Below are positions 1 through 64,000 of a stretch of 64,000 nt of DNA, in pieces. Origin of the DNA: Pseudomonas sp. MYb327 (GTDB lineage: Bacteria > Pseudomonadota > Gammaproteobacteria > Pseudomonadales > Pseudomonadaceae). Each line of letters opens with the position of its first letter. The first letter of the stretch is position 1. Location of the stretch: positions 5,603,001 to 5,667,000 of the forward strand of contig NZ_CP159258.1 in NCBI RefSeq assembly GCF_040438925.1. Reading direction: 5' to 3'. The notes under the pieces are model-generated. The model did no database searches. It worked only from the letters and a program-made list of their open reading frames with translations, and was not told where the DNA came from. Position numbers and translations under genes: made by a program.

Positions 1-1235
1 ATGCTCGGGTGCTGGCGCGGATCCTTGGACTTGGCCTGGATGCGACCACGGCTCGGCGAACGCATGGAACCCATGTGCGCCTGGAAACCGTGTTCTTTCA
101 CGCCGTTGCTGCCGTTGTAGTTAATCGCTACCGGCAGGAAGTGGTACTGGATGTTCGGCCATTCGAATTCCGGACGGGAACGGATGAAACCGCCCGCTTC
201 GAACTGGTTGCTGGCGCCGATGCCGGTGCCGTTGAACAGCCACTCGGCACCGATGGCCGGCTGGTTGTACCAGAGCAGTGACGGGTACAGCGAGACCGGT
301 TGGGTGCAAGCGTATTGCAGGTACAGCTCAAGGTGATCCTGCAGGTTTTCACCCACGCCCGGCAAGTCGTGGACCACCGGGATGTCGAGCTTGTTCAACA
401 GTTCGGCAGGGCCGACGCCTGAGCGTTGCAGGATCTGCGGCGAAGCGATGGCGCCGGAGCACAGCAGCACTTCCTTGCGCGCTTTGACCTCGACGCGCTC
501 TTCGGCATCGCCCACCAGGTAACGCACGCCGACCGCACGTTTGCCTTCGAACAGGATCTTGTCGGTCAGGGCGTGGGTGACGATGGTCAGGGTTGAACGC
601 TTTTTGGCCACGTCCAGGTAACCGCGAGCGGTGGAAGCGCGACGGCCTTTCGGCGTCACGGTGCGGTCCATCGGGCCGAAGCCTTCCTGCTGGTAACCGT
701 TGAGGTCTTCGGTGCGCGGGTAACCGGCCTGCACGCCTGCTTCGACCATGGCGTGGAACAGTGGGTTGTTGCCGGCTTTCGGCGTGGTCACGCTGACCGG
801 GCCGTCGCCGCCGTGGTAATCGTTCGGGCCGATGTCGCGGGTTTCCGCTTTACGGAAATACGGCAGGCAATCGAGGTAGGTCCAGTCTTCCAGACCTGGC
901 AGTTTCGCCCAGCCGTCGTAGTCCATGGCGTTGCCGCGGATGTAGCACATGCCGTTGATCAGCGAAGAACCACCCAGGCCCTTGCCGCGACCGCATTCCA
1001 TACGGCGACCGTCCATGTGTGGCTCGGCATCGGTTTCGTAGGCCCAGTTGTAGCGACGGCCTTGCAGCGGGAACGCCAGGGCGGCCGGCATTTGTGTGCG
1101 GAAGTCGAAACGGTAATCCGGGCCGCCCGCTTCGAGCAGCAGGACGGTGACGCCGGCGTCTTCAGTCAGACGGGTCGCCAGGGTGTTACCGGCCGAGCCG
1201 GCACCAATGATGATGTAATCGAATTCTTGGGACAT
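1..1235 (-). CDS. betA: Choline dehydrogenase BetA, N-terminal part (cut by window edge)
   Basis: This is a membrane-associated FAD enzyme of the GMC oxidoreductase family that oxidises choline to betaine aldehyde and on to glycine betaine. The translation begins [17 protein letters not shown], giving the N-terminal GxGxxG dinucleotide fold at about residues 9-15, followed by the GMC signature region [15 protein letters not shown] near residue 85. About 411 codons lie in the window and the frame is still open at base 1. Family members are about 560 residues, so the C-terminal catalytic His/Asn part is outside. It is the last gene of a minus-strand betI-betB-betA operon, separated from betB by 167 bp that contain REP-like arms. 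Identification is by fold motif, length and operon context. Confidence 0.95.
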
Positions 1236-1290
1236 TGAATGCACCCTCTTTGATAGTGGTCAGGTCGGGCCTCGGCGAGTGCTTCGCACT

Positions 1291-1372
1291 CGATCGCCGG
1301 CTCCTACAGGATCGGGGTAACCGATGATTTGGCGAACGACGCCAAACCTGTAGGAGCTGGCTTGCCAGCGAA
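1291..1372. repeat. Pair of REP arms (outward-facing) between betB and betA
   Basis: A CCGGCTCCTACAGG arm and a CTGTAGGAGCTGGCTTGCCAGCG arm lie about 40 bp apart. Their order is opposite to the usual REPIN, which starts with GTAGGAG and ends with CTCCTAC. It sits in the only sizeable gap of the betIBA operon. Confidence 0.7.
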
Positions 1373-1402
1373 AGCGGCCTCACGGGCAATACAAAACCCG
1401 GG

Positions 1403-2875
1403 TTAGAACACCGAGGCGTAATCGCCCAGCTCGACCTGTACCGATTTGATGCGGGTGAAGTTGTTCAGCGAGCTGATGCCGTTCTCACGACCAACACCCG
1501 ACTGCTTGTAGCCGCCAACCGGCATCTTCGCGTCGGACTCGCCCCAGGCGTTGATCCAGCAGATACCGGCTTCCAGTTGATGAATCACGCGGTGGGCGCG
1601 GTTCAGGTCCTTGGTGACGATACCGGCGGCCAGGCCGAAGTCGGTGTCGTTGGCGCGGCGGATCACTTCTTCTTCGGTTTCGTAGGTCAGGATCGCCATC
1701 ACCGGGCCGAAGATTTCTTCACGAACGATGGTCATGTCGTCGGTGCAGTCGGTGAACACGGTCGGAGCAACGAACGCACCTTTGGCGAATTCGCCCTCAG
1801 TCAGACGCTCGCCGCCGCACAGCAGGCGTGCGCCTTCTTCTTTGCCCTTGGCGATGTAGCCCAGCACGCTTTCCATGTGGGCGAAGCTCACCAGCGGACC
1901 GAAGTTGGTGTTTTCGTCTTCCGGGTTGCCGATGCGGATGCGTGCAACGCGCTCAGCGATCTTGGCTTCGAAAGCGGCTTTCAGGTGCGCCGGTACAAAC
2001 ACGCGAGTGCCGTTGGTGCAGACCTGGCCGGAGCTGTAGAAGTTGGCCATCATCGCGGTGTCGGCGGCGCGATCGAGGTCGGCGTCGTCGCAGATGATCA
2101 GCGGCGACTTGCCGCCCAGTTCCATGGTCACGTCCTTGAGCGAAGAGCTCGAAGCGCTGGCCATGACTTTCTTGCCGGTGTCGGTGCCGCCGGTGAACGA
2201 GACTTTCTCGATGCGTGGGTGCTCTGTCAGCCAGGTGCCGACTTCACGGCCGCTGCCGGTCAGAACGTTGAACACGCCCGCTGGCAGGCCGGCTTCGGTG
2301 TAGATCTCGGCCAGTTTCAGCGTGGTCAGGGAAGTGACTTCGCTTGGTTTGAAGATCATCGCGTTACCGGCCGCCAGAGCCGGAGCGGATTTCCACAGGG
2401 CGATCTGGATCGGGTAGTTCCACGCGCCGATACCGGCCACGACGCCCAGCGGCTCGCGACGGGTGTAGACGAACGACGTGGTGCGCAGCGGGATCTGCTC
2501 GCCTTCGATGGCCGGAACCAGGCCAGCGTAGTACTCCAGCACGTCAGCGCCGGTAACGATGTCGACGTAGCGGGTTTCGGAGTACGACTTGCCGGTGTCC
2601 AGGGTTTCCAGGGCGGCCAGTTCATCGTTGCGCTCGCGCAGGATGTCTACCGCGCGACGCAGGATGCGCGAACGCTCCATGGCGGTCATCGCAGCCCAGA
2701 TTTTCTGGCCCTTTTCGGCGCTGACTACCGCGCGCTCGACGTCTTCCTTGGTTGCGCGCTGTACTTTTGCGAGGACTTCACCGTTAGCCGGGTTGATGGC
2801 TTCGAAAGTGGCGTCGCTGCTGGCGTCGCTGTAAGCACCATCGATGTAGAGTTTTTGCAATTCGAAACGGGCCAT
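1403..2875 (-). CDS. betB: Betaine aldehyde dehydrogenase
   Basis: This is an NAD(P)+-dependent aldehyde dehydrogenase of 490 residues that oxidises betaine aldehyde to glycine betaine in the cytoplasm. The aldehyde dehydrogenase fingerprint is intact: Asn153 in [10 protein letters not shown], general base Glu252 in MELGGKSP, and catalytic Cys286 in SSGQVCTNG. Cys286 is at the position known for the Pseudomonas aeruginosa enzyme. The length equals the family norm. It lies between betI (60 bp upstream) and betA, so it should be controlled from the BetI operator in the betI-betT gap. A large open frame on the opposite strand is only a shadow. Confidence 0.97.
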
Positions 2876-2935
2876 AAAGTCCTCGCAAGAGCATAAGTGG
2901 TGGCACGGTCCGGTGGTTGAGCGTTTATGTGTGCT

Positions 2936-3529
2936 CTAACTCACCCGCTTGGCCAGTTGGAAATCCATGTATTCGTAAGCGATCCGGTGCGCTTGCTCAG
3001 TGTCGAAAGCATCTCCCGACAGGGCGCCGCGCAACCACAAACCGTCAATGAGGGCTGCCAGGCCACGGGCTGCACTGCGCGCATCATCGAGCGGCAATAC
3101 GCGGCGGAACTGGCAGCACAGGTTGGAATACAGACGGTGATCGTTGATCCGCTGCAACCTGTGCAAAGACGGGTGGTGCATGCTGGTGGCCCAAAAGGCC
3201 AGCCAGGTTTTCATTGCCGGGCCATTGACCTGGCTGGCGTCGAAGTTGCCTTCGATGATCACCTGCAGATGCGCCCGCGGGCTGTCATCTGTCAGCGCCT
3301 GACGGCGCGCGGTGACGTTCTCGCTGAGGACACTCATCAGGTACTGCGCCGTGGCAGCGATCAGGCCGTTCTTGTCCTGAAAGTAATGACTGATGATGCC
3401 GTTCGAGACACCGGCCAAACGGGCGATCAGCGCAATGCTGGCGTCCCCCATTCCGACCTGGTCGACCGCCAGCAATGTGGCTTCGATCAACTGCTGGCGA
3501 CGGATGGGTTGCATACCGACCTTGGGCAT
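2936..3529 (-). CDS. betI: TetR-family choline-responsive repressor BetI
   Basis: A 197-residue TetR regulator that represses the bet genes in the absence of choline. The N-terminal helix-turn-helix is visible around residues 25-55 ([19 protein letters not shown]), followed by a ligand-binding helical domain with the BetI-typical stretch [16 protein letters not shown] chose the ATG at 3529 (MPKVGMQ) because AAGGAG lies 9 bases before it; the same element is too close to the ATG at 3538. It is the first gene of betIBA and divergent from betT. A perfect 20-bp palindrome 70 bp upstream is the likely operator. Confidence 0.96.
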
Positions 3530-3598
3530 CTTGCACATCTCCTTAGGCCTTCCGGCAGACGTAAAACGGCTACCGGCTTGAGGCCAGTCTATTTTGTT

Positions 3599-3618
3599 TT
3601 GATTGAACGTTCAATCAA
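3599..3618. promoter_or_regulatory. Probable BetI operator
   Basis: TTGATTGAACGTTCAATCAA is a perfect 20-bp palindrome, the size and symmetry expected for a TetR dimer. It sits between betI and betT. Its assignment to BetI rests on position and on similarity in type to known BetI sites. Confidence 0.8.
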
Positions 3619-3629
3619 CAAAGAATAAG

Positions 3630-3639
3630 ATCTGCGACA
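3630..3639 (-). promoter_or_regulatory. Candidate GbdR-type motif (TGTCGCAGAT on minus strand)
   Basis: The same 10-mer is found in the promoter regions of the dimethylglycine operon (20288-20297) and of gbcA/gbcB (32499-32508). It is only 11 bp from the BetI palindrome. The link to GbdR is inference. Confidence 0.4.
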
Positions 3640-3852
3640 AATCGTCGCTGCTTACAGATTTTTCCTACGTGTAAATGGCGAAAAACCGACATCCGAAACA
3701 GCTCGAAACCTGTACGCCAAGGCGTCTCCAGGGCTTCGGGCTTTTTTCGGGGTGTCTTTATATCACCCGCTGGTCGGCTGCCCACTAACCGATTAGTCGG
3801 GTAACACGTTTGTCTTGCGTTCTTCTCTCGCACTGCCCGGAGCATCTGTGCC

Positions 3853-5865
3853 ATGAGTTCTGCCTCGCTTATAAAGACCCCACCCGAGAAGGTGACGGTC
3901 AACGGTTGGGTGTTCTACACCTCTACCGCGTTGATTCTGTTGTTGACCGCCATTCTGATCATTGCCCCGCAAGAGGCCGGCAGACTGCTCGGTACGGCGC
4001 AAGCCTGGTTGTCCCGCAGCTTCGGCTGGTACTACATGGTAGTGATCGCCGCCTATCTGATCTTTGTGGTTGGCCTGGCGTTTTCGTCCTACGGCGAACT
4101 CAAGCTGGGCAGCAAGGACGACACCCCGGACTTTAGCTACGGCGCCTGGGCGGGGATGCTGTTCTCGTCGGGTATCGGCATTTCGCTGCTGTACTTTGGT
4201 GCCTCCGAGCCGCTCGACCACTATTTCAATCCGCCGGAAGGCGTGGCCGCCAGCAACCTCGCCGCACGTCAGGCCGTTCAGCTGACGTTTCTGCACTGGG
4301 GTCTGCATGGCTGGGCGATCTACGCACTGGTCGGTCTGGCCGTGGCTTACTTTGCCTACCGTCATAATCAGCCGCTGGCGTTGCGTTCGGCGTTGTATCC
4401 GCTGGTGGGCGAGCGTTGGGTCAAAGGCGCGGCCGGGCATGCGGTAGACGGTTTTGGCATGTTCGTGACTTTGCTGGGGCTGGTCACCAACCTGGGCATT
4501 GGCTCGCTGCAGGTGTCGTCCGGGCTGGAAAACCTGTTCGGCATGGAACACAGCAACACCAACCTGCTGATCGTGATCATCGTGATGAGCACCGTGGCGA
4601 CCATCGCCGCCGTGTCGGGTGTGGAAAACGGTATTCGTCGCCTGTCCAACCTCAACATCGTGCTGTTCAGCGGCCTGCTGATTTTCGTGCTGTTGTTCGG
4701 CCCGACCTTGCACCTGCTCAACGGCTTTGTGCAGAACGTCGGGGATTACCTGAACGGCGTGGTGCTGAAGACCTTCGATCTCTACGTGTACGAAGGCGAC
4801 AGCGAGAAGTCCGACCGCTGGTTGGGTCTGTGGACCCTGTTCTACTGGGCCTGGTGGATTTCCTGGGCGCCATTCGTGGGCATGTTCATCGCGCGTATTT
4901 CCCGTGGTCGCACGGTGCGCGAACTGGTCGCTGGCGTACTGCTGATTCCGCTGGGCTTCACTTTGGCGTGGCTGTCGATCTTCGGTAACTCGGCGCTGGA
5001 CCTGGTGATGAACCACGGCGCGGTTGAGCTTGGGAAAACGGCGCTGGAACAGCCGTCCATGGCGATCTACCAATTGTTGGAGCATTACCCGGCATCGAAG
5101 GTGGTGATCGGCGTGTCGATTTTCGTCGGTTTCGTACTGTTTCTGACCCCGGCGGATTCCGGCGCGGTGATGATGGCCAACCTTTCCTGCAAGGGCGGTA
5201 ACGTCGACGAAGATGCGCCGCACTGGCTGCGGATCTTCTGGTCGGTGGTGATCACCCTGGTGACCATCGGCCTGCTGTTCGCCGGTAACTTCGAAGCCAT
5301 GCAAACCATGGTGGTGCTGGCCGGACTGCCGTTCTCGGTGGTGCTGGTGTGCTTCATGTTCGGCCTGCATAAGGCGATGCGCCAGGACGTGCAGATCGAA
5401 CAGGAACAAGCGGAATTGGCGGCACGTGGTCGCCGTGGTTTCAGCGAGCGTTTGACGCAACTGGACCTGCAACCGAGCCAATCGGTGGTGCAGCGTTTCA
5501 TGGACAAGCACGTGAGCCCGGCCTTGCAGGATGCGACCACGCAAATGCGTGCTCAAGGGCTGGAAGTGCAGACGCTGCTGGGCAAGTCCAAGCGTTGCAT
5601 GGGCGTGCGGGTCGAGATGGAGGAGGGCAACCCGTTTGTCTATGAAGTCAGCCTGGATGGCTATCTGGCTACGCCGACCGAGTCGGCCGTCTCTGATGAA
5701 ATGCGGCCCGATGAGGCGCGCCAGCGCTACTACCGCGCCGAGGTGTACCTGCACAACGGCAGCCAGGACTACGATTTGATGGGTTTCACCCAGGACCAGA
5801 TCACCCGTGACGTGCTCGATCAGTTTGAAAGCCATCGGCAGCTCCTTGGCCGGGTTTACAGCTGA
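3853..5865 (+). CDS. betT: BCCT-family choline transporter BetT
   Basis: A 670-residue secondary transporter of the betaine/choline/carnitine family that imports choline across the inner membrane, probably driven by protons. About twelve hydrophobic segments are visible. The BCCT signature SSGIGISLLYFGASEPLDH lies at residues 105-123 and the tryptophan-rich segment WTLFYWAWWISWAPFVGMF in the second half. After the last membrane segment there is a hydrophilic C-terminal tail of about 150 residues (from about 515). In BetT-type members such tails take part in osmotic regulation. It is divergent from betIBA across the BetI operator and convergent with cbcV. Several betT paralogues exist in Pseudomonas, so the exact paralogue number is not assigned. 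Confidence 0.93.
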   Translation: MSSASLIKTPPEKVTVNGWVFYTSTALILLLTAILIIAPQEAGRLLGTAQAWLSRSFGWYYMVVIAAYLIFVVGLAFSSYGELKLGSKDDTPDFSYGAWAGMLFSSGIGISLLYFGASEPLDHYFNPPEGVAASNLAARQAVQLTFLHWGLHGWAIYALVGLAVAYFAYRHNQPLALRSALYPLVGERWVKGAAGHAVDGFGMFVTLLGLVTNLGIGSLQVSSGLENLFGMEHSNTNLLIVIIVMSTVATIAAVSGVENGIRRLSNLNIVLFSGLLIFVLLFGPTLHLLNGFVQNVGDYLNGVVLKTFDLYVYEGDSEKSDRWLGLWTLFYWAWWISWAPFVGMFIARISRGRTVRELVAGVLLIPLGFTLAWLSIFGNSALDLVMNHGAVELGKTALEQPSMAIYQLLEHYPASKVVIGVSIFVGFVLFLTPADSGAVMMANLSCKGGNVDEDAPHWLRIFWSVVITLVTIGLLFAGNFEAMQTMVVLAGLPFSVVLVCFMFGLHKAMRQDVQIEQEQAELAARGRRGFSERLTQLDLQPSQSVVQRFMDKHVSPALQDATTQMRAQGLEVQTLLGKSKRCMGVRVEMEEGNPFVYEVSLDGYLATPTESAVSDEMRPDEARQRYYRAEVYLHNGSQDYDLMGFTQDQITRDVLDQFESHRQLLGRVYS

Positions 5866-5881
5866 GTGACCGCACAGCCTT

Positions 5882-5961
5882 TGTAGGAGCTGGCTTGCCA
5901 GCGATGGCCCCACCGCGGTGTATCTGATACGCCGCCATCGCTGGCAAGCCAGCTCCTACAG
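5882..5961. repeat. REPIN between betT and cbcV
   Basis: Arms TGTAGGAGCTGGCTTGCCAGCGATGG and its near-perfect inverse complement enclose a short loop containing ACCGCGGTGTATCTGATACGCC. It lies immediately downstream of the betT stop. Confidence 0.9.
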
Positions 5962-5993
5962 GGATAGCGTCATTACAAATAATCTGTTCAAAC

Positions 5994-6024
5994 AAAAACG
6001 CCGCGATCCACTCGCGGCGTTTTT
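5994..6024. terminator. Bidirectional intrinsic terminator, betT / cbcV
   Basis: A symmetrical hairpin has arms AAAAACGCCGCGA / TCGCGGCGTTTTT and a 5-base loop. The A-tract and T-tract let it terminate both the rightward betT transcript and the leftward cbcXWV transcript, whose last gene ends 14 bp away. Confidence 0.9.
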
Positions 6025-6037
6025 GTGTCTGTTGCCT

Positions 6038-7216
6038 TTATCCCAGGTTCTTGCCGAGCAGTGCGTGGTACAGCTCGCTGTCTCCCAGAATCCCGACCAC
6101 ATGGTTGTTGTCGTGTAGCACCAGTTTGTTGCCAGTCTGATAGCGAATCTGCAACGCGTCGCGCATGCCGATGTTCGAATCCACCAACGTTGGCCGACGA
6201 CCCAGACCTTCAACCGCCTGGCCCGGTACCCAATTCTGCAAGTCCAGGGCAGAACCGTTCTGACGTGCACCCTTGATGGTGTTGCCTTCCGCCAGGTCCA
6301 GCCACGAATCACCGCCCGGATCGAGGCACACCGAACCGTTGATGCGCTTGCAGTTGTCCAGGGTGCGCATCAGGCTGCGACCGCACAGCACGTTCAGTGG
6401 GTTGGTGTGGGCCACGAAGGTGCGCACGTAATCGTCGGCAGGGTTGAGGACGATTTCTTCCGGCTTGCTGTACTGGATGATCCGGCCGTCTTTCATGATC
6501 GCGATACGGCTGCCGAGCTTCAGGGCTTCATCGAGGTCGTGGCTCACGAACACGATGGTCTTGCTCAGCTTGCGTTGCAGCTCCAGCAGTTCGTCCTGCA
6601 GGCCCTGGCGGATCAACGGGTCGAGCGCCGAGAACGGTTCGTCCATCAGCAGAATGTCGGCGTCCATCGCCAGCGCACGGGCCAGGCCCACACGCTGCTG
6701 CATACCGCCGGACAGTTCATCGGGTTTCTTGTTGCGCCATTGGGTCAGGCCCACCAGCTCGAGTTTTTCATCGACCAGTTTCTTGCGTTCCTTCTCCGGA
6801 CGGCCCTGCATTTCCAGACCGAAACTGATGTTCTCGCGCACCGTCAGCCAAGGCATCAGGGCGAACTTCTGGAACACCATGGCGATGCGCTTGGTGCGCA
6901 TCATTTTCAGTTCGGCCGGGGTGCAGGAAGCAATGTTGATCTGCTTGCCTTCGTGCTCGACGAACAGCTTGCCGCGGCTGACGGTGTTGAGGCCGTTGAT
7001 GCAGCGCAGCAGGCTGGATTTGCCAGAGCCGGACAGGCCCATCAACACGCAAATTTCACCTTTCTCGACATCCAGGCTGGCCTTTTCCACGCCAACGATC
7101 TGCCCGGTTTTTTTCAGGATCTCGCTGCGGGTCATGCCCTGGTCGAGTAGTTTCAAGGCTTCGCGCGGGTCCTTGGTGAAGATCACGTCGACGTCTTCGA
7201 AGCGAATTATGCTCAT
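6038..7216 (-). CDS. cbcV: Choline/betaine/carnitine ABC transporter ATP-binding protein
   Basis: A 392-residue ATPase of the ProV/OpuAA class that powers uptake of quaternary amines. Walker A GLSGSGKS is at 60-67, the ABC signature LSGGMQQR at 168-175 and Walker B ILLMDEP at 188-194. About 120 residues follow the nucleotide-binding domain and resemble the CBS-type regulatory part of this class, though degenerate. The start overlaps the cbcW stop as ATGA, so translation is coupled. The order cbcX-cbcW-cbcV and the position next to betT and sdaB match the known Pseudomonas CbcXWV system. That system imports choline, betaine and carnitine with several binding proteins, probably including CaiX in this window. 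Confidence 0.95.
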   Translation of the reverse strand: MSIIRFEDVDVIFTKDPREALKLLDQGMTRSEILKKTGQIVGVEKASLDVEKGEICVLMGLSGSGKSSLLRCINGLNTVSRGKLFVEHEGKQINIASCTPAELKMMRTKRIAMVFQKFALMPWLTVRENISFGLEMQGRPEKERKKLVDEKLELVGLTQWRNKKPDELSGGMQQRVGLARALAMDADILLMDEPFSALDPLIRQGLQDELLELQRKLSKTIVFVSHDLDEALKLGSRIAIMKDGRIIQYSKPEEIVLNPADDYVRTFVAHTNPLNVLCGRSLMRTLDNCKRINGSVCLDPGGDSWLDLAEGNTIKGARQNGSALDLQNWVPGQAVEGLGRRPTLVDSNIGMRDALQIRYQTGNKLVLHDNNHVVGILGDSELYHALLGKNLG

Positions 7217-8058
7217 GCGTCACCCCCTACTTTGGCGTCGGGTTGTTTGCAGATACGGTCGAGCATGATCGCCAGCAGTACGATCGCCAGGCCTGCTTCG
7301 AAGCCCAGGGCGATATCAGCGGTATTCAGTGCGTTGACCACGGGTTTGCCCAGGCCGTCGGCGCCCACCAGTGCCGCAATCACCACCATCGACAACGACA
7401 GCATGATGCACTGGGTGATACCGGCCGCGATGCTTGGCATGGCGTGGGGCAGTTCGATTCGCGAAAGCAGCTGGCGTCGCGAGCAGCCAAAGGCCTTGCC
7501 GGCGTCCATCAATTCTTGCGGGACATCACGGATGCCCAGGTAAGTCAGGCGGATGGGCGCGGCAATCGCGAACACCACCGTCGAGATCAGACCGGGGACC
7601 ACACCCAGACCGAAGAGGGTCAGGGTAGGAATGAGGTAGACGAAGGTCGGCACGGTCTGCATCAGATCGAGCACCGGACGCATCATGGTGTAGAACATCG
7701 GTTTGTGCGCGGCGACGATACCCAGCGGTACGCCGATGACTACGCAGACCAGGGTCGCGAACAACACCTGGGCGAGGGTTTCCATGGTTTCCTGCCAGTA
7801 TCCCAGGTTGAGGATCAGCAGAAAGGAGGCAACGACGAAGGCGGTCAGGCCCCATTTGCGCTGGATGAAGTGGGCAAGTATTGCGATTAGGCCGATCAAG
7901 ACCAGCGGGTTGAACCAGGTCAGCGCAAACGTCACGCCGTGGATCATCGTTTCCAGTGACACGGCAATTGCGTCGAAGGTGTTGGCGCCGTGTTGCGTCA
8001 ACCATTCAACGAAGCCTGCGATGTACTGGCCTAGAGGTATTTTCTGATCAATCAGCAT
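7213..8058 (-). CDS. cbcW: Choline/betaine/carnitine ABC transporter permease
   Basis: A 281-residue inner-membrane permease of the ProW/OpuAB type with about six hydrophobic segments and the cytoplasmic EAA-like loop near DVPQELMDAGKAFGCS, which docks to CbcV. I chose the ATG at 8058 (MLIDQKIPLGQYI), the usual family N-terminus. An upstream in-frame ATG at 8076 would add six residues, and neither start has a strong ribosome site. The stop overlaps the cbcV start by four bases (ATGA). It lies 66 bp downstream of cbcX in the same operon. Confidence 0.93.
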   Translation of the reverse strand: MLIDQKIPLGQYIAGFVEWLTQHGANTFDAIAVSLETMIHGVTFALTWFNPLVLIGLIAILAHFIQRKWGLTAFVVASFLLILNLGYWQETMETLAQVLFATLVCVVIGVPLGIVAAHKPMFYTMMRPVLDLMQTVPTFVYLIPTLTLFGLGVVPGLISTVVFAIAAPIRLTYLGIRDVPQELMDAGKAFGCSRRQLLSRIELPHAMPSIAAGITQCIMLSLSMVVIAALVGADGLGKPVVNALNTADIALGFEAGLAIVLLAIMLDRICKQPDAKVGGDA

Positions 8059-8124
8059 GGTAGTGAACGTCCGCATGCAAGGAAATAAACAGCCCGGACG
8101 GCCGGAGCCGTCCGGCGTAAGCGA

Positions 8125-9072
8125 TTACTGATTCAGCTTGGCTTTCACGGCCTCCAGGCCAGGTTTACCGTCAATGGTGGTCACGCCAGCGAGCCAGGTA
8201 TCGAGCACCTGGGGATTCTTTTTCAGCCAGGCCTTGGCGGCCGCGTCAGGCTTCATTTTGTCGTCCAGGATGTTGCCCATCAGTTCACTTTCCATGTCGA
8301 CGGTGAACTCCAGGTTCTTCAGCAACTGACCGACGTTGCTGCATTCCTCGGCGTACCCTTTGCGGGTGTTGGTCGCCACGGTGGCGGCACCAAAATCGGG
8401 GCCGAAGAAATCGTCGCCGCCGGTCAGGTATTGAATCTTGAAGCGCTTGTTCATCGGGTGCGGGGCCCAGCCCAGGAACACCACGGCGGTATCGCGTTTT
8501 TGCGCGCGGTCGACCTGCGACAGCATGCCCGCTTCGCTTGATTCAACGACCTTGAAGCCGGCGTCCTTCAGGCCGAAGGCGTTCTTGTCGATCATACTCT
8601 GGATCAGGCGGTTGCCGTCGTTACCCGGTTCGATGCCGTAGATCTTGCCGTCGAGTTCTTTCTTGAACTTGGCGATGTCGGCGAAATCATGCAGACCTTT
8701 GTCATACAGCGCCTGGGGCACAGCGAGGGTGTACTTGGCGCCCTTGAGGTTGGTGCGCACGGTTTCCACGGTGCCGGCATCGCGGTAGGCCTTGATGTCG
8801 TTTTCCATGGTCGGCATCCAGTTACCGAGGAACACGTCCATGTTCTTGCCGTCGGCCAGGGACTTGTAGGTCACCGGCACGGAAATCATGGTGGTCTTGG
8901 TCTTGTAGCCGAGGGCGTTGAGCACGACGCTGGTGGTCGCGGTTGTCGCGGTAATGTCGGTCCAGCCGACATCGGAGAAGTTTACGGTGTTGCATTGGGC
9001 CGGATCGGCGGCTTGCGCCAGAACCGGCAGACTAAGCAGGGCGGCCAACAACAACGACGGGGAACCTTTCAT
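8125..9072 (-). CDS. cbcX: Choline ABC transporter periplasmic substrate-binding protein
   Basis: A 315-residue periplasmic binding protein of the OpuAC/ProX class. The signal peptide MKGSPSLLLAALLSLPVLAQA is followed by ADPAQC, so cleavage is near residue 21. The tryptophans expected for an aromatic cage around a trimethylammonium head lie in segments such as VGWTDI, LGNWMPTM and FLGWAPHPMN. The start at 9072 is supported by GGAG 8 bases upstream; a longer frame to 9126 lacks this. It is first in cbcXWV and divergent from sdaB. It is related to CaiX further along the window, and the two share the segment VESSEAGML. Confidence 0.94.
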   Translation of the reverse strand: MKGSPSLLLAALLSLPVLAQAADPAQCNTVNFSDVGWTDITATTATTSVVLNALGYKTKTTMISVPVTYKSLADGKNMDVFLGNWMPTMENDIKAYRDAGTVETVRTNLKGAKYTLAVPQALYDKGLHDFADIAKFKKELDGKIYGIEPGNDGNRLIQSMIDKNAFGLKDAGFKVVESSEAGMLSQVDRAQKRDTAVVFLGWAPHPMNKRFKIQYLTGGDDFFGPDFGAATVATNTRKGYAEECSNVGQLLKNLEFTVDMESELMGNILDDKMKPDAAAKAWLKKNPQVLDTWLAGVTTIDGKPGLEAVKAKLNQ

Positions 9073-9509
9073 GGATGGACTCCTTGGTGTTTTTTTTGGC
9101 AGTGTTTCCGACTGGAACCACCGCACTTATAGGTTGCGGTTGGATGGCGTTTTGGAGACAGCTCTACCACGGCGCCTTGCAATCGAGTCGATACGATCAT
9201 GTACCAGTGAAAATCTGACGCCTACAGGGTGCGTCGTAACCAGTACAGGGATGGTCGCATCCAGTGTCGGTGACGTCGTTTACAGCTTTTTTCAGCCTCT
9301 TTTGTCCGTCTGAGCCGCAAGAAAACGGCGCAAACACGACGTGAAAGACACGCGGCGTTCGTGGACATGAGTGCGTCGGTGTGAGACGTCGAACGACGGG
9401 ATAAAAGCCTGATGATGCGGCCATCCCGACGGATTGCAGCTTGAGCGTAGCAGCTCCGTCACCGGGCGCTTTTGCGCCTGGCGTTGGCACATCCAGGAGT
9501 TACGCAGCA
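9073..9509. promoter_or_regulatory. cbcX-sdaB divergent intergenic region
   Basis: 437 non-coding bases separate cbcXWV (leftward) from sdaB (rightward) and must hold both promoters. There is no REP element here, unlike most gaps of this size in the window. I see no clear operator. The segment TGTCGGTGACGTCG near 9265 is only loosely similar to the shared 10-mer found elsewhere. Confidence 0.5.
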
Positions 9510-10886
9510 ATGGCTATCAGTGTTTTCGACCTGTTCAAAATCGGTATCGGCCCTTCCAGTTCGCACACCGTGGGGCCTATGCGGGCGGCGGCGCTGTTCG
9601 TGCAGGGTTTGCGTGAGCGGGGGCTGCTTGATCAGGTTCGGCGTGTCGAAGTGCAGCTGTTTGGTTCGTTGTCCGCCACCGGCATCGGCCACGGCAGCGA
9701 CAACGCGGTGATCATGGGGCTAATGGGCGAGTGGCCGGATGCGATCGATCCATCGCAAATCGGCATCCGCATCGCCACCCTGCGTGAAACCGACACCCTG
9801 TTGCTCGACGGCCGCGTGTCGGTGCCATTCAACTGGACTCGGGACATGCGCCTGATCGACGAAAACCTGCCGTTCCATCCCAACGCCATGACCTTGATTG
9901 TCGAAGGCGATGACGGTGAGTTGTATCGCGATACCTACTATTCGGTTGGCGGCGGTTTTGTCGTCGACGAAGCCCAGGCTTCAAGCGGTGTCGTCGACCT
10001 TGATCGCACTGTATTGCCTTACGATTTCTCCAGCGCCGCCGAGTTGCTGGAGCTGTGCAAGAAGCACAACCTGCGCGTGGCCGATTTGATGATGGCCAAC
10101 GAGAAGGTCTGGCGCAGCGAAGAGGAAATTCGCAGCGGCTTGATGACGCTCTGGCGCGCCATGCAGGATTGCGTCGAGCAAGGCCTCAAGCACGAGGGCA
10201 TCCTGCCCGGTGGCCTGAACGTGCGCCGACGTGCGGCCAAGTTGCATCGCAGCTTGCAGGAACTGAACAAGCCCAACGTGATCGGCTCGACGCTGAGCGC
10301 CATGGAGTGGGTCAACCTGTTCGCCCTGGCGGTCAATGAAGAAAACGCTGCCGGTGGGCGCATGGTCACGGCGCCGACCAATGGCGCGGCGGGGATCATT
10401 CCGGCGGTGTTGCACTACTTTATGAAGTTCAGCGAAGACGTGACCGACGCCAACGTTGTCGATTACTTCCTCGGTGCGGCAGCGGTTGGAATCCTGTGCA
10501 AGAAGAACGCCTCGATCTCCGGTGCCGAAGTCGGCTGCCAGGGTGAAGTGGGCTCGGCCTGCGCCATGGCAGCGGCGGGGCTGGCGGAAATCCTCGGCGC
10601 CACGCCGGAGCAATTGTGCAACGCGGCGGAAATTGGTCTGGAACATAACCTTGGACTGACCTGCGACCCGGTGGGCGGGTTGGTGCAGGTGCCGTGCATC
10701 GAGCGCAACGCGATTGCCGCGGTGAAAGCGATCAATGCGGCGCAGATGGCCTTGCGCGGTGATGGTCAGCACTTTATCTCGCTGGATCGGGTGATTCGCA
10801 CGATGCGTGATACCGGTGCCGACATGCATGACAAATACAAAGAGACTTCGCGGGGTGGATTGGCCGTTAGCGCTGTGGAGTGTTGA
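9510..10886 (+). CDS. sdaB: L-serine ammonia-lyase, single-chain [4Fe-4S] type
   Basis: A 458-residue iron-sulfur L-serine dehydratase converting serine to pyruvate and ammonia. This is the exit step that lets betaine-derived glycine enter central metabolism. Cluster ligands Cys343 (VGCQGE), Cys385 (LTCDPV) and Cys396 (QVPCIE) and the C-terminal Cys458 are at the positions described for the Legionella enzyme, where the terminal Cys caps the cluster until substrate binds. The start at 9510 ([20 protein letters not shown]) has AGGAG 10 bases upstream. An in-frame extension to 9441 lacks such support. It is next to gbdR as in other pseudomonads. Confidence 0.95.
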
Positions 10887-11492
10887 GACCGAGTCGACCC
10901 CAATCGCTGGCAAGCCAGCTCCCACAGGTTCTCTGGTGTTGCTGATATCTGGATCACACCACAACCCTGTAGGAGCCGGCTTGCCGGCGATGAACGATAA
11001 CGCGGATTTCCTGATGCACCGCGTTGAATGTATCGCCAGCAAGCCGGCTCCTACAGATAGCGGCCAGACCAGTCAAAACTGCGCGCTAAGTGAACACGTG
11101 ATCCCAGGCGCGCCACCTTTTGGCGCGTCGCTTACAGATAAGTAATTGACCCCAATATCAGGAACGACCTGACCCTGACCATCCGTCACCTGTGCCTGCG
11201 GTGACACTCTTTCCGGGTTGCTCGCAGCCCTGTTCCCACAAGTGCTACCGATTTGCTCACAGGCAACGGAGCAGGGCATTTGCCGCCGCTGATGGCACTT
11301 ATAACCCCTGCTCCCTGCGCGTCTTATATAGACACATTCCGACGTCGTTTTTAGGAGTTATTGAACGCACATTCAAATTTAGGCATGGCAATTGCTCTGT
11401 CATTACAAAGCCCGTCTCTCACGCGAGAACGATGGCAATAACAAGAGCCTCCGCCTGAGGCCATCACCCGCTTTGTGTGAGGAGATACCGCG
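10887..11492. other. sdaB-gbdR intergenic region (606 bp)
   Basis: The left half is a REP/REPIN cluster. A short GC hairpin (CGCGCCA / TGGCGCG, 11109-11127) follows, without a T-tract. The remaining 360 bp before gbdR hold no convincing gene and presumably carry the gbdR promoter. Confidence 0.5.
10901..11056. repeat. REP cluster: single arm plus full REPIN
   Basis: A lone arm CAATCGCTGGCAAGCCAGCT (10901-10920) is followed by a REPIN at 10969-11056 with arms TGTAGGAGCCGGCTTGCCGGCGAT and ATCGCCAGCAAGCCGGCTCC. It lies just downstream of the sdaB stop. Confidence 0.88.
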
Positions 11493-12596
11493 ATGACGTC
11501 GTTCAACTCCGGGGCCCAACCCCAGAACCGTGCGCCTCAATCCATCGGCTTTTTGCTGCTGGACAATTTCACGCTGATTTCCCTGGCTTCCGCAGTCGAA
11601 CCACTGCGCATGGCCAACCAATTGTCCGGTCGCGAGTTGTATCGCTGGACCACCCTCACCGTCGATGGCGGTCAGGTCTGGGCCAGTGACGGTCTGCAAA
11701 TCACCCCCGATGCCTCCATGCACAAAGCCCCCGCCCTGGACACCGTGATTGTCTGCGGCGGTATCGGAATTCAACGCACTGTTACCCGCGAACACGTTTC
11801 TTGGCTGCAAAGCCAGGCCCGTCAGTCCCGTCGCCTAGGCGCGGTCTGTACTGGCAGCTGGGCCCTGGCGTGCGCCGGCCTGCTGGACGGTTTCGATTGC
11901 AGCGTGCATTGGGAATGTCTGGCGGCGATGCAGGAAGCTTTCCCGCGTGTGGCCATGAGTACTCGTCTGTTCACCCTCGACCGTAACCGCTTCACCAGCT
12001 CTGGTGGCACGGCGCCGCTGGACATGATGCTGCACCTGATCAGTCGCGATCACGGTCGCGAACTTTCAGCCGCGATTTCGGAGATGTTCGTCTACGAGCG
12101 CATCCGTAACGAACAGGATCACCAGCGCGTGCCGCTCAAGCACATGCTCGGCACCAATCAGCCGAAGTTGCAGGAAATCGTCGCGCTGATGGAGGCCAAC
12201 CTTGAAGAGCCGATCGACCTCGACGAGCTGGCGGTGTATGTCGCGGTCTCCCGTCGTCAGCTCGAGCGCCTGTTCCAGAAGTACCTGCACTGTTCGCCGT
12301 CGCGTTACTACCTCAAGTTGCGCCTTATCCGTGCGCGTCAACTGCTCAAGCAAACGCCGATGTCGATCATCGAAGTGGCGTCGGTGTGTGGTTTTGTGTC
12401 CACGCCGCACTTCTCCAAGTGCTACCGCGAATACTTCGGCATTCCGCCGCGTGACGAGCGCGTAGGTTCCAACACCACGCAGCAAGTGGCGATGATGCCG
12501 CTGCCACAAGCGCTGGTGCTGTCGCCGCTGTCCGGGCCATTGTCGGCGTTGAGCCAGGCGCGCAATGAGTCGACGTTTGCTAGCGTAAGGCTCTAA
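11493..12596 (+). CDS. gbdR: AraC-family activator of glycine betaine catabolism GbdR
   Basis: A 367-residue regulator with an N-terminal DJ-1/PfpI-like (GATase1_AraC) domain at about residues 15-185, containing AVCTGSWALACAGLLDG, and a C-terminal AraC double helix-turn-helix at about 215-320 (YVAVSRRQLERLFQKYL, VASVCGFVSTPHFSKCYRE). In Pseudomonas GbdR responds to glycine betaine and dimethylglycine and activates gbc, dgc, sox, cbc and related genes. Most of those targets are in this window. Its position next to sdaB matches the known locus. CdhR in this window has the same architecture, so naming depends on position as well as sequence. Confidence 0.93.
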   Translation: MTSFNSGAQPQNRAPQSIGFLLLDNFTLISLASAVEPLRMANQLSGRELYRWTTLTVDGGQVWASDGLQITPDASMHKAPALDTVIVCGGIGIQRTVTREHVSWLQSQARQSRRLGAVCTGSWALACAGLLDGFDCSVHWECLAAMQEAFPRVAMSTRLFTLDRNRFTSSGGTAPLDMMLHLISRDHGRELSAAISEMFVYERIRNEQDHQRVPLKHMLGTNQPKLQEIVALMEANLEEPIDLDELAVYVAVSRRQLERLFQKYLHCSPSRYYLKLRLIRARQLLKQTPMSIIEVASVCGFVSTPHFSKCYREYFGIPPRDERVGSNTTQQVAMMPLPQALVLSPLSGPLSALSQARNESTFASVRL

Positions 12597-12610
12597 AGCA
12601 GAGGCACTTT

Positions 12611-12640
12611 TGTGGCGAGGAAGCTTGCTCCCTCGCCACA
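12611..12640. repeat. TGTGGCGAGG-type hairpin repeat downstream of gbdR
   Basis: TGTGGCGAGG / CCTCGCCACA arms surround a short AAGCTTGCT centre. The same repeat type recurs near 46098, 47810, 54719 and 56371. It lies between the convergent gbdR and the small gene at 12661, so it may also act as a terminator. Confidence 0.75.
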
Positions 12641-12660
12641 GAGTTGTTACACCTCGGCCA

Positions 12661-12924
12661 TCAGGCGCTACGGCTCTGCTGAAACTCCGCCAACGCCGGC
12701 AACAACTGCTTGTCGATCGCCTGGCGCACCGCCGGCAGAATCGTCGCGCTGCTGGTGTACATCTGCTTGACCATGGTCCGCAGCACGATAGCTCGTTCGT
12801 TGTTCAAACCCCGCACTGCACATTCACAAGCCTGCTCGGCCGTGGCGCCGCTCGGCACTTGAAATCCCAACGCTTTCAGTTGGCCCAACAGGTCTTCCTG
12901 GTCTATCAAATCGGCGTACATCAT
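12661..12924 (-). CDS. Small conserved-looking hypothetical protein (87 aa)
   Basis: An 87-residue soluble protein that I do not recognise. It has no signal peptide or membrane segment and appears mainly helical, with an acidic start (MMYADLIDQEDLLGQLKALGFQ) and two cysteines (ECA-VRG region). The start at 12924 has AAGGA 8-9 bases upstream; the longer frame to 12990 does not. It is convergent with gbdR and upstream of the carnitine genes on the same strand, but separated from them by 340 bp with a plus-strand terminator and REP arms. It is therefore probably its own unit. Function unknown. Confidence 0.7.
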   Translation of the reverse strand: MMYADLIDQEDLLGQLKALGFQVPSGATAEQACECAVRGLNNERAIVLRTMVKQMYTSSATILPAVRQAIDKQLLPALAEFQQSRSA

Positions 12925-13034
12925 GACGCAATCCTTCTTCAGGGAACGGTGTCGTGGCTCGATTCTGGTAGTGGCAAAGGGTGGCGGCAAGGGCGATTTG
13001 TCGCAATGGCCGCAATGACTACGAACAGGTCGTT

Positions 13035-13174
13035 TTCGGGCAATTTGCCGGCGAAGAGAGTTGGCACACTGGACCCAGCTCGCTTCACGAAGGTTTGGTC
13101 ACCCTCGCGCAACGGCTCCTCAACAGTACCCTCCTCAGCTCCGATCTTGTCACGGCTTGATCGGGGTTTTTTTT
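13035..13174 (+). ncRNA. Candidate small regulatory RNA
   Basis: The 3' end is set by the terminator at 13139-13174. The body contains a pyrimidine-rich stretch with CCTCC (around 13130) that could pair with Shine-Dalgarno sequences, and the inverted segment GCTTCACGAAG. The 5' end is a guess and I see no strong promoter. I do not match it to a known Pseudomonas sRNA. Confidence 0.3.
13139..13174 (+). terminator. Intrinsic terminator on the plus strand
   Basis: Stem CTCCGATC / GATCGGGG (with one G-U pair) and a 12-base loop are followed by eight T. There is no A-tract on the left, so it works only rightward. The genes on both sides (12661-12924 and 13267-14430) are on the minus strand. Confidence 0.75.
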
Positions 13175-13186
13175 GGCTGCAAAACG

Positions 13187-13252
13187 CAATCGCTGGCAAG
13201 CCAGCTCCTACAAGGTTCGCGTAAGCCTTTAGGAGCTGGCTTGCCAGCGATG
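13187..13252. repeat. Outward-facing REP arm pair
   Basis: CAATCGCTGGCAAGCCAGCT and TAGGAGCTGGCTTGCCAGCG arms are separated by about 22 bp. They lie just downstream of the gamma-butyrobetaine dioxygenase stop. Confidence 0.85.
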
Positions 13253-13266
13253 AACGATGGCGCGGT

Positions 13267-14430
13267 CTAGCGTTGCAACACCAGAATGCGCGACAACAGC
13301 TCATCCCGGTCGACATAACACCCCTGGAAATGCCGCGCCCCGGTGGCCGGGTCAAACGCGTTACGCGCATGCAAAGTGCGGCGGTTGTCGAAGCACCACA
13401 GCTCGCCGGGATTGAGCCTTTGCATCAGCCTGAACCGAGGCTCGCGAGTCATCGCAATAAACCGTCGATATGCGCGATAGAGCTTGGGCATCTGCTCCAC
13501 CGAGGCATCAAACGGACCCCGCAAAAAGTTTGCCATGCGAATTTCCGACACCTGCCCCAAGGCATCCAGCGCAATGATCGGCGCGAGGCAGCGGTAGTCG
13601 CTGTGGCGGTCTTTATTGCGGAATTCCACGGGGACCTCGCAGAGACTTTTGAACGACTCGGGATCTTCCAGGCGTAACGACTCGGCGATGGCAAAACCGT
13701 CGACAAAAATGCTCTCGCCACCCTCGGCGTCATTGATCAGGCAATGGAGGAATTGCAGGCCGGGTTGTAATTCGCGAGTCGGCAAATCGCTGTGAAGCGG
13801 CAGGTTGAACGCGGTGTAGGCGTTACTGTCGGCGTCAGCCTTGGATTGCACGTTGAACAGCACGCCGAAATTGCTTTCGCGGATGAAGGAGATGCGCTGG
13901 GCGATCAACTTCAAGGAGCCGGGTTCGGTCGGCACGCCACGGACTTGAGTCAGCCCGACGTCGCGCACCGCCAGCAGCCATTGCAACAAGGCGTCGTTGT
14001 CGTTTATCAGCGCTTGGTAATCGAACACTGGAAGCTGCAAATCACTGCGCCAGAGCCTGGCTTTCGGCTTGCCTGCGCGGCGTTCGGCACGGGATTCATC
14101 GTCGTAAGCGTGGGCGCGCAACCAGCCGGGATCGAAACGGCTGAGGTGGCCGTCCTGCCACTGCACGCACAGGCAGCCTTCAGCATCGACACAGGTTTCG
14201 GTGGGTGTCAGGTTTTCCGGCACGTCGACGATTTCCAGTACCTGCTCGCGGGTCACCGTGTACACGCATTGCGGGCACGGGCAATTGTCCCGCAGCCATT
14301 GATGATGGAAGGGACTGACGCGGTTGTCAGCCCACTTCACCAGAACACGATCCGCCATGGCCTGCACGCCTGTCAGCGCGCTGATCAACGGATAAGTACG
14401 GAAGTCGGCAAAAGCAGCGGCGGTGTTCAA
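13267..14430 (-). CDS. Gamma-butyrobetaine dioxygenase (BBOX-like)
   Basis: A 387-residue Fe(II)/2-oxoglutarate dioxygenase expected to hydroxylate gamma-butyrobetaine to L-carnitine. The N-terminal DUF971-type zinc domain has Cys50, Cys52 and Cys55 (DNCPCPQC) and a likely fourth ligand His95 (DGHLSRF). The TauD-type catalytic domain has the iron triad His213, Asp215 (PLHSDLP) and His354 (TLHARNAF). Length matches characterised Pseudomonas enzymes (about 380). It is the distal gene of the carnitine operon, 14 bp after cdhB, which strengthens the assignment. Trimethyllysine dioxygenase has the same fold but is not expected in bacteria. Confidence 0.88.
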   Translation of the reverse strand: MNTAAAFADFRTYPLISALTGVQAMADRVLVKWADNRVSPFHHQWLRDNCPCPQCVYTVTREQVLEIVDVPENLTPTETCVDAEGCLCVQWQDGHLSRFDPGWLRAHAYDDESRAERRAGKPKARLWRSDLQLPVFDYQALINDNDALLQWLLAVRDVGLTQVRGVPTEPGSLKLIAQRISFIRESNFGVLFNVQSKADADSNAYTAFNLPLHSDLPTRELQPGLQFLHCLINDAEGGESIFVDGFAIAESLRLEDPESFKSLCEVPVEFRNKDRHSDYRCLAPIIALDALGQVSEIRMANFLRGPFDASVEQMPKLYRAYRRFIAMTREPRFRLMQRLNPGELWCFDNRRTLHARNAFDPATGARHFQGCYVDRDELLSRILVLQR

Positions 14431-14444
14431 TGGCGATCTCCTTG

Positions 14445-14921
14445 TTATTTTTTTGGCGGCAGTGCGATCACTCGGCCGACGTAAGCGGGGGTTGGCAGGT
14501 CGGACTGTTCGGCGACAATGGCTTGCAGTTTGCCCAACGTTGCTTCGCTGAACGGAGTAGAACGCGGCCCGGCCAAATCCACGTGCAGCAGCATTTGCTC
14601 GTTACCGGCCAGCTCCTTGTCGTCACCGACCAGATGCAGGCTGTGATAGAGGTGCAGGCGTTTGCTGTCGTGGCCGATGATCTGCGTGCGCACTTCAACG
14701 TCGGCGTCGAGTTTCACTTCATGCAGGTAATTGAGGTGCAGTTCCAGGGTGAACAGCGAGTGGCCGCTGGCTTCGCGGTTGTTGCTGTCCATGCCGAGGC
14801 GATCCATCAGCGCGTCGGTGGCGTAGCTGAAGATCAGCAGGTAAAAGGCGTCGCGCAGGTGGCCGTTGTAGTCGACCCAGTCGGTGATGATTTTTGTCTG
14901 GTAGGTGGTGAGGGTGGGCAT
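14445..14921 (-). CDS. cdhB: Hotdog-fold thioesterase, probable betainyl-CoA thioesterase
   Basis: A 158-residue 4-hydroxybenzoyl-CoA thioesterase-type protein. The hotdog helix region WVDYNGHLRDAFYLLIFSYA is typical, with Asp and Asn/His in the acyl-CoA site. In the Pseudomonas carnitine pathway CdhB hydrolyses betainyl-CoA made by CdhC, releasing glycine betaine. The start at 14921 (MPTLTTYQ) has CAGGA about 9 bases upstream; an in-frame ATG at 14945 is less supported. It lies between cdhA and the BBOX-like gene, separated from cdhA by a REPIN. Confidence 0.88.
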   Translation of the reverse strand: MPTLTTYQTKIITDWVDYNGHLRDAFYLLIFSYATDALMDRLGMDSNNREASGHSLFTLELHLNYLHEVKLDADVEVRTQIIGHDSKRLHLYHSLHLVGDDKELAGNEQMLLHVDLAGPRSTPFSEATLGKLQAIVAEQSDLPTPAYVGRVIALPPKK

Positions 14922-14948
14922 GTCATCAAATCCTGAAGTCATCAAAAC

Positions 14949-15038
14949 CTGTAGGAGCCGGCTTGCTGGCGATAAACGATAACGCGGTACACCTGATGCA
15001 TCGCGTGGCCTGGATCGCCAGCAAGCCGGCTCCTACAG
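14949..15038. repeat. REPIN between cdhA and cdhB
   Basis: Arms TGTAGGAGCCGGCTTGCTGGCGAT and ATCGCCAGCAAGCCGGCTCC flank a loop with AACGATAACGCGGT and CACCTGATGCATCGCG. It fills an intra-operon gap. Confidence 0.92.
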
Positions 15039-15051
15039 AGAGCGGTGTTGC

Positions 15052-16017
15052 TTATTCGGCAAACGCCATCCCATGCTTCTCTTTGGTGGTCTTCACCGCC
15101 TCCAGCACCGCCAGCAGGCAGTCATCACGATAGCGCTCCAGCGCCGAAATGCTGTGTTTGCCAAGTTGATCGCTGGTGCCATCGACGACATCGTCGATCA
15201 ACTTGTCGGTCAGTTCCGGCGCCGGCAGATAAGTCCAGGGCAACTGCAACGCCGGGCCGAATTGCGCCATGAAGTGGCGCATGCCGGCATCGCCGCCGGC
15301 CAGAGTGTAGGTCAGGAATGTGCCCATGAACGACCAGCGCAGACCGGCGCCAAAACGGATCGCATCGTCGATTTCGCCAGTGGTCGCCACGCCGTCGTTG
15401 ACCAGGTGCAGCGCCTCGCGCCACAACGCTTCGAGCAAACGGTCGGCGATGAAACCCGGTACTTCCTTGCGCACATGCAGCGGGCGCATGCCGAGGGATT
15501 CATAGACTTTCATCGCCGCTTGCACGGCTTCAGGTGCAGTGTTTTTGCCGCCAACCACTTCCACCAATGGCAGCAGATACACCGGGTTGAAAGGGTGCCC
15601 GACCACGCAGCGTTCAGGGTGCGTGGCGCTCTCGTAGAATTCGCTGGGCAGCAGGCCGGAGGTGCTGGAGCCGATCAGGGCATTGGGCTTGGCCGCTGCG
15701 CTGATCTTGCTGTGCAGTTCCAGTTTCAGCTCCAGGCGTTCCGGAGCGCTTTCCTGGATGAAGTCGGCGTCGCGCACGCATTCTTCGATGGTCGCGACAA
15801 AACGCAGGCGATCTTGCGACGCGCCAGGCGCCAGGCCTTGTTTCTCCAGCGCACCCCAGGCATTGGCGACGCGTTTGCGCAGGGCGGCTTCGGCGCCGGG
15901 CGCCGGGTCCCAGGCCACCACGTCGAGGCCGTGGGCGAGGGCGCGGGACACCCAGCCGCTGCCGATGACACCGCTGCCCAGGGCAGCGAAGGTTTTGATT
16001 TCGGTAATGAAGGTCAT
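15052..16017 (-). CDS. cdhA: L-carnitine dehydrogenase
   Basis: A 321-residue NAD+ enzyme of the 3-hydroxyacyl-CoA dehydrogenase fold that oxidises L-carnitine to 3-dehydrocarnitine. The N-terminal Rossmann motif GSGVIG is at 14-19. The catalytic-type histidine His141 is in [20 protein letters not shown], and the C-terminal helical domain starts around residue 190. It is in the carnitine operon after cdhC. Length matches characterised Pseudomonas carnitine dehydrogenases (about 320). A generic 3-hydroxyacyl-CoA dehydrogenase is the only alternative and is unlikely given the neighbours. Confidence 0.94.
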
Positions 16018-16047
16018 GGCAACTTCCTGAAAAAATCGATGATCCCC

Positions 16048-16138
16048 GTAGGAGCCGGCTTGCTGGCGATTTGCGGTGTAACAGTCGACGTTTATTTCGA
16101 ATGCCCGACCGTAATCGCCAGCAAGCCGGCTCCTACAA
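16048..16138. repeat. REPIN between cdhC and cdhA
   Basis: Arms GTAGGAGCCGGCTTGCTGGCGAT and ATCGCCAGCAAGCCGGCTCC lie in the 136-bp gap of the carnitine operon. The loop sequence differs from that of the neighbouring cdhA-cdhB REPIN, so the two are not a recent duplication. Confidence 0.92.
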
Positions 16139-16153
16139 AGGGTGGCGTTCTAA

Positions 16154-17041
16154 TTAACCGCGCTGGGTCAGGCCCATCTTTTTGCGGCCTTCAGCCGGAG
16201 TCAGCACGCGGGCGCCGAGGCGGCTGAGGATTTCGCTGGCGCGTTCGACCAATTGGCCGTTGGTCGCCAGCACGCCCTTGTCCAGCCACAGATTGTCTTC
16301 CAGCCCGACGCGCACGTTGCCGCCCAGCAACACGGCTTGCGCGGCCATCGGCATTTGCATGCGGCCGATGCCAAAACCGGCCCAGACCGCATCGGCGGGC
16401 AGGTTGTCGACCATGGCCTTCATGGTAGTGGTGTCCGCCGGCGCGCCCCACGGGATGCCCAGGCAGAGCTGGAACAGCGGGTTGTCGAGCAGGCCTTCCT
16501 TGATCATCTGCTTGGCGAACCACAGGTGACCGGTGTCGAAAATTTCCAGCTCGGCCTTCACGCCCAGCTCTTGAATGCGTTTGGCGCCAGCACGCAGCTG
16601 GGCCGGAGTGGACACGTAAATGGTGTCACCGTCGCCGAAGTTCAGGGTGCCGCAATCGAGGGTGCAGATTTCCGGCAGCAATTCTTCAACGTGGGCCAGA
16701 CGGGTCAGCGGGCCGACCAGGTCAGTGTTCGGGCCGAACTCCATCGGGTTCTCGCCGGCGCCGATTTCCAGGTCGCCGCCCATGCCGGCGGTGAGGTTGA
16801 CGATGATGTCGACGTCGGCCTCACGAATGCGCTCCATCACCTCGCGGTACAGCGCAACGTCACGGCTGAACTTGCCGGTTTGCGGGTCGCGAACGTGGCA
16901 GTGCACCACGGTGGCACCGGCCTTGGCGGCTTCTACGGCGGCAGCGGCGATTTGTTTCGGGGTGACCGGCACGTGTGGGCTCTTGGCGGTCGTGTCGCCA
17001 GCACCGGTGAGTGCGCAGGTGATGATGACGTCGTGGTTCAT
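16154..17041 (-). CDS. cdhC: 3-dehydrocarnitine:acetyl-CoA trimethylamine transferase (BKACE family)
   Basis: A 295-residue beta-keto acid cleavage enzyme (formerly DUF849). It condenses 3-dehydrocarnitine with acetyl-CoA to give betainyl-CoA and acetoacetate. The zinc-binding HCHVRD motif gives His47 and His49; the TIM-barrel fold is suggested by regularly spaced hydrophobic strands, and GLEDNLW near residue 248 supplies the expected third ligand Glu. It is 59 bp downstream of caiX and upstream of cdhA, as in the known Pseudomonas carnitine operon. BKACE members act on several beta-keto acids, so substrate assignment rests on context. Confidence 0.92.
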
Positions 17042-17115
17042 GAGGCGGTTTCCTTCAGGCGTAATGGTCCCGTCCGCAGCCCTGTCGGGCTGCGAATCGG
17101 TGGTTCAGATGAGAT

Positions 17116-18060
17116 TTATTTGCTGGTCAGTTTCAGGTTTTCAGCCGCTGGTTTGCCATCGAAGGTGGTGACGCCTTCGAGCCAGCGCTGCTTGTCTTGC
17201 GGGTGATCTTTCAGCCATTGCTTCGCCGATTCGAAGGCGTCCTTGTGATCCAGCAGCGGCTGCATCATCCGGCTCTCGTCTTCGGCGGTGAATGTCAGGT
17301 TGCTCAGCAGGCGACCGATGTTCGGGCATTGCTCGGCGTATTTCGGCGCGGTGACCGTCCACACCGTGGCCATGCCTTCATCCGGGCCAAGGGCGTCTTC
17401 GCTGCCGGTGAGGTAAGTCATTTGCACGTTGACGTTCATCGGGTGCGGTGCCCAGCCGAAGAACACCACGGCTTCCTTGCGGCGCACGGCGCGATCAACC
17501 GCCGCGAGCATGCCGGCTTCGCTGGATTCAACCAGCTGAAACTTGCCAAGGCCGAACTGGTTCTTGGCGATCATCGCCTTGATCTGGGTGTTGGCGCCCG
17601 AGCCAGGTTCGATGCCGTAGATCTTGCCGCCCAGTTCTTTTTCGAACTTGGCGATGTCGGCGAAGGTTTTCAGGCCCTTGTCGGCGAGGTAAGTCGGCAC
17701 GGCAAGGGTAGCGCGGGCGTCTTTCAGGCTGGGCGCTTCAAGGACCTTGACCTGGTTGGCGTCGACGAACGGGGTGATGGTCTGGGTCATCAGCGGGTTC
17801 CAGTAACCCAGGAACAGGTCCAGACGCTGATCGCGGATCCCGGCGAAGATGATTTGCTGGGAGGCGCTGGTTTGTTTGGTGTTGTAGCCGAGGCCATCGA
17901 GCAATACCTGGGTCATCGCGCTGGTGGCGATTACGTCGGTCCAGTTCACCACGCCCATGCGCACATTTTGGCAAGAAGCGGGTTCGGCGGCCATGACGCT
18001 GGCGCTCAGCAAAGCGGTACCACTGAGTGCAAGAACACAGCTGCTGATCAGTCGTTTCAT
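17116..18060 (-). CDS. caiX: Carnitine-binding periplasmic protein
   Basis: A 314-residue OpuAC-class binding protein. The signal peptide starts MKRLISSCVLALSGTAL and cleaves near VMA/AEP (about residue 24). Tryptophan-bearing segments VVNWTDVI, LGYWNPLM and FFGWAPHPMN are probable quaternary-amine cage elements. The start at 18060 has GAGGA 9 bases upstream, unlike the ATG 24 bases before it or the longer frame. In Pseudomonas CaiX delivers carnitine to the CbcWV core, and no permease or ATPase lies beside it here, which fits. It is the first gene of the carnitine operon and divergent from cdhR. Confidence 0.93.
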   Translation of the reverse strand: MKRLISSCVLALSGTALLSASVMAAEPASCQNVRMGVVNWTDVIATSAMTQVLLDGLGYNTKQTSASQQIIFAGIRDQRLDLFLGYWNPLMTQTITPFVDANQVKVLEAPSLKDARATLAVPTYLADKGLKTFADIAKFEKELGGKIYGIEPGSGANTQIKAMIAKNQFGLGKFQLVESSEAGMLAAVDRAVRRKEAVVFFGWAPHPMNVNVQMTYLTGSEDALGPDEGMATVWTVTAPKYAEQCPNIGRLLSNLTFTAEDESRMMQPLLDHKDAFESAKQWLKDHPQDKQRWLEGVTTFDGKPAAENLKLTSK

Positions 18061-18151
18061 TCTCAGGTTCCTCGGCAGTTTCATTATTGTGGGTCCGGTC
18101 GTCTTTGTGCGCCGGTGATGACACGTTACGCAGCAAATCAGCCATGAAAGC

Positions 18152-18188
18152 GCACTGCGGCGACCAGCACTTGCACTGCAGCGACCTG
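18152..18188. promoter_or_regulatory. Direct repeat in caiX-cdhR gap, probable CdhR operator
   Basis: GCACTGCGGCGACCAG (18152-18167) and GCACTGCAGCGACCTG (18173-18188) match at 14 of 16 bases and start 21 bp apart, two helical turns. This is the arrangement AraC-family activators use. It sits 69 bp upstream of cdhR and about 92 bp upstream of caiX. Confidence 0.65.
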
Positions 18189-18256
18189 TGCTCTTGAATG
18201 CCTGTGGCAAGTGGCGTATCAACACTCTCACGCTGCCCGTCAACCGAGTGCGCTCA

Positions 18257-19201
18257 ATGTCCCAGGATTTCTATTTCTTGTTGATGCCGGGTTTCTCGGC
18301 CATTGGATTTATCTCGGCCATCGAGCCGCTGCGAGTCGCCAACCGTTTCCGAGGCGAGCTGTATCGCTGGCATGTGCTGAGCGCCGACGGTGGCGCGGTT
18401 TTGGCCAGCAACGGCATGTCGGTCAACGCCGATGCGGCGCTGGAGCCGCTGAAGAAGGGCGCGACCCTATTGGTGGTCGCCGGTTTCGAACCGCTGAAAT
18501 TCGCCACTCCCTCGCTGGAGCACTGGCTGCGGCGACTGGACAACGAAGGCGTGACCCTCGGCGCCATCGACACCGGTAGTTTCATTCTCGCCGAGGCGGG
18601 GTTGCTCGACGGCCATCGCCTGACCCTGCACTGGGAGGCCATCGACGCCTTCAAGGAGTCCTATCCGCAGCTCAGCGTCACCCAGGAGTTGTTCGAGATC
18701 GATCGTCGGCGCATCACTTCTGCTGGCGGAACCGCTTCGATCGATTTAATGCTGGATCTGATCGCCCAGGCCCACGGCCCGGACCTGGCGATCCAGGTCA
18801 GCGAACAATTCGTGCTCGGCCGAATTCGCCCGCGCAAAGACCACCAGCGCATGGAAGTCGCCACCCGGTATGGCATCCGCAACAAGAAACTGGTGCAAGT
18901 AATCGGCGAGATGGAGCAACACAGCGAACCGCCGCTGAGCACGCTGGAACTGGCGGAATCGATCAAGGTGACACGGCGTCAGCTCGAACGGCTGTTTCGC
19001 CTGCATTTGAATGACACACCGAGTAATTTCTATCTGCAATTAAGGCTGGAAAAAGCGCGGCAGTTGCTGCGACAGACCGACATGAGCGTGCTGGAAGTGA
19101 GCATTGCCTGCGGGTTTGAATCGCCGTCGTATTTCACCCGCAGTTATCGGGCGAAATATGAGCGGTGCCCTCGGGAAGACCGGCGCACCGCAAAAGCATG
19201 A
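18257..19201 (+). CDS. cdhR: AraC-family regulator of carnitine catabolism CdhR
   Basis: A 314-residue regulator with the same layout as GbdR: an N-terminal DJ-1/PfpI-like domain (residues about 3-170) and a C-terminal AraC helix-turn-helix (about 215-305; LAESIKVTRRQLERLFRLHL, VSIACGFESPSYFTRSYR). In Pseudomonas CdhR activates the caiX-cdhC-cdhA-cdhB operon in response to carnitine. I chose the ATG at 18257 (MSQDFYFLLMPGFSAIG), where homology to GbdR-type domains begins. The frame could extend to 18188 but would run through the direct repeat. It is divergent from caiX. Confidence 0.92.
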   Translation: MSQDFYFLLMPGFSAIGFISAIEPLRVANRFRGELYRWHVLSADGGAVLASNGMSVNADAALEPLKKGATLLVVAGFEPLKFATPSLEHWLRRLDNEGVTLGAIDTGSFILAEAGLLDGHRLTLHWEAIDAFKESYPQLSVTQELFEIDRRRITSAGGTASIDLMLDLIAQAHGPDLAIQVSEQFVLGRIRPRKDHQRMEVATRYGIRNKKLVQVIGEMEQHSEPPLSTLELAESIKVTRRQLERLFRLHLNDTPSNFYLQLRLEKARQLLRQTDMSVLEVSIACGFESPSYFTRSYRAKYERCPREDRRTAKA

Positions 19202-19215
19202 ACAATTGAGGCCCT

Positions 19216-19306
19216 TGTAGGAGCTGGCTTGCCAGCGATAGCGGTATATCCGTCAGCATCCTGATTGACTGATACACCGCTATCGCCAGCAAGCCGGCTC
19301 CTACAG
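19216..19306. repeat. REPIN between cdhR and the DUF3010 gene
   Basis: Arms TGTAGGAGCTGGCTTGCCAGCGAT and ATCGCCAGCAAGCCGGCTCC flank a loop with GCGGTATATCCGTCAG and TGATACACCGC. The two arms belong to slightly different subtypes. Confidence 0.9.
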
Positions 19307-19318
19307 AGTGTGATGCGG

Positions 19319-19735
19319 TTACTTCTTCATCAACGCCGAACACGCCGCCTTGTACGCCTCATGCTGATACTTGTTCAGCGTCGCAGGCGGCTCAAAACCG
19401 TGCTTCTTGGCTTGCGCATTGATCGTCTGTGGCGACAACAGCGTCACCTCACAATTCTCCAGCAACTGGAAAATACCCTCGATCTTGAACGTCGTCGGCC
19501 CGCCGGCGAACTCACCTTTCTTGCTGCGCTTCTTGATCGCGATCCGATCAACCGAATTCTCGCGCACAAACGAAGCAACCTGAGCCGCAAAGACTTTGAC
19601 GTTGGCGGCTTCGTCGTCATCGTCCAGGGCGATTTTCTTGGTGGCGAGTGCGACATGGCTCAAAGCCGAGCCTTCGAGGTCGGCCACGGCGATGATCGCT
19701 TCGCTGCCTTTGATTTCGATGCCGCAGACTTTCAT
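19319..19735 (-). CDS. DUF3010 family protein
   Basis: A 138-residue cytoplasmic protein beginning MKVCGIEIKGSEAIIAVADL and ending in a helical segment (KYQHEAYKAACSALMKK). The N-terminal beta-hairpin with KGSEA is reminiscent of an RNase H-like/actin-like fold, but I can only assign it to the uncharacterised DUF3010 family. It is a monocistronic-looking gene on the minus strand, convergent with cdhR across a REPIN and 61 bp downstream of the LprI-like gene. No link to quaternary-amine catabolism is apparent. Confidence 0.8.
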   Translation of the reverse strand: MKVCGIEIKGSEAIIAVADLEGSALSHVALATKKIALDDDDEAANVKVFAAQVASFVRENSVDRIAIKKRSKKGEFAGGPTTFKIEGIFQLLENCEVTLLSPQTINAQAKKHGFEPPATLNKYQHEAYKAACSALMKK

Positions 19736-19796
19736 GTTGAATCCCTTTTCTGGCTGATGGCGTGCAGCTTACAGCTCAAGTTGACTGGCGGTGACG

Positions 19797-20198
19797 TTAC
19801 TCCTGCCCAATCGACTCCAAAAACTCCGACCGCTCGTCACTCATCCTTGCCACGCAATCATTCTGCGCAATCGTGAACGCCTTGCTGCCCGACGTGGTCG
19901 GGAAGGCTTCGACGGCGCAGTCGGCGTCGCGGGTTTTCAGCCATTGTTGTTGGGCGGCTTTGATTTTGGCGGTGATGTCGGTCAGTTGCGACGGGTTCTT
20001 GCCGTAGAGCGACTGCATGCGCTCATTCAGACTTTTGTAGTTTTCGCTCAGCAGGTCTTCGGCGGTGGTTTTGCTGAAGGCCGAGCATTCCAGGGTCTGG
20101 ATGTCGTTTTCGACTTTGTCGCAGGGGTTGTCGTCGGCTTCTTCAGCCGCGTGTACGCCAGTCGCTATCAGTGCCAAAGCCAGGAAGATCGATTTCAT
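19797..20198 (-). CDS. LprI-like (DUF1311) periplasmic protein
   Basis: A 133-residue secreted protein. A signal peptide MKSIFLALALIATGVHA is followed by EEADDNPC. The mature part has four cysteines (CDKVENDIQTLECSAF, DCAVEAF, DCVARMS), which probably form two disulfides, and the helical LprI-type segment with repeated AAQQQWLKTRDADC. LprI-family proteins include lysozyme inhibitors, but most members are unstudied. It is transcribed leftward, divergent from the dipeptidase-dgc operon. Confidence 0.8.
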   Translation of the reverse strand: MKSIFLALALIATGVHAAEEADDNPCDKVENDIQTLECSAFSKTTAEDLLSENYKSLNERMQSLYGKNPSQLTDITAKIKAAQQQWLKTRDADCAVEAFPTTSGSKAFTIAQNDCVARMSDERSEFLESIGQE

Positions 20199-20287
20199 TA
20201 CATCGCCCCAAATTTAGTAATGCGGCGAATTCTGGCCCAAGCGCGAGGGCTTGAACAGGGCACTGATTACGCCCGGCGACGACCCTT

Positions 20288-20297
20288 TGTCGCAGAT
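20288..20297 (+). promoter_or_regulatory. Candidate GbdR-type motif upstream of the dimethylglycine operon
   Basis: TGTCGCAGAT followed directly by TGACGC forms two half-sites about one helical turn apart. It lies 123 bp upstream of the first operon gene. The same 10-mer occurs at 3630-3639 (minus) and 32499-32508. Confidence 0.45.
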
Positions 20298-20419
20298 TGA
20301 CGCTTTCGGCAAACCCCCTGTCGTTTTTGCACCGGGTCGCCCCGGTCCTCAGGCATATGCTGGCCCCAAAGCGCCGGCAGACGATTCGGCGCATGAATCG
20401 CTAATAAGGGGACAGCCTG

Positions 20420-21397
20420 ATGAGCCCAGCCGAATTGCACGCCGACAGCATCGTTATCGACGGGCTGATTATTGCCAAGTGGAACCGTGAGCTGTTCGAA
20501 GACATGCGCAAGGGCGGTCTGACCGCGGCCAACTGCACCGTGTCGGTGTGGGAGGGCTTCCAGGCCACCGTCAATAACATCGCCGCCAGCCAGAAACTGA
20601 TTCGCGAGAACAGCGACCTGGTGATTCCGGTGCGTACCACTGCCGACATCCGCAAGGCCAAGGAGCAGGGCAAGACCGGCATCCTTTTCGGCTTCCAGAA
20701 TGCCCACGCGTTTGAAGACCAGATCGGCTATGTCGAGGTGTTCAAGCAGCTCGGCGTCGGTATCGTGCAGATGTGCTACAACACCCAGAACCTCGTGGGC
20801 ACCGGTTGCTACGAGCGTGATGGCGGCCTGTCGGGCTTCGGTCGTGAAATCGTTGCCGAAATGAACCGCGTTGGCGTGATGTGCGACCTGTCCCACGTCG
20901 GCTCCAAGACTTCCGAGGAAGTCATCCTCGAATCGAAGAAACCGGTGTGCTACTCCCACTGCCTGCCGTCGGGCCTGAAAATCCACCCGCGCAACAAGTC
21001 CGATGAAGAACTGAAGTTCATCGCCGACCACGGCGGCTTCGTCGGCGTGACCATGTTCGCGCCGTTCCTGGCCAAGGGCATCGATTCGACCATCGACGAC
21101 TATGCCGAAGCCATCGAATACACCATGAACATCGTCGGCGAAGACGCCATCGGCATCGGCACTGACTTCACCCAGGGCCATGGCCAGGACTTCTTCGAAT
21201 ACCTGACCCACGACAAGGGCTACGCCCGCCGCCTGACCAGCTTCGGCAAGATCATCAACCCGCTGGGCATCCGCACCGTCGGCGAGTTCCCGAACCTCAC
21301 CGAAACCCTGCTCAAGCGCGGTCATTCCGAGCGCGTGGTGCGCAAGATCATGGGCGAAAACTGGGTGAACGTCTTGAAAGATGTCTGGGGCGAATAA
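20420..21397 (+). CDS. M19 (membrane dipeptidase-like) family protein of the dimethylglycine operon
   Basis: A 325-residue protein of the renal-dipeptidase/amidohydrolase fold. The metal site looks incomplete. The DGHND motif that supplies two zinc ligands reads D14-G15-L16-I17-I18, and the bridging Glu position reads Gln93 (GFQNAH). His159 (DLSHVG), His180 (YSHC) and Asp249 (GIGTDF) are kept. It heads the operon with the DUF5943 gene, dgcA, dgcB and the ETF genes, and homologues hold the same place in other pseudomonads. The true substrate is unknown; a peptidase name would be misleading. The start has a GGGG-rich ribosome site 8 bases upstream. Confidence 0.9.
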   Translation: MSPAELHADSIVIDGLIIAKWNRELFEDMRKGGLTAANCTVSVWEGFQATVNNIAASQKLIRENSDLVIPVRTTADIRKAKEQGKTGILFGFQNAHAFEDQIGYVEVFKQLGVGIVQMCYNTQNLVGTGCYERDGGLSGFGREIVAEMNRVGVMCDLSHVGSKTSEEVILESKKPVCYSHCLPSGLKIHPRNKSDEELKFIADHGGFVGVTMFAPFLAKGIDSTIDDYAEAIEYTMNIVGEDAIGIGTDFTQGHGQDFFEYLTHDKGYARRLTSFGKIINPLGIRTVGEFPNLTETLLKRGHSERVVRKIMGENWVNVLKDVWGE

Positions 21398-21475
21398 GCC
21401 GCCGCACTTCTGATTCCTTTCCTGCGGCCGTCCGTGCCGCAGGCAACACAACGAATTTTCTGGAGTTAAGTTTCC

Positions 21476-22006
21476 ATGGCCAAGATCGCCCCACAATTGC
21501 CTATCGAAGTCGACAGCGAGACCGGTGTCTGGACCTCCGACGCCCTGCCGATGCTGTATGTGCCGCGCCATTTCTTCGTTAACAACCACATGGGCATCGA
21601 GGAAGTGCTGGGCGCTGACGCCTACGCCGAAATCCTCTACAAGGCCGGCTACAAATCCGCCTGGCATTGGTGCGAAAAAGAGGCTGAATGCCACGGCCTG
21701 GAAGGCGTCGCGGTGTTCGAGCACTACATGAAGCGTCTGTCGCAACGCGGCTGGGGCCTGTTCAAGATCCAGGACATTGACCTCGACAAAGGCACCGCCA
21801 GCGTCAAGCTCGAACACTCCGCTTTCGTCTACGTGTACGGCAAGGTCGGGCGCAAGGTCGACTACATGTTCACCGGCTGGTTTGCCGGCGCGATGGACCA
21901 GATCCTCGCCGCCCGCGGCAGCCAGATTCGCACCGTGGCCGAGCAAGTCTACGGTGGCTCCGAAGAGGGCCACGAAGACGGCTTGTTCATCGTCAAGCCG
22001 TTGTAA
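21476..22006 (+). CDS. DUF5943 / V4R-like protein of the dimethylglycine operon
   Basis: A 176-residue soluble protein. The central part (GLEGVAVFEHYMKRLSQRGWG) and the C-terminal YMFTGWFAGAMDQIL resemble V4R/4-vinyl reductase-type small-molecule sensing domains (DUF5943). No catalytic motif or DNA-binding part is seen. It lies 15 bp before dgcA and 78 bp after the M19 gene, so it is almost certainly co-transcribed and may assist DgcA assembly or sense a methylamine. Function not established by sequence. Confidence 0.85.
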   Translation: MAKIAPQLPIEVDSETGVWTSDALPMLYVPRHFFVNNHMGIEEVLGADAYAEILYKAGYKSAWHWCEKEAECHGLEGVAVFEHYMKRLSQRGWGLFKIQDIDLDKGTASVKLEHSAFVYVYGKVGRKVDYMFTGWFAGAMDQILAARGSQIRTVAEQVYGGSEEGHEDGLFIVKPL

Positions 22007-22021
22007 GTCGAGGAACCCGCC

Positions 22022-24082
22022 ATGGCTTTCGAAGCAATGTTCCAGCCGATCCAGATCGGCAAACTGACCATCCGCAACCGTGTGCTCAGCACCGCGCACG
22101 CCGAGGTCTACGCGACCGACGGCGGCATGACCACCGACCGGTACGTCAAGTATTACGAAGAGAAGGCCAAGGGCGGGATCGGCCTGGCGATCTGCGGCGG
22201 CTCGTCCGTGGTAGCCATCGACAGCCCGCAGGAATGGTGGAGCTCGGTGAACCTGTCCACCGACCGCATCATTCCGCATTTCCAGAATCTGGCCGACGCC
22301 ATGCACAAGCACGGCGCCAAGATCATGATCCAGATTACCCACATGGGCCGTCGCTCGCGTTGGGACGGCTTCAACTGGCCAACCCTGATGTCGCCATCGG
22401 GCGTGCGCGAGCCGGTGCACCGTGCCACCTGCAAGACCATCGAGCCGGAAGAAATCTGGCGGGTGATTGGTAACTACGCACAGGCTGCACGTCGCGCCAA
22501 GGCCGGTGGCCTGGACGGCGTGGAATTGTCGGCGGTGCACCAGCACATGATCGACCAGTTCTGGAGCCCGCGCGTCAACAAGCGTACCGACGAATGGGGC
22601 GGCACCTTTGAAGGCCGTATGAAATTCGGCCTGGAAGTCTTGAAAGCCGTGCGCGCCGAGGTCGGTGACGACTTCTGCGTGGGAATGCGCATCTGCGGTG
22701 ACGAGTTCCACCCGGATGGTCTGTCCCACGAAGACATGAAGCAGATCGCCAAGTACTACGACGACACCGGCATGCTCGATTTCCTCGGCGTCGTCGGCTC
22801 GGGTTGTGACACCCACAACACCCTGGCCAACGTGATTCCGAACATGAGCTACCCGCCGGAGCCGTTCCTGCACCTGGCGGCCGGCATCAAGGAAGTGGTC
22901 AAGGTTCCGGTGCTGCACGCGCAGAACATCAAGGACCCGAACCAGGCCACGCGCATTCTGGAGGGCGGTTACGTCGACATGGTCGGCATGACCCGCGCGC
23001 ACATCGCCGACCCGCACCTGATCGCCAAGATCAAGATGGGCCACATCGACCAGATCAAGCAGTGCGTCGGTGCCAACTACTGCATTGACCGTCAGTACCA
23101 AGGCCTGGACGTGCTGTGCATCCAGAACGCCGCGACGTCCCGTGAATACATGGGCCTGCCGCACATCATCGAGAAAACCACCGGCGTGAAACGTAAAGTC
23201 GTGGTGGTCGGTGCAGGTCCTGCGGGGATGGAAGCGGCTCGAGTGGCTGCCGAACGTGGCCACGACGTGACGCTGTTCGAAAAGAAAGAATTCATCGGCG
23301 GGCAAATCACCACGGCCTCGAGAGCACCGCAGCGGGACCAGATCGCCGGTATCACCCGCTGGTATCAGCTGGAACTGGCGCGCTTGAAAGTCGATCTGCG
23401 CCTGGGCACCGCGGCGGATGCGCCGACCATCATGGACCTGCGTCCAGACGTGGTGGTGCTGGCCGTCGGCGGTCATCCGTTCATCGAGCAGAACGAGCAC
23501 TGGGGCGCGGCTGAAGGCCTGGTGGTCAGCAGTTGGGACATCCTCGACGGCAAAGTGGCGCCGGGCAAGAACGTGCTGGTCTACGACACCATTTGCGAAT
23601 TCACCGGCATGTCGACCGCCGACTTCATCGCCGACAAGGGCAGCCAGGTCGAGATCGTCACCGACGACATCAAGCCGGGCGTGGCCATCGGTGGTACGTC
23701 GTTCCCGACTTACTACCGCAGCATGTACCCCAAAGAAGTGATCATGACCGGCGACATGATGCTGGAGAAGGTCTACCGCGAAGGCGACAAGCTCGTCGCG
23801 GTACTGGAAAACGAATACACCGGCGCCAAAGAGGAGCGGGTGGTGGACCAGGTGGTCATCGAAAACGGCGTGCGCCCGGACGAAGAAATCTACTACGCAA
23901 TGAAGGAAGGCTCGCGCAACAAAGGCCAGATCGACGTCGAAGCCTTGTTCGCGATCAAGCCGCAACCTTGCCTGGAACAGAGCGGTGACGGCTATTTGCT
24001 GTTCCGCATCGGTGACTGCGTGGCCCAGCGCAACGTGCACGCGGCGATCTACGACGCGTTGCGGTTGTGCAAGGATTTCTAA
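22022..24082 (+). CDS. dgcA: Dimethylglycine demethylation protein DgcA (TMADH-like flavoprotein)
   Basis: A 686-residue homologue of trimethylamine dehydrogenase. An N-terminal old-yellow-enzyme TIM barrel (residues about 1-350) binds FMN, and a C-terminal NAD/FAD-like domain starts with VVVVGAGPAGMEAARVAAERG near 393. With DgcB it demethylates dimethylglycine to sarcosine. Between the two parts the iron-sulfur segment reads C348-x2-A351-x2-C354-x11-C366, so one of the four cysteines of the trimethylamine dehydrogenase cluster is alanine here. It is in the operon after the DUF5943 gene and is separated from dgcB by a REPIN. Confidence 0.95.
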   Translation: MAFEAMFQPIQIGKLTIRNRVLSTAHAEVYATDGGMTTDRYVKYYEEKAKGGIGLAICGGSSVVAIDSPQEWWSSVNLSTDRIIPHFQNLADAMHKHGAKIMIQITHMGRRSRWDGFNWPTLMSPSGVREPVHRATCKTIEPEEIWRVIGNYAQAARRAKAGGLDGVELSAVHQHMIDQFWSPRVNKRTDEWGGTFEGRMKFGLEVLKAVRAEVGDDFCVGMRICGDEFHPDGLSHEDMKQIAKYYDDTGMLDFLGVVGSGCDTHNTLANVIPNMSYPPEPFLHLAAGIKEVVKVPVLHAQNIKDPNQATRILEGGYVDMVGMTRAHIADPHLIAKIKMGHIDQIKQCVGANYCIDRQYQGLDVLCIQNAATSREYMGLPHIIEKTTGVKRKVVVVGAGPAGMEAARVAAERGHDVTLFEKKEFIGGQITTASRAPQRDQIAGITRWYQLELARLKVDLRLGTAADAPTIMDLRPDVVVLAVGGHPFIEQNEHWGAAEGLVVSSWDILDGKVAPGKNVLVYDTICEFTGMSTADFIADKGSQVEIVTDDIKPGVAIGGTSFPTYYRSMYPKEVIMTGDMMLEKVYREGDKLVAVLENEYTGAKEERVVDQVVIENGVRPDEEIYYAMKEGSRNKGQIDVEALFAIKPQPCLEQSGDGYLLFRIGDCVAQRNVHAAIYDALRLCKDF

Positions 24083-24091
24083 GCCTGCCAC

Positions 24092-24181
24092 CTGTAGGAG
24101 CCGGCTTGCTGGCGATGAACGATAACGCGGTCTGACTGATTCACCGCGTCGTCTGAATCGCCAGCAAGCCGGCTCCTACAA
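24092..24181. repeat. REPIN between dgcA and dgcB
   Basis: Arms TGTAGGAGCCGGCTTGCTGGCGAT and ATCGCCAGCAAGCCGGCTCC, with a loop containing AACGATAACGCGGT and CACCGCGTCG. It interrupts an otherwise tightly packed operon. Confidence 0.92.
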
Positions 24182-24220
24182 GACCGATGCATGACTCCGT
24201 GGTTTGTGGGAGCAACACCT

Positions 24221-26167
24221 ATGTTGAACACCCTTCTTCCAATCCTGTTGTTCGCTGCCCTGGGCCTTGCGGTTCTCGGCGCGTTGCGGCGGGTGGCCAT
24301 GTGGCGCCGGGGCCGGGCCTCGAAGGTCGACTTGATCGGCGGCCTGTTCGCCATGCCCAAGCGCTACATGGTCGACTTGCACCACGTCGTCGCGCGGGAC
24401 AAATACATCGCCAACACCCACGTCGCCACGGCGGGTGGTGCGGTGGCGTCGATTGTGCTGGCGATTCTGGTGCACGGTTTCGGCCTGCATAACCGCATCC
24501 TCGGTTACGCACTGTTGTTGATGTCGGCGGTGATGTTCGTCGGTGCGGTCTTCGTTTATCTGCGTCGGCGCAACCCACCGAGCCGTTTGTCCAAAGGCCC
24601 GTGGATGCGCCTGCCGAAAAGCCTGTTGGCGTTCTCGGCTTCGTTCTTCATCGTGACCCTGCCGGTAGCGGGCATTCTTCCGGAAAACTTCGGTGGCTGG
24701 CTGGTTGCGGCGATCCTCGGCATTGGCGTGCTGTGGGGTGTGTCCGAGTTGTTCCTCGGTATGACCTGGGGCGGGCCGATGAAACACGCCTTCGCCGGTG
24801 CCTTGCACCTGGCCTGGCACCGTCGCGCCGAGCGCTTTGGCGGTGGTCGTTCCACCGGTTTGAAACCGCTGGACCTGAACGACCCGAGCGCACCACTGGG
24901 CGTGGAAAAACCCAAGGATTTTACCTGGAACCAACTGCTCGGCTTTGACGCCTGCGTGCAGTGCGGCAAGTGCGAAGCCGCGTGCCCAGCCTTCGCCGCC
25001 GGCCAACCGCTGAACCCGAAAAAACTGATTCAGGACATGGTGGTCGGTCTCGCCGGTGGCACCGATGCCAAGTTCGCCGGCAGCCCTTATCCTGGCAAGC
25101 CAATCGGCGAGCACGCAGGCAATCCGCATCAGCCGATCGTCAACGGTCTGGTGGATGCCGAAACCCTGTGGTCGTGCACCACCTGCCGCGCCTGCGTCGA
25201 GGAATGCCCGATGATGATCGAGCACGTCGATGCCATCGTCGACATGCGTCGCCATCTCACGCTGGAAAAGGGCGCCACACCGAACAAGGGCGCGGAAGTC
25301 CTGGAAAACCTGATCGCCACCGACAACCCGGGCGGCTTCGCTCCGGGCGGGCGGATGAACTGGGCGGCGGACCTGAACCTCAATCTGATGAGCGAGATGA
25401 AATCCGTCGACGTGCTGTTCTGGGTCGGCGACGGCGCTTTTGACATGCGCAACCAGCGCACCCTGCGGGCTTTCGTCAAAGTGCTGAAAGCGGCCAAGGT
25501 CGACTTCGCGGTACTGGGTCTGGAAGAGCGCGACAGCGGCGACGTGGCTCGACGCCTGGGCGATGAAGCGACCTTCCAGCTACTGGCCAAGCGCAATATC
25601 CAGACCCTGGCCAAATACAGTTTCAACCGCATCGTCACCTGCGATCCTCACAGCTTCCACGTGCTGAAAAACGAGTACGGCGCCTTCGATGGCAACTACC
25701 TGGTGCAGCACCACAGTACCTACATGGCGGAAATCATCGGTGCCGGCGCGCTGAATCTCGGCCAGCACAAAGGCAACAGCGTGACCTATCACGACCCGTG
25801 CTACCTCGGCCGCTACAACGGCGAGTACGAAGCGCCGCGCGAAGTGCTGCGCGCCCTCGGGATCGAAGTGAAAGAGATGCAACGCTCCGGTTTCCGCTCG
25901 CGCTGCTGCGGTGGTGGTGGCGGTGCGCCGATCACCGACATTCCCGGCAAGCAACGGATCCCCGACATGCGCATGGAAGACATTCGCGAGACCGGCGCCG
26001 AACTGGTGGCCGTGGGTTGTCCACAGTGCACGGCGATGCTCGAAGGCGTGGTCGAACCACGGCCGCTGATCAAGGACATCGCCGAACTGGTGGCCGACGC
26101 GCTGCTTGAAGACGAAGCGCCGAAGTCGACCACCCCGGTCAAACGTGAACCTGCGGAGGTGCACTGA
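24221..26167 (+). CDS. dgcB: Membrane iron-sulfur electron-transfer protein DgcB
   Basis: A 648-residue protein needed with DgcA for dimethylglycine demethylation. The N-terminal quarter has several hydrophobic helices. Two ferredoxin-type [4Fe-4S] motifs follow: C245/C248/C251/C255 (CVQCGKCEAAC) and C319/C322/C325/C329 (CTTCRACVEEC). A C-terminal CCG (heterodisulfide-reductase-like) domain has HDPCYLGR, RCCGGGGG and GCPQCTAML. It is thought to pass electrons from DgcA and/or the ETF to the respiratory chain. The start at 24221 (MLNTLLPILL) has GGGAG upstream. The stop overlaps the etfA start (TGATG). Confidence 0.94.
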   Translation: MLNTLLPILLFAALGLAVLGALRRVAMWRRGRASKVDLIGGLFAMPKRYMVDLHHVVARDKYIANTHVATAGGAVASIVLAILVHGFGLHNRILGYALLLMSAVMFVGAVFVYLRRRNPPSRLSKGPWMRLPKSLLAFSASFFIVTLPVAGILPENFGGWLVAAILGIGVLWGVSELFLGMTWGGPMKHAFAGALHLAWHRRAERFGGGRSTGLKPLDLNDPSAPLGVEKPKDFTWNQLLGFDACVQCGKCEAACPAFAAGQPLNPKKLIQDMVVGLAGGTDAKFAGSPYPGKPIGEHAGNPHQPIVNGLVDAETLWSCTTCRACVEECPMMIEHVDAIVDMRRHLTLEKGATPNKGAEVLENLIATDNPGGFAPGGRMNWAADLNLNLMSEMKSVDVLFWVGDGAFDMRNQRTLRAFVKVLKAAKVDFAVLGLEERDSGDVARRLGDEATFQLLAKRNIQTLAKYSFNRIVTCDPHSFHVLKNEYGAFDGNYLVQHHSTYMAEIIGAGALNLGQHKGNSVTYHDPCYLGRYNGEYEAPREVLRALGIEVKEMQRSGFRSRCCGGGGGAPITDIPGKQRIPDMRMEDIRETGAELVAVGCPQCTAMLEGVVEPRPLIKDIAELVADALLEDEAPKSTTPVKREPAEVH

Positions 26168-27387
26168 TGAGCGACATTATCCGCCGCGACCCGCGCGCCG
26201 AATGGATCGCCCGCAACCGTCTGCATCCGCTGCACGCGGCCATGCAACCGGCGCAGCACAGCTGGATGGGACCGAATGGCGTCATCCGCAAGAACCCCCA
26301 TGGGATTGGTTTTATCGGTCCCGACGGCATCAAGCGCATTGACCGCAGTGGCGCTCAACAGGGTGGGGCGACCAAACGCTCGGCCGCCGTTGAAGTGCAA
26401 TTGCCGCTGCATCAAGTGCCTACACCGGCCTTCTACATCAGCGTCGTTCCGGACATGGTCGGTGGCCGCTTGAGCAGCCACGATCGCGACCTGTTGGGCC
26501 TGGCTCATCAATTGGCCGGCAACGACGGAGCGGTGTTGGCCGTGGTCTTCGGTGAACACAAAGAGAGCGCCTTCGCGACCGCTGGTGTCGACCGCTTGCT
26601 GGTGCTGGAAGGCGACGAGTTCAGTGGTTATGCACCGGAACAACGGGTACAGGGCCTGCGGGCTGTGGATAACCAGTTCAGTCCGCGTCATTGGTTGCTG
26701 CCGGACAGCCGCACCGGTGGCGGCGAACTCGGTCGACGCTTTGCCGCAGCGCTGGGCGAGCGCCCGGCAACGCGGGTCTGGCAGGTCAAGGATCAGGAAT
26801 GCATCGGCCGTGCGGGTGCCGGTTTGCAAGACCTTGCACGTCCGGTTGCACGCTTGATTCTGGCCGCCGTCGAATGTGCCGAACCAGTCAGCGAAACCCG
26901 ACACGAAGCCTTGCCCGTGGAGTTATCCACAACCGTCGCGCGCAGTTTGTCGCGCATCGAAGATCTGGGCGCGGTGGCGGTGGACCCGGCGGCGATTCCG
27001 ATGGCCGAAGCCGAGTTCATTTTTTCCGGCGGCAACGGGGTCAAGGATTGGGATTTGTTCCACCAGACCGCTGCAGCGTTGGGCGCCACCGAAGGCGCGT
27101 CCCGTGTGGCAGTGGACGATGGCTTCATGGCCCGCGACCGTCAGGTCGGCGCGTCCGGCACCTGGGTCACCGCACGGGTCTATGTTGCGGTGGGGATTTC
27201 CGGGGCGATCCAGCACCTGCAAGGCATCGGTGCCTGCGACAAGGTGGTGGCGATCAACCTTGATCCTGGCTGCGACATGATCAAACGGGCCGACCTGTCG
27301 GTGATTGGCGAAAGCGCCGAGGTTCTTCAAGCCTTGATCGATGCGGTGGCGGCTTACCGCAACGACGCCAAGCGTGATGCGGCTTAA
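26167..27387 (+). CDS. etfA: Electron transfer flavoprotein, alpha subunit (FixB-like)
   Basis: A 406-residue ETF alpha. The C-terminal FAD-binding domain is clear (VDDGFMARDRQVGASGTWV, then VAVGISGAIQHLQGI and NLDPGCDMIKRADL). The N-terminus is longer than in housekeeping EtfA (about 310), with about 70 extra residues that include a basic segment MSDIIRRDPRAEWIARN. It overlaps dgcB by one base and precedes etfB by 15 bp, so it probably takes electrons from the methylamine dehydrogenases of this locus rather than from fatty-acid oxidation. Two perfect DnaA-box 9-mers fall inside the gene. Confidence 0.92.
   Translation: MSDIIRRDPRAEWIARNRLHPLHAAMQPAQHSWMGPNGVIRKNPHGIGFIGPDGIKRIDRSGAQQGGATKRSAAVEVQLPLHQVPTPAFYISVVPDMVGGRLSSHDRDLLGLAHQLAGNDGAVLAVVFGEHKESAFATAGVDRLLVLEGDEFSGYAPEQRVQGLRAVDNQFSPRHWLLPDSRTGGGELGRRFAAALGERPATRVWQVKDQECIGRAGAGLQDLARPVARLILAAVECAEPVSETRHEALPVELSTTVARSLSRIEDLGAVAVDPAAIPMAEAEFIFSGGNGVKDWDLFHQTAAALGATEGASRVAVDDGFMARDRQVGASGTWVTARVYVAVGISGAIQHLQGIGACDKVVAINLDPGCDMIKRADLSVIGESAEVLQALIDAVAAYRNDAKRDAA
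26664..26672 (-). other. Perfect DnaA box within etfA
   Basis: TGTGGATAA on the plus strand equals TTATCCACA on the minus strand. It encodes the segment VDN in etfA, so it may be incidental. See the DnaA-box cluster at 30.2-30.8 kb. Confidence 0.6.
26933..26941 (+). other. Perfect DnaA box within etfA (opposite orientation)
   Basis: TTATCCACA on the plus strand encodes part of ELSTT. It is the second box within 270 bp. Confidence 0.6.
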
Positions 27388-27402
27388 GGGAAGGAAAGGG
27401 TT

Positions 27403-28173
27403 ATGAGCACGAAAATCATCAGCCTGGTGTCCATCGGCGCCCACCCGACCTCCGGCCGGCCTCGTCGCGCGGAACAGGATGCGCGGGCAGTGGAACTGGG
27501 TCTGCAACTGGCTGGGGATAACTTGCAGGTGCTGCATGCCGGCGATGTCGCCGAGCCTGCGTTGCGCGCTTATCTGGGCATGGGGCTTGAGCAGTTGCAC
27601 GTGCTGGAACAACCGCAGGGCGCCGATGCGCTACCGGCGCTCACTGCTTATTTGCGCGACGCCGGGGCGCAGGTGGTGCTGACTGGCAGCCAGGCGGAAA
27701 CCGGCGAAGGCTCGGGCATGTTGCCGTTCCTGCTCGCCGAGGGCCTCGGTTGGCCGCTGGTGGTGGGGCTGGCGCAGGTCGAATCCATCGATGGCGGTTC
27801 TGCGCTGGTACTGCAAGCGTTGCCTCGTGGTCAGCGTCGTCGCTTGAAGGTTCGTTTGCCGTTCCTGGCGACTGTGGATAACGCAGCGCCCAAGCCGCGA
27901 CAGAGCGCCTACGGCCCGGCCCGGCGCGGGGTGTTGCAGGCCGATGAAGTGGAAATCGTCGACGATGAACTGCTGGCGGTCGCCACGCTGCAACCGGCCA
28001 AGCCACGGCCTAAACGCCTGAAAGTGATCAAGGCCAAGAGCGGCGCCGACCGCATGAAAGCCGCAACAGCGAAGGCCAGCGGTGGCGGTGGGCAAGTGCT
28101 CAAGGGCGTGACGGCGCAGGCGGGGGCCGAAGCCATCCTCAAGTTGCTCATCGAAGAAGGCGTGGTCCGCTAA
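27403..28173 (+). CDS. etfB: Electron transfer flavoprotein, beta subunit (FixA-like)
   Basis: A 256-residue ETF beta, partner of the preceding EtfA. The AMP/flavin-binding strand region is recognisable (VVLTGSQAETGEGSGMLPFLLAEGLGWPLV). The sequence near residues 175-200 (KPRPKRLKVIKAKS) is basic. It diverges from housekeeping EtfB more than EtfA does from its own counterpart. As the last gene of the dimethylglycine operon it is followed by a REPIN. A perfect DnaA box lies inside it at 27873-27881. Confidence 0.88.
   Translation: MSTKIISLVSIGAHPTSGRPRRAEQDARAVELGLQLAGDNLQVLHAGDVAEPALRAYLGMGLEQLHVLEQPQGADALPALTAYLRDAGAQVVLTGSQAETGEGSGMLPFLLAEGLGWPLVVGLAQVESIDGGSALVLQALPRGQRRRLKVRLPFLATVDNAAPKPRQSAYGPARRGVLQADEVEIVDDELLAVATLQPAKPRPKRLKVIKAKSGADRMKAATAKASGGGGQVLKGVTAQAGAEAILKLLIEEGVVR
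27873..27881 (-). other. Perfect DnaA box within etfB
   Basis: TGTGGATAA, the third perfect DnaA 9-mer in 1.2 kb. It encodes VDN, as does the first box in etfA, so amino-acid constraint may explain it. Confidence 0.6.
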
Positions 28174-28196
28174 ACGCTCATCCGCACAAATCTAAA

Positions 28197-28287
28197 TGTG
28201 GGAGCTTGCCTGCTCGCGATGACGGTGTGTCAGTCGATATATACGAGGCTGATACACCGCCATCGTGAGCAGGCTCGTTCCCACAGG
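28197..28287. repeat. REPIN downstream of etfB
   Basis: Arms TGTGGGAGCTTGCCTGCTCGCGAT and CATCGTGAGCAGGCTCGTTC. This belongs to the TGCTCGCGA subtype rather than the GCTGGCGAT subtype found at most other gaps. Confidence 0.88.
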
Positions 28288-28297
28288 GGGAAAAACA

Positions 28298-28864
28298 ATG
28301 GCAGTTGAATTTCGTTCTGCGGTACGCGCGGATGCGCGAGAGATTGCGCGCTTGTTCCAGATTTCATCAGAGGGCGCTTCGGATTACATCTGGAGCCAGA
28401 TAGCTGAACCCGGCCAGGATCTGTTGGACGTCGGGGCTCTGCGTTACGCCCGTGACGGTGTGGATTTCTCCTGGCAAAACTGCCTGATTGCCGAGTCGCA
28501 TGGGCAGGTCGTCGGCATGATGCACAGCTATGTTATGCGTCATGATCCATTCGCTGCACCGGTGACTGATCCGGTGCTGGCGCCCTACGCCACCATGGAA
28601 ATCCCCGACACCCTCTACATTTCCAGCCTGGCGCTGCATGAGGATTGGCGCAATCAGGGGCTGGGCAAGGTGTTCCTTGCTTACGGCTATGACCGTGCCA
28701 ATCAGCTCGGGCTCAATGGCCTGAGCCTGATCGACTACGCCGCCAACACCGGCGCCCGGCGTTTCTATGAGCGCCACGGCTTCCGTATTGTGGATACCTG
28801 TCAGATCACGCCGCATCCGATGATTCGGGTCACGGGGGAAGCCTATTTGATGTATCGGCCTTAG
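28298..28864 (+). CDS. GNAT family N-acetyltransferase
   Basis: A 188-residue GNAT protein. The acetyl-CoA loop is visible as HEDWRNQGLGKVFLAYG (R/Q-x2-G-x-G pattern) preceded by the strand YISSLAL. The C-terminal YAANTGARRFYERHGF is the usual GNAT motif B. The start at 28298 has GGGGG 7 bases upstream; the in-frame ATG at 28265 lies inside the REPIN and is rejected. It is monocistronic between the etf operon and the protease-like gene. Substrate unknown. Confidence 0.9.
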   Translation: MAVEFRSAVRADAREIARLFQISSEGASDYIWSQIAEPGQDLLDVGALRYARDGVDFSWQNCLIAESHGQVVGMMHSYVMRHDPFAAPVTDPVLAPYATMEIPDTLYISSLALHEDWRNQGLGKVFLAYGYDRANQLGLNGLSLIDYAANTGARRFYERHGFRIVDTCQITPHPMIRVTGEAYLMYRP

Positions 28865-28993
28865 GGCCTGATCACCTCTCGCGACATGCCCTTGGCTGCT
28901 ACATTTTTACTGTGCGCTGTTGAGGGTGCAGCATCCGGTATTCCTGGTTTCAGCGCTTGATCATAAAACCTGGTTTTTATGAATGGGCAGGCT

Positions 28994-30199
28994 ATGAAGC
29001 CTTTAAAGCTGTCGCTACTGCTTCTTGTCGGGACGTTGCTCGCATCGACGGGAATGCTGGCCGCACCTCGCTCGAGCAAGTCTGAGCTGCGCCCGGACAT
29101 TGATCCGAACTTCGATCAGTGGCTGGTCTCGGAGCAAGGGGTGAATGCTTCCCTGGGGCAAATGCGTCAGCGCTGCGACAGGGTTTTGGATGCCGAGAAA
29201 AACCTTAATTGTTCAGTGTCCGTCATTGCCCGCATGTTCGAGGACAAAGCCGCCAATCAGTTGCCCGATTACTTTCTTGCAATCAAGCGTAAGCACGCCC
29301 GGGCCATAGAGGCTAACCAAGAGCTGAAAGTGCTGTTCTCAATGTTCGGCGACCAGTCTCTTTCGACACTCAGAGAGACTGGCGATTTCTCGGTCAAAAA
29401 GATCCAGCGGCGCGAAGTGCTCGTCATCCATCCCTACGCCACTGATTTTTTCATTGCCGAAGAGGTCCTTCCGTTCATTGATGTCAGCGCAGCCAATGGT
29501 CATTCGGCGCGCTTCGTCCTCGACACCGGCGCCCCGCAAACCCGGGTGAATTACGAAACGGCGAAGCTGATGGGGATCAAGTTGCTGACCGACTCCCACT
29601 ACGCCTACAGCACGTTCTATGGCGAGAAAGAGTTGACCGCACGCCTGGGGATTCTTGATTCCATCCAGATAGGAGGGAGCGAGTTCCGGAATGTGCTGGT
29701 GTTTGTCAGTGATCGGGACAACCTGCTGGGGCTCGATCTGATCAGCAAGTTGGGGCGGCTGAAAATTACCCGCAAAACCCTGGTGTTCAATCCCGCGCCT
29801 GCAACCCGATGTGATTCACCGATTGCCTACACCCGCATGGACATCAACCAACGGCTGACGATCGCTGTACGGCTCGATAACAGGGCCACGCTGGCGATTG
29901 TGGATACCGGGAACGTTGATTACCTGACATCCGCGTCACCGGGCGATCAAGTCAACGTTGTCACAGGCAACTCACCGATCAACATGGCGCAGCAGCGCTA
30001 CCAAACCTTCAAGGGCGTTTTGAGTCTGCCGGGTGGAACCACGGCGATCACCTACAAGTTTTATCCTCGCTTCACCATTCCGCCGTCGTGGGTAATGGGC
30101 CGGTACGTGCCTTCAATCCTGCTGGGGTGGAGCGCGTTCGAGGACTTTGAGTTGGAGCTGGATATCGATGCCGGAAAATCCTGCTTGAATAAGGTTTGA
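28994..30199 (+). CDS. Periplasmic retropepsin-like aspartic protease with two DTG motifs
   Basis: A 401-residue exported protein. The signal peptide begins MKPLKLSLLLLVGTLLAST and ends near LAA/PRS. Two aspartyl protease-type motifs are visible: FVLDTGAPQT with Asp177 and AIVDTGNVDY with Asp304, each followed by hydrophobic strands and a psi-loop-like ending (NLLGLDLISKLGR, SILLGWSAFEDFELE). Retroviral-type proteases carry one motif per chain and dimerise; two motifs in one chain suggest an internal pseudo-dimer, if both are active. The start at 28994 has GGCAGG just upstream, the ATG at 28979 has none. No operon partner. Substrate unknown. Confidence 0.8.
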   Translation: MKPLKLSLLLLVGTLLASTGMLAAPRSSKSELRPDIDPNFDQWLVSEQGVNASLGQMRQRCDRVLDAEKNLNCSVSVIARMFEDKAANQLPDYFLAIKRKHARAIEANQELKVLFSMFGDQSLSTLRETGDFSVKKIQRREVLVIHPYATDFFIAEEVLPFIDVSAANGHSARFVLDTGAPQTRVNYETAKLMGIKLLTDSHYAYSTFYGEKELTARLGILDSIQIGGSEFRNVLVFVSDRDNLLGLDLISKLGRLKITRKTLVFNPAPATRCDSPIAYTRMDINQRLTIAVRLDNRATLAIVDTGNVDYLTSASPGDQVNVVTGNSPINMAQQRYQTFKGVLSLPGGTTAITYKFYPRFTIPPSWVMGRYVPSILLGWSAFEDFELELDIDAGKSCLNKV

Positions 30200-30221
30200 T
30201 CGAATTCCGCGTTTCCCAAGC

Positions 30222-30790
30222 TGTTTACCCACAATCCCTGTTAGCGCTTCTGTGGATAACATGTTCGCCCCTCGCTGCGACCCATACAGACCGCGGCCTG
30301 TAAGCCTCAGATCAAAAAACAACCAACATAAGTTGCGGTTTTCCAACGCTTTTTCCTGGAGATACGAGGGTTCGCAAACCTATAGTTGCCCCCAATCTCT
30401 GTTGGCGCTTCTGTGGATAAGATGTTCGCTTACTGCTACAGGCCTTATAAAACGTGGCTTTCGAGCGCCTGGCTAAAAAATGATCAAAGTTGTGTTTTTA
30501 ACCGTCAAACCCTCCGCAAACCCAGAAAATTCGCGGCTTTCACCGGTTTTCCACAGAGGTTCTAAAGTTGTACCCAAAGTCTGTTGGCGCTTCTGTGGAT
30601 AAGGTGTTCGCGATCCTCTGCAGGCCACGTAAATCGTGAGTTGTACGGGGTTGATCAATAAATGATCAGGTGCTGATGAAAACCAGGGTTATGGATAAGT
30701 CACGGATTTTCTTCGGTTTATGTCGAGAAAGTTTCCAGGGTTTCCACAGTTGTCCCCATTAGCTGTGGGTGGAGGTGTGGATAACTTGTT
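30222..30790. repeat. Tandem degenerate repeats (161-182 bp) with perfect DnaA boxes
   Basis: Perfect TGTGGATAA 9-mers start at 30251, 30412, 30594 and 30776, all on the same strand, with spacings of 161, 182 and 182 bp. Three units share CTGTT(A/G)GCGCTTC before the box and TGTTCGC after it. Each unit also has an A-rich segment with ATCAA about 60-80 bp downstream of the box, and a TTTCCAC or GTTG-CCCC element before the next. One-mismatch boxes occur at 30547 (TTTTCCACA) and 30690 (TATGGATAA). It resembles a DnaA-titration site; no dnaA, dnaN or rpmH gene is near, so it is unlikely to be the chromosomal origin. Confidence 0.8.
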
Positions 30791-30902
30791 TGCGGAAGGC
30801 TGGGAGGCACGAGGGGCATAGCGCGGAACGGAATAGGTCATATTTCGTACAGCTCTAAGGCTGCGGGGGACTTAGATGGGGATGTAGTGCGAGGAACGAC
30901 GC

Positions 30903-30994
30903 TATCGCGAGCAAGCTTGCTCCTACAATGGGTCTGAGGTGTACACACATTTCGTGAACGACCCGGACCTGTAGGAGCAAGCTTGCTCGCGATG
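30903..30994. repeat. Outward-facing REP pair next to gbcA
   Basis: ATCGCGAGCAAGCTTGCTCC and GTAGGAGCAAGCTTGCTCGC arms are separated by about 45 bp. It ends 10 bp before the gbcA stop codon. Confidence 0.88.
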
Positions 30995-31003
30995 CTTTTG
31001 ACC

Positions 31004-32299
31004 TTAGCCTTGAACCGGAACGCCTTTAAGGTAAGGCGCAGGCTCAGCTCCGAGGTTGTTCAATAGGCGCTCGCTGTACCAGTCCACAAAGTTCACCACA
31101 CCAAACTCATAGGTCTTGGAGTAAGGCCCAGGCTGGTACGCAGTGGAGTTGATGCCGCGCTGGTTCTCTTCGGCCAGGCGGCGGTCCTGGTCGTTGGTGG
31201 CGTCCCAGACCTGGCGCATGCGTTCCACGTCGTAGTCCACGCCTTCGACCGCGTCCTTGTGGACGATCCACTTGGTAGTGACCATGGTTTCCTGAGCGCT
31301 GATCGGCCACACGGTGAACACGATGATGTGGTCGCCCATGCAGTGGTTCCACGAGTGCGGCAGGTGCAGGATGCGCATCGACCCCAGGTCCGGGTTCTTG
31401 ATGCGGCCCATGAGCTTGGCGCAGCCCTGTTTGCCGTCCAGGGTCATCGACACGGTGCCCTTGAGCAGCGGCATGCGCACGATGCGGTTACGCAGACCGA
31501 AACTGGCGTGGGCGTAAGGGATTTTCTCGGCTTCCCAGGCTGCGGCAGAGGCGGCGACGTGGTCTTTGAACGCCTGGTCGGCGCGCGGGTCGGTGACGTC
31601 GTCCCATTCCAGCAGGGTTTTCAACAGTTCCGGGTGCGACGCGTTGCAGTGGTAGCACTCGCGGTTGTTTTCCAGCACCAGTTTCCAGTTGGCCTTTTCC
31701 ATCAAGGTGGTGGTAATCGCCACCTTGGTGTTTTCCATGTCGTACGGTTCCATGTAATGGCTGAGCGTCGACAGGAAATCATCGATCGCCGGCGGGTTCT
31801 CCGCCAGGCTGATGAAGATGTAGCCGCCGGCGGTCTTCACGTTCACCGGTTTGAGGCCGTACTGCTTCATGTCGAAGTCGGCGCCCATTTCGGTGCCGGC
31901 GAACAGCAGGCGACCGTCGAGTTCGTAGGTCCACTGGTGGTAGTGGCAGACCAGTTTGGCGACCTTGCCTTTTTCGCTGGTGCACAGGCGCGAGCCACGG
32001 TGCCGGCAGACGTTGTGGAATGCATGCACCACGCCTTCGGCGCCACGGATCACGATGATCGGGTTCTTGCCCACTTGCAGCGTCAGGTAGTTGCCCTTGG
32101 TCGGGATCTCGCAGGTCATTCCGGCGATCAACCACTCTTTCTGAAAGATTTCCTGCATGTCGATATCAAACAGGCGCTCGTCCGAGTAAAACGGCTGCGG
32201 CAGCGAGAACGTGCGCTCGCGCTCTTGCAGCATCTGCGCGGTGGCCTTGCGTGCGGGTTCCAGCGGATCGCCCAGGCTCAGGGTAGTAGTGACGTCCAT
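31004..32299 (-). CDS. gbcA: Glycine betaine monooxygenase, Rieske oxygenase subunit
   Basis: A 431-residue ring-hydroxylating-type oxygenase that removes one methyl of glycine betaine as formaldehyde, giving dimethylglycine. The Rieske [2Fe-2S] ligands are Cys98 and His100 (NVCRHRG) and Cys118 and His121 (VCHYHQW). The mononuclear iron segment NRECYHCNASHPEL gives His217 and His222, with Glu214 at the usual acidic bridging position. It works with the reductase GbcB, which is divergent across a 281-bp gap. Length matches the characterised Pseudomonas protein. Confidence 0.97.
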   Translation of the reverse strand: MDVTTTLSLGDPLEPARKATAQMLQERERTFSLPQPFYSDERLFDIDMQEIFQKEWLIAGMTCEIPTKGNYLTLQVGKNPIIVIRGAEGVVHAFHNVCRHRGSRLCTSEKGKVAKLVCHYHQWTYELDGRLLFAGTEMGADFDMKQYGLKPVNVKTAGGYIFISLAENPPAIDDFLSTLSHYMEPYDMENTKVAITTTLMEKANWKLVLENNRECYHCNASHPELLKTLLEWDDVTDPRADQAFKDHVAASAAAWEAEKIPYAHASFGLRNRIVRMPLLKGTVSMTLDGKQGCAKLMGRIKNPDLGSMRILHLPHSWNHCMGDHIIVFTVWPISAQETMVTTKWIVHKDAVEGVDYDVERMRQVWDATNDQDRRLAEENQRGINSTAYQPGPYSKTYEFGVVNFVDWYSERLLNNLGAEPAPYLKGVPVQG

Positions 32300-32580
32300 C
32301 GTTTAATCCTCAAGGCCATTCTGTGTGGCCGGCGAAAGTGGCTACGGTTGTGCGACGCAAGACAAAAAACAGCAGTTATCTGTTGAGGCGAGTGTGGGGC
32401 CGGCGCTGGCCAGAACCTTATCCATGGGCGACATGGTGCAATCTGTTCCCGACGCGCAAGCCCCGGTAGTTGGGGGCTGGTCGCGATAAGCATGTGAATG
32501 TCGCAGATAGGTAAATGGGCGGTTCGCGCTATACGCAGAATCGCCAACATGAAGGCCGACAGTCGGCCGTGGAGATCAGC
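32300..32580. promoter_or_regulatory. gbcA-gbcB divergent promoter region
   Basis: 281 bp without genes or REP elements separate the two subunit genes, which must be induced together. It contains the shared motif at 32499-32508 and a TGGTCGCGATAAGC segment about 18 bp upstream of it. Promoter boxes were not assigned. Confidence 0.65.
32499..32508 (+). promoter_or_regulatory. Candidate GbdR-type motif in the gbcA/gbcB promoter region
   Basis: TGTCGCAGAT, identical to the 10-mer upstream of the dimethylglycine operon and, inverted, beside the BetI operator. It lies 73 bp upstream of the gbcB start. gbcA and gbcB are known GbdR targets; the site assignment is inference. Confidence 0.45.
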
Positions 32581-33681
32581 ATGTCCAACAGCTTCCTGAA
32601 CCCGGTAACCACCCAGACCTGGGCCAATGGTCGGCACATCGTCCGTTGCGTCAAAGTCATCCAGGAAACCTGGGATGTGCGCACCTTCTGCTTCATGGCC
32701 GACCAGCCGATCATGTTCTTTTTCAAGCCGGGGCAGTTCGTCACCCTGGAGCTGGAAATCGAAGGCCAGCCGATCATGCGTTCATACACCATTTCCAGCT
32801 CGCCGTCGGTGCCGTACAGCTTTTCGGTGACCATCAAGCGGGTCCCGGGCGGCCGGGTTTCCAACTGGCTGCACGACACCCTGCACGAAGGTCAGGAGCT
32901 GGCGGTGCACGGCCCGGTCGGGTTGTTCAACGCCATGGATTTCACCGCGCCGAAGGTCCTTTACCTCAGCGGTGGTGTCGGGATCACGCCGGTCATGTCC
33001 ATGGCGCGCTGGTTCTACGACACCAACGGCAACGTCGACATGGTGTTTATCCACAGCGCCCGTTCGCCCAAGGACATCATTTACCACCGCGAACTCGAAC
33101 ACATGGCGTCGCGGATCGACAACTTCAGCCTGCACCTGATTTGCGAGAAGCATGGCCTGGGCGAACCGTGGGCCGGTTATCGCGGTTACCTGAACCACAA
33201 GATGCTGGAACTGATGGCGCCGGACTTCCTCGAGCGCGAAGTGTTCTGCTGCGGCCCGACGCCATACATGAACGCGGTCAAGCGCCTGCTGGAGAACGCT
33301 GGCTTCGACATGAAGCGTTATCACGAAGAGTCGTTTGGTGCGACGCCGCCAGAAGCACGCGCCGATGCCGTGGAACAAGCCGAACAAGCCGCCGAGGCGC
33401 CGGAAGTCGATGCGGCGGACCTGCATCAAGTCGAGTTCATCGCTTCCGGCAAAAGCATTCGCGTGGCGCCGGGCGAGACCGTTCACGCGGCGGCATCCAA
33501 GGCCGGTCTGCTGATCCCGAAAGCCTGCGGCATGGGCATCTGCGGCACCTGTAAGGTGCTGAAGCTGGGCGGCGAAGTGGAGATGGAACACAACGGCGGG
33601 ATCACCGAAGAAGACGAAGCCGAAGGGTACATCCTGTCGTGCTGCAGCGTGCCGAAGGGCGACGTGCGTATCGATTTCTAA
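32581..33681 (+). CDS. gbcB: Glycine betaine monooxygenase, ferredoxin reductase subunit
   Basis: A 366-residue reductase that supplies electrons from NAD(P)H to GbcA. Order of domains: an FAD-binding barrel with RSYT at 67-70, an NAD(P)-binding domain with GGVGITPVMSM (131-141) and CCGPTPYM (223-230), an Ala/Glu-rich linker (about 255-280), and a plant-type [2Fe-2S] ferredoxin domain with Cys316, Cys321, Cys324 (CGMGICGTC) and Cys354. The start at 32581 has GGAG 9 bases upstream; the extension to 32515 does not. A perfect DnaA box lies within the gene at 33047-33055. Confidence 0.96.
   Translation: MSNSFLNPVTTQTWANGRHIVRCVKVIQETWDVRTFCFMADQPIMFFFKPGQFVTLELEIEGQPIMRSYTISSSPSVPYSFSVTIKRVPGGRVSNWLHDTLHEGQELAVHGPVGLFNAMDFTAPKVLYLSGGVGITPVMSMARWFYDTNGNVDMVFIHSARSPKDIIYHRELEHMASRIDNFSLHLICEKHGLGEPWAGYRGYLNHKMLELMAPDFLEREVFCCGPTPYMNAVKRLLENAGFDMKRYHEESFGATPPEARADAVEQAEQAAEAPEVDAADLHQVEFIASGKSIRVAPGETVHAAASKAGLLIPKACGMGICGTCKVLKLGGEVEMEHNGGITEEDEAEGYILSCCSVPKGDVRIDF
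33047..33055 (+). other. Perfect DnaA box within gbcB
   Basis: TTATCCACA encodes part of FIHSA. It is the eighth perfect box between 26.6 and 33.1 kb. Confidence 0.55.
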
Positions 33682-33697
33682 ACAACGCCAAACAACC

Positions 33698-33789
33698 TGT
33701 GGGAGCGAGCCTGCTCGCGGTTGCGGTGGTTCAGCCAACATTGATGTTGAGTCTGATTCCTTCATCGCAAGCAGGCTCGCTGCCACAGG
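33698..33789. repeat. REPIN between gbcB and the SDR gene
   Basis: Arms TGTGGGAGCGAGCCTGCTCGCGG and ATCGCAAGCAGGCTCGCTGCC. TGCTCGCGA subtype; it lies at a convergent gene junction. Confidence 0.9.
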
Positions 33790-33798
33790 TGCTGTGTT

Positions 33799-34623
33799 TC
33801 AGTCGATAAACAGGTCGGGCATCAGCTTGTCGCTGCTGTCGGGCTCGAAACGGTAATGATGGAACTCGGTCACGCCGTTCTCCCGCAAAACCTCCTCATC
33901 AATCAACAACCGCCCGGTCAGGCTGCGATTCGCGCTGCTAAGGATGATATGCGCCGCATCGGCCATGATCGCCGGCGTTCGCGCATGTTTGAACGACTCC
34001 CGCGACCCCAGCTGAAACTCGATCGCCGCCGTGGCAATCATCGTCTGCGGCCACAGTGAATTGACGCTGATCCCGTAGTTCTTGAATTCCTCGCTCATGC
34101 CCAACGTGAGCATGCTCATGCCGTATTTGGTCACGGTGTACGGGCTGTATTGGGCGAACCATTTGGTGGCGAGATTCAGCGGCGGCGAGAGGTTGAGGAT
34201 GTGTCCGTTGGACTTCTTCAGGTAGGGCAACGCGGCCTGACTGCACAGCAGTACGGCGCGGGTGTTGATCTGGTGCATGAGGTCGAAGCGCTTGAGTTCG
34301 ACGTGTTGCACCCCGGTCAACTTGATCGCCCCGGCGTTGTTGATCAGCGCATCGATGCCGCCGAAGTGTTCGTTGGCCTGGGCCAAAGCCTGATGCACGG
34401 CGTCTTCATCGCGCACATCCACTTGCAGGGCCAGCGCCTTGCCACCGGCGGCCTCGACTTCCTGGGCCACGCTGAAAATCGTGCCGGGTAGCTTGGGATG
34501 CGGCGAGGCGCTTTTCGCCGCGATCACAATATTGGCCCCGTCCCGCGCAGCCCGTAGCGCGATCTCACGACCAATCCCGCGACTGGCGCCGGTAATGAAC
34601 AGGGTTTTGCCTTGCAATGACAT
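33799..34623 (-). CDS. SDR-family NAD(P)-dependent oxidoreductase
   Basis: A 274-residue short-chain dehydrogenase. The cofactor motif TGASRGIG is near residues 11-18. NNAG is present. The active-site region reads YSPYTVTKYGMSML, keeping the Tyr-x3-Lys pair. The segment AAKSASPHPKLPGTIFSVAQEVEAAGG resembles HSDL2-type hydroxysteroid dehydrogenase-like proteins. The start at 34623 (MSLQGKTLFITGAS) has AGGAG 8 bases upstream; a 19-residue extension to 34680 is unsupported. It sits between gbcB and ltaA, with no evident biochemical role in betaine catabolism. Substrate unknown. Confidence 0.9.
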   Translation of the reverse strand: MSLQGKTLFITGASRGIGREIALRAARDGANIVIAAKSASPHPKLPGTIFSVAQEVEAAGGKALALQVDVRDEDAVHQALAQANEHFGGIDALINNAGAIKLTGVQHVELKRFDLMHQINTRAVLLCSQAALPYLKKSNGHILNLSPPLNLATKWFAQYSPYTVTKYGMSMLTLGMSEEFKNYGISVNSLWPQTMIATAAIEFQLGSRESFKHARTPAIMADAAHIILSSANRSLTGRLLIDEEVLRENGVTEFHHYRFEPDSSDKLMPDLFID

Positions 34624-34695
34624 GCGTACGCTCCTGCTTATTGTTTTGTGAGCGGAGGCTCGACAAACAATGTAGACCAAGAGCGCACATCGCCT

Positions 34696-34776
34696 CTGTA
34701 GGAGCCGGCTTGCTGGCGATCCGGACGACGCGGTGCCTGGTCGTCCGCCATCGCTGGCAAGCCAGCTCCTACAGGG
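34696..34776. repeat. REPIN between ltaA and the SDR gene
   Basis: Arms TGTAGGAGCCGGCTTGCTGGCGAT and ATCGCTGGCAAGCCAGCTCC, with a loop containing CCGGACGACGCGGTGCCTGG. Confidence 0.9.
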
Positions 34777-34794
34777 ATTGCGTAAGTTTGATTA

Positions 34795-35835
34795 TTACGC
34801 GGACATCACTTCACGAATGTCTTTGGCCAATTCCCGAACGCGTTCTTCTTCGGTGTCCCACGAACACATGAAGCGTGCGCCGCCGTTGCCGATGAAGGTG
34901 TAGAAGCGCCAGCCCTTGGCGGTCAGCGCGGCAATAGCCGGTTCCGACAGTTGCAGGAACACGCCGTTGGCCTGCACCGGGAACATCAGCTCCACGCCCG
35001 GAATATCGCTCACCAATTCGGCCAGCAATTGCGCGCAGCGGTTGGCGTGATGGGCGTATTTAAGCCAGGCGCCGTTTTCCAGGATCCCGACCCAAGGCGC
35101 GGAGAGGAAGCGCATCTTGGAGGCCAGTTGCCCGGCCTGTTTGCAGCGATAGTCAAAGTCTTCGGCCAGTTTGTGGTTGAAGAACAGAATCGCCTCGCCC
35201 ACGGCCATGCCGTTTTTCGTGCCACCGAAGCACAACACGTCGACGCCGGCCTTCCAGGTCAGGTCCGCCGGGGTGCAGCCGAGGAACGCGCAGGCGTTGG
35301 AGAAGCGCGCGCCGTCCATGTGCAGGTTCAGGCCCAGTTCCTTGCAGGTGGCGCTGATGGCGCGGATTTCGTCCGGGGTGTAGACGCTGCCGACTTCAGT
35401 GGCTTGTGTCAGGGTCACGACGCGGGGTTTCGGGTAATGGATGTCCTGGCGCTTGAGGGCCACTTCGCGGATCGAGTCCGGGGTCAGCTTGCCGTTTTCG
35501 GTGCGGGCGATCAGCAGCTTGGAGCCGTTGGAGAAAAATTCCGGGGCGCCGCATTCGTCGGTTTCGACGTGGGCGGTTTCCGAGCAGATCACGCTGTGGT
35601 AACTCTGGCACAGCGACGACAGGGCCAGCGAGTTGGCGGCAGTGCCGTTGAAGGCGAAAAACACTTCGCAGTCGGTTTCGAACAGTTTGCGGAAATCGTC
35701 GGACGCGCGGGCGGTCCATTCGTCGTCGCCGTAAGCGCGCTGGTGGCCATGGTTGGCCTGCTCCATGGCAGCCCAGGCTTCAGGGCAAATGCCGGAGTAG
35801 TTGTCGCTGGCGAATTGTTGGCTCTTGTCGGTCAT
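34795..35835 (-). CDS. ltaA: Low-specificity L-threonine aldolase
   Basis: A 346-residue PLP enzyme that cleaves threonine or allo-threonine to glycine and acetaldehyde; related members also act on phenylserine. The PLP-binding lysine is Lys207 in CFGGTKNGMAVGEA, and HMDGARFSNA at 172-181 supplies the ring-stacking and phosphate residues. Glycine links it to the adjacent glyA-sox pathway. It holds the same place in the glycine betaine locus of other pseudomonads. A REPIN separates it from the SDR gene, and it is divergent from the TraX-like gene. Confidence 0.95.
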   Translation of the reverse strand: MTDKSQQFASDNYSGICPEAWAAMEQANHGHQRAYGDDEWTARASDDFRKLFETDCEVFFAFNGTAANSLALSSLCQSYHSVICSETAHVETDECGAPEFFSNGSKLLIARTENGKLTPDSIREVALKRQDIHYPKPRVVTLTQATEVGSVYTPDEIRAISATCKELGLNLHMDGARFSNACAFLGCTPADLTWKAGVDVLCFGGTKNGMAVGEAILFFNHKLAEDFDYRCKQAGQLASKMRFLSAPWVGILENGAWLKYAHHANRCAQLLAELVSDIPGVELMFPVQANGVFLQLSEPAIAALTAKGWRFYTFIGNGGARFMCSWDTEEERVRELAKDIREVMSA

Positions 35836-35966
35836 GGCCTGCTTCCGTGGTCGAGGCGCTTATGGTGAAGCGTCTCGTGGTCAATGAGGGTGCGCACTTT
35901 ACCGAAGATCGTCCGGGGAGCACACGGGATGTCACTGTCAGAAAAATACAAGGATGCCGGGCAATT

Positions 35967-36695
35967 ATGCACATGACTATGCCCTTAAAGCAGCGCGACG
36001 GTGCACTGGATCTGCTCAAGTGGCTGGCGCTGCTGAGCATGGTGCTCGATCACCTGCGATATGTCGGTTATTCCGTCGATTTGTTGTATGTGCCGGGGCG
36101 TTTGGCGTTTCCGTGGTTTTGCCTGGCGATGGCTGCGAACCTGGCGCGCACATCGACGGTGACGACGGGCGGGCAGTGGCGTTATTTGGGGTGGTTGCTG
36201 TTGTTTAGCGCGGTGAGTGAAATTCCTTACCGGATGTTCATTCCTGAGCACGATACGCTGAACGTGTTGCCCACCCTGGTCCTTGGCTTGTTGGTGGCGC
36301 GTGGCTGGCAGCAGCCGACGCTGCAATCGCGGTTGCTGGCGGCGCTCGCCTTGCTGCTGGCGGCGCTTTTCACACAAAAAGTGATGTTCGGTTTCTTCGG
36401 GGTGTTGTTGCCGTTGGCGATGTTTTTGGTTATCCGGCGACCGTGGTATATCGCGCTTTTGCCGGGGCTGGTTTGTCTGGCGTGTAATCAGTGGCAAGTG
36501 TTGTATTACGCCGCACGGCTGGGCAATCACGCCGCCATTCCGGCCATCGTCACTTGCCTGATTGCACCATGGATGGGGATGTTCTTGTTGCGACACCTCC
36601 ATGACGTAAAACCACCTCCGATGCGCCGCTGGGCGTATGCGCTGTACCCCGCGCATTTTTTGGTGTTGCTCGCGGTACGACAGGCTATCGCGTAG
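35967..36695 (+). CDS. TraX-family membrane protein
   Basis: A 242-residue protein with about seven to eight hydrophobic segments. The start KQRDGALDLLKWLALLSMVLDHLRY is typical of TraX (conjugal F-pilin acetylase) proteins, which are found widely on chromosomes without any conjugation genes. A further charged segment RPWYIALLPG and PPPMRRWAYALYPAHFL near the C-terminus fit an acyltransferase-3-like membrane fold. Several ATGs (35967, 35973, 35979) are close together; I take the first because of the GGGC stretch 6 bases upstream, with low certainty. No pilus or transfer genes are present. Chromosomal role unknown. Confidence 0.82.
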   Translation: MHMTMPLKQRDGALDLLKWLALLSMVLDHLRYVGYSVDLLYVPGRLAFPWFCLAMAANLARTSTVTTGGQWRYLGWLLLFSAVSEIPYRMFIPEHDTLNVLPTLVLGLLVARGWQQPTLQSRLLAALALLLAALFTQKVMFGFFGVLLPLAMFLVIRRPWYIALLPGLVCLACNQWQVLYYAARLGNHAAIPAIVTCLIAPWMGMFLLRHLHDVKPPPMRRWAYALYPAHFLVLLAVRQAIA

Positions 36696-36697
36696 CC

Positions 36698-36791
36698 CTG
36701 TAGGCGCTGGCTTGCCAGCGATTGCGATGGGTCAGCCGGTATCAATGCCAGATGTGACGCCCCCATCGCTGGCAAGCCAGCTCCTACAGGG
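36698..36791. repeat. REPIN upstream of glyA
   Basis: Arms TGTAGGCGCTGGCTTGCCAGCGAT and ATCGCTGGCAAGCCAGCTCC, starting 3 bp after the TraX-like stop. The glyA promoter must lie in the 160 bp to its right. Confidence 0.9.
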
Positions 36792-36954
36792 ACCCTGCGT
36801 CCATTTCCCGCCATGTCGTAAACGCACCTTTGCGTGGCGCCCGTAGGCATTTGACGACTCCAAGCCAGTCATACCATCGCTATCAAAGGGCACTGCCGAA
36901 AAGTACGTGCCTCACCGAGACGAATGGCGCACCACCGCCGCTGGGAGAGACGCG

Positions 36955-38208
<1,254 letters not shown>

Positions 38209-38231
38209 GTGCGGTTTTGGAGTAAATGACT

Positions 38232-39482
38232 ATGCAACGCTACTCAGGCTTCGGCCTCTTCAAACACTCTCTCAGCCACCACGAAAACTGGCAGCGCATG
38301 TGGCGCACGCCGACCCCTAAAAAGGTCTACGACGTGGTCATCGTCGGCGGTGGCGGGCATGGTCTCGCCACGGCTTACTACCTGGCCAAGGAACACGGCA
38401 TCACCAACGTGGCGGTGGTCGAGAAAGGCTGGCTGGGCGGCGGTAACACCGCGCGCAACACCACCATCGTTCGCTCCAACTACCTGTGGGACGAGTCGGC
38501 GCACCTGTACGAGCACGCGATGAAATTGTGGGAAGGACTGTCCCAGGACCTGAACTACAACGTCATGTTCTCTCAGCGCGGCGTCTATAACCTGTGCCAC
38601 ACCCTGCAAGACATCCGTGATTCCGAGCGTCGGGTCAGCGCCAACCGCCTCAACGGCGTCGACGGCGAACTGCTCGATGCCAAGCAAGTGGCCGACGAGA
38701 TTCCGTATCTCGACTGCTCGAAAAACACCCGCTACCCGGTGATGGGCGCAACCGTCCAGCGTCGCGGCGGCGTGGCCCGACACGATGCCGTGGCCTGGGG
38801 CTTTGCCCGTGCCGCTGACGCATTGGGCGTGGACCTGATCCAGCAAACCGAAGTGATCGGCTTCCGCAAGGAAAACGGCGTGTGCATCGGTGTTGAAACC
38901 AACAAGGGCTTCATCGGTGCCAAGCGAGTGGGTGTCGTCACCGCCGGTAACTCCGGGCACATGGCCAAGCTCGCTGGTTTCCGCTTGCCGATCGAATCCC
39001 ACCCGCTGCAAGCGCTGGTGTCCGAGCCGATCAAACCGATTATCGACAGCGTGATCATGTCCAACGCCGTGCACGGTTACATCAGCCAGTCCGACAAGGG
39101 CGACCTGGTGATCGGCGCCGGTATCGACGGCTACAACGGCTACGGCCAGCGTGGTTCGTACCCGGTGATCGAGCACACCATCCAGGCCATCGTCGAGATG
39201 TTCCCGGTGCTGTCGCGGGTGCGCATGAACCGTCAGTGGGGCGGCATCGTCGACACCACGCCGGATGCCTGCCCGATCATTTCGAAAACCCCGGTACCGA
39301 ACATGTTCTTCAACTGCGGCTGGGGTACCGGTGGCTTCAAGGCAACACCTGGCTCGGGCAACGTGTTTGCCGCGAGCCTGGCCAAGGGTGAAATGCACCC
39401 GCTGGCGGCGCCTTTCTCCATCGACCGCTTCCACAACGGTGCGCTGATCGACGAACACGGCGCTGCTGCCGTCGCCCACTAA
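38232..39482 (+). CDS. soxB: Sarcosine oxidase beta subunit
   Basis: A 416-residue flavoprotein subunit of heterotetrameric sarcosine oxidase, carrying FAD and part of the covalent FMN site. The FAD motif [22 protein letters not shown] is near residue 37. [16 protein letters not shown] near the C-terminus is the usual flavin-contacting loop of the DAO family. The ATG at 38232 is chosen because GGAG lies 9 bases upstream; the ATG at 38226 is only 3 bases from it. It is 23 bp after glyA. It oxidises sarcosine to glycine, passing the methyl to THF or releasing formaldehyde. Confidence 0.97.
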
Positions 39483-39497
39483 CAGGAGAAATTTCCT

Positions 39498-39827
39498 ATG
39501 TTGCATATCTTCTGTCCTCACTGCGGCGAGTTGCGCTCCGAAGAGGAATTCCACGCATCCGGCCAGGCGCACATCCCGCGTCCACTGGACCCCAACAGCT
39601 GCACCGACGAGGAGTGGGGCGACTACATGTTCTTCCGCGACAATCCTCGCGGTCTGCACCATGAGCTGTGGATTCACGCCGCCGGTTGCCGTCAGTACTT
39701 CAACGCCACCCGCGACACCGTGACCTACGAGATTCTCGAAACCTACAAGATCGGCACCAAGCCACAATTCACCGACAAGACCGATAGCCCGAAAGCGGCC
39801 ACCACGGCTCTGGGAGAGAAGGTATGA
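39498..39827 (+). CDS. soxD: Sarcosine oxidase delta subunit
   Basis: A 109-residue small subunit with a zinc site. CPHCGELRSEEEF gives Cys6 and Cys9, and HAAGCRQYF gives a His and Cys further on, matching the zinc ligands of characterised enzymes. It is 15 bp after soxB, and the soxA start overlaps its stop by four bases (ATGA). Confidence 0.96.
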   Translation: MLHIFCPHCGELRSEEEFHASGQAHIPRPLDPNSCTDEEWGDYMFFRDNPRGLHHELWIHAAGCRQYFNATRDTVTYEILETYKIGTKPQFTDKTDSPKAATTALGEKV

Positions 39828-42800
39828 GCCAGATCAATCGCCTGTCCAACGGCGGACGGATCGACCGCAACAAAGTGTTGAGCTTCACCTTCAACGGCCA
39901 GAGCTACAAAGGCTTTGAAGGTGACTCCCTGGCCGCTGCACTGCTGGCCAACGGCGTCGACATCATCGGTCGCAGCTTCAAGTATTCCCGCCCGCGCGGC
40001 ATCTTCGCCGCCGGTGCCGAAGAGCCGAACGCGGTGCTGCAAATCGGCGCCACCGAAGCCACGCAAATCCCGAACGTACGCGCCACGCAACAAGCGCTGT
40101 ATCAAGGTCTGGTCGCCACCAGCACCAACGGTTGGCCGAGCGTTAACAACGACATGATGGGGATTCTCGGCAAGGTCGGCGGCAAGCTGATGCCACCGGG
40201 TTTCTACTACAAAACCTTCATGTACCCGCAATCGTTCTGGATGACTTACGAGAAGTACATCCGCAAGGCTGCCGGTCTGGGCCGCTCGCCAACCGAGAAC
40301 GATCCCGACACCTACGACTACATGAACCAGCACTGCGACGTGCTGATCGTCGGCGCCGGCCCTGCGGGCCTGGCCGCTGCACTGGCCGCTGCGCGCAGCG
40401 GTGCCCGTGTGATCCTCGCGGACGAACAGGAAGAGTTTGGCGGCAGCTTGCTCGACTCCCGCGAAAGCCTCGACGGCAAGCCTGCCGTGGAATGGGTCGC
40501 CAGCGTCATCGCCGAACTGAAAAACACCCCGGACGTGCTGCTGTTGCCTCGGGCCACGGTCAACGGTTACCACGACCACAACTTCCTGACCATTCACGAG
40601 CGTCTCACCGATCACCTCGGCGACCGCGCACCGATTGGCCAGGTGCGTCAGCGCATCCATCGGGTTCGCGCCAAGCGTGTCGTACTTGCGACCGGTGCTC
40701 ACGAGCGTCCGCTGGTCTACGGCAACAACGACGTGCCGGGCAACATGCTCGCTGGCGCTGTCTCCACTTACGTGCGCCGTTACGGCGTGGCGCCGGGCAA
40801 GAAACTGGTGCTGTCGACCAACAACGACCACGCCTACCGCGTGGCGCTGGATTGGCTCGACGCCAGCCTGCAAGTCGTCGCCATCGCCGACGCCCGCAGC
40901 AACCCGCGTGGTGCGCTGGTGGAAGAAGCACGCGCCAAAGGCATCCGTATCCTCACCGGCAGCGCCGTGATCGAGGCCCGTGGCAGCAAGCACGTGACCG
41001 CTGCCCGCGTGGCCGCGATCGATGTCAAAGGACACAAAGTCACCAGCCCGGGCGAATGGCTCGAATGCGACTTGGTCGCCAGTTCCGGCGGTTACAGCCC
41101 GGTGGTTCACCTGGCTTCGCACTTGGGCGGCAAGCCGGTCTGGCGTGAAGACATCCTCGGTTTCGTACCGGGCGAAGCACCGCAAAAACGCGTGTGCGTG
41201 GGTGGCATCAACGGCGTCTACGGCCTCGGCGATTCCCTGGCCGATGGCTTTGAAGGCGGCGTGCGCGCGGCCAGCGAAGCCGGTTTCGGTCCGGTCGAAG
41301 CGACTCTGCCGAAAGCCCTGGCGCGTCTGGAAGAGCCGACGCTGGCATTGTTTCAAGTGCCCTACGAAAAAGTCACCGCGCGTGCCCCGAAGCAATTCGT
41401 CGATCTGCAAAACGACGTCACCGCAGCCGGCATCGAGCTGGCGACCCGCGAGGGTTTCGAGTCGGTCGAGCACGTCAAGCGCTACACCGCACTGGGCTTT
41501 GGCACCGATCAGGGCAAGCTCGGTAACGTCAACGGCCTGGCCATTGCCGCCCGTTCGCTGAACGTGACCATCCCGCAAATGGGCACCACCATGTTCCGCC
41601 CGAACTACACGCCGGTGACTTTCGGCGCCGTGGCCGGTCGTCACTGTGGGCACATTTTCGAGCCGGTGCGTTTCACTGCGCTGCATCACTGGCACCTGAA
41701 AAATGGCGCCGAGTTTGAAGACGTCGGTCAGTGGAAGCGTCCCTGGTACTTCCCGAAATCCGGCGAAGACATGCACACCGCGGTCAAACGCGAATGCAAA
41801 GCCGTGCGCGACAGCGTCGGCCTGCTGGACGCTTCGACCCTGGGCAAGATCGACATCCAGGGCCCGGATGCGCGTGAGTTCCTCAACCGCATCTACACCA
41901 ACGCCTGGACCAAGCTCGACGTGGGCAAGGCGCGTTACGGCCTGATGTGCAAAGAAGACGGCATGGTGTTCGACGACGGCGTAACCGCTTGCCTGGCCGA
42001 CAACCATTTCGTCATGACCACCACCACCGGCGGCGCTGCACGCGTGCTGCAATGGCTGGAAATCTACCAGCAGACCGAATGGCCAGACCTGAAGGTGTAC
42101 TTCACGTCCGTGACGGATCACTGGGCGACCATGACCCTGTCCGGGCCGAACAGCCGCAAGCTGCTCAGCGAGGTCACCGACATCGATTTGAGCAACGAAG
42201 CCTTCCCGTTCATGACCTGGAAAGAAGGTCTGGTCGGTGGCGTGCCGGCGCGGGTGTTCCGGATTTCGTTTACCGGTGAACTGTCGTACGAAGTCAACGT
42301 GCAAGCCGACTACGCCATGGGCGTGCTGGAAAAAATCGTCGACGCCGGCAAGAAATACAACCTGACGCCGTACGGCACGGAAACCATGCACGTACTGCGG
42401 GCCGAGAAGGGCTTCATCATCGTCGGCCAGGACACCGACGGCTCGATGACCCCGGACGACCTGAACATGGGGTGGTGCGTTGGTCGCACTAAACCGTTCT
42501 CGTGGATCGGCCAGCGCGGCATGAACCGTGAAGACTGCGTGCGTGATCAGCGTAAGCAACTGGTCGGCCTGAAGCCGATCGATCCGAACAAATGGCTGCC
42601 GGAAGGTGCGCAACTGGTGTTCAACACCAAGCAGGCCATCCCGATGACCATGGTCGGCCACGTGACCTCCAGCTACGCGCACAACTCCCTCGGCTATTCG
42701 TTTGCCATGGGCGTGGTCAAGGGCGGCCTGAATCGCATGGGCGAGCGTGTGTTTGCGCCACTGGCGGACGGCAGCGTGATCGAGGCTGAAATCGTTTCTT

Positions 42801-42841
42801 CGGTGTTCTTCGATCCGAAAGGCGAACGGCAGAACGTGTGA
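39824..42841 (+). CDS. soxA: Sarcosine oxidase alpha subunit
   Basis: A 1005-residue subunit. An N-terminal 2Fe-2S-like domain without cluster ligands (residues about 20-110) is followed by an NAD+-binding flavoprotein-like region (VLIVGAGPAGLAAALAAARSG near 170-190). A C-terminal aminomethyltransferase/folate-binding domain from about 620 onward (GKIDIQGPDAREFLNRI, FRISFTGELSYEVNV) transfers the methyl group to THF. Length is as expected. An open frame of 979 codons on the opposite strand is a coding shadow. Confidence 0.97.
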   Translation: MSQINRLSNGGRIDRNKVLSFTFNGQSYKGFEGDSLAAALLANGVDIIGRSFKYSRPRGIFAAGAEEPNAVLQIGATEATQIPNVRATQQALYQGLVATSTNGWPSVNNDMMGILGKVGGKLMPPGFYYKTFMYPQSFWMTYEKYIRKAAGLGRSPTENDPDTYDYMNQHCDVLIVGAGPAGLAAALAAARSGARVILADEQEEFGGSLLDSRESLDGKPAVEWVASVIAELKNTPDVLLLPRATVNGYHDHNFLTIHERLTDHLGDRAPIGQVRQRIHRVRAKRVVLATGAHERPLVYGNNDVPGNMLAGAVSTYVRRYGVAPGKKLVLSTNNDHAYRVALDWLDASLQVVAIADARSNPRGALVEEARAKGIRILTGSAVIEARGSKHVTAARVAAIDVKGHKVTSPGEWLECDLVASSGGYSPVVHLASHLGGKPVWREDILGFVPGEAPQKRVCVGGINGVYGLGDSLADGFEGGVRAASEAGFGPVEATLPKALARLEEPTLALFQVPYEKVTARAPKQFVDLQNDVTAAGIELATREGFESVEHVKRYTALGFGTDQGKLGNVNGLAIAARSLNVTIPQMGTTMFRPNYTPVTFGAVAGRHCGHIFEPVRFTALHHWHLKNGAEFEDVGQWKRPWYFPKSGEDMHTAVKRECKAVRDSVGLLDASTLGKIDIQGPDAREFLNRIYTNAWTKLDVGKARYGLMCKEDGMVFDDGVTACLADNHFVMTTTTGGAARVLQWLEIYQQTEWPDLKVYFTSVTDHWATMTLSGPNSRKLLSEVTDIDLSNEAFPFMTWKEGLVGGVPARVFRISFTGELSYEVNVQADYAMGVLEKIVDAGKKYNLTPYGTETMHVLRAEKGFIIVGQDTDGSMTPDDLNMGWCVGRTKPFSWIGQRGMNREDCVRDQRKQLVGLKPIDPNKWLPEGAQLVFNTKQAIPMTMVGHVTSSYAHNSLGYSFAMGVVKGGLNRMGERVFAPLADGSVIEAEIVSSVFFDPKGERQNV

Positions 42842-42885
42842 TTGCCGGATGTGGCGCGGTGTATCCGATACACCGCGTTGCCTGG

Positions 42886-42955
42886 GATCGCCGGCAAGCC
42901 GGCTCCTACGGGATTGAGGTGAACGCGGTCTGAAGGAGCTGGCTTGCCAGCGATG
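42886..42955. repeat. Outward-facing REP pair between soxA and soxG
   Basis: GGATCGCCGGCAAGCCGGCTCC and AAGGAGCTGGCTTGCCAGCG arms are about 25 bp apart. The only large gap (166 bp) of the soxBDAG operon is made of this element. Confidence 0.87.
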
Positions 42956-43007
42956 GCATCAGATCAGTCACCACAAGCCTCACAACAGAATTCAGGAAAG
43001 GTGCTTT

Positions 43008-43640
43008 ATGACCGCAGCCAATGTTTACCAACAACGCCCAACCACCGGGTCCAAGGCCGAGTCGTCGCTGCATCACGCCGACCTCGCCAGCCTGGTGGGC
43101 AAGGGTCGCAAGAACGCCGGTGTGACCGTGCGTGAAAAGAAACTCCTCGGCCACCTGACCATTCGTGGCGATGGCCACGATGCCGCGTTCGCCGCTGGCG
43201 TGCACAAAGCCCTGGGCATTGAATTGCCGGGCGCGCTGACCGTTATCGTCAAAGGCGAAACCAGCCTGCAATGGATGGGGCCGGACGAATGGCTGCTGAT
43301 CGTGCCGACCGGCGAAGAATTCGCCGCCGAGAAAAAACTGCGTGAAGCGCTGGGCGACCTGCACATCCAGATCGTCAACGTCAGTGGCGGCCAGCAGATT
43401 CTCGAACTGAGCGGCCCGAGCGTGCGCCAGGTGCTGATGAAGTCCACCAGCTACGACGTGCACCCGAACAACTTCCCGGTAGGCAAGGCCGTCGGCACGG
43501 TGTTCGCCAAGTCGCAACTGGTGATCCGCCACACCGCCGAAGACACCTGGGAACTGCTGATCCGTCGCAGCTTCTCGGATTACTGGTGGTTATGGTTGCA
43601 GGATGCTTCTGCCGAGTATGGCCTTAGCGTTCAGGCTTGA
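43008..43640 (+). CDS. soxG: Sarcosine oxidase gamma subunit
   Basis: A 210-residue subunit of heterotetrameric sarcosine oxidase, distantly related to the folate-binding domain of the alpha subunit. Visible features: LQWMGPDEWLLIVP and LELSGPSVRQVLMKSTSYDVHP, which match the GCV_T-like repeats, and a C-terminal YWWLWLQDASAEYG. The start has AAAGG 9 bases upstream. It is downstream of soxA across a REP pair. Confidence 0.95.
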   Translation: MTAANVYQQRPTTGSKAESSLHHADLASLVGKGRKNAGVTVREKKLLGHLTIRGDGHDAAFAAGVHKALGIELPGALTVIVKGETSLQWMGPDEWLLIVPTGEEFAAEKKLREALGDLHIQIVNVSGGQQILELSGPSVRQVLMKSTSYDVHPNNFPVGKAVGTVFAKSQLVIRHTAEDTWELLIRRSFSDYWWLWLQDASAEYGLSVQA

Positions 43641-43646
43641 GAATTT

Positions 43647-43727
43647 ATCGCCAGCAAGCCGGCTCCTACAGGGTTGATGTCGATCACTTGAACGGCATGA
43701 TTCTGTAGGAGCCGGCTTGCTGGCGAT
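43647..43727. repeat. Outward-facing REP pair between soxG and purU
   Basis: ATCGCCAGCAAGCCGGCTCC and TGTAGGAGCCGGCTTGCTGGCGAT arms are about 35 bp apart. They separate the sox genes from purU. Confidence 0.9.
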
Positions 43728-43770
43728 CAACCGCACAGCGGTTGTCCATAACAAAAGGAGTCACCGCACT

Positions 43771-44628
43771 ATGAGCCGCGCCCCAGACACATGGATTTTG
43801 ACCGCCGACTGCCCCAGCGTGCTCGGTACCGTGGACGCGGTGACGCGCTTTCTGTTCGAGCAGGGTTGCTACGTCACCGAACACCATTCGTTCGATGACC
43901 GGCTCTCGGGCCGTTTCTTCATTCGAGTGGAATTCCGCCAGCCCGATGGCTTCGATGAGCAGTCGTTTCGCGCAGGCCTGGCCGAACGTGGTGAATCCTT
44001 CGGCATGGTCTTCGAGCTGACGCCGCCGCACTATCGACCGAAAGTGGTGATCATGGTCTCCAAGGCTGATCACTGCCTCAACGACTTGCTCTATCGCCAG
44101 CGCATCGGCCAGTTGTCGATGGATGTCGCCGCCGTGGTCTCAAACCACCCGGACCTCAAGCCGCTGGCAGACTGGCACCAGATTCCGTACTACCACTTCC
44201 CGCTGGACCCGAACGACAAACCGTCGCAAGAGCGTCAGGTGTTGCAGGTGATCGAAGAGTCCGGCGCCGAGCTGGTGATCCTTGCGCGTTACATGCAGGT
44301 CCTGTCGCCGGAACTGTGCCGCAAGCTCGATGGCAAGGCGATCAACATTCATCACTCGTTGCTGCCGGGTTTCAAAGGCGCCAAGCCGTATCACCAGGCC
44401 TACAACAAGGGCGTGAAACTGGTCGGCGCGACGGCGCACTACATCAACAACGACCTGGATGAAGGTCCGATCATTGCCCAGGGCGTCGAGGTGGTGGATC
44501 ACAGTCATTATCCGGAAGACCTGATTGCCAAGGGGCGCGACATTGAAGGCCTGACCTTGGCGCGGGCGGTTGGGTATCACATTGAGCGCCGTGTGTTCCT
44601 TAACGCGAACAGAACAGTCGTTCTCTAG
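43771..44628 (+). CDS. purU: Formyltetrahydrofolate deformylase
   Basis: A 285-residue enzyme that hydrolyses 10-formyl-THF to THF and formate, recycling the folate loaded by sarcosine oxidase. The N-terminal ACT domain (residues about 8-85, ILTADCPSVLGTVDAVTRFL) is followed by a formyltransferase-fold hydrolase with the Asn-His pair in INIHHSLLPGFKGAKPYHQA and GATAHYI. The start at 43771 has AAGGAG 10 bases upstream; the extension into the REP at 43717 is rejected. Confidence 0.96.
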   Translation: MSRAPDTWILTADCPSVLGTVDAVTRFLFEQGCYVTEHHSFDDRLSGRFFIRVEFRQPDGFDEQSFRAGLAERGESFGMVFELTPPHYRPKVVIMVSKADHCLNDLLYRQRIGQLSMDVAAVVSNHPDLKPLADWHQIPYYHFPLDPNDKPSQERQVLQVIEESGAELVILARYMQVLSPELCRKLDGKAINIHHSLLPGFKGAKPYHQAYNKGVKLVGATAHYINNDLDEGPIIAQGVEVVDHSHYPEDLIAKGRDIEGLTLARAVGYHIERRVFLNANRTVVL

Positions 44629-44633
44629 ATCGC

Positions 44634-44727
44634 CATCGCTGGCAAGCCAGCTCCTACAGGGGGTTTGTGTCGTTCACAAATTTTGCGTTCGCCCCGAATC
44701 ACTGTAGGCGCTGGCTTGCCAGCGATG
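44634..44727. repeat. Outward-facing REP pair between purU and fdhA
   Basis: ATCGCTGGCAAGCCAGCTCC and TGTAGGCGCTGGCTTGCCAGCG arms are about 45 bp apart. The left arm begins 6 bp after the purU stop. Confidence 0.9.
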
Positions 44728-44830
44728 AGGCCCTGACAAGCAACACAAGAAACAGCATCTGTACCCGAGCACTTAACGCGCTGCCTGCCTGGGCAACGCA
44801 TTTCCATAAAAACAACAGCGAGGTGAAAGC

Positions 44831-46030
44831 ATGTCTGGCAATCGTGGTGTGGTGTATCTCGGCGCTGGCAAGGTCGAAGTACAGAAGATCGACTATCCGA
44901 AAATGCAGGACCCACGCGGCAGGAAGATTGAACACGCCGTTATCCTGCGCGTGGTTTCCACCAATATCTGTGGTTCCGACCAGCACATGGTGCGCGGTCG
45001 CACCACTGCGCAAACCGGCCTGGTGCTGGGCCATGAGATCACCGGCGAAGTGATCGAAAAGGGCAGCGACGTCGAGAATCTGCAAATCGGCGACCTGGTG
45101 TCCGTGCCCTTCAACGTGGCTTGCGGGCGCTGCCGTTCCTGCAAGGAAATGCACACGGGCGTGTGCCTGAGCGTCAACCCGGCACGTCCGGGCGGCGCTT
45201 ACGGTTACGTCGACATGGGCGACTGGACCGGTGGCCAGGCTGAATACGCCATGGTGCCGTACGCCGACTTCAACCTGCTGAAGCTGCCGGATCGCGACCG
45301 GGCCATGGAAAAAATCCGTGACCTGACCTGCCTCTCCGACATTCTGCCGACCGGCTACCACGGCGCCGTGACTGCGGGCGTTGGCCCAGGCAGCACCGTG
45401 TACATCGCGGGCGCCGGCCCGGTTGGTCTCGCCGCCGCCGCTTCCGCCCGCCTGCTGGGCGCGGCAGTGGTGATTGTTGGTGACGTCAACACCGTGCGGC
45501 TGGCCCACGCCAAGGCCCAGGGTTTCGAAATCGCCGACCTGTCCCTGGACACGCCGCTGCACGAACAAATTGCAGCACTGCTCGGCGAGCCTGAAGTGGA
45601 CTGCGCCATCGACGCCGTTGGTTTCGAAGCCCGTGGACACGGCCATGACGGCGTGAAACACGAAGCCCCGGCCACCGTACTCAACTCGCTGATGGGCGTG
45701 GTGCGGGTTGCCGGTAAAATCGGCATTCCGGGCCTCTACGTCACCGAAGATCCGGGCGCTGTCGACGCCGCCGCGAAAATGGGCAGCCTGAGCATTCGCT
45801 TCGGTCTGGGCTGGGCCAAATCCCACAGCTTCCACACCGGCCAGACCCCGGTGATGAAGTACAACCGCCAGCTGATGCAGGCGATCATGTGGGACCGCAT
45901 CAACATCGCCGAAGTGGTGGGTGTTCAGGTGATCAGCCTGGATCAGGCGCCGCAGGGGTATGGCGAGTTTGATGCGGGCGTGCCGAAGAAATTTGTGATC
46001 GATCCGCACAAGATGTTCAGCGCGGCGTAA
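44831..46030 (+). CDS. fdhA: Glutathione-independent formaldehyde dehydrogenase
   Basis: A 399-residue zinc-dependent, NAD+-bearing dehydrogenase that detoxifies formaldehyde released by betaine and dimethylglycine demethylation. Catalytic zinc ligands Cys47 and His68 (ICGSD, GHEITGE) and structural zinc ligands Cys98, Cys101, Cys104 and Cys112 (CGRCRSCKEMHTGVC) align with the Pseudomonas putida enzyme. The NAD motif GAGPVGLAAAASARLLG is at about 190. The start has GAGGTG 8 bases upstream. It is the last gene of the quaternary-amine locus and ends at a clear terminator. Confidence 0.97.
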   Translation: MSGNRGVVYLGAGKVEVQKIDYPKMQDPRGRKIEHAVILRVVSTNICGSDQHMVRGRTTAQTGLVLGHEITGEVIEKGSDVENLQIGDLVSVPFNVACGRCRSCKEMHTGVCLSVNPARPGGAYGYVDMGDWTGGQAEYAMVPYADFNLLKLPDRDRAMEKIRDLTCLSDILPTGYHGAVTAGVGPGSTVYIAGAGPVGLAAAASARLLGAAVVIVGDVNTVRLAHAKAQGFEIADLSLDTPLHEQIAALLGEPEVDCAIDAVGFEARGHGHDGVKHEAPATVLNSLMGVVRVAGKIGIPGLYVTEDPGAVDAAAKMGSLSIRFGLGWAKSHSFHTGQTPVMKYNRQLMQAIMWDRINIAEVVGVQVISLDQAPQGYGEFDAGVPKKFVIDPHKMFSAA

Positions 46031-46045
46031 GCCTCCAAGTAAAAC

Positions 46046-46074
46046 AAAACGGCGACCTCAGGGTCGCCGTTTTT
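46046..46074 (+). terminator. Intrinsic terminator after fdhA
   Basis: AAAACGGCGACC / GGTCGCCGTTTTT with a 4-base loop, 16 bp after the fdhA stop. It closes the glyA-fdhA region. Confidence 0.92.
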
Positions 46075-46097
46075 GTGGGCCTGTACACCCCAACCCT

Positions 46098-46128
46098 TGT
46101 GGCGAGGGAGCAACCTCCCTCACTACAA
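46098..46128. repeat. Degenerate TGTGGCGAGGGAG hairpin repeat
   Basis: TGTGGCGAGGGAG and CTCCCTCACTACA arms surround CAAC. It is the same family as at 12611, with mismatches in the right arm. Confidence 0.6.
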
Positions 46129-46245
46129 CAGACGAGCGGCTTTGAAGTGGAGGGCAGCCTGCGGAACATGCCCGCCGATCCCCGGTCAAACCGGCAGCTT
46201 TGCGCCCGTGAGCCGGGCGTTTTCATGGCACAAGAGGATGTCTGG

Positions 46246-46806
46246 ATGAAGATTTCACGCGTTTTTGCACTGACTTCGCTGATGACCCTGGCGGCCAGCC
46301 CGGTTTTCGCACAGTTCAGCCTGGGCGATGCAGCCAACGCCATTGCGGGGATGAAGGGTGACAACGCAGCGACGAAGGCCGCGCCGACCTCCGAAACGGC
46401 GGACCTGTTGGGTGCGCTCACCCAGTTGGATGTAACACCACAGCAAGCCGTCGGCGGCGCCGGGGCGATGCTGGGGCTGGCGAAGAATCAATTGAGTTCT
46501 GCCGACTATTCGGAACTGGCCAAAAGCGTGCCGGGGATCGACAAGTTGTCGGGCGGCGGTGAGCTGGGCGCGCTCGCCGGTTTACTCGGCTCCACCGGCA
46601 AGGCTGCCGGGCTGGATAACGCCCTGGGCAACGTGAAGGACACCAACGACCTGAACAACGCCTTCAGCGCCCTGGGCATGGACACGGGCATGATCGGCCA
46701 GTTTGCCCCGGTCATCCTGCAATACCTCGGTCAGCAAGGCGTCGGTGGCTCGTTGCTGCAAAGCCTCGGCGGGATCTGGGGCACCGGCGCCGGAATCGGT
46801 AGCTGA
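46246..46806 (+). CDS. DUF2780 family exported protein
   Basis: A 186-residue protein of unknown function. The signal peptide MKISRVFALTSLMTLAASPVFA is followed by QFSLGDAANAIAG. The mature part is rich in Gly, Ala, Leu and Gln with helical repeats (AGAMLGLAKNQLSSADY, GALAGLLGSTGKAAGL), typical of DUF2780/VcgC-VcgE proteins. The start at 46246 has AGAGGA 8 bases upstream; the longer frame to 46075 starts in the fdhA terminator. Its stop codon directly abuts the stop of the convergent acyltransferase gene. Confidence 0.85.
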   Translation: MKISRVFALTSLMTLAASPVFAQFSLGDAANAIAGMKGDNAATKAAPTSETADLLGALTQLDVTPQQAVGGAGAMLGLAKNQLSSADYSELAKSVPGIDKLSGGGELGALAGLLGSTGKAAGLDNALGNVKDTNDLNNAFSALGMDTGMIGQFAPVILQYLGQQGVGGSLLQSLGGIWGTGAGIGS

Positions 46807-46815
46807 TCAGCTACC
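46798..46815. terminator. Perfect palindrome carrying both convergent stop codons
   Basis: GGTAGCTGATCAGCTACC is a perfect 18-bp palindrome. TGA at 46804-46806 ends the DUF2780 gene and TCA at 46807-46809 is the stop of the leftward acyltransferase gene. It has no T-tract, so terminator function is only possible. Confidence 0.5.
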
Positions 46816-47691
46816 GGCGCGCAACGCGTCGATGCGCCGGTCCTTCTCGATCCAGAGCTGGTTGACCCAGTTCTGGATTTTCTCCCGAAACAGCGGATCG
46901 TTTTCGTAATCGCCCTGCCACAGGGCCGGATCAAGTTCGCGGGTCTTGATGTCGATGATGACCCTTGCCACGTTGCCGCTGATCAAGTCCCAAAACCCCG
47001 GAATCGTCGGCTGCGGATACACCACCGTCACATCCAGAATCGCATCCAGCTGTTCGCCCATTGCCGCCAGCACAAAGGCCACGCCACCCGCCTTGGGCTT
47101 GAGCAAGTGAGTGAACGGTGATCGCTGCTGAGCGCTTTTAGCTGCGGTAAAACGGGTGCCTTCCAGGTAATTCACCACCGTCACCGGCTGGCGCTTGAAC
47201 AGTTCGCAAGCTTGTCTGGTGATCTCCAGGTCTTTGCCGGCCAGCTCCGGATACTTCGCCAGGAACGCTTTGGAGTAACGCTTCATGAAGGGGTAATCCA
47301 GCGCCCACCAGGCCAGGCCCAGTAACGGCACCCAGATCAGTTCTTTCTTGAGGAAGAATTTGAAAAACGGCGTGCGCCGGTTCAGCGTCTGGATCAACGC
47401 CGGGATATCGACCCAGGATTGATGGTTGCTGATTACCAGGTACGAAGTGTCACGGCGCAAATCGTCACCGCCGCGAATGTCCCATTGGGTAGGGATGCAC
47501 AGGCGGAAGATCAGTTTGTCGATTTCCGACCAGGTTTCGGCGATCCACATCACCGCATTTGATGCGTAATCGCGAAGGCGACCAGACAGGACCAATTTGA
47601 GCAGGGCAAACACCATTAAAGGTCCGATCAGGACCAAAGTGTTCAATAAAAGCAGCAGGGTAACGAAACAGCCGGTGAGCAGGCGGCGCAT
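46807..47691 (-). CDS. PlsC-like lysophosphatidic acid acyltransferase (YihG-like)
   Basis: A 294-residue inner-membrane acyltransferase expected to acylate lysophosphatidic acid. An N-terminal hydrophobic segment (about residues 5-35) is followed by the catalytic H-x4-D motif: His90 and Asp95 in ISNHQSWVDIPALIQTL. The second family motif YLEGTRFT lies near residue 178. The AGPKAGGVAF-like block is KPKAGGVAFVLAAM. Sequence style and length match the YihG-type second LPA acyltransferase of gamma-proteobacteria rather than essential PlsC (about 245 residues). Confidence 0.9.
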   Translation of the reverse strand: MRRLLTGCFVTLLLLLNTLVLIGPLMVFALLKLVLSGRLRDYASNAVMWIAETWSEIDKLIFRLCIPTQWDIRGGDDLRRDTSYLVISNHQSWVDIPALIQTLNRRTPFFKFFLKKELIWVPLLGLAWWALDYPFMKRYSKAFLAKYPELAGKDLEITRQACELFKRQPVTVVNYLEGTRFTAAKSAQQRSPFTHLLKPKAGGVAFVLAAMGEQLDAILDVTVVYPQPTIPGFWDLISGNVARVIIDIKTRELDPALWQGDYENDPLFREKIQNWVNQLWIEKDRRIDALRAGS

Positions 47692-47809
47692 AAGAAACTC
47701 TTAAAAGCGTTTGGGCGCGCCATGATAAGCAGCTTCGTGCGGCAGGCCAAATCGGGTGCTGACAAATGTTTCACCTGGCTATCGGTAGGCTTGCAGCGCA
47801 GTGCACACC

Positions 47810-47852
47810 CCGTGGCGAGGGAGCTTGCTCCCGCCGGGTTGCGAAGCGGCCC
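47810..47852. repeat. GTGGCGAGGGAGCTTGCTCCCGCC repeat
   Basis: The arms GGGAGCTTGCTCCC are palindromic, followed by GGGTTGCGAAGCGGCCC with a second small hairpin. It is upstream of the retropepsin-like gene. Confidence 0.65.
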
Positions 47853-47919
47853 AACTATCGTTGTTTGTTGCGGTCTAGAATTTGGCCATTGCACCCTTAT
47901 TTCCAAGGACACCCATCAC

Positions 47920-48423
47920 GTGAAATCGCTCCTCGCACTGCTTTCCCTTTTGGCCCTGCCGGTCATGGCTGCCGAACCAACCCTGTACGGGCGCTACGAA
48001 TACATCGCCCTGCCGGAAATTGGCGGTGAAGTGCTCAAGGCGAAAATGGACACCGGCGCCCTGACGGCGTCGCTGTCGGCCAAAGACATCGAAACTTTCA
48101 CCCGCGATGGCGAAGACTGGGTACGTTTCCGCCTTGCCACCAAGGACGCGAGCAACCAGGTCTACGAACACAAAATCGCGCGGATCAGCAAGATCAAGAC
48201 CCGTTCCGAAGAGGACGAGGATGAAGAGGCGGCCGCGCCCACCAAGCGTCCGGTGGTCGATCTGGAACTGTGCCTGGGTAACGTCAAACGCACGGTCGAG
48301 GTCAACCTGACTGACCGCAGCAGCTTTAACTACCCACTGTTGATCGGCGCCAAGGCCCTGCGTGAGTTTGGCGCGGCGGTGAACCCGGCTCGGCGGTTTA
48401 CCGCGGACAAGCCGGATTGTTGA
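47920..48423 (+). CDS. Exported retropepsin-like protein (PF05618 type)
   Basis: A 167-residue periplasmic protein. I start it at GTG 47920, because a signal peptide (KSLLALLSLLALPVMA) follows at once and AAGGA lies 11 bases upstream; the longer frame to 47722 crosses a repeat and encodes unlikely sequence. The mature part shows the KMDTGALTASL motif with Asp44, diagnostic for the family often labelled 'ATP-dependent zinc protease' or RimK-related, whose fold is retropepsin-like. An acidic insert (SEEDEDEEAAAP) separates two halves. It is monocistronic and divergent from the acyltransferase. Substrate unknown. Confidence 0.83.
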   Translation: MKSLLALLSLLALPVMAAEPTLYGRYEYIALPEIGGEVLKAKMDTGALTASLSAKDIETFTRDGEDWVRFRLATKDASNQVYEHKIARISKIKTRSEEDEDEEAAAPTKRPVVDLELCLGNVKRTVEVNLTDRSSFNYPLLIGAKALREFGAAVNPARRFTADKPDC

Positions 48424-48472
48424 GTGGCGGGATCGTTTTGGGTCAAAAGATCGCAGTACAGCCAGCGAAGCT

Positions 48473-49102
48473 TTAAACCTTCGGCATCGTCGCAATCATC
48501 GAAGGCCGCTGACTCACCTCGAAATACCACGCCGCCAATTGCGGGTTTACTGAGCGCCAGTCCAAATCCGGATGGCGCAGGTCCACGTATCCCAACGCAC
48601 ACGCCACGCTGATCGCGGCCACGTCGAAGTGGCTGGTCAGCTCGGCGATGGCGTCTTTTTCCAGTAGTGCCAGGGCACGGCGGATCTTGTCGCGTTGGCC
48701 GTCCAGGTACGCGTCCCAGTGTTTTTCCGGGGCGCGAAGGACGACTTCGTAGCGCACCAGCACCGCCGCATCCATGATCCCGTCGGCCAGTGAAGCCAGG
48801 GTCAGGCGGCGCCAGCGGGCCGTGCCTTCGCGAGGGATCAGCGGGTTGCCGACGTGCTGGTGATCCAGGTAGTCGAGAATCACCCGGCTGTCGTGGATGA
48901 CGTTGCCGTCGGCCAGGCGCAGGGCGGGAATTTTGCTTAGGGGGTTGTCGTCGATCAGGGTCTGGTCCGGGTCGACCGGCGTGAGCACACAGTTTTGCAG
49001 GGCGACGCGGTCTTGCTGACCGGTTTCGTGCAGCAGCACCATGACTTTGCGAACGAAGGGCGAGAGAGAGTTGTGGTACAGGGTCATGCTCGGGGCAGAC
49101 AT
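48473..49102 (-). CDS. Glutathione S-transferase family protein
   Basis: A 209-residue protein with an N-terminal thioredoxin-fold domain (MTLYHNSLSPFVRKVMVLLHETG, a SPF-x-RK motif giving the active-site serine) and a C-terminal helical domain (WRRLTLASLADGIMDAAVL, HPDLDWRSVNPQLAAWYFEVSQRPSM). The cis-Pro/ESRVILDYLD segment (VIHDSRVILDYLDHQHVGNPL) is the glutathione-binding loop. The start at 49102 is weakly supported; ATG 49087 (MTLYHNS) is an alternative. Substrate unknown. Confidence 0.88.
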   Translation of the reverse strand: MSAPSMTLYHNSLSPFVRKVMVLLHETGQQDRVALQNCVLTPVDPDQTLIDDNPLSKIPALRLADGNVIHDSRVILDYLDHQHVGNPLIPREGTARWRRLTLASLADGIMDAAVLVRYEVVLRAPEKHWDAYLDGQRDKIRRALALLEKDAIAELTSHFDVAAISVACALGYVDLRHPDLDWRSVNPQLAAWYFEVSQRPSMIATMPKV

Positions 49103-49167
49103 ATCGACGTCTCGGTCAGAGGGAGTGTCGGGGCAGCATAGCGCGTTGATGCGAGAGCTCAAGTGAA

Positions 49168-49262
49168 GCCTGTGGGAGTGAGCCTGCTCGCGATGGCGGT
49201 GGTACAGGCAACGGTAATGTTGACTGTGACGGCCGCATCGCGAGCAAGTTTGCTCCGACAGG
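49168..49262. repeat. REPIN between the GST and MFS genes
   Basis: Arms CTGTGGGAGTGAGCCTGCTCGCGAT and ATCGCGAGCAAGTTTGCTCC, the TGCTCGCGA subtype with several mismatches. It ends 10 bp before the MFS stop. Confidence 0.85.
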
Positions 49263-49271
49263 ATTTGCGTG

Positions 49272-50573
49272 TCAGCTGGCGGGTTGCAGTGTCTGCGACC
49301 CAGCTTGTGGGCCTGAAGCTTGCTGAGGCTTGAGTTCGCGGGCGACGGTCCAGACGATGAACGCGGCGACGATGTCGAAGATCGCCAGCACCACGAACAG
49401 CGGGCTGTAACCGATTTTGGTCACCATCACACCGAACACCAGGGTGAAGGCAGCCGCGCCGAGGTAACCGAACATTCCGCCCATGCCGGTGGCCGTGGCC
49501 ACTTCGTTTTTGCCGAACGAGTCAGAGGTGATCGCGTACAGCGCACCGGACAGGGTCTGGTGAGCGAAGCCGCCGACGCACAGCAGAGCAATTGCCGTGT
49601 ACGGGCTGGCGACGAGGCCGATGCACGCCGGGCCGATCATGCACGAGGCACCGAACAGCAGGACCATCTTGCGCGAGGTGAACAACGACACTTTGCAGTG
49701 CTTGTGGAAGAACGGGCTCAGATAGCCGCCCAGTACGCAGCCAAGGTCGGCGGCGAGGAACGGCAGCCAGGCGAACATCGCGATCTCTTTGATGTTCATG
49801 TGCCGCTCGGTCATCAGGTACAGCGGAATCCACGCGTTGAACGTCTGCCAGGCTGGCTCGGAGAGAATCCGCGCGCTGGCGATGGCGTAGAAATTACGGC
49901 TGCCAATGATCTTCTTCCAGCTGCCTTTTTTGCTCGCCGCGTCTTTGAAGTGTTCTTCCTGGCCGCTGAGGATGTAAGCGCGCTCTTCGTCGCCCAGGCG
50001 TTTTTGGTCCCTTGGGTGTTTGTAGAGGATCAGCCACAAGAAGCTCCAGATCACGCCCAGGCCGCCGACGATCAGGAACGCCAGTTCCCAGCCGCTGTGC
50101 AGGATCGCCCAGACCACAAGTGGCGGCGCCAGCAATGCGCCGACCGATGAACCGATGTTGAACCAGCCGATTGCCACCGAACGTTCCTTGGCCGGAAACC
50201 ATTCAGTGGTCGCTTTGACTGCCGCCGGCAAGCCTGCCGCTTCTGTCAGCCCAAGCAGGCCGCGGACGAACGCCAGACCCTGCCAGCCACTCGCCAGCGC
50301 AGCCAGGGCGCAGGCAATCGACCAGGCGAAAGCGAAAATGGCGAAACCCATTTTGGTGCCGATGGCATCAATGATGTAACCGGCCACCGGTTGCATCAGC
50401 GCATAGCAAACCTGCCAGGCGACGACGATGTGCGAGTACTGCTCGGTGGAAATGTTCATTTCGCTCATCAGTGTCGGGGCAGCCACTGAGAGGGTATTGC
50501 GAGCCAGGTAGTTGACTATCAGGCCGGCTGTCACCAGACCGACCATCCACCAGCGGATGCCTTTGACTTTCAT
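49272..50573 (-). CDS. MFS transporter, anion:cation symporter (hexuronate-like) family
   Basis: A 433-residue major facilitator with about twelve hydrophobic segments. The N-terminal half carries YLARNTLSVAAPTLMSEMNIS, and the loop between helices 2 and 3 reads GYIIDAIGTKMG (degenerate G-x3-D-x2-G-x-K/R-G). FVRGLLGLTEAAGLPAAVKATTEWFPAKERSVAIG is typical of ExuT/ACS transporters of sugar acids and related anions. ATG 50573 is preceded by an in-frame GTG at 50576; the ribosome site is weak. No metabolic genes adjoin it, so the substrate cannot be inferred. Confidence 0.9.
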   Translation of the reverse strand: MKVKGIRWWMVGLVTAGLIVNYLARNTLSVAAPTLMSEMNISTEQYSHIVVAWQVCYALMQPVAGYIIDAIGTKMGFAIFAFAWSIACALAALASGWQGLAFVRGLLGLTEAAGLPAAVKATTEWFPAKERSVAIGWFNIGSSVGALLAPPLVVWAILHSGWELAFLIVGGLGVIWSFLWLILYKHPRDQKRLGDEERAYILSGQEEHFKDAASKKGSWKKIIGSRNFYAIASARILSEPAWQTFNAWIPLYLMTERHMNIKEIAMFAWLPFLAADLGCVLGGYLSPFFHKHCKVSLFTSRKMVLLFGASCMIGPACIGLVASPYTAIALLCVGGFAHQTLSGALYAITSDSFGKNEVATATGMGGMFGYLGAAAFTLVFGVMVTKIGYSPLFVVLAIFDIVAAFIVWTVARELKPQQASGPQAGSQTLQPAS

Positions 50574-50737
50574 CACATCACCGTCATTTTATTTTTGGAG
50601 TTATGGGTGTAGCTGTTGTTGTAAGTTGTCGTACAACATGCGTCTTTATAGGAGCGCAAGGGGGAAAGTGTCAACAAATATGTCAAAGGGTAGGCGGGGT
50701 AAAGCGACAGGCGGGGAGGGAGGTGTTGTCGTATAAC

Positions 50738-50787
50738 CCTGCAGGAGCTGCCGAAAGCTCGGGCCGCGTTCGGCAGCGCCTACAGGG
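50738..50787. repeat. Hairpin repeat GCAGGAGCTGCCGAA / TTCGGCAGCGCC
   Basis: CCTGCAGGAGCTGCCGAAAGCTC is followed by GGGCCGCGTTCGGCAGCGCCTACAGG. This type is distinct from the GGCTTGC REPs. It lies 5 bp downstream of the small gene at 50793, so it may also terminate the receptor-PepSY transcript. Confidence 0.7.
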
Positions 50788-50792
50788 GTGGG

Positions 50793-50972
50793 TCAGTGGC
50801 GTTGGAGGAGACCGCGCAGGGCAAGAACGGCAGGAATACCCAGCCCGAGCCAGCTCAGGGCATCCCAGATGCCATCGCCAAGCAACGCGGCAAACAATCC
50901 CGCGGCACTGAACAGAGCGATGATGGTGGGCGTAGCGAAGACTTTCCAGAAATTCGACTGCCTGGGTCTCAT
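50793..50972 (-). CDS. Small membrane protein (59 aa) coupled to the PepSY gene
   Basis: A 59-residue protein with one or two hydrophobic segments (IIALFSAAGLFAALLGDGIW and LSWLGLGIPAVLALRGLL), starting MRPRQSNFWKVFATPT. Its ATG overlaps the stop of the PepSY gene as ATGA, a strong sign of translational coupling. It ends just before a hairpin. The composition fits an inner-membrane accessory peptide. I cannot assign a family. Given the operon (TonB receptor, PepSY protein), a part in ferric-siderophore handling is likely but unproven. Confidence 0.85.
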   Translation of the reverse strand: MRPRQSNFWKVFATPTIIALFSAAGLFAALLGDGIWDALSWLGLGIPAVLALRGLLQRH

Positions 50973-52099
50973 GCCGCGCTCTCCACTTTTTCCAGGACTG
51001 GTTTTGCTGCCTTGCGCCGCACCACCCAGAGGTAAACCCCGCTGCCGAGCACGATGATCGTCAACACATCCAGGGTCGCCCAGAGGATCTGCATCGGCAT
51101 GCCGCCGTAATCACCGAAGTGCAGCGGTTGCGACATGCCCATCGCATCCATGTACCACGGACGTTCAGCCACGGCGGTGACTTGCAGGGTGCTCGCGTCG
51201 ATCAAAACCGGGGTCAGCAGGTGAGAAGTCAGGTGCGTGCTGCCTTTCATGAACACTGCGTAATGGTGCTCGCTGGAAAACCGCGTGCCGGGGAAAGCGA
51301 TGAAGTCCGGTTGCATGCCCGGTGCGACTTCCTTGGCGATGTCGAGCAGGCGGGTGGCGGGCGCCAGTTGTGTCAGCGGCGGGGCATCGCGGTACGGCGC
51401 GACCATCGCGCTGAGGCTGTCGTTGCGCCACGCGGCGATCAACAGGTCGGCGCAAGCACTGATTACACCCGTCACGCCCACCACCAGCGCCCAGGTCAGG
51501 GTCACGACGCCGATCAGGTTATGCAGGTCGAGCCAGCGCAGGCGTGTGGATTTGTCCTGGCGCACGGTGGCGAACTTCAAGCGGCGCATGAACGGCAGGT
51601 ACAACACCGTGCCGGAGACGATCGCCACCACGAACAAAATCCCCATGAATGCCAGCAGCAACTTGCCCGGCAGCCCGGCGAACATGTCCACGTGCAAGCG
51701 CAACATCAGCATCATGAAACCGCCATTGGCCGACGGCATCTCCAGCGCTTCGCCGGTGCGGGCGTCGAGCATGAACGTGTGGGAAGAGTTCGGTTCAGTA
51801 CCGGCCGTTGCCGCCATGATCGCGATGGCGGCATTGGGCTCGTCTTCATCGAATCCGAAGTACTGCATCACTTCGCCGGGACGATGCTTCTCCGCCGCCA
51901 GCACCAATTGCTGCAAATTCAGTTGCGGGGTGTCCGCGGGCATTTGCTTCAACTCGGCAGCATCTCCCAGCAAGTGGTCGATCTCGTGGTGGAAGATCAA
52001 CGGCAAGCCGGTCAGCGCCAGCATCAGCAGGAACACCGTGCAAATCAGGCTGGTCCAGGTATGAACAGCGGACCAGCGGCGAATTGTTTTACTTTTCAT
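50969..52099 (-). CDS. PepSY-associated TM helix protein (ferric siderophore reductase-like)
   Basis: A 376-residue inner-membrane protein with four main hydrophobic helices: SLICTVFLLMLALTGLPLIF near the N-terminus, LLLAFMGILFVVAIVSGTVLYLPF, LIGVVTLTWALVVGVTGVISAC and VLTIIVLGSGVYLWVV near the C-terminus. Conserved His residues lie in RRWSAVHTW, FHHEIDH and LDLHNLIG, in the pattern of FoxB-/FegB-like PepSY proteins that help release iron from siderophores. The start at 52099 has AAGG 7 bases upstream. It is 73 bp after the TonB receptor gene on the same strand and overlaps the next small gene (ATGA). Confidence 0.9.
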   Translation of the reverse strand: MKSKTIRRWSAVHTWTSLICTVFLLMLALTGLPLIFHHEIDHLLGDAAELKQMPADTPQLNLQQLVLAAEKHRPGEVMQYFGFDEDEPNAAIAIMAATAGTEPNSSHTFMLDARTGEALEMPSANGGFMMLMLRLHVDMFAGLPGKLLLAFMGILFVVAIVSGTVLYLPFMRRLKFATVRQDKSTRLRWLDLHNLIGVVTLTWALVVGVTGVISACADLLIAAWRNDSLSAMVAPYRDAPPLTQLAPATRLLDIAKEVAPGMQPDFIAFPGTRFSSEHHYAVFMKGSTHLTSHLLTPVLIDASTLQVTAVAERPWYMDAMGMSQPLHFGDYGGMPMQILWATLDVLTIIVLGSGVYLWVVRRKAAKPVLEKVESAA

Positions 52100-52121
52100 T
52101 TCAAAGCCTTCAGAAACACCA

Positions 52122-52144
52122 AAGCCGCCCATTGAGGGCGGCTT
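52122..52144. terminator. Hairpin between the TonB receptor and PepSY genes
   Basis: AAGCCGCCC / GGGCGGCTT arms with loop ATTGA. There is only a weak T-run on the minus-strand side, so it may be an attenuator rather than a full terminator. Confidence 0.55.
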
Positions 52145-52171
52145 GGTCGTGGGGCATGTCAGGTCATGCCG

Positions 52172-54607
52172 TTACCACTTGTAGTTAACGCTAGCCAAGA
52201 CATTGCGACGGTCGCCGTAGTAGCAGTAGAACCCGTCACACGTCGAGATGTATTCCTTGTCGAATACGTTATTGGCGTTGACGGCAACGCTAACGCCTTT
52301 GAGGGAGCTGTTCAGGCGGCCCAAGTCATAATGGACTGCTGCGTCATAAACGGTATACGAATCGCTATGGCCGTCAGATTTATCACGCACGAAGCCCATG
52401 CTGCCGATGGCAATGTTGTCGGTTTCTCCGATATAGCGCACGCCGAAGCCGAGTCCGAAACCATCCAGCACGCCAGTGTGCCAAGTGTAATCAGCCCATG
52501 CAGAGGCCTGGTTTTCCGGCGTCAGTGGAAGTGGGCGGTTTTTGTCCAGGGGGCTGGTGACTTTGGTCATCTTGGTATTGGCGTAGGTATACGCCGCCGT
52601 CAATTTGAGGTTTTCGTTGACGTCACCGGTCGCCTCCAGTTCGAAACCACGCACCTTGGCTTCACCCAACGGACGCGATACGCCCAGTGTGTCACTGAGC
52701 ACGATGTCCTTGCGGGTCAGATCATAGGCCGCTGCAGTGAACAGCATGTCCATACCCGGAGGCTGGTATTTGATACCCACTTCGTATTGCTTGCCAGTGC
52801 CCGGCTTGAAGGCTTCACCGTTGGCGCCACCGGCTTCGGCCTGGAAAGACTCCGCGTAAGAGATGTACGGGGTGAAGCCGGAATCGAACACATAGCTCAG
52901 GGCTGCGTTTGCGGTGAAGGCTTCGTCGTTGCGGGTGTCCTTGGCATTGTTCGCGTTGTAGAAGGTCGAGTCGGTGTGCAGCCAGTCCTGACGACCGCCC
53001 AGCGTCAGGCGCCAGTTGTCGAGGGCCATCTGGTCCTGAACGTAGAGGCCTGTGTCATGGGTCTTCTGGTTGTAATCGTTGAACGCGGTGTAATTGACGT
53101 TACTGAAGTCCTGGCCGTAAATCGGGGTGATGATATTGCTGGTCGGCGCGCTGCCAAACAGCCATTTGTAGTTGGTGTTGACGCGTTGGTGGTCCAGGCC
53201 CAGCAACACGGTGTGCCTGATCACGCCAGTGTCGAAATCGGCCTGGAAGTTGTTATCCACAGCGAATTGGCTGATGTCTTCGTTGACGACGTTGGCGCCC
53301 CGGGACAAGGTGCCGTCGTCACTGACCGAGCCGAAAAATCCGCCAGAGGTGATGCCTTGGAAGGACAAGTCGCTTTTGGTGTAGCGCAGATTCTGACGGA
53401 ACTGCCAAACGTCGTTCATCCGGTGCTCAAACGCATAACCCAAGGCGTAATAAGTCTTGTCGTAGAACTCCCACTCGGGATCGCCCAGGTTCTTGTGATA
53501 CTTCACTTCGCCGGCAGGTGTTGAAAGCTTGGTGCCTTGCAACGGCAAGAACTGGCTGGTAATGCCGGTATCGTCACGGTTGAACTGGCTCAGAAAGGTC
53601 AGTTTGGTATCGGGATCGATGTTCCAGGTCAGGCTGGGAGCGATGTTGTAGCGTTTATCATCGGTGTGCTCAATGGTGGTGTTGCTGTCTCGCACCACAC
53701 CGCTGACACGGTAAAGAAATTGCCCTTGGTCATCGAGGGGACCGGTGCTGTCGAAGCTGATCTGCTTGCGCTCGTAGCTGCCGACCTGTAGCTGCACTTC
53801 GTTGCTGGCAAGTTCTTCAGGGCGGCGGCTAACCATGTCAAGCAAGCCACCAGGAGGTGTCTGGCCGTATAGCGATGATGCAGGGCCGCGCAGCAAAGCC
53901 ACTCGTTCAAGGTCCCAGGTTTCTATTTTGGGCATGGCATAGGTGCCTTTGGGCAGCGGCAAGCCATCGAGGAATTGAGTCGGTTCAAATCCGCGGACCT
54001 TCAGCCATTCGGCACGGCTGTCGCTGCCGTAGCTGCTGGCTACGACTCCAGGCATATAACGTACGGCGTCATCCAGGTTCTGAACGGCGCGGTCCTGCAT
54101 CTGCTCACGGGTGGCGACAGAAATTGAACGAGGCACCTCGGCCAGCGCCGTATCGGTTTTAGTCCCGGCGGCCGTTCGCTTGGCCAGATAGCCTTGCACC
54201 GGCCCCCAGGCACTTTCGTTGTCTTCCACACCAATCACGCTGGTCGCCGGCAGGGCCATCGCGCCCTCGGGCACGGCCACCAGGCTGTAAGTCCCTGAAC
54301 CACTTTGCTCCAGTTGCAGACCGGTGCCGCGCAGGGCTTCACGCAGAGCGCCAGCAGCATCGAACTGGCCGTTGACGGGTGCCGAGGTCTTGCCCGCTGC
54401 CAGCGATGGGTTCAACGACAGTGCGACGCCGGCCTGGCTGGCGATCTGGTTCAGCGTGTTGGCCAAAGGCGCGGCCGGCAAGTTGTAAGCGCGTACGCTG
54501 GACGCCTGTTCAGCGGCGATCAGTTGGCTGCTGGCGAAAGGGGTGCAAAGGACAATGGCAACCGCCAGCAAACTGGGGCGCAACAAGGTGTCTAGCGAAC
54601 GGGACAT
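52172..54607 (-). CDS. TonB-dependent siderophore receptor with signalling domain
   Basis: An 811-residue outer-membrane transducer. The signal peptide ends near QLIAA/EQA. A secretin/TonB N-terminal (STN) signalling domain follows (YNLPAAPLANTLNQIASQAGV to about residue 110), then the TonB-dependent plug (EVPRSISVATREQMQDRAVQ, RGFEPTQFLDGLPLP, LLRGPASSLYGQTPPGG) and a 22-strand barrel ending in the aromatic VNYKW. The STN domain and the adjacent FecR/FecI genes mark it as self-regulating. The class resembles hydroxamate receptors such as FiuA/FoxA; ferrichrome is a plausible ligand but is not shown by sequence. Confidence 0.92.
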   Translation of the reverse strand: MSRSLDTLLRPSLLAVAIVLCTPFASSQLIAAEQASSVRAYNLPAAPLANTLNQIASQAGVALSLNPSLAAGKTSAPVNGQFDAAGALREALRGTGLQLEQSGSGTYSLVAVPEGAMALPATSVIGVEDNESAWGPVQGYLAKRTAAGTKTDTALAEVPRSISVATREQMQDRAVQNLDDAVRYMPGVVASSYGSDSRAEWLKVRGFEPTQFLDGLPLPKGTYAMPKIETWDLERVALLRGPASSLYGQTPPGGLLDMVSRRPEELASNEVQLQVGSYERKQISFDSTGPLDDQGQFLYRVSGVVRDSNTTIEHTDDKRYNIAPSLTWNIDPDTKLTFLSQFNRDDTGITSQFLPLQGTKLSTPAGEVKYHKNLGDPEWEFYDKTYYALGYAFEHRMNDVWQFRQNLRYTKSDLSFQGITSGGFFGSVSDDGTLSRGANVVNEDISQFAVDNNFQADFDTGVIRHTVLLGLDHQRVNTNYKWLFGSAPTSNIITPIYGQDFSNVNYTAFNDYNQKTHDTGLYVQDQMALDNWRLTLGGRQDWLHTDSTFYNANNAKDTRNDEAFTANAALSYVFDSGFTPYISYAESFQAEAGGANGEAFKPGTGKQYEVGIKYQPPGMDMLFTAAAYDLTRKDIVLSDTLGVSRPLGEAKVRGFELEATGDVNENLKLTAAYTYANTKMTKVTSPLDKNRPLPLTPENQASAWADYTWHTGVLDGFGLGFGVRYIGETDNIAIGSMGFVRDKSDGHSDSYTVYDAAVHYDLGRLNSSLKGVSVAVNANNVFDKEYISTCDGFYCYYGDRRNVLASVNYKW
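53253..53261 (+). other. Perfect DnaA box within the TonB receptor gene
   Basis: TTATCCACA, isolated from the main cluster and within coding sequence. A chance match is possible. Confidence 0.4.
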
Positions 54608-54621
54608 ACAGCGGCTCCTGA

Positions 54622-54642
54622 AAGTGAATACTTCTCAATTGC
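54622..54642. promoter_or_regulatory. Possible Fur-type site upstream of the TonB receptor
   Basis: AAGTGAATACTTCTCAATTG has a loose A/T-rich palindromic character like Fur boxes. It lies 15-35 bp upstream of the receptor start. Weak. Confidence 0.3.
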
Positions 54643-54718
54643 CTAGGTGCCGGACGAGAATCAAAAAGTGATAGGGCTAGATGAAAATAATTTAGATTTA
54701 GTAATTCAGTCTGCACAG

Positions 54719-54750
54719 CTGTGGCGAGTGAGCTTGCTCCCTCGCCACAG
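54719..54750. repeat. CTGTGGCGAG hairpin repeat downstream of fecR
   Basis: CTGTGGCGAG / CTCGCCACAG arms around TGAGCTTGCTCC. It sits 14 bp after the fecR-like stop, so it may stop the sigma/anti-sigma transcript before the receptor promoter. Confidence 0.75.
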
Positions 54751-54764
54751 GGTTCCGCTTTTGC

Positions 54765-55739
54765 TCAGGGCTTGGATTCAGTCTTCGCTGCCACGGTCAC
54801 CCACCATTGCGTGCGTTGTTCAATCTGTACCGGCAGAGTCGGTAACAGCGCGCTCAACGCCAGATCGGTATCCCGCAGCGGGAAGCTGCCGGTGATCCGC
54901 AGTTCGGCCACCTCCGGCGCCACGCCCAAATGCCCGGGACGATAGCGACCGATTTCCTGAATCAGATCCTCCAGCCGCGCGTTGTCCACCACCAGCATCC
55001 CGCGGGTCCAGGCATCCGCACCCAGGTTGAGCGCGGTCATTGGCCCCAACCCGTCATTGCGTATCAGCATTTGCTGGCCTTCGCGCAAAATCAGTTCGTC
55101 AGGGTTTGATTGCGGATGGGCAGCTACCGCCGATTGCAGCACGCTCAGGCGCGTGCCTCCCTCTTCGCGCTTGACCAGGAACCGAGTCCCCAACGCCCGC
55201 ATGCTGCCTTCACGCGTCTCGACGATGAACGGCCGGGCGTCACCATGACCGGTTTCGACGAGGATTTCGCCTTCCTGAAGAATCACCAGTCGCTGCTTTT
55301 CGTCGAAGCGCACGTCCACGGCACTGTGGGTATTGAGGTTGATCAGCGTGCCGTCGGTGAGGCGAAGCGTGCGTTGCTCACCGGTGGCGGTGCGCTGGTC
55401 GGCCAGCCAATAGTCGAGCGGCAGGTAACGATCAGCGCCGAACAGCGTCAAGCCAATCACCGCGACGACGCTGGCCACACCGCTGCCAAGCTTGCGAACT
55501 CGCCGGCGAATGTTCGCGCGCGATTGCAGCAGGGCCGTGCGGGCCGGGCCGCTGGCGACGCTGAAACGTTGGTCGAGCATGCCTAACTGGCGCCAGGCGC
55601 GCGCATGTTCCTCGTGGGCGGCGTGCCATTTGGCAAATTCTTCGCGCTCCACAGCGTTGCCGGAATCCATGGACAATTGCCACGCGATCGCGGCATCAAG
55701 CACCTGCGCCGACACCGGCTTGGAACTGACCGGGCTCAT
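54765..55739 (-). CDS. FecR-family anti-sigma / signal-transducing protein
   Basis: A 324-residue inner-membrane regulator. The N-terminal cytoplasmic FecR_N domain (AIAWQLSMDSGNAVEREEFAKW) binds the sigma factor. A single transmembrane helix lies near 90-105 (GVASVVAVIGLTLFGADRYL). The periplasmic FecR domain follows (LRLTDGTLINLNTHSAVDVRF, LVKREEGGTRLSVLQSAV), and a C-terminal STN-like region contacts the receptor. It overlaps the sigma gene by four bases (ATGA), so production is coupled. It receives the signal from the downstream TonB receptor. Confidence 0.92.
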   Translation of the reverse strand: MSPVSSKPVSAQVLDAAIAWQLSMDSGNAVEREEFAKWHAAHEEHARAWRQLGMLDQRFSVASGPARTALLQSRANIRRRVRKLGSGVASVVAVIGLTLFGADRYLPLDYWLADQRTATGEQRTLRLTDGTLINLNTHSAVDVRFDEKQRLVILQEGEILVETGHGDARPFIVETREGSMRALGTRFLVKREEGGTRLSVLQSAVAAHPQSNPDELILREGQQMLIRNDGLGPMTALNLGADAWTRGMLVVDNARLEDLIQEIGRYRPGHLGVAPEVAELRITGSFPLRDTDLALSALLPTLPVQIEQRTQWWVTVAAKTESKP

Positions 55740-56254
55740 ACCGGCTCACCGTACAACGCGATGTAGCACTGGCGGATGCCTTGCGCCAGGTATTGGCGAA
55801 CGCGGGGTACGGAAACGCCCAAGCGCTCGGCGATTTCCGCGTGGCCGAGGCCGTCAAGGCGATTGTAGAGAAACGCCGCCCGGGCCTTGCTCGACAGCTT
55901 GCCGAGCAGGCGATCAATGTTTTTCAAGTCTTCGAGGATCATTTGCTGTTCCTCTACCGAGGGTTGCTCGGCTTCGGGAATCAGCATCAGTTCGGTGAGG
56001 TAGGCCTGTTCCAGCGCGGCGCGGCGGAAATAATCGAACAGCAGGCCCTTGGCAATCGCCACCAGAAATGCCCGCGGTTCGCGTGGCAGTTTCAGCTCCT
56101 CACGGCCCAGCAAGCGCACGAAAGTGTCCTGGCTGAGATCTTCAGCCCTTTGCGGGCAAGCGACGTTGCGCCGAAGCCAAGCCAATAGCCAACCGCGATG
56201 GTCGCGATATAACGCACCGACGAGCTCACTTTGAGGGCTTGGGACTGACGACAC
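55736..56254 (-). CDS. ECF sigma factor, FecI type
   Basis: A 172-residue extracytoplasmic-function sigma factor. Region 2 is LYRDHRGWLLAWLRRNVACPQRAEDLSQDTFVRLL and region 4 (about residues 115-160) includes RAAFLYNRLDGLGHAEIAERLGVSVPRVRQYLAQG. With FecR and the receptor it forms a cell-surface signalling system that switches on the receptor when its ferric siderophore is bound. A candidate Fur box lies about 30-50 bp upstream, which would make it iron-repressed. It is the first gene of the operon. Confidence 0.94.
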   Translation of the reverse strand: MSSVPSPQSELVGALYRDHRGWLLAWLRRNVACPQRAEDLSQDTFVRLLGREELKLPREPRAFLVAIAKGLLFDYFRRAALEQAYLTELMLIPEAEQPSVEEQQMILEDLKNIDRLLGKLSSKARAAFLYNRLDGLGHAEIAERLGVSVPRVRQYLAQGIRQCYIALYGEPV

Positions 56255-56279
56255 GCAGCATCACCGTTTGGGAAGTGTT

Positions 56280-56305
56280 AACTAACGAGAATTGTTCGCG
56301 ATTGT
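56280..56305. promoter_or_regulatory. Candidate Fur box upstream of the FecI-type sigma gene
   Basis: AACTAACGAGAATTGTTCGC has the GAGAATnnTTC core of Pseudomonas Fur sites. It is placed where the sigma-gene promoter should be. Assigned by eye. Confidence 0.5.
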
Positions 56306-56370
56306 GTCAGAGGCGGGGGCGGTAAAGCAATTGGCGTTGGTCGGGTGAGTTTTGATGTTTATCACCGCTC

Positions 56371-56400
56371 TGTGGCGAGGGAGCGAGCTCCCTTGCCACT
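56371..56400. repeat. TGTGGCGAGGGAGCGAGCTCCCTTGCCACT hairpin repeat
   Basis: A nearly perfect 30-bp palindrome of the TGTGGCGAG family, 16 bp downstream of the exonuclease stop. Probably doubles as its terminator. Confidence 0.8.
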
Positions 56401-56415
56401 GGGGTTAAGTGAAGG

Positions 56416-57123
56416 TTAGAAGGACGGGGTTTGCTGCCGGCGCTTCCACTGATTCAACCGTTGTTGCAAATGCAGCGGGCTGCGAATCTGTTGTTGCCGC
56501 GCGCGGCTGAACAGGATCAACGCCAGCTCAGCAGTGGCGAGTGCATCGGCACTGGCGTTGTGGCGTTCGAAGACCTCCAGCTTGAACCAGTCGATCCACT
56601 CGTCCAGACCGGCCTCGCGGATGTTGGCCTGTGGACACAGCAGCGGTGCGATGTCCGCCACGTCCAGAAACGCATGCTGCAACTTGTAGCCCAAGTGATC
56701 CTTCAACGCGCGCCCGAGCATGTGCTGGTCGAACGGCGCATGAAAGGCCAGCACCGGGCTGTCGCCAACGAACTCCATCAATTCAAGTAGCGCCTCGGCG
56801 GGATCGCTGCCGGCGGCAATTGCGCTGGGGCCGAGACCGTGAATCAAAATGCTGGGGCCGAGCTTGAGTTCGGCGCATTGCAGGGTGCGTTCGAACTGCT
56901 GACTGAAATCGATCGCGCCGTCCTCGATCACTACCGCGCCGATGGACAGCACCCGGTCCTTGTTCAGGTTCAGCCCGGTGGTTTCCAGGTCGAGCACAAC
57001 CCAGCGCTGTTCACGCAGGCTGCACTCACTCAAACCGCTCAGCGCCGGCAAGCGTTGCAGACGTTGTTGCAGATCGCCACTCAGCATCGGCCCGGCCGGG
57101 CGCAACCATGAGAACAGGCTCAT
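56416..57123 (-). CDS. DnaQ-like 3'-5' exonuclease (DEDDh)
   Basis: A 235-residue exonuclease of the polymerase III epsilon superfamily. Exo I motif Asp45/Glu47 (VVLDLETTGL), Exo II Asp132 (AFHAPFDQHML), and Exo III His188 and Asp193 (HNASADALATAEL) are all present, so it should be active. It is not the replicative DnaQ, which has a polymerase-binding C-terminal tail and lies next to rnhA. The start overlaps the stop of the cNMP/CBS gene (ATGA), so the two are translated together, a pairing seen in other pseudomonads. Confidence 0.92.
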   Translation of the reverse strand: MSLFSWLRPAGPMLSGDLQQRLQRLPALSGLSECSLREQRWVVLDLETTGLNLNKDRVLSIGAVVIEDGAIDFSQQFERTLQCAELKLGPSILIHGLGPSAIAAGSDPAEALLELMEFVGDSPVLAFHAPFDQHMLGRALKDHLGYKLQHAFLDVADIAPLLCPQANIREAGLDEWIDWFKLEVFERHNASADALATAELALILFSRARQQQIRSPLHLQQRLNQWKRRQQTPSF

Positions 57124-59054
57124 AGCTGATACCGCAGGGTCAGGCTGCTTTGCAGGCGTTGGGCCTGGCGCAAGGATTCTCGCAGGATGCGTCGATCCAG
57201 ATGATTGAGGCTGTCCGGATCAACCCGGTTTGAGTAGGGCAAATTCTCCCGGGTCTGTAGCTGATGCTGCTGCATGCGGGTTTGCTGGATGAAGTGATAC
57301 GCCTCTTCGTACGCCGCTCCGTCCAGCGGTTCGATGACTTCTTTATCCACCAGTTGGCGAAAGCGCTCCAGCGTATTGTTGGTTTCGATTCCGTTGGCCA
57401 ATGCCAGCAATCGTGCGCCGTCTACGAATGGAGTCAGGCCCTGAACCTTCAGGTCGAGTGTGGCTTTCTCGCCATTTTTCCGCGCCAGGACAAACTCGCG
57501 GAATCGTCCTACGGGAGGGCGATTGCGCAACGCATTCTCGGCCATCATGCGCTGGAACAAGCGGTTGTCGCCGACCTGATCGAGAATCCCGCGGCGCAGC
57601 TGTTCGCAACTTTGCTCGTTGCCCCAGACCACGCGCAAATCGAAATATATGCTCGAACCCAGCAGGTTCTCCGGAGTGGCCTCGCGGATGAATGCCGCAA
57701 AGCGCCGTGCCCATTCGACCCTGGACAAACACAGTTCGGGATTGCCGGCCATGATGTTGCCCTTGCACAGGGTGAAGCCGCAGAGCGCCAGGCTGTGGTT
57801 GATCTGCTGGGCGATGGGCAGCAACTTGCCGCGGATTTCCGCAGCGTGGGCGGCGTCCCGGGCTTCGAAAATAATGCCGTTGTCCTGGTCAGTGTGAAGG
57901 GTCTGTTCGCGGCGACCTTCGCTGCCGAAACACAACCAACTGAACGGCACGCCGGGGTCGCCTTTCTCCGCCAGCGTCAGTTCGATCACCCGGCACACGG
58001 TATGGTCGTTGAGCAGGGTGATGATGTGGGTGATCTGGGTCGAAGAGGCACCATGGGCCAGCATGCGCTCGACCAATTGACCGATCTCGCCACGCAGCAC
58101 TACCAGGTTTTCCACGCGTTGGGCGCTGCGAATGGTACGCGCCAGGTGCACCAGATCGACCCGTTGCAGGGAAAACAGATCCCGCTCGGAAACCACCCCG
58201 CACAGGCGCTGGTCCTTGACCAGGCAAACGTGCGCGATATGCCGTTCGGTCATGGCAATCGCTGCATCGAAGGCGCTGTGGTCCGGGCTTAGATAGAACG
58301 GCGCCTGCGTCATGTGCCGCTCGATGGCTTCGTTGAAGTCGCCGATGCCACTGGCCACCACATGGCGCAAGTCGCGCAGGGTGAATATGCCTAGCGGTGC
58401 CTTTTGTTCATCGACCACCACGATGCTGCCGACCTGCTGCTCATGCATCAGGGTCACGGCTTCCCGTAACGGCGTGGTCGGGCTGCACGTCACCGGATGG
58501 CGCATGGCCAATTCGCCAAGGCGGGTGTTCAGCGAGTATTGGGTGCCGAGGGTTTCCACGGCTTTCTGCTGTACTTGCTGATTGACCTGATCCAGCAAGC
58601 TGCTCACGCCACGTAGGGCAAAGTCGCGAAAGGTGCCGGAAAGCGCAAACAATTTGATGAATGCGAGCTTGTTCAGTTGTAGGCAAAAGGTGTCTTCGGC
58701 GGCGAGGTGTTCAGTGCGGGTCGCGCGCTCGCCCAGCAGCGCGGCGAGGGGAAAACACTCGCCGGTGGTGATTTCGAACGTGGTTTCGGTACCGCCCTTG
58801 GCCGAATGCGGACGCTCGCCCACGACTCGACCCTGCTTGACGATGTAGAAGTGTTCAACCGGGCCGTCGGCAGGCTTGATGATGCTCTCGCCGGGCGCAT
58901 AAAAACGCAGCTGACATTGCTCAACCAGGTACGCCAGGTGGGCGTGTTCCATCTGATTGAAGGGCGGGAAGCGCTGAAGGAATTGCAAAGTGCCCTGGAT
59001 GTTCTGCAACACCGCGGTTTTCCCTGCCTGTGTGAAGGCGTCCGCTTTACTCAT
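57120..59054 (-). CDS. cNMP-binding / CBS / DUF294 nucleotidyltransferase-like protein
   Basis: A 644-residue cytoplasmic signalling protein. Domains: a cyclic-nucleotide-binding barrel (about 25-140; FYAPGESIIKPADGPVEHFYIVKQG), two CBS domains (about 165-285; MRHPVTCSPTTPLREAVTLM, ERHIAHVCLVKDQRLCGVVSERDL), a DUF294 GlnD-like nucleotidyltransferase (about 330-450; WLCFGSEGRREQTLHTDQDNG keeps GS-x9-11-D-x-D) and a DUF294 C-terminal helical domain. The DQDNG Asp pair suggests it may be active. The start at 59054 (MSKADAFTQ) has a weak ribosome site; an upstream frame to 59246 is unlikely. It is coupled to the exonuclease. Confidence 0.9.
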   Translation of the reverse strand: MSKADAFTQAGKTAVLQNIQGTLQFLQRFPPFNQMEHAHLAYLVEQCQLRFYAPGESIIKPADGPVEHFYIVKQGRVVGERPHSAKGGTETTFEITTGECFPLAALLGERATRTEHLAAEDTFCLQLNKLAFIKLFALSGTFRDFALRGVSSLLDQVNQQVQQKAVETLGTQYSLNTRLGELAMRHPVTCSPTTPLREAVTLMHEQQVGSIVVVDEQKAPLGIFTLRDLRHVVASGIGDFNEAIERHMTQAPFYLSPDHSAFDAAIAMTERHIAHVCLVKDQRLCGVVSERDLFSLQRVDLVHLARTIRSAQRVENLVVLRGEIGQLVERMLAHGASSTQITHIITLLNDHTVCRVIELTLAEKGDPGVPFSWLCFGSEGRREQTLHTDQDNGIIFEARDAAHAAEIRGKLLPIAQQINHSLALCGFTLCKGNIMAGNPELCLSRVEWARRFAAFIREATPENLLGSSIYFDLRVVWGNEQSCEQLRRGILDQVGDNRLFQRMMAENALRNRPPVGRFREFVLARKNGEKATLDLKVQGLTPFVDGARLLALANGIETNNTLERFRQLVDKEVIEPLDGAAYEEAYHFIQQTRMQQHQLQTRENLPYSNRVDPDSLNHLDRRILRESLRQAQRLQSSLTLRYQL

Positions 59055-59314
59055 AACCATTACCGCAGTCTTTTTTGGATTTGTTGTTGTCGGATGACTC
59101 AGCCATGGTCGGCCCCTGCGGGCTGGGTGCCCATTGGACGTAAGTCTAGGTAGGCAGCAGGTGTGATGAAGTGTCGGAAAAGACTTACGCAATTGAGCGA
59201 AAAACCTCTGTGTTCCCCTCTTGGAAAAGTTTCCGACGAAGTGCACATTGAAGGTCTGCTTAGCGATGTCTCACCACTGTGCTAGGGAACTGTACTGAAC
59301 ATGTAGAGAAAGCC
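59055..59314. promoter_or_regulatory. Divergent promoter region, DUF294 gene / receiver gene
   Basis: 260 bp without repeats. It contains two copies of a GAAAAG segment with TCGGAAA (59175) and TTTCCGAC (59228) in inverted orientation. No regulator could be assigned. Confidence 0.4.
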
Positions 59315-59755
59315 ATGTCCGACCACGATATTTTGAGTGACGCCGAGCGCGAGGCGCTCAGTGCCGTCATGCTGGAACCTGACCTGCCGCCGCAGCGGGT
59401 GCTGATCGTCGATGACGATAGAGACGCCCGAGAGCTGTTGTCAGAGATTCTGGGGTTGGACGGGATTCGCTGCCTGACCGCGGCCAGTGGCGAAACAGCA
59501 CTCAAGATGCTGGACGAGAAACCCTCCATTGGCCTGGTGATTACGGATCTGCGGATGGGACATATCGATGGCCTGGACTTGATCCGCCAGGTGCGCGAGT
59601 CGGTACGGGCGGCCATGCCGATCATCATCGTTTCCGGTGATGCCGATGTGAAAGACGCGATTGCCGCGATGCATTTGAGCGTGGTGGACTTTTTGCTCAA
59701 GCCTGTCGATACCGACAAGTTGCTCGGGTTGGTCAAGCATGAGTTGGGGATGTAG
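59315..59755 (+). CDS. Single-domain response regulator (receiver only)
   Basis: A 146-residue receiver protein. After an N-terminal extension of about 25 residues (MSDHDILSDAEREAL) comes a complete CheY-like domain: acidic pocket Asp33-Asp35 (LIVDDDRD), phospho-acceptor Asp78 (VITDLRMG), Ser107 (IIIVSGDA) and Lys129 (FLLKPVD). There is no output domain and no adjacent histidine kinase, so the partner is elsewhere. It is divergent from the cNMP/CBS/DUF294 gene, which hints at shared signalling. The start has AGAGAAA upstream. Confidence 0.9.
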   Translation: MSDHDILSDAEREALSAVMLEPDLPPQRVLIVDDDRDARELLSEILGLDGIRCLTAASGETALKMLDEKPSIGLVITDLRMGHIDGLDLIRQVRESVRAAMPIIIVSGDADVKDAIAAMHLSVVDFLLKPVDTDKLLGLVKHELGM

Positions 59756-59838
59756 GCGCCGGCTTGCTGGCGATGAACGATTACATGGTTTGCCTGATTC
59801 ACTGCGGTGTCTGGATCGCCAGCAAGCCGGCTCCTACG
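59751..59838. repeat. REPIN downstream of the receiver gene
   Basis: Arms TGTAGGCGCCGGCTTGCTGGCGAT and ATCGCCAGCAAGCCGGCTCC. The left arm provides the TAG stop codon of the receiver gene (59753-59755). Confidence 0.9.
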
Positions 59839-59851
59839 GATTTACCGCAAT

Positions 59852-59884
59852 AAAAAAGCCCTGATCTTTCGATCAGGGCTTTTT
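59852..59884. terminator. Bidirectional intrinsic terminator, receiver gene / glcB
   Basis: AAAAAAGCCCTGATC / GATCAGGGCTTTTT with loop TTTC. It serves the rightward receiver transcript and, 22 bp from its stop, the leftward glcB transcript. Confidence 0.92.
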
Positions 59885-59906
59885 CATGTCCGGCGCAAAC
59901 GCTCAG

Positions 59907-62084
59907 TTACAGGCCATTGGCAGCCTTGAACTCACGGCGGCGACGGTGCAGAACCGGCTCGGTGTAGCCGTTCGGCTGCTTGGTGCCTTCGATCACCAGT
60001 TCGACGGCCGCCTGGAAGGCGATGTTGCTGTCGAAGTTCGGTGCCAGCGGACGGTACAGCGCATCACCGGCGTTCTGACGGTCAACCACCGGCGCCATGC
60101 GCTTGAGGCTTTCCATCACTTGCTCTTCGGTGACGATGCCGTGACGCAGCCAGTTGGCGATGTGCTGGCTGGAAATACGCAGCGTCGCACGGTCTTCCAT
60201 CAGGCCGACATCGTTGATGTCCGGCACTTTCGAACAGCCAACGCCCTGGTCGATCCAGCGCACTACATAACCAAGGATGCCCTGGGAATTGTTGTCCAGT
60301 TCGTTCTTGATTTGTTCGGCAGTCCACTGCGGATTCACCGCCAGCGGGATGGTCAGGATGTCGTCCACCGACGCGTGGGCGCGCTTGGCCAGTTCGGCCT
60401 GACGGGCGAACACGTCAACCTTGTGGTAGTGCAGCGCGTGCAGAGCGGCGGCGGTTGGCGAAGGTACCCAAGCGGTGTTGGCACCGGCCAGTGGGTGAGC
60501 GATTTTCTGTTCGAGCATCGCCGCCATCAGGTCGGGCATGGCCCACATACCTTTACCGATTTGGGCGCGACCTTGCAGGCCGGTGCTCAAGCCGATATCG
60601 ACGTTGGAGTTCTCGTAGGCGCCGATCCATTTTTCCGCCTTCATGTCAGCCTTGCGCACCATCGGGCCGGCTTCCATGGAGGTGTGGATTTCGTCGCCGG
60701 TGCGGTCGAGGAAACCGGTGTTGATGAACACTACGCGTTCGCTCGCAGCCTTGATGCAGGCCTTGAGGTTGATCGTGGTACGACGCTCCTCATCCATGAT
60801 CCCGACTTTGAGGGTGTTGCGCGGCAGGCCCAACACGTCTTCGATGCGACCGAACAGCTCGTTGGTGAACGCGGCTTCTTCCGGGCCGTGCATTTTCGGT
60901 TTAACGATGTAGACCGAACCGGTGCGCGTGTTTTTGCGCGAGGTATTGCCGTTCAGGTTGTGCATCGCCGCGAGGCAAGTGACCAGACCGTCAAGGATAC
61001 CTTCCGGCACTTCGTTGCCATCTTTGTCGAGGATCGCATCGATGGTCATCAGGTGACCGACGTTGCGCACGAACAACAGCGAGCGGCCGTGCAGGTTCAC
61101 CGCGTTACCGTCGACACCGGTATAGGTGCGGTCAGCGTTCATGGTGCGGGTGAAGGTCTTGCCGCCCTTGGCGACTTCTTCCGACAGGTCGCCCTTCATC
61201 AGGCCGAGCCAGTTGCGGTAGATCACCACTTTGTCATCGGCATCGACGGCGGCGACGGAGTCTTCGCAGTCCATGATGGTGGTCAGCGCGGCTTCCATCA
61301 GGATGTCTTTGACGCCGGCAGCGTCGGTCTGGCCGACCGGGGTGCTGGCGTCGACCTGGATTTCGAAGTGCAGGCCGTTGTTTTTCAGCAGGATCGCGGT
61401 CGGTGCCGAAGCATCGCCCTGGAAGCCGATCAACTGGGCATCGTTGCGCAGGCCGCTGTTGCTGCCGCCTTTGAGGGCGACGACCAGTTTGCCATCAACG
61501 ATTTTGTAGCTGGTGGAGTCGACGTGGGAGCCGGCTGCCAGGGGCGCCGCTTCGTCGAGGAAGGCGCGGGCGAAGGCGATGACCTTGTCGCCGCGAACCT
61601 TGTTGTAGCCTTTGCCTTTTTCCGCGCCGTCAGCTTCGCTGATGGCGTCGGTGCCGTAGAGCGCGTCGTACAGCGAACCCCAGCGGGCGTTCGAAGCGTT
61701 GAGCGCGAAGCGGGCGTTCATTACCGGAACCACGAGTTGTGGACCGGCCATGCGGGCGATTTCTTCATCGACGTTTTGCGTCGTTGCCTGGAAATCGGCC
61801 GCTTCTGGCAGCAGATAACCGATGTCTTGCAGGAAGGCTTTATAAGCCACGGCATCGTGCGCCTGACCGGCACGGGACTGGTGCCAGCCATCGATACGAG
61901 CCTGGAAATCATCGCGTTTGGCGAGTAGGGCTTTGTTCTTCGGCGCAAGGTCATGAATGACCTTGTCGGCACCGGCCCAGAACTTATCGGCGGTGAGGCC
62001 GGAACCGGGAATGGCTTCGTTGTTCACGAAGTCGAACAGGACTTTGGCGACCTGCAGGCCACCGACTTGAACGTGTTCAGTCAT
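59907..62084 (-). CDS. glcB: Malate synthase G
   Basis: A 725-residue enzyme that condenses glyoxylate and acetyl-CoA to malate (glyoxylate shunt and glycolate use). The family's catalytic segments are present: [17 protein letters not shown] (acidic metal ligands) and [17 protein letters not shown], with [19 protein letters not shown] [22 protein letters not shown]. Length is typical of isoform G (about 720). The start at 62084 ([11 protein letters not shown]) has GAGG 7-8 bases upstream. It is monocistronic and ends at a terminator shared with the convergent receiver gene. Confidence 0.97.
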
Positions 62085-62618
62085 TGCTTGCCTCACTCTG
62101 CTCAGCTATTTCGCTTTTCAGCTCTTCAATTTAACAATGAAGCCTTGGGCATTTAAACCACAAACCCTGCGACCAGTGCATGCCATTTCTGACGGCTGGG
62201 TGGGGACCAATCAACGGCGTTGAGGCCTTGCTGACGGGGCTTTCAGGGATGCGACTGCGCCTGTGGCAGACATCGATCCAACGTTATGTAGTGCGCGCTG
62301 CGGCATACTACATGATGAATTGCGCTTGTGAAAATTAGACTAATTACGTCGTTCTGCGACCCCGTGACGCATTGCAGTCACGTCGGGGATCGGGATGTTC
62401 TCAAAAAAGTATGAGATTGTTCCAGTTAAATATAAAAAGTTGTACACGATTTATGGTTCTCAGCAGATCGGCGGCGTATTTGATCGCTGGCAAGCCAGCG
62501 CCTACAGGGCCTTGCGCAATTTTGCAGGAACTGGCTTGCCAGTGATGACGTCGGTCCTGTCAGCGCCGGTTCAACCCTTGCCTATACTTGTTTTTCAATA
62601 ACAAAAGAGGGCTGCGCC
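62085..62618. other. glcB-gcvR intergenic region (534 bp)
   Basis: Unusually A/T-rich around 62310-62460 compared with the rest of the window. No gene with a ribosome site is visible. A REP pair lies near its right end. It must contain the divergent glcB and gcvR promoters. Confidence 0.5.
62482..62548. repeat. Outward-facing REP pair upstream of gcvR
   Basis: GATCGCTGGCAAGCCAGCGCC and GCAGGAACTGGCTTGCCAGTGAT arms are about 20 bp apart. Confidence 0.85.
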
Positions 62619-63137
62619 ATGGACCACCTCGTACTCACAGTTTTCGCACCGGACAAGCCCGGGCAGGTCGAGCGCATTGCCCAATGCATTGCCGAGCAGG
62701 GCGGCAATTGGCTGGAAAGCCGCATGTCGCGCATGGCCGGACAATTTGCCGGGATACTTCGGGTGGGGGTGCCGGCCGAAGCCTACGATTCGCTGGTCGA
62801 TGCCCTACAGGCGTTGTCTGCCCATGGAATTCGCGTATTGATCGCCGAAAGCGGTATCGAACAATCCTGTACCTGGAAACCGATCGCCATGGAATTGGTG
62901 GGCAATGACCGGCCGGGGATCGTGCGTGATATCACCCGGTTACTGAGCGAGCAGGGAGTGAATCTGGAACGGCTGGTGACCGAGGTGCGCCCGGCGCCGA
63001 TGAGCAGCGAGCCGCTGTTCCATGCCGAAGCAATTCTCGCCGTACCTTTGACGCTGTCTCTGGACGTGCTGCAATCGCGCCTCGAAACCCTGGCGGACGA
63101 CCTGATGGTCGAATTGGTACTGCGCAGCGAACCCTGA
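62619..63137 (+). CDS. gcvR: GcvR-like ACT-domain regulator
   Basis: A 172-residue protein of two ACT domains (about 3-75, VLTVFAPDKPGQVERIAQCIAEQGGNW; about 88-165, WKPIAMELVGNDRPGIVRDIT). It is related to the glycine cleavage system repressor GcvR, which senses glycine and binds the activator GcvA. Here it could connect glycine level to gcv genes elsewhere, which would be relevant given the glycine-producing pathway of this window. There is no DNA-binding domain, as expected. The start has GAGGGC 8-9 bases upstream. It is followed by DnaA-box repeats and a hairpin. Confidence 0.85.
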   Translation: MDHLVLTVFAPDKPGQVERIAQCIAEQGGNWLESRMSRMAGQFAGILRVGVPAEAYDSLVDALQALSAHGIRVLIAESGIEQSCTWKPIAMELVGNDRPGIVRDITRLLSEQGVNLERLVTEVRPAPMSSEPLFHAEAILAVPLTLSLDVLQSRLETLADDLMVELVLRSEP

Positions 63138-63352
63138 GCAGGTTATCCAAGTTAAACGTGCACCTGCCTGTGGATAACCTGTAGAGACAGCCCGCCAGGC
63201 CACGCCGGCCGGGGCTTTTTCAAATCTGATCAAAAAACCAGCAGTTTCAGTCACTTGCGCACAAACGCCGGGGATCACGCTGTGGATAACCTTGGGAAGG
63301 AACGCTGTAGGCCACGTTAAACGTGGCCTACAGAGGTTTGTACGTTTTTTGA
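63138..63352. repeat. Second DnaA-box repeat tract, gcvR-rarD gap
   Basis: Two perfect DnaA boxes (TGTGGATAA at 63169 and 63281) lie 112 bp apart. Near-boxes include TTATCCAAG at 63143. After the first box, CAGGCCACGCCGGCC and TGATCAAAAAA recur as in the 30.2-30.8 kb array. No coding potential. Confidence 0.75.
63305..63333. terminator. Long perfect hairpin between gcvR and rarD
   Basis: CTGTAGGCCACGT / ACGTGGCCTACAG, 13-bp arms with loop TAA. A T-run (TTTTTT) comes only after about 12 more bases, so termination of gcvR or rarD is possible but atypical. A similar half-conserved CAGGCCACG element follows DnaA boxes elsewhere. Confidence 0.6.
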
Positions 63353-64000
63353 TCAGCTGCGGCGGCGCAGGCTAAGCCACGCATCGACGCTGTAAACCGC
63401 CAGGCCGGCCCAGATGAAAATGAACGTCACCAGTGTGCTGGAGGACAAGTGTTCGCCAAACAGCAACACGGCTTGCAACAGCACCAACGTCGGCGCCAGG
63501 TATTGAAGAAACCCTAACGTGGTGTAGGGCAAATGCCGTGCAGCGGCGTTGAAACACACCAGCGGCACGAGAGTCACCGGGCCGGCGGCCACCAGCCACC
63601 AGGCTTCGGACGTCGTCCAGAATTCAGGTTGAGCGCTTGCTGCCGTCTGATTGAACAGCAACCAGGCGACGGCAATAGGCACCAGCATCCAGGTTTCCAC
63701 CACCAACCCGGGCAGTGCCTTGACTGGTGCCTGCTTGCGAATCAGGCCGTAGAAACCAAAGGACAGTGCCAGCACCAACGACACCCACGGCAGGCTACCG
63801 ACTTGCCACACCTGTTGCGCGACACCAACCGCCGCCAGACCCACCGCAATCCACTGCATGCGCCGCAGTCGCTCGCCGAGGATAAGCATACCCAGCAGCA
63901 CGTTGACCAACGGGTTGATGTAGTACCCGAGGCTGGCTTCCAGCATGCGTCCGTTGTTCACCGACCACACATAGGTCAGCCAGTTGGCCGCAATCAGCGT
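63353..64000 (-). CDS. rarD: RarD-type EamA permease, C-terminal part (cut by window edge)
   Basis: At least 215 residues of a drug/metabolite-type membrane permease (chloramphenicol-sensitive RarD family). The frame is open to the window edge. Features: NWLTYVWSVNNGRMLEASLGYYINPLVNVLLGMLI, the family hallmark, followed by GERLRRMQWIAVGLAAVGV and further hydrophobic segments to SVDAWLSLRRRS. The complete protein should be about 295 residues, so the first 80 or so lie outside. Substrate unknown. It is convergent with gcvR across the DnaA-box tract. Confidence 0.92.
   Translation of the reverse strand, partial: TLIAANWLTYVWSVNNGRMLEASLGYYINPLVNVLLGMLILGERLRRMQWIAVGLAAVGVAQQVWQVGSLPWVSLVLALSFGFYGLIRKQAPVKALPGLVVETWMLVPIAVAWLLFNQTAASAQPEFWTTSEAWWLVAAGPVTLVPLVCFNAAARHLPYTTLGFLQYLAPTLVLLQAVLLFGEHLSSSTLVTFIFIWAGLAVYSVDAWLSLRRRS

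Follow-up and report, generated by a model that had tools for sequence, protein, structure and literature searches.

A conserved array of DnaA boxes and Fis-type sites in Pseudomonas: a candidate datA-like locus

The window analysed here is a stretch of 64,000 nt (chromosomal positions 5603001–5667000) from Pseudomonas sp. MYb327, whose chromosome is 6,148,998 bp long. In this window a non-coding tract lies between two convergent genes, an aspartyl-protease-like gene (28979–30199) and gbcA (31004–32299), etfA and etfB being located upstream of them and gbcB following gbcA. The tract carries four perfect copies of the DnaA box TTATCCACA, all on the minus strand and 161, 182 and 182 bp apart (Table 1), exactly as the preliminary description had reported. 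The units that contain the boxes are related to each other (65%–73% over 107 nt). The flanking repeat described earlier, CTGTT[AG]GCGCTTC before the box and TGTTCGC after it, is good in units 1–3 and degenerate in unit 4. In all four units a gap of 2 bp separates the strong box from the TGTT after it, and at −26 there is a weak inverted site that resembles the box. An inverted pair of GCGAGCAAGCTTGCTCCTACA-type repeats adjoins the array at positions 30905–30998; it resembles Pseudomonas REP elements.

Table 1. Location of the features in the window.
Feature	Positions	Strand	Sequence and remarks
DnaA box 1	30251..30259	-	TTATCCACA, exact match
DnaA box 2	30412..30420	-	+161 from box 1; relatives: 150 or 161 class
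DnaA box 3	30594..30602	-	+182 from box 2; 181–183 in 103/103 unique arrays
DnaA box 4	30776..30784	-	+182 from box 3; relatives: 182, 172 or 161 class
Fis-type site 1	30310..30324	.	GATCAAAAAACAACC; core GNNYRNNWNNYRNNC at +50 after box 1, 101/103
Fis-type site 2	30471..30485	.	GGCTAAAAAATGATC; +50 after box 2, 101/103
Fis-type site 3	30653..30667	.	GATCAATAAATGATC; +50 after box 3, 103/103
Weak inverted DnaA-box-like site before box 1	30225..30233	+	TTACCCACA, 26 bp before box 1; conserved column block
Weak inverted DnaA-box-like site before box 2	30386..30394	+	TTGCCCCCA; conserved columns
Weak inverted DnaA-box-like site before box 3	30568..30576	+	TTGTACCCA; conserved columns
Weak inverted DnaA-box-like site before box 4	30750..30758	+	TTGTCCCCA; repeat family D2 and alignment
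Weak box in spacer 2	30547..30555	+	TTTTCCACA; nearly invariant in alignment of 76
Strongly conserved block, spacer 3	30695..30713	.	ATAAGTCACGGATTTTCTT; most columns at least 90% in 76 sequences
DnaA box inside etfA	26664..26672	-	9-mer kept in 98% of 65 etfA; top 1.2% of the gene's 9-mers
DnaA box inside etfA	26923..26931	+	9-mer kept in 100% of 65 etfA; top 0.3%
Second small site, two units	63166..63358	-	boxes 63169 and 63281, 112 bp apart; R1 E-values 1.1e-5 and 1.2e-7

The window contains TTATCCACA 11 times, as compared with 0.13 times on average in 100 dinucleotide-shuffled versions. Seven boxes beyond the array had thus been missed (26664, 26923, 27873, 33047, 53253, 63169 and 63281). 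The whole genome has 138 copies versus 14 of the reversed pattern, i.e. an approximately tenfold over-representation, and these are concentrated towards oriC: 33 are within 40 kb and 120 within 1.25 Mb of it, and 14 are in the chromosome half farthest from it. The densest 600-bp stretches in the 6.15-Mb genome are the array and oriC, with 4 boxes each, and the next separate one (at 4476579) has 3. Thus in the genome-wide density scan that had been proposed, the array ties with oriC for the top cluster. Box positions were also jittered (sd 50 kb) with random strands, the zone within 40 kb of oriC being left out, and a cluster at least as array-like (4 same-strand boxes in 534 bp) appeared in 3 of 5000 runs.

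The gradient of boxes towards oriC is in favour of passive titration, in which the array would be only a dense spot in the general origin-proximal enrichment and its A-rich sites would serve nucleoid packaging. PMC12371093 describes, for coli, conditions favourable for titration. However, passive titration requires neither spacing classes in helical turns nor a Fis-type site fixed at +50, and both are conserved, as shown below; we consider this explanation unlikely.

The dnaA gene (Bac_DnaA, E-value = 2.5e-76) is at chromosomal positions 5156770–5157252, which is 476 kb from the array, and it has a separate 4-box cluster of its own adjoining it. This rules out an oriC or a plasmid origin at the array, in agreement with the first reading of the locus as something other than a normal oriC.

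A strict three-box pattern was found once each in 116 of 249 genomes of the genus (that of MYb327 included) and is absent from 133; the reversed control gave 0. Among the named genomes tested, 31 of 34 have the pattern, in one copy each. The arrays were selected via the sequence of box 1, and its invariance in the alignments is a selection effect that is not counted as evidence; the count of the strict pattern is the real test. Of 597 confirmed gbcA loci in a capped list, the best 80, all of them named, were used; 48 of these display array boxes in the flank, 47 with at least three boxes and L069 with two. The other 32 comprise 30 genomes with one strict array elsewhere and two (L047 and L053) with none by the strict pattern. 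Of two genomes added, L045 passes the strict pattern and L077 (three flank boxes, one of four lost) fails it. With a model of the repeat unit (termed R1), a unit at E < 1e-13 was detected in 61 of the 103 genus genomes of the family draw; 31 more gave values between 1e-13 and 1e-6, and 11 gave weaker matches or none. The array is therefore common but not universal in the genus, as about 40% of genus genomes are without a strong unit.

The repeat character of the units might suggest a decaying intergenic REP-like repeat in which the boxes are accidental, as the units are mutually related and related ones are found elsewhere in the genome. However, a BLAST search yielded the array itself as the sole strong match in its genome (next E-value = 0.02). 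This, with one strict array per genome where it is present, rules out a multi-copy repeat, the possibility for which a check had been suggested. In addition, in the alignment of arrays the columns of the boxes and Fis-type sites stay constant while the remaining spacer sequence varies. A decaying repeat is disfavoured and appears very improbable.

The spacing of the boxes, which had been put forward as a point to check in relatives, is conserved. From 161 loci, 126 arrays were obtained, of which 111 are unique; 8 of these have three boxes in the chain and 103 have four, the chain search having admitted spacings of 140–200 bp only. In the 103, spacer 1 is 149–151 bp (39 arrays) or 158–161 bp (64), spacer 2 is of constant length (Table 1), and spacer 3 is 181–183 bp (81), 171–172 bp (20) or 160–161 bp (2). 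The classes are thus near 150, 161, 172 and 182 bp, in steps of 10–11 bp or about one helical turn. Since the variants differ by approximately whole turns, a phased nucleoprotein assembly is indicated. It should be noted that the arrays share their spacing classes by descent. A quick tree of 68 gbcA rows has 2 changes in the spacer 3 class and at least 8 in the spacer 1 class. The latter count may be inflated, the tree being that of one highly conserved gene, and two of the spacer 1 states are single off-class arrays (158 and 159).

The spacers carry GNNYRNNWNNYRNNC, which we take to be a Fis-type core motif. It starts exactly 50 bp after the box in nearly all of the 103 arrays (Table 1), whereas in letter-shuffled controls any core within 25 positions is found in 3.7%–5.0% of stretches. 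Nearly all substitutions at the two YR steps of the core retain Y and R. The “ATCAA segment” of the preliminary description is a real element and corresponds to this site, but it is absent at that offset in unit 4, i.e. box 4 is without a core at +50. In the MYb327 genome the strict core is at +50 in 9 of the 135 boxes that have flanks, 3 of them within the array and 6 at other loci, as against a per-offset mean of 0.28 for boxes outside the array; one of the non-array boxes, 4338413, has a core with a GC-rich centre. In 20 stretches chosen by unit-model matches the core is at +50 in 34 of 59 perfect boxes (in none in L267, L270 and L273), a figure that is biased because the unit model includes the Fis-type site.

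The IHF consensus, WATCAANNNNTTR, is nearly absent (present in 0, 2 and 1 of 103 spacers), and on this consensus IHF was rejected as the bending protein. A fis-like gene is present in the genome (HTH_8, E-value = 9.6e-13), downstream of an ORF that by eye is dusB-like. The 15-bp Fis consensus of E. coli/Salmonella, given as GNtYAaWWWtTRaNC in PMC2816674, is matched at 12 or more positions by 85, 101 and 103 of the 103 sites in spacers 1–3 (scored on the better strand, with N positions included). Among the six verified Fis sites of P. putida lapA, as given in PMC5612765, Fis-A7 has a GATCAAAAA half in common, not the full core.

Fis is assigned by its consensus, and the TGATCA-rich sites could instead bind another regulator; the locus would then have a role in transcription or in the organisation of the chromosome, and the DnaA boxes would be cofactors. 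The block in spacer 3, conserved and matched to no motif, would fit this. However, the tract is between convergent genes, there is neither an Rfam match nor a covarying RNA structure, and the sites agree with the enteric consensus to the extent given above; this alternative is quite improbable.

Other parts of the tract were also inspected. The block at 30695–30713, ATAAGTCACGGnTTTTCTT, has a conservation about equal to that of the functional sites, and no recognised motif was matched. A structured RNA was rejected: there is no Rfam match at gathering thresholds, and 0 of 7 predicted pairs in the unit alignment changed on both sides. The dyad between the box and the Fis-type site is likewise without covariation. 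The alignment used for the model retains the first unit of L078, which is a chance or degraded unit.

The two boxes within etfA (Table 1) are highly conserved, the mean third-position identity of etfA being 68% in 65 sequences, and its coding sequence is apparently constrained for DnaA boxes. The box in etfB (27873) is in the top 3% of 9-mers only, and that in gbcB (33047) is not unusually conserved, 11.7% of 9-mers being at least as conserved.

The location of the array was compared in 51 genomes (50 and that of MYb327), leaving out G101 and G030, in which dnaA and the array are on different contigs. The array is 325–648 kb from dnaA in 47 of the 49 genomes with both on one contig (median 530 kb); the exceptions are G160 (662 kb) and G029 (1,116 kb). 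Relative to the contig the distance is 5.7%–9.4% (median 8.25%, 41 genomes), and it is 7.2%, 8.7%, 10.0% and 17.0% in four complete-scale additions. Of the 48 array loci of five kb, 47 include etfB and/or gbcA, and L204 has neither within its 5 kb. This synteny also holds at five arrays downstream of dnaA, and the array 1.1 Mb from dnaA still adjoins etfB. Because the position follows the etfB/gbcA synteny, it is weakened as an independent sign of selection. The array is oriented with the fork in 49 of 49 genomes, to which no weight is given because symmetric inversions keep this orientation. In the complete genome L059 (DTU12.3) the array follows gbcA at a distance of about 7.4 kb. The gbcA–etfB stretch in L044–L123 appears to be a slot for variable genes: the array differs by kilobases among species in its distance from gbcA and in that from the etf boxes.

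Units related to those of the array are present at other loci. R1 gives 10 matches in the MYb327 genome: four in the array and others at 4476551, 4476753, 4590710, 4591086, 5666253 and 5935553, with a weaker partner of 5666253 at 5666166. The second small site of the window (Table 1) has the strict Fis core at +50 for box 63281 only, and its unit 2 displays a dyad, CTGTAGGCCACG-TTAAA-CGTGGCCTACAG, between the box and the Fis-type site. Weaker units are present in other genera of the family. By model matches there are seven units in G389 (g12; L254, C1:6006500–6009500), at 6007455–6008546 and 49 kb from dnaA, of which three have perfect boxes, and nine on one contig in G361 (g12; L255, C63:37000–40200); these are larger arrays than that of MYb327. 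In genome G409 (g9) the array adjoins etfB and gbcA. The best unit of two other g9 genomes is 560 kb (G428) and 516 kb (G305) from dnaA; a third, G352, has two best units that are tied, one 550 kb to one side of dnaA and the other 531 kb to the other side. In G428 the best unit adjoins ORFs that by eye resemble ntrC and a tRNA methyltransferase. A match at E ≤ 1e-6 was obtained in 18 of the 194 genomes of the order draw; 11 of these are from other families, with one or two matches each.

The original observation of the four boxes is confirmed, and it is stronger than had been recognised. As for function, we lean towards reading the array as a dedicated non-coding station for the assembly and sequestration of DnaA, which would be datA-like with a predicted Fis in place of IHF. 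Agreement with the consensus sequences and conservation suggest that DnaA and Fis bind to the tract. It would form three bays, each bounded by two same-orientation high-affinity boxes 150–182 bp apart and with one Fis-type site inside. Fis may bend each bay, so that DnaA at successive boxes on a fixed helical face could join head to tail as an oligomer, with assistance from the weak site that adjoins the strong box (TGTT, 2-bp gap); the TGTT weak sites would be in line with head-to-tail DnaA pairs. The array is usually about 0.5 Mb from oriC and would therefore be replicated early after each initiation. The additional copy could then take up DnaA and perhaps promote ATP hydrolysis, which would oppose premature re-initiation as datA does, and the dependence on Fis would couple the array to growth rate. 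DnaA oligomers on the array and a negative effect on initiation are thus both predicted, the direction of the effect being the weakest step.

Several points are against this datA-like reading: the use of Fis by DARS2, the patchy presence in the genus, a position bound to synteny, the lack of a core in unit 4, a Fis-type site that is nearer the other box, and the descent of the spacing classes. Once-per-cycle control of initiation outside the enterics is largely untested, and the array is a specific, removable, single-copy candidate for it in Pseudomonas, with exact predictions of protein sites and a natural series of spacing variants.

The array was compared with E. coli datA by motif inspection. 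PMC5742627 places datA 0.47 Mb from oriC. Two boxes of datA lie 162 bp apart in the same orientation, and a single IHF match is located between them. Both loci are non-coding, are about 0.5 Mb from oriC, and have same-orientation high-affinity boxes (162 bp apart in datA, 150–182 bp in the array) with one site for a bending protein between them. By eye, a TGTT-starting weak 9-mer is 3 bp after the strong box in datA and 2 bp after it in the array. The differences are that a Fis-type site replaces the IHF site between the essential boxes and is placed nearer the opposite box, that the array has three bays and datA one, and that the surrounding genes are different.

The main rival is a DARS-like reactivation, in which ADP-DnaA would assemble on the units and bound Fis would lead to release of ADP, giving more ATP-DnaA before initiation. 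E. coli DARS2, whose effect is opposite to that of datA, requires Fis sites besides IHF sites according to PMC4245941, and the array also combines DnaA boxes with Fis-type sites. By eye, DARS1 and DARS2 resemble the array in a strong box followed after 2–3 bp by a TG-starting weak site (TGT- or TGG-), and the weak inverted site at −26 resembles TTTTTCACA of DARS2 at −24. However, in DARS1 and DARS2 an inverted TTATCC site is present at −14 relative to the strong box, and by eye the window units have no inverted site there; the arrangement of the DARS core (boxes I–III with box I inverted; the core is described in PMC5742627) is thus absent. The array is also almost without the IHF consensus that accompanies Fis sites in DARS2, and it is usually nearer to oriC than DARS2, which is about 0.95 Mb away (DARS2 region 2.97 Mb, oriC 3.92 Mb). 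A DARS-like role is the less likely reading, and the datA-like one is preferred.

The relative positions of datA and DARS are conserved in 59 E. coli genomes (PMC4585315), and clusters of DnaA boxes in Bacillus subtilis and Streptomyces coelicolor, described as analogous to datA, repress untimely initiation (PMC5742627). The likeness of the array to the latter, chromosomal box clusters as well, is drawn from their description alone. We know of no periodic Fis-type sites in the B. subtilis and S. coelicolor clusters. In the titles and abstract starts of the open-access literature searched, no datA- or DARS-like locus of Pseudomonas was found, the “datA” queries being partly swamped by “data”.

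The earlier proposal of a datA/DARS-like DnaA-regulatory locus away from oriC is thus partly supported: its core idea survives the computational tests, but it lacked the second component, the Fis-type sites, and neither the IHF feature of datA nor the geometry of the DARS core is present. Because one defining feature of each class is missing, the array is a member of neither datA nor DARS, and it most likely works like datA. It may represent, and this is offered tentatively as a possibility that falls short of being probable, a third class of chromosomal elements that regulate DnaA, namely a multi-bay DnaA–Fis array with helical phasing that would have the role of datA without IHF in much of Pseudomonas. 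The unit of such an element, consisting of a weak inverted box, a strong box and a Fis-type site at +50, would be used in varying copy number at a few mostly origin-proximal loci of the Pseudomonadaceae, and the level of Fis would set the tightness of the block to re-initiation.
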